A DNA stretch of 5,735 nt, from positions 1 to 5,735 of the forward strand of contig SKYX01000135.1 of the NCBI GenBank assembly GCA_007127655.1. Direction: 5' to 3'. The translations under genes and the position numbers were made by a program. Positions 1 through 5,735 of the stretch are shown piece by piece (within the stretch, counting starts at the first letter, position 1; each line of letters opens with the position of its first letter). The DNA is from Desulfonatronum sp. Its GTDB lineage: Bacteria > Desulfobacterota > Desulfovibrionia > Desulfovibrionales > Desulfonatronaceae. The notes beneath the pieces are model-generated. The model was not told the DNA's origin. It worked only from the letters and a program-made list of their open reading frames with translations, and did no database searches.

Positions 1-33
1 CTGGGCCCGGGTGAGGTTCATGACGACTTCTAG
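1..33 (+). CDS. C-terminal tail of upstream gene, probably HipB-like antitoxin (partial)
   Basis: An open frame enters from the left edge and reads LGPGEVHDDF before a TAG at 31-33. It overlaps the start of hipA by 14 bases when the ATG at 20 is used. In hipBA modules the small HTH antitoxin gene hipB normally lies directly upstream of hipA and often overlaps it, so HipB is the natural candidate. Only ten residues are visible and no HTH can be seen, so the identity rests on position alone. Confidence 0.4.
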   Translation: MGPGEVHDDF

Positions 34-1339
34 GCGCGGTCCGCTTACGGAAGCCTTTGTCTGGATCTGGCTTCCGGAGGAGACGGAACCCGTGGTGGCC
101 GGGCGACTCACGGGCCAGGGCGAAAGCCTGGTTTTCAATTACGGACGGAGCTACCTGGCCCGGGACAACGCCATCCCGCTGTACGCCCCGGAACTGCCTC
201 TGCAATCCGGTCGCCTGTTGCCGCGTCCGGGAATGCGCATGCCCGGCTGCATCCGTGACGCCTCCCCGGACGCCTGGGGGCGCAGGGTCATTCTCGTTCG
301 ATTGTTCGGAATGTCCGGCCCGGCCACGGACACCGGACAGGCGGATGAACTGACCTATCTGTTGAACTCCGGCTCCGACCGAATCGGTGCGCTGGATTTT
401 CAACATTCGGCCACGTTGTTTGAACCTCGATCCTCCGGAACGGTTTCCCTGGAGGAACTTCTGGAAGCTGCCGAACGCGTGGAAAAAGGCCTCGCCCTCA
501 CCCCGGACCTTGACCAGGCCTTGCGCCACGGCACGTCCATCGGCGGGGCGCGTCCCAAGGCCCTGGTGGAAGATGCCGACGGAAAGCGCATCGCCAAGTT
601 CTCCTCTTCCACGGACCTCTACGCCGTGCTCAAGGCCGAGTTCGTCGCCATGCGCCTGGCTCGTTTTTGCGGATTGGACGTCGCGTCGGTGCGCATGACC
701 CGGGCCGCGAACACGGACGTCCTGCTCATTGATCGCTTTGACCGGGAACGTACCCCCAACGGCTGGCGGCGCAAAGCCATGGTCACGGCCCTGACCATGC
801 TCGAACTGGATGAGCTGATGGCCCGGTACGCCTCCTATGAGCAATTCGCCGAACTGATCCGGCACCGCTTTACAAACGCCTCGACAACCTTGCGCGAACT
901 CTTCGGCCGGCTGACCTTCAACATTCTGGTCGGCAATACCGACGACCACGCCCGCAACCATTCAGCCTTCTGGGATGGCCGGATGCTTACCCTCACCCCG
1001 GCCTACGACATCTGTCCCCAAGGCCGGACGGGCCGGGAAGCCTCCCAAGCCATGCTCATCCAGGGCAACCGACGGATGAGCAAGCTCTCCCTCTGTCTGG
1101 ATGCCGCGCACCTCTTTCTGTTGTCCGAGACCAGCGCCTGTAATCTGATCGGAGGGCAAATCAAAGCCATCGGCGACCATTGGCGGACAGTGTGCGACGA
1201 GGCGGGCTGCACCGAGATGGATGAAAAAATGATGTGGGGCCACCAGTTCCTGAATCCTTTTGCCTTCGAAGACCTGAGCGGGCCGCGCTCGTGGATTCGC
1301 GAACTTGCCGAAGACGTCCTCGACTCTCCGCGCGGGTAG
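20..1339 (+). CDS. hipA: HipA-family serine/threonine kinase toxin
   Basis: HipA toxins are cytoplasmic protein kinases; E. coli HipA phosphorylates glutamyl-tRNA synthetase, halting translation and causing persistence, and is neutralised by HipB. From the ATG at 20 this protein has 439 residues, close to the 440 of E. coli HipA. The HipA N-terminal domain spans about 12-110 and the kinase-like HipA C domain about 168-395. Visible motifs are GTSIGGARPKA, with Ser173 matching the autophosphorylated P-loop serine (Ser150 in E. coli); K192 in RIAKF, a likely ATP lysine; NTDDHARNH at 306-314, with D308 and N313 matching the catalytic Asp and Asn; and YDICP, with D330 as metal-binding Asp. All key residues are present, so it looks active. 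A GTG at 11 would add three residues, but the ATG has a GGTGAGG just upstream, although only 3 bases away. The start overlaps the preceding gene, suggesting translational coupling. The target cannot be inferred. Confidence 0.93.
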   Translation: MTTSRRGPLTEAFVWIWLPEETEPVVAGRLTGQGESLVFNYGRSYLARDNAIPLYAPELPLQSGRLLPRPGMRMPGCIRDASPDAWGRRVILVRLFGMSGPATDTGQADELTYLLNSGSDRIGALDFQHSATLFEPRSSGTVSLEELLEAAERVEKGLALTPDLDQALRHGTSIGGARPKALVEDADGKRIAKFSSSTDLYAVLKAEFVAMRLARFCGLDVASVRMTRAANTDVLLIDRFDRERTPNGWRRKAMVTALTMLELDELMARYASYEQFAELIRHRFTNASTTLRELFGRLTFNILVGNTDDHARNHSAFWDGRMLTLTPAYDICPQGRTGREASQAMLIQGNRRMSKLSLCLDAAHLFLLSETSACNLIGGQIKAIGDHWRTVCDEAGCTEMDEKMMWGHQFLNPFAFEDLSGPRSWIRELAEDVLDSPRG

Positions 1340-1434
1340 CGCTGACGCAAAATTGCCAGCCGCCTCCAGAAATACCGGTTCACGGAGAAAGGACGCGGAT
1401 TGCCGGAACAGTTGGACAAGGAGGGAGGCTTGTC

Positions 1435-1572
1435 ATGAGTGTTTGTGATTATACCGGACAATCAGGTGACGGATGCGATGTCGGTAGTTTTCATCCGGAA
1501 CAAACTGACCATTTTTTCGGAGCGAAGCGACGCTCGTTTCGTTTAGGTCAACTGGTCAGATTGGGGCAATGA
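1435..1572 (+). CDS. Hypothetical small protein, 45 aa
   Basis: An ATG at 1435 is preceded by a near-perfect Shine-Dalgarno, AAGGAGGGAGG at 1418-1428, six bases upstream. The ORF ends at a TGA at 1570-1572. The product begins MSVCDYTGQSGDGCD, has two Cys (4 and 14) and a basic C-terminal third containing KRRSFRLGQL. It has no hydrophobic segment and no domain I recognise. The strong ribosome binding site favours translation. Against it, the second half lies across an inverted repeat and a segment like an insertion-sequence end, so the reading frame may be incidental or a remnant. It is about 95 bases downstream of hipA on the same strand. Confidence 0.35.
   Translation: MSVCDYTGQSGDGCDVGSFHPEQTDHFFGAKRRSFRLGQLVRLGQ
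1505..1559. repeat. Nested inverted repeat (outer 7-bp and inner 5-bp arms)
   Basis: The outer arms CTGACCA (1505-1511) and TGGTCAG (1553-1559) are exact inverted copies, and two more pairs (1502-1503 with 1561-1562) extend them past one mismatch. Inside lies a second hairpin, GAGCG (1520-1524) with CGCTC (1531-1535) and loop AAGCGA. Such nested symmetry could be a structured transcript, a protein-binding site or part of a mobile-element end. No T-run follows, so it is not a typical terminator. Confidence 0.5.
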
Positions 1573-1661
1573 TCGAGCAGCTTTTTTCTCATTTTCCGTG
1601 ACTTGCCGTGGGCAAATCTCAAGGCCTCCTGATGATCAAAGCAAGAAGTTTCGCTGTAGTG

Positions 1662-3359
1662 TTACTTCACGGGAAAGTAGAGGTGAAAGCGGGCACCTTG
1701 TCCTGGCGAGCTGTGAACCTCAATGAATCCGCCATGCTCCTCGATGATTTTTTTGCAAATGGGTAGTCCCAGGCCGGAGCCGAGATCCTTTGCTGTGGTG
1801 AAAGGCTCAAAGAGAACGCCGGTCATGGCCTCCGGCACGCCCGGGCCGTTGTCCGCGACAATCAACTCTATCCAGCGACGCTTCTCCTTTTCAACATCCT
1901 CCGCGCTGATGCTCAGCCGCCCCCCGTCGGGCAGGGCCTCCAGGGCGTTGTCCAGCAATTGATTCACGACAATCTCGATCTGCTCCACTTCCATCGATAT
2001 CAAGGGGAGCGAAGAAGAGATGCGCGCATGCATTTCAATCCCGCGTTCATCGATTTGTCGCTGATAGCGATCCAGGACGTCTTGCAGCACCTCGGCCAGG
2101 GATTGGTTCGCGGAAAGAGGAGCTTTTTCACGGCTATAGATAAGCAGTTCCTTCAACATTCTTTCCAGGCGGCGCAGTTCGGCCAGAATAATTCCGGCAT
2201 AACGGCGTTCTTCTTCACTCTGGGCAACCATTTCCAGGCGACGGGCAAAACCTCCCGCGGACGTCAGTGGATTTCTGATGGCATGGGTTACGTTTTCGGT
2301 CATGCGGCCCAAGGCGGCCATCTTTTCCGCATGAACAAGCTGTTCCTGGGCTTTTTCCAGTTGTTCCCTGATCCGGTTCACCTCCTGTTCGAGGGTTGTA
2401 TTCCATGATTGCATTTTTTCTCTGGAAGCATGCAGTTCTTCCAGCATTGCGTTGAAGCTGACGCCCAGCAGACTCAACTCATCTCGAGTCGGTTCGACCT
2501 GGAGATGGTCCTGTTGATGGCCGGAAGATTTCTGAAAGGAAACCAACAAGCCTCGGAGAGAGGAGACGACGATTTTATTGAAAAGGACGCCCAGAGCGAC
2601 AAAGATGAAAAACAGGATCGCAAAAATTACGAGGAACCCGGAAACGGCCCTGCTCTTCAACTGGTCCAGGGCCGTATGCACGGGTATGCCTACGGAGATC
2701 ACTCCAGCCAAATCCCCGGCCCTGCGCCCAAATCCTCCCACGGAACCGTAGGTTTCGATCAATTCCGTCGGTGCGTGTTTCGGATCGCCATGGCAGCGCA
2801 GGCACTCCTGTTCAAAGTAGACCGGCTTGTAGCGGCGATATTCAGGCTGCTCTTCCACCTCCACGATCCCCTGCCACTCCAGAACGTCGGGATGTTCCCG
2901 GAAATAGGCAATCATTTCCACTTCGGATTCTCGGGATTCATATTTCGGATTGCGGGCATTGATCGAGGTGCGACGATACTCGATATCGGGCAGGGCTGGT
3001 GAAAGACGATCCGCGAAGGCTCTCGCAACATACGAGGTGGACATGGCCTCGCGCAGGAAAAAGTCATGCCCCATTACTTCTTGCATTACGGGGCGCAGTT
3101 CCTCGCGAACATAAGCCCTGCTGGCTTCCACAGCGGACATGACCATTTCCGACTCGGCATAGGCCTTGTCCATAAGCTGGCGCTGTTCATAAAAGTAAAT
3201 GAACAAAGCTCCTCCAAAACAAAAAGCCAGGAGAATCAGGGAAGTGCCGATCAGAAACTTTGTCTGCAGCCCCAGGGAAGGCTGTTCCCGTTGATCATGG
3301 GCATGGCCGTCCGCCCTATGTGTGTTAGCTGAATCGAGAACCTGTTTGGCTGTCTGCAT
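1662..3359 (-). CDS. Membrane sensor histidine kinase with c-type haem-motif (DUF3365/Tll0287-like) periplasmic domain
   Basis: A two-component sensor kinase of 565 residues from the ATG at 3357-3359. In order: a short cytoplasmic N-terminus; TM1 about 35-57; a periplasmic domain about 60-235 carrying CLRCH at 186-190, a CxxCH c-haem attachment motif typical of DUF3365 sensors; TM2 about 239-263; a HAMP-like linker to about 312; a coiled coil about 315-350; a HisKA domain with phospho-acceptor H359 in THAIRNPLTS; and HATPase_c with the N box around N466 and N471, G1 DNGPGV at 503-508, F box LFEPFTT and G2 GSGLGL. All catalytic boxes are intact. The start was chosen because GAGG (3367-3370) lies 7 bases upstream and it gives a normal N-terminus before TM1. 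The frame stays open upstream to 3503, but those starts (a TTG and other ATGs) have poor ribosome binding sites. Likely signals are redox state or small ligands at haem, which is inference. No partner regulator is in the window. Confidence 0.93.
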   Translation of the reverse strand: MQTAKQVLDSANTHRADGHAHDQREQPSLGLQTKFLIGTSLILLAFCFGGALFIYFYEQRQLMDKAYAESEMVMSAVEASRAYVREELRPVMQEVMGHDFFLREAMSTSYVARAFADRLSPALPDIEYRRTSINARNPKYESRESEVEMIAYFREHPDVLEWQGIVEVEEQPEYRRYKPVYFEQECLRCHGDPKHAPTELIETYGSVGGFGRRAGDLAGVISVGIPVHTALDQLKSRAVSGFLVIFAILFFIFVALGVLFNKIVVSSLRGLLVSFQKSSGHQQDHLQVEPTRDELSLLGVSFNAMLEELHASREKMQSWNTTLEQEVNRIREQLEKAQEQLVHAEKMAALGRMTENVTHAIRNPLTSAGGFARRLEMVAQSEEERRYAGIILAELRRLERMLKELLIYSREKAPLSANQSLAEVLQDVLDRYQRQIDERGIEMHARISSSLPLISMEVEQIEIVVNQLLDNALEALPDGGRLSISAEDVEKEKRRWIELIVADNGPGVPEAMTGVLFEPFTTAKDLGSGLGLPICKKIIEEHGGFIEVHSSPGQGARFHLYFPVK

Positions 3360-3690
3360 TATCAATCCTCGATAAGAATACGGATTTTTTGGCGCACTTC
3401 CCTTTTCTCTCCTTGGTCCTTTCATCTCTTCAAACAGAGGGGCGGGATCACGCAGCTGAATCATTGCCCTGCGTGATCGCCGTCTTTCTCGTGATAAAGG
3501 CAATTATCATGATTGCGGCAGTGAGAAAATACAAGCAAGTCCTTCGATCGCGAGGAAAGGCGCGAGCGCGATGCGGGGATCAGCGACGCGGAAGAGGTGA
3601 GTCGGAAGATCAAGCAGGCCTTCCTTGCCGGGGTGGATTTGGTGATTCTCGCTTGCGGGTACTCGCTTCACCAGGCAGCAAGTCCGTTCC
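3360..3690. other. Intergenic region upstream of the histidine kinase
   Basis: 331 bases between the end of the selenoprotein gene and the chosen kinase start, both on the minus strand. It contains the kinase ribosome binding site (3367-3370), a perfect inverted repeat (3446-3478) and a plus-strand open stretch from about 3525 that reads like a coding remnant but has no good start. No convincing terminator for the selenoprotein gene was found. A minus-strand TTGTAT / 17-base spacer / CATGAT pair lies within about 3504-3532 but matches the sigma-70 consensus poorly. Confidence 0.5.
3446..3478. repeat. Perfect 10-bp inverted repeat upstream of the kinase, possible operator
   Basis: GATCACGCAG at 3446-3455 and its exact inverse CTGCGTGATC at 3469-3478 flank a 13-base spacer. 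They lie 87-119 bases upstream of the kinase start codon. GGC/GCC can extend the pairing past a two-base bulge. No T-run follows on either strand, so an operator, or a hairpin in the 5' leader, fits better than a terminator. If the kinase started farther upstream, this would lie within coding sequence. Confidence 0.55.
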
Positions 3691-5007
3691 TCAAGTCGCG
3701 AGCAACAGCCCCAACCCCTTCAAATCCCCCCCAAGATACGCCCGTTCGTTTTCACCGAGCATGCCCAGGGAGAGGCAGATCAGGGTCCAGAGGTGGACGG
3801 TGTGCCAGTTGTGGCCGAAGTGGTCGGCCAGGTCGTGGATTTGGGAATGGCAGTTGTGGCAGGGGGCGATGCAGTAGGTGGCACCGGTGGCCAGGATCTG
3901 ATCCCGCTTGCGCAGCCCGTAGGCCCTGCGGGCTTCGGGAAAGCCTGCCTGGAGCGCGCCGCCTCCGCCTCCGCAACAATAGTTGTTGGACTTGCAGGGA
4001 TACATCTCCACGAAGTTCTCCGGGCCGACCACGCTTTTGACCACGAAGCGCAGGTCGTTGGCGATTTCGTCGCCCAGGGATTTGCGGACCAGCTGACACG
4101 GGTCCTGCACGGTGAACTTGATCCCCAGGTCGCGGTTCCAGTCGCTGGTCACGGGCAGCTTGCCCTCCCGGATCCAGCGAGCGTACCAGGTGATGATGCT
4201 TTCCAGGCGAAAGTTCGGGGTGATGCCGAATTTTTGCAGCCCGACCCGGACCGCGTAGAATTCGTGGCCTCACTCCGTGTTCAGCCAGACCTTGGCTCCC
4301 AGGTCCTCCACGGCCTTGACCTTTTCCCGGACGATGCGCTCCCAGGCCGCTTCGTCCGCCGCGAACATGCAGTAGTTTTCCGCGGCCCAGCCCAAAGAAC
4401 CGTATGTCCAGTCCGCGCCGACATGGTCCAGGATTTTCCAGAGCGGAACCATTTCATCCGGCTCGGTCATGGGTTCCCGGGAATTCTGATTCAGGAAGAA
4501 AAAGGTCTCCGGCTTGTTCATGGGGGCCCGCAACAGTTCAAAGCCTTTTTGAACCGCATGGACCTCTTCCAGGACATCATCGACGACAAACTTGAAATCT
4601 TCGGGGCTGGCCCCCATGGCTGAGCCGGTTTTGGTGCGCAGGGACTGGTCGCAGGAGGCGACCACGCCTTTGGGCCGTTGCTCCCGGGGCCAGCAGGTCC
4701 GGGCGTGGTAGATCAGGCTGGGGATGTCGATGTTCATCGGGCAGACGTGCTGGCAGCGCTTGCACAGGGTGCACATCCAGACCCAGGGGGTCTGGAGCAA
4801 TTCCGCGTCCAGCCCCAGGGCGGCCATGCGTACGAACTTCCGTGGATCCATGTCCGCCAGGCCGGAAGCCGGGCATCCGGAGGAGCACAGGCCGCAGCTC
4901 AGGCACATGGTGTAGTTGCCGTCCCGGGGAAGGAGGTCGTGGGCCCGGCGTCGAAAGGTGGGGGCCGTGATGTCGGTGGAAAGCGTGGAGGAGGATTCCG
5001 GGTTCAT
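3691..5007 (-). CDS. Selenocysteine-containing HdrD/DsrK/GlpC-like CCG-domain iron-sulfur oxidoreductase (in-frame UGA read as Sec)
   Basis: One 438-residue protein with an in-frame TGA at codon 246. The N-terminal part has two 4Fe-4S motifs, Cys 35/38/41/45 and Cys 79/82/85/89, each CxxCxxCxxxCP, like HdrC. The C-terminal part is HdrB-like: C304, C344-C345 in YCCGGGGGA, and C383/C386 in CHNC form a complete CCG motif (CX39CCX37CxxC), which in this family binds an unusual 4Fe-4S cluster handling disulfide or quinone electrons. An earlier, degenerate CCG half has C213 and, 32 residues on, the TGA in LNTE-U-GHEFYAV, where relatives as I remember them read ECGHA. The halves share a frame, the sequence through the TGA reads as normal protein, and a SECIS-like hairpin follows. 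No membrane segments, so it is probably cytoplasmic. The start ATG at 5005-5007 has only a weak GGTGA upstream. The alternative is a pseudogene or sequencing error (Cys TGC/TGT to TGA). Function by context: electron transfer perhaps paired with the divergent glpA. Confidence 0.87.
4236..4254 (-). promoter_or_regulatory. Bacterial SECIS-like hairpin downstream of the UGA
   Basis: The minus-strand transcript here can form a 7-bp stem, GCGGUCC with GGGCUGC (five Watson-Crick and two G-U pairs), closing a GGGUC loop. The stem begins 15 bases after the UGA and the loop's first G is 23 bases past its last base. Bacterial SECIS elements lie inside the coding sequence just after UGA, with a short loop that has G in its first positions (GGUCU in E. 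coli fdhF), and bind SelB. Geometry and loop agree. No folding program was run. Confidence 0.68.
4270..4272 (-). other. UGA codon proposed to encode selenocysteine (residue 246)
   Basis: TGA on the minus strand between GAA (Glu) and GGC (Gly), giving E-U-G-H. It is in frame with both flanking coding segments, and no other in-frame stop occurs between 5007 and 3694. It replaces what should be the Cys of an ECGH motif, the usual site of Sec/Cys exchange. The gene's real stop is the TGA at 3691-3693, just after LLLAT. Confidence 0.82.
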
Positions 5008-5023
5008 GGTTCACCGTTCACGG
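5003..5023. repeat. Three tandem 7-bp units over the selenoprotein start codon
   Basis: On the plus strand TTCATGG, TTCACCG and TTCACGG follow each other directly, sharing the core TTCA. The first unit contains the start codon (CAT at 5005-5007), and the last two include the small inverted repeat CCGT-TC-ACGG at 5014-5023. The units fill the space where the ribosome binding site should be, leaving only GGTGA as a weak one. Whether they matter for translation is unknown. Confidence 0.5.
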
Positions 5024-5249
5024 TTGGAGAGTTGCGTTTATCTCGACAAAAGAAAGTCGGCTTGTTCGTCCGTTCATGTGCTTAGCCCAGGCCTTTTTCT
5101 GAAGCAATGGTTGTGCGAATTTCGCGGTTCGTATACATGGATTTCGGCTGGCGAAGCGCGGCATCGGTGAACATGCGTCAATACAACCATCTGAATTTGT
5201 TCCCTCAATCGTGAGCATCCAAAACCTTCACCTCGCTCCATAAATCGAC
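5008..5249. promoter_or_regulatory. Divergent promoter region between the selenoprotein gene and glpA
   Basis: A 242-base non-coding region from which the selenoprotein gene is transcribed leftward and glpA rightward, so promoters in both directions are expected here. The AT content is higher than in the flanking genes. I found one plausible plus-strand promoter (5111-5137) and no convincing sigma-70 match leftward. The glpA start has no clear Shine-Dalgarno. Small open frames here lack supporting features. Confidence 0.55.
5111..5137 (+). promoter_or_regulatory. Candidate sigma-70 promoter for glpA overlapping a short palindrome
   Basis: TTGTGC (5111-5116) and TATACA (5132-5137) resemble -35 and -10 boxes with a 15-base spacer, shorter than the ideal 17. 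The palindrome GCGAA-T-TTCGC (5115-5125) overlaps the -35 end and spacer, where a repressor could act. It lies about 110 bases upstream of the glpA ATG. The boxes are imperfect, so this is tentative. Confidence 0.25.
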
Positions 5250-5735
5250 ATGCAAACGGATGTTTTAATCATCGGCGCCGGGGCCGTGGGTACGGGGATT
5301 GCGCGGGATCTCGCTTTGCGGGGCGTTTCCTCGGTGGTGGTGGAACGGGGGGACGTCAATTCCGGGGCCTCCGGAGGCAATCACGGGTTGCTGCACAGCG
5401 GGGGGCGGTACGTGGCCGGGGACGTTCATTCCGCTCGGGAGTGTCGGGAAGAGAACGAGTTGTTGAAGCGCCTGGCCCCGCAGTGCATTGAGGAATGTGG
5501 AGGACTTTACGTGGCCGTGGCCGGGGACGACGAGCAATACATCGCGGATTTTCCGGGATGGTGCCAGGCCGCGGGGATTCAGGCGCAAAGCGTCGCTTTG
5601 GCCGATGCCCGGAGCATGGAGCCCGCTCTGAGCGAAAACCTCATCGCCGCCTACGCCCTGCCCGACGCCTCTCTGGACCCGTTCCGCCTTTCCCTGGAAA
5701 ATCTGGCCCATGCCAAGGCCCTGATCGGAAGCACC
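5250..5735 (+). CDS. glpA: Anaerobic glycerol-3-phosphate dehydrogenase subunit A, FAD-dependent (partial, 3' end beyond window)
   Basis: The first 162 codons of an FAD-dependent DAO-fold oxidoreductase; the frame is open to the window edge. The N-terminus has the dinucleotide-binding motif GAGAVG at 9-14 with the acidic E32 ending the second strand (VVVERGD), then SGASGGNHGLLHSGGRY at 38-54, closely matching the flavin-contacting segment of E. coli GlpA (ATGRNHGLLHSGARY). Later pieces SARECREENELLKR and LPDASLDPFRLSLEN also match GlpA. GlpA oxidises sn-glycerol-3-phosphate to dihydroxyacetone phosphate; in E. coli electrons pass through GlpB and GlpC to menaquinone. The ATG at 5250 begins the FAD motif at the expected distance, although no good ribosome binding site precedes it. 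The neighbouring divergent selenoprotein has GlpC-like architecture. A related FAD dehydrogenase of another 2-hydroxy substrate cannot be excluded without the C-terminus. Confidence 0.88.
   Translation, partial: MQTDVLIIGAGAVGTGIARDLALRGVSSVVVERGDVNSGASGGNHGLLHSGGRYVAGDVHSARECREENELLKRLAPQCIEECGGLYVAVAGDDEQYIADFPGWCQAAGIQAQSVALADARSMEPALSENLIAAYALPDASLDPFRLSLENLAHAKALIGST

Follow-up and report, generated by a model that had tools for sequence, protein, structure and literature searches.

A predicted UGH-motif selenoprotein encoded divergently from glpA in Desulfonatronum sp., a candidate soluble electron acceptor of GlpAB

We lean towards reading the central gene of the Desulfonatronum sp. 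DNA analysed here (5,735 nucleotides, hereafter the window), from a relative of sulfate reducers, as encoding an Fe-S oxidoreductase-like (UGH) selenoprotein that is likely a soluble electron acceptor of the neighbouring GlpAB. Translation of positions 5007-3691 on the minus strand gives a single frame of 438 residues that is interrupted once, by a TGA at codon 246 (4272-4270 in plus-strand numbering), and the residues spanning this codon read LNTE-U-GHEFYAV. This confirms the observation made in a preliminary description, which had seen two open segments in one frame with only a TGA between them. The UGA is predicted to be read as selenocysteine (Sec). The following features are referred to below.

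5250..5735, plus strand: 5' part of glpA (anaerobic glycerol-3-phosphate dehydrogenase subunit A), divergent, cut by the contig end
5008..5249, no strand: 242 bases between the divergent selenoprotein gene and glpA
3694..5007, minus strand: selenoprotein coding sequence, 438 residues (HdrC-like domain with two [4Fe-4S] sites, degenerate first CCG domain, complete second CCG domain)
4873..4905, minus strand: first CxxCxxCxxxC, C35-C45, predicted [4Fe-4S] site
4741..4773, minus strand: second CxxCxxCxxxC, C79-C89, predicted [4Fe-4S] site
4270..4272, minus strand: in-frame TGA, predicted Sec246 (from translation and from column 246 in homologues)
4264..4272, minus strand: UGH motif, U246-G247-H248, with U246 aligned to EtfD Cys581 and H248 to EtfD His583
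4236..4254, minus strand: SECIS-like hairpin, 7-bp stem and 5-nt loop, 15 nt past the TGA; the lower stem in the predicted fold extends to about 4227-4264
3850..4098, minus strand: complete CCG site, C304, C344/C345 and C383/C386, corresponding to EtfD Cys637/672/673/709/712 (noncubane cluster in EtfD)
3691-3693, minus strand: stop TGA of the selenoprotein coding sequence

If Sec replaces the cysteine of an ECGH motif in a CCG-family protein, as had been proposed, column 246 of an alignment is expected to hold either Cys or an in-frame TGA. A scan of one genome per species (84,980 species) yielded 200 confirmed relatives, and TGA occupies the column in all 80 that were kept. Among 146 distinct DNA-level homologues (relatives, paralogues and fetched subfamilies, the window excluded), the codon is TGA in 117, TGC in 27 and TGT in 2, and no other codon occurs; this 117:29 split is not a population ratio, since 60 regions were hand-picked, 25 for having no in-frame TGA in the hit table. 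Cys is found at the column in all 120 database proteins among the matches listed (2397 matched). The proposed replacement is thus borne out by the alignment. Three of the seven other genomes of the genus (G399, G400 and G401) contain a match at E <= 1e-100 and the remaining four contain none at that threshold. The copies in G399 and G401 are 94% and 96% identical and have the same TGA, and since G401 is a single contig, an assembly error is very unlikely; the copy in G400 is 69% identical. A table-11 reading stops at codon 246, and Sec members of the family are split in two by such a reading.

The domain content was compared with known Fe-S oxidoreductases. Pfam Fer4_8 and CCG exceed their gathering scores, and the two N-terminal CxxCxxCxxxCP motifs and the full C-terminal CCG motif described earlier are both read in the translation, as C35xxC38xxC41xxxC45P with C79xxC82xxC85xxxC89P, and as C304, C344-C345-G and C383xxC386. 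Among PDB sequences, HdrC matches the N-terminal half best, and structure comparison of the model ranks EtfD first and HdrB next, so that the predicted fold is HdrC-HdrB-like. The same HdrC-like N-terminal and HdrB-like C-terminal halves are found in HdrB/HdrC of heterodisulfide reductase (5odc, 8rvu, 7bkb); however, HdrB has two noncubane-cluster sites, while in the selenoprotein the two halves are fused and, of the two five-Cys CCG sites that mark HdrB and HdrD, only the second is complete. EtfD of Mycobacterium smegmatis (PDB 9ojn) has a membrane domain and heme, and the selenoprotein lacks a counterpart of that N-terminal membrane domain: residues 9-416 of the model align to EtfD 275-747 only. 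Along most of the protein, the closest NCBIfam models are DsrK, HmcF and TmcB, all far under their cut-offs (98.7/400, 160.1/750 and 152.6/735 bits, respectively). Canonical GlpC (TIGR03379), which by published naming belongs to the same COG and whose glpA neighbour recurs in the window's group, was also rejected as an assignment (25.8 bits against a cut-off of 279.9).

The genomic neighbourhood offers a candidate partner. The divergent gene in the window scores 193.9 bits with TIGR03377 over profile positions 1-154 of 530, and a divergent glpA lies beside all seven of the closest copies with visible surroundings (the window, its four nearest named relatives L022-L025, and the congeners G399 and G401 with the loci L211 and L212). 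The linkage comes from seven copies of one clade, four Cys members of which (P0002, P0043, P0062 and P0119) were seen as proteins only. Adjoining glpA are glpB (L022, L023 and L211) or a gene for a FAD_binding_2 protein (L025 and L212), and at L024 the sequence is cut inside glpA. No GlpC over the cut-off was found in the seven genomes of the glpA-linked group (best 114-129 bits against 279.9). Because glpA is divergent in 7/7 of these closest copies and GlpC is over the cut-off in none of the seven genomes, we read the window's selenoprotein as a partner of GlpAB that fills the place of GlpC without belonging to its family. Divergent transcription does not by itself imply a common complex, and an alignment of five of the 242-base intergenic regions revealed no convincing common motif.

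Several members of the glpA-linked group carry transport genes nearby. The next genes are phnD and phnC at L023 and L211, and at L212 a gene for a phosphonate-binding protein; at L022, a P-type ATPase follows glpB in place of phnD/phnC. L211 (764-9691, minus strand) contains, in one direction, glpA, glpB, phnD, phnC, phnE, an unnamed gene, a HAD hydrolase and a class II fructose-bisphosphate aldolase, placing a phosphonate-type importer beside the glycerol-3-phosphate oxidation genes. This gene run suggests that a phospho-compound is used by way of glycerol-3-phosphate and DHAP.

Elsewhere in the family the neighbourhood is different. ORFs within 5 kb were surveyed at 140 loci, 47 of which have less than 4 kb on one side, and HdrA or MvhD is present at 82 or more of them (a lower bound). 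HdrA-like ORFs occur at 77/140 loci, and all 92 such ORFs lie on the strand of the selenoprotein gene. The corresponding counts for the 140 loci are 44 for MvhD-like, 24 for MetF-like, 16 for hydrogenase protease, 12 for MvhG-like and 10 for MvhA-like ORFs, with 17 for ORFs that matched no model and that we take to be MetV-like; neighbour names derive from one representative each, most of them under their cut-offs. The copy in G400 adjoins HdrA, and a copy in G405 adjoins HdrA, HdrB and HdrC. Since a copy from the same genus has HdrA as its neighbour and the window's group has glpA in 7/7, the glpA link looks group-specific.

A less likely alternative is that the true partner of this same selenoprotein is an HdrA/MvhD-type flavin module encoded elsewhere, the protein taking the place of HdrBC on the acceptor side of a bifurcating complex, with glpA a mere neighbour. 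The frequent proximity of HdrA or MvhD, the recurrence of metF/metV-like genes and mvhG/mvhA nearby, and the resemblance to HdrC and, after EtfD, to HdrB all argue for this alternative, as does an operon with hdrA, frhD, frhG and frhA published in 2006 for 'Fe-S oxidoreductase (GlpC)' (PMC1794560, in the part available). Against it, the window's group lies beside glpA in every copy seen, in contrast to the members in those 2006 operons, and no HdrA is listed near L022-L025.

Feeding of an Hdr-type protein by GlpAB has already been published. In the accessible portion of the work on Desulfobacterium autotrophicum HRM2 (PMC2702500), HdrD4 and HdrF2 are Hdr-type selenoproteins, hdrF1 and hdrF2 are clustered with glpAB, and electron flow from GlpAB to HdrF is proposed. 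The likeness to HdrF2 and HdrD4 lies in their being Hdr-type CCG selenoproteins and in the closeness of hdrF1/hdrF2 to glpAB. However, the same portion describes HdrF as having transmembrane regions, with an additional fumarate-reductase domain in HdrF2, whereas the window's 438-residue protein is predicted to be soluble and is likely a selenium-dependent electron-transfer partner.

The position of Sec246 can be judged from EtfD. Residue 246 aligns with Cys581, a ligand of the linear cluster of EtfD, and His248 with His583, which caps the noncubane cluster and makes it non-catalytic (PMC13083937, in the part available). The first CCG site of EtfD has four Cys and a linear [3Fe-4S] cluster; in the selenoprotein this half-site is degenerate, and residue 246, Sec or Cys, is its only invariant Cys/Sec position. 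In contrast, the EtfD noncubane ligands and the capping His all have counterparts (C304, C344, C345, C383, C386 and H248), although the cluster itself is a prediction; the five second-domain cysteines are invariant in 56/56 rows, and His248 is present in 53/56. The preliminary description had Sec246 ligating or acting at the first-domain site. The match to a ligand of that site in EtfD stands, but a first-domain cluster is unlikely because no other Cys of it is conserved, and a role for Sec246 beside the second-domain noncubane cluster appears likelier.

Under the GlpAB-partner reading, electrons from glycerol-3-phosphate would enter at the GlpAB flavin, pass through the two cubane [4Fe-4S] clusters of the selenoprotein and end at a noncubane [4Fe-4S] cluster, for which C304, C344, C345, C383 and C386 of the second CCG domain would be the ligands. 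Sec246, two residues from His248, would face a cavity matching the disulfide-splitting site of HdrB, where its selenolate could bind the open iron or attack a disulfide or trisulfide of the acceptor, for which a DsrC-like protein is a candidate. In other lineages, the same adapter may plug into HdrA/MvhD modules. Rather doubtful is the fuller scheme of a selenium-dependent glycerol-3-phosphate dehydrogenase, made up of GlpAB and a soluble Sec-bearing CCG third subunit with the Sec246 selenolate at the noncubane [4Fe-4S] cluster, that would reduce a protein disulfide of the DsrC type and be served, in some members, by its own phosphonate-type importer. If His248 acts as the EtfD cap does, the non-catalytic state of the capped cluster argues against disulfide chemistry.

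A further tentative alternative is that Sec246 is only electron-conducting or protective, with His248 keeping the cluster closed, as its counterpart does in EtfD, and the protein serving as a wire to quinone or another carrier. The alignment of His248 with the capping residue, its presence in nearly all rows and the non-catalytic nature of the EtfD cluster are consistent with this. However, the first cluster is complete in EtfD, whereas the selenoprotein has not kept its ligands, and the membrane part of EtfD is without a counterpart in the model. Moreover, Sec and Cys states change at least 16 times on a 100-row tree (built by a quick method with the site column removed, and with long-branch warnings), and such repeated exchange exactly at residue 246 suggests a chemical role.

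Members of the family, with Sec or Cys, were found at E <= 1e-60 in 104/395 sampled genomes of the phylum, in which the Fe-S oxidoreductase (UGH) family is common. TGA and Cys copies occur together in at least ten genomes in a survey that scored up to four candidates per genome. For all ten the Cys codon itself was read, and the TGA column was read in G391, G277, G172, G254 and G132; the TGA copy in G036, G389, G070, G080 and G295 is known from the hit table alone. Such pairs would fit a selenium-sparing back-up. At L030, the TGA and Cys copies are in tandem. A Cys-coding homologue at L127:4631-5842 retains a strong SECIS-like hairpin after the Cys codon (z -2.8), and it perhaps reflects a recent Sec-to-Cys change for that reason.

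Bacterial decoding of UGA as Sec is expected to involve a SECIS element directly after the codon. A 19-base hairpin with a 7-bp stem begins 15 nt 3' of the TGA, and its stem cells are paired in 92% of cases in 81 distinct close Sec sequences and in 98% in the next group (9 sequences), compared with 43-51% in three groups of Cys sequences (29 in all). When one arm was slid as a register control, pairing in the close Sec set fell to 8-35%. The distant Sec group (23 sequences) fits the stem poorly, with 63% of cells paired in the register used and 6 pairs in 7/23. At least six of the seven pairs form in 94/113 distinct Sec sequences and in 2/29 Cys sequences. Some pairs are altered on both sides (for example G-C to A-U, or U-A to C-G), although these two-sided changes are not independent events, as the rows are related.

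Set against synonymous shuffles, the 118 Sec genes average z -1.8 and the 29 Cys genes +0.1, and no more than 5 of 100 shuffles were as stable for 63/118 and 6/29 genes, respectively. The loop base at the third position of codon +8 is G in all 118 Sec genes but in 15/29 Cys genes, 12 of which have Trp or Met codons there; of the Arg codons lying further downstream in Sec genes, only 102/243 have a G at the third position. For the 121-nt stretch around the TGA, stability was no better than that of shuffles (z -0.86; 44/200 as good), and an Rfam search gave no match for the window. Thus, the hairpin and its invariant loop G are what would be expected of a bacterial-type SECIS, albeit one without an Rfam match and with a poor fit in the distant Sec group.

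The decoding genes proposed for a genome search were recovered in part. tRNA-Sec, selA and selB are over their cut-offs in the host genome, but selD is not, although it is present in 19/20 relatives; the simple reading is a gap in an assembly of 439 contigs that is 84% complete. SelD itself has an in-frame TGA in 19/19 relatives where it was found. SelB is over its cut-off in 24/26 Sec-form and 9/9 Cys-form genomes; it is thus lacking at that threshold in two TGA-form genomes and fails to separate Sec from Cys genomes. That codon 246 is a true stop, marking a pseudogene, an assembly error or a 245-residue ferredoxin-like product, has next to no probability: it is favoured by table-11 translation, which terminates at this codon, and by the lack of a SECIS call from Rfam, but the identical TGA recurs at all 80 loci kept and in the single-contig congener, the protein shows no decay past it (the second-domain cysteines being invariant), the hairpin is conserved, and the genome has tRNA-Sec, SelA and SelB.

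As a class, this selenoprotein is nothing out of the ordinary, and the initial caution that it might not be new was justified. The available part of a 2006 catalogue lists 'Fe-S oxidoreductase (GlpC)' with five selenoproteins, one in Desulfovibrio vulgaris (PMC1794560), and in 2007 a readthrough cluster of that name, alike by name, included Desulfotalea DP1009 (PMC1914089). A 2026 review, in the part available, tables the motif UGH and calls the functions of such selenoproteins largely uncharacterised (PMC13188914). The window's protein shares with this family the in-frame TGA at UGH, the COG0247-type and an occurrence in Desulfobacterota (Deltaproteobacteria in the papers), a tie set by motif and description, with WP_174406253.1 as the tabled member; the available parts of both papers give the family no function or cluster assignment. 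Selenoprotein lists have thus included the family for twenty years. Neither the soluble group linked to glpA nor the placing of Sec from EtfD was found in the literature searched. Linkage to glpA offers a defined soluble system for assays, and comparison with EtfD, by placing residue 246 beside an unusual iron-sulfur cluster, makes the role of selenium there testable.

Other genes were also recognized in the window. A HipA-type kinase (Couple_hipA and HipA_C) is encoded at 11-1339 on the plus strand, with no partner gene seen within the window. Just downstream of the selenoprotein gene and on the same strand (1662-3503, minus), there is a sensor histidine kinase with a Tll0287-like domain and a CxxCH motif; in the congener locus L211, a different kinase/receiver protein adjoins the selenoprotein gene on the other strand. 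Positions 3540-3690, which lie between the genes for the sensor kinase and the selenoprotein, contain a short coding-like stretch (GVDLVILACGYSLHQAA on the plus strand), which may be a gene remnant.
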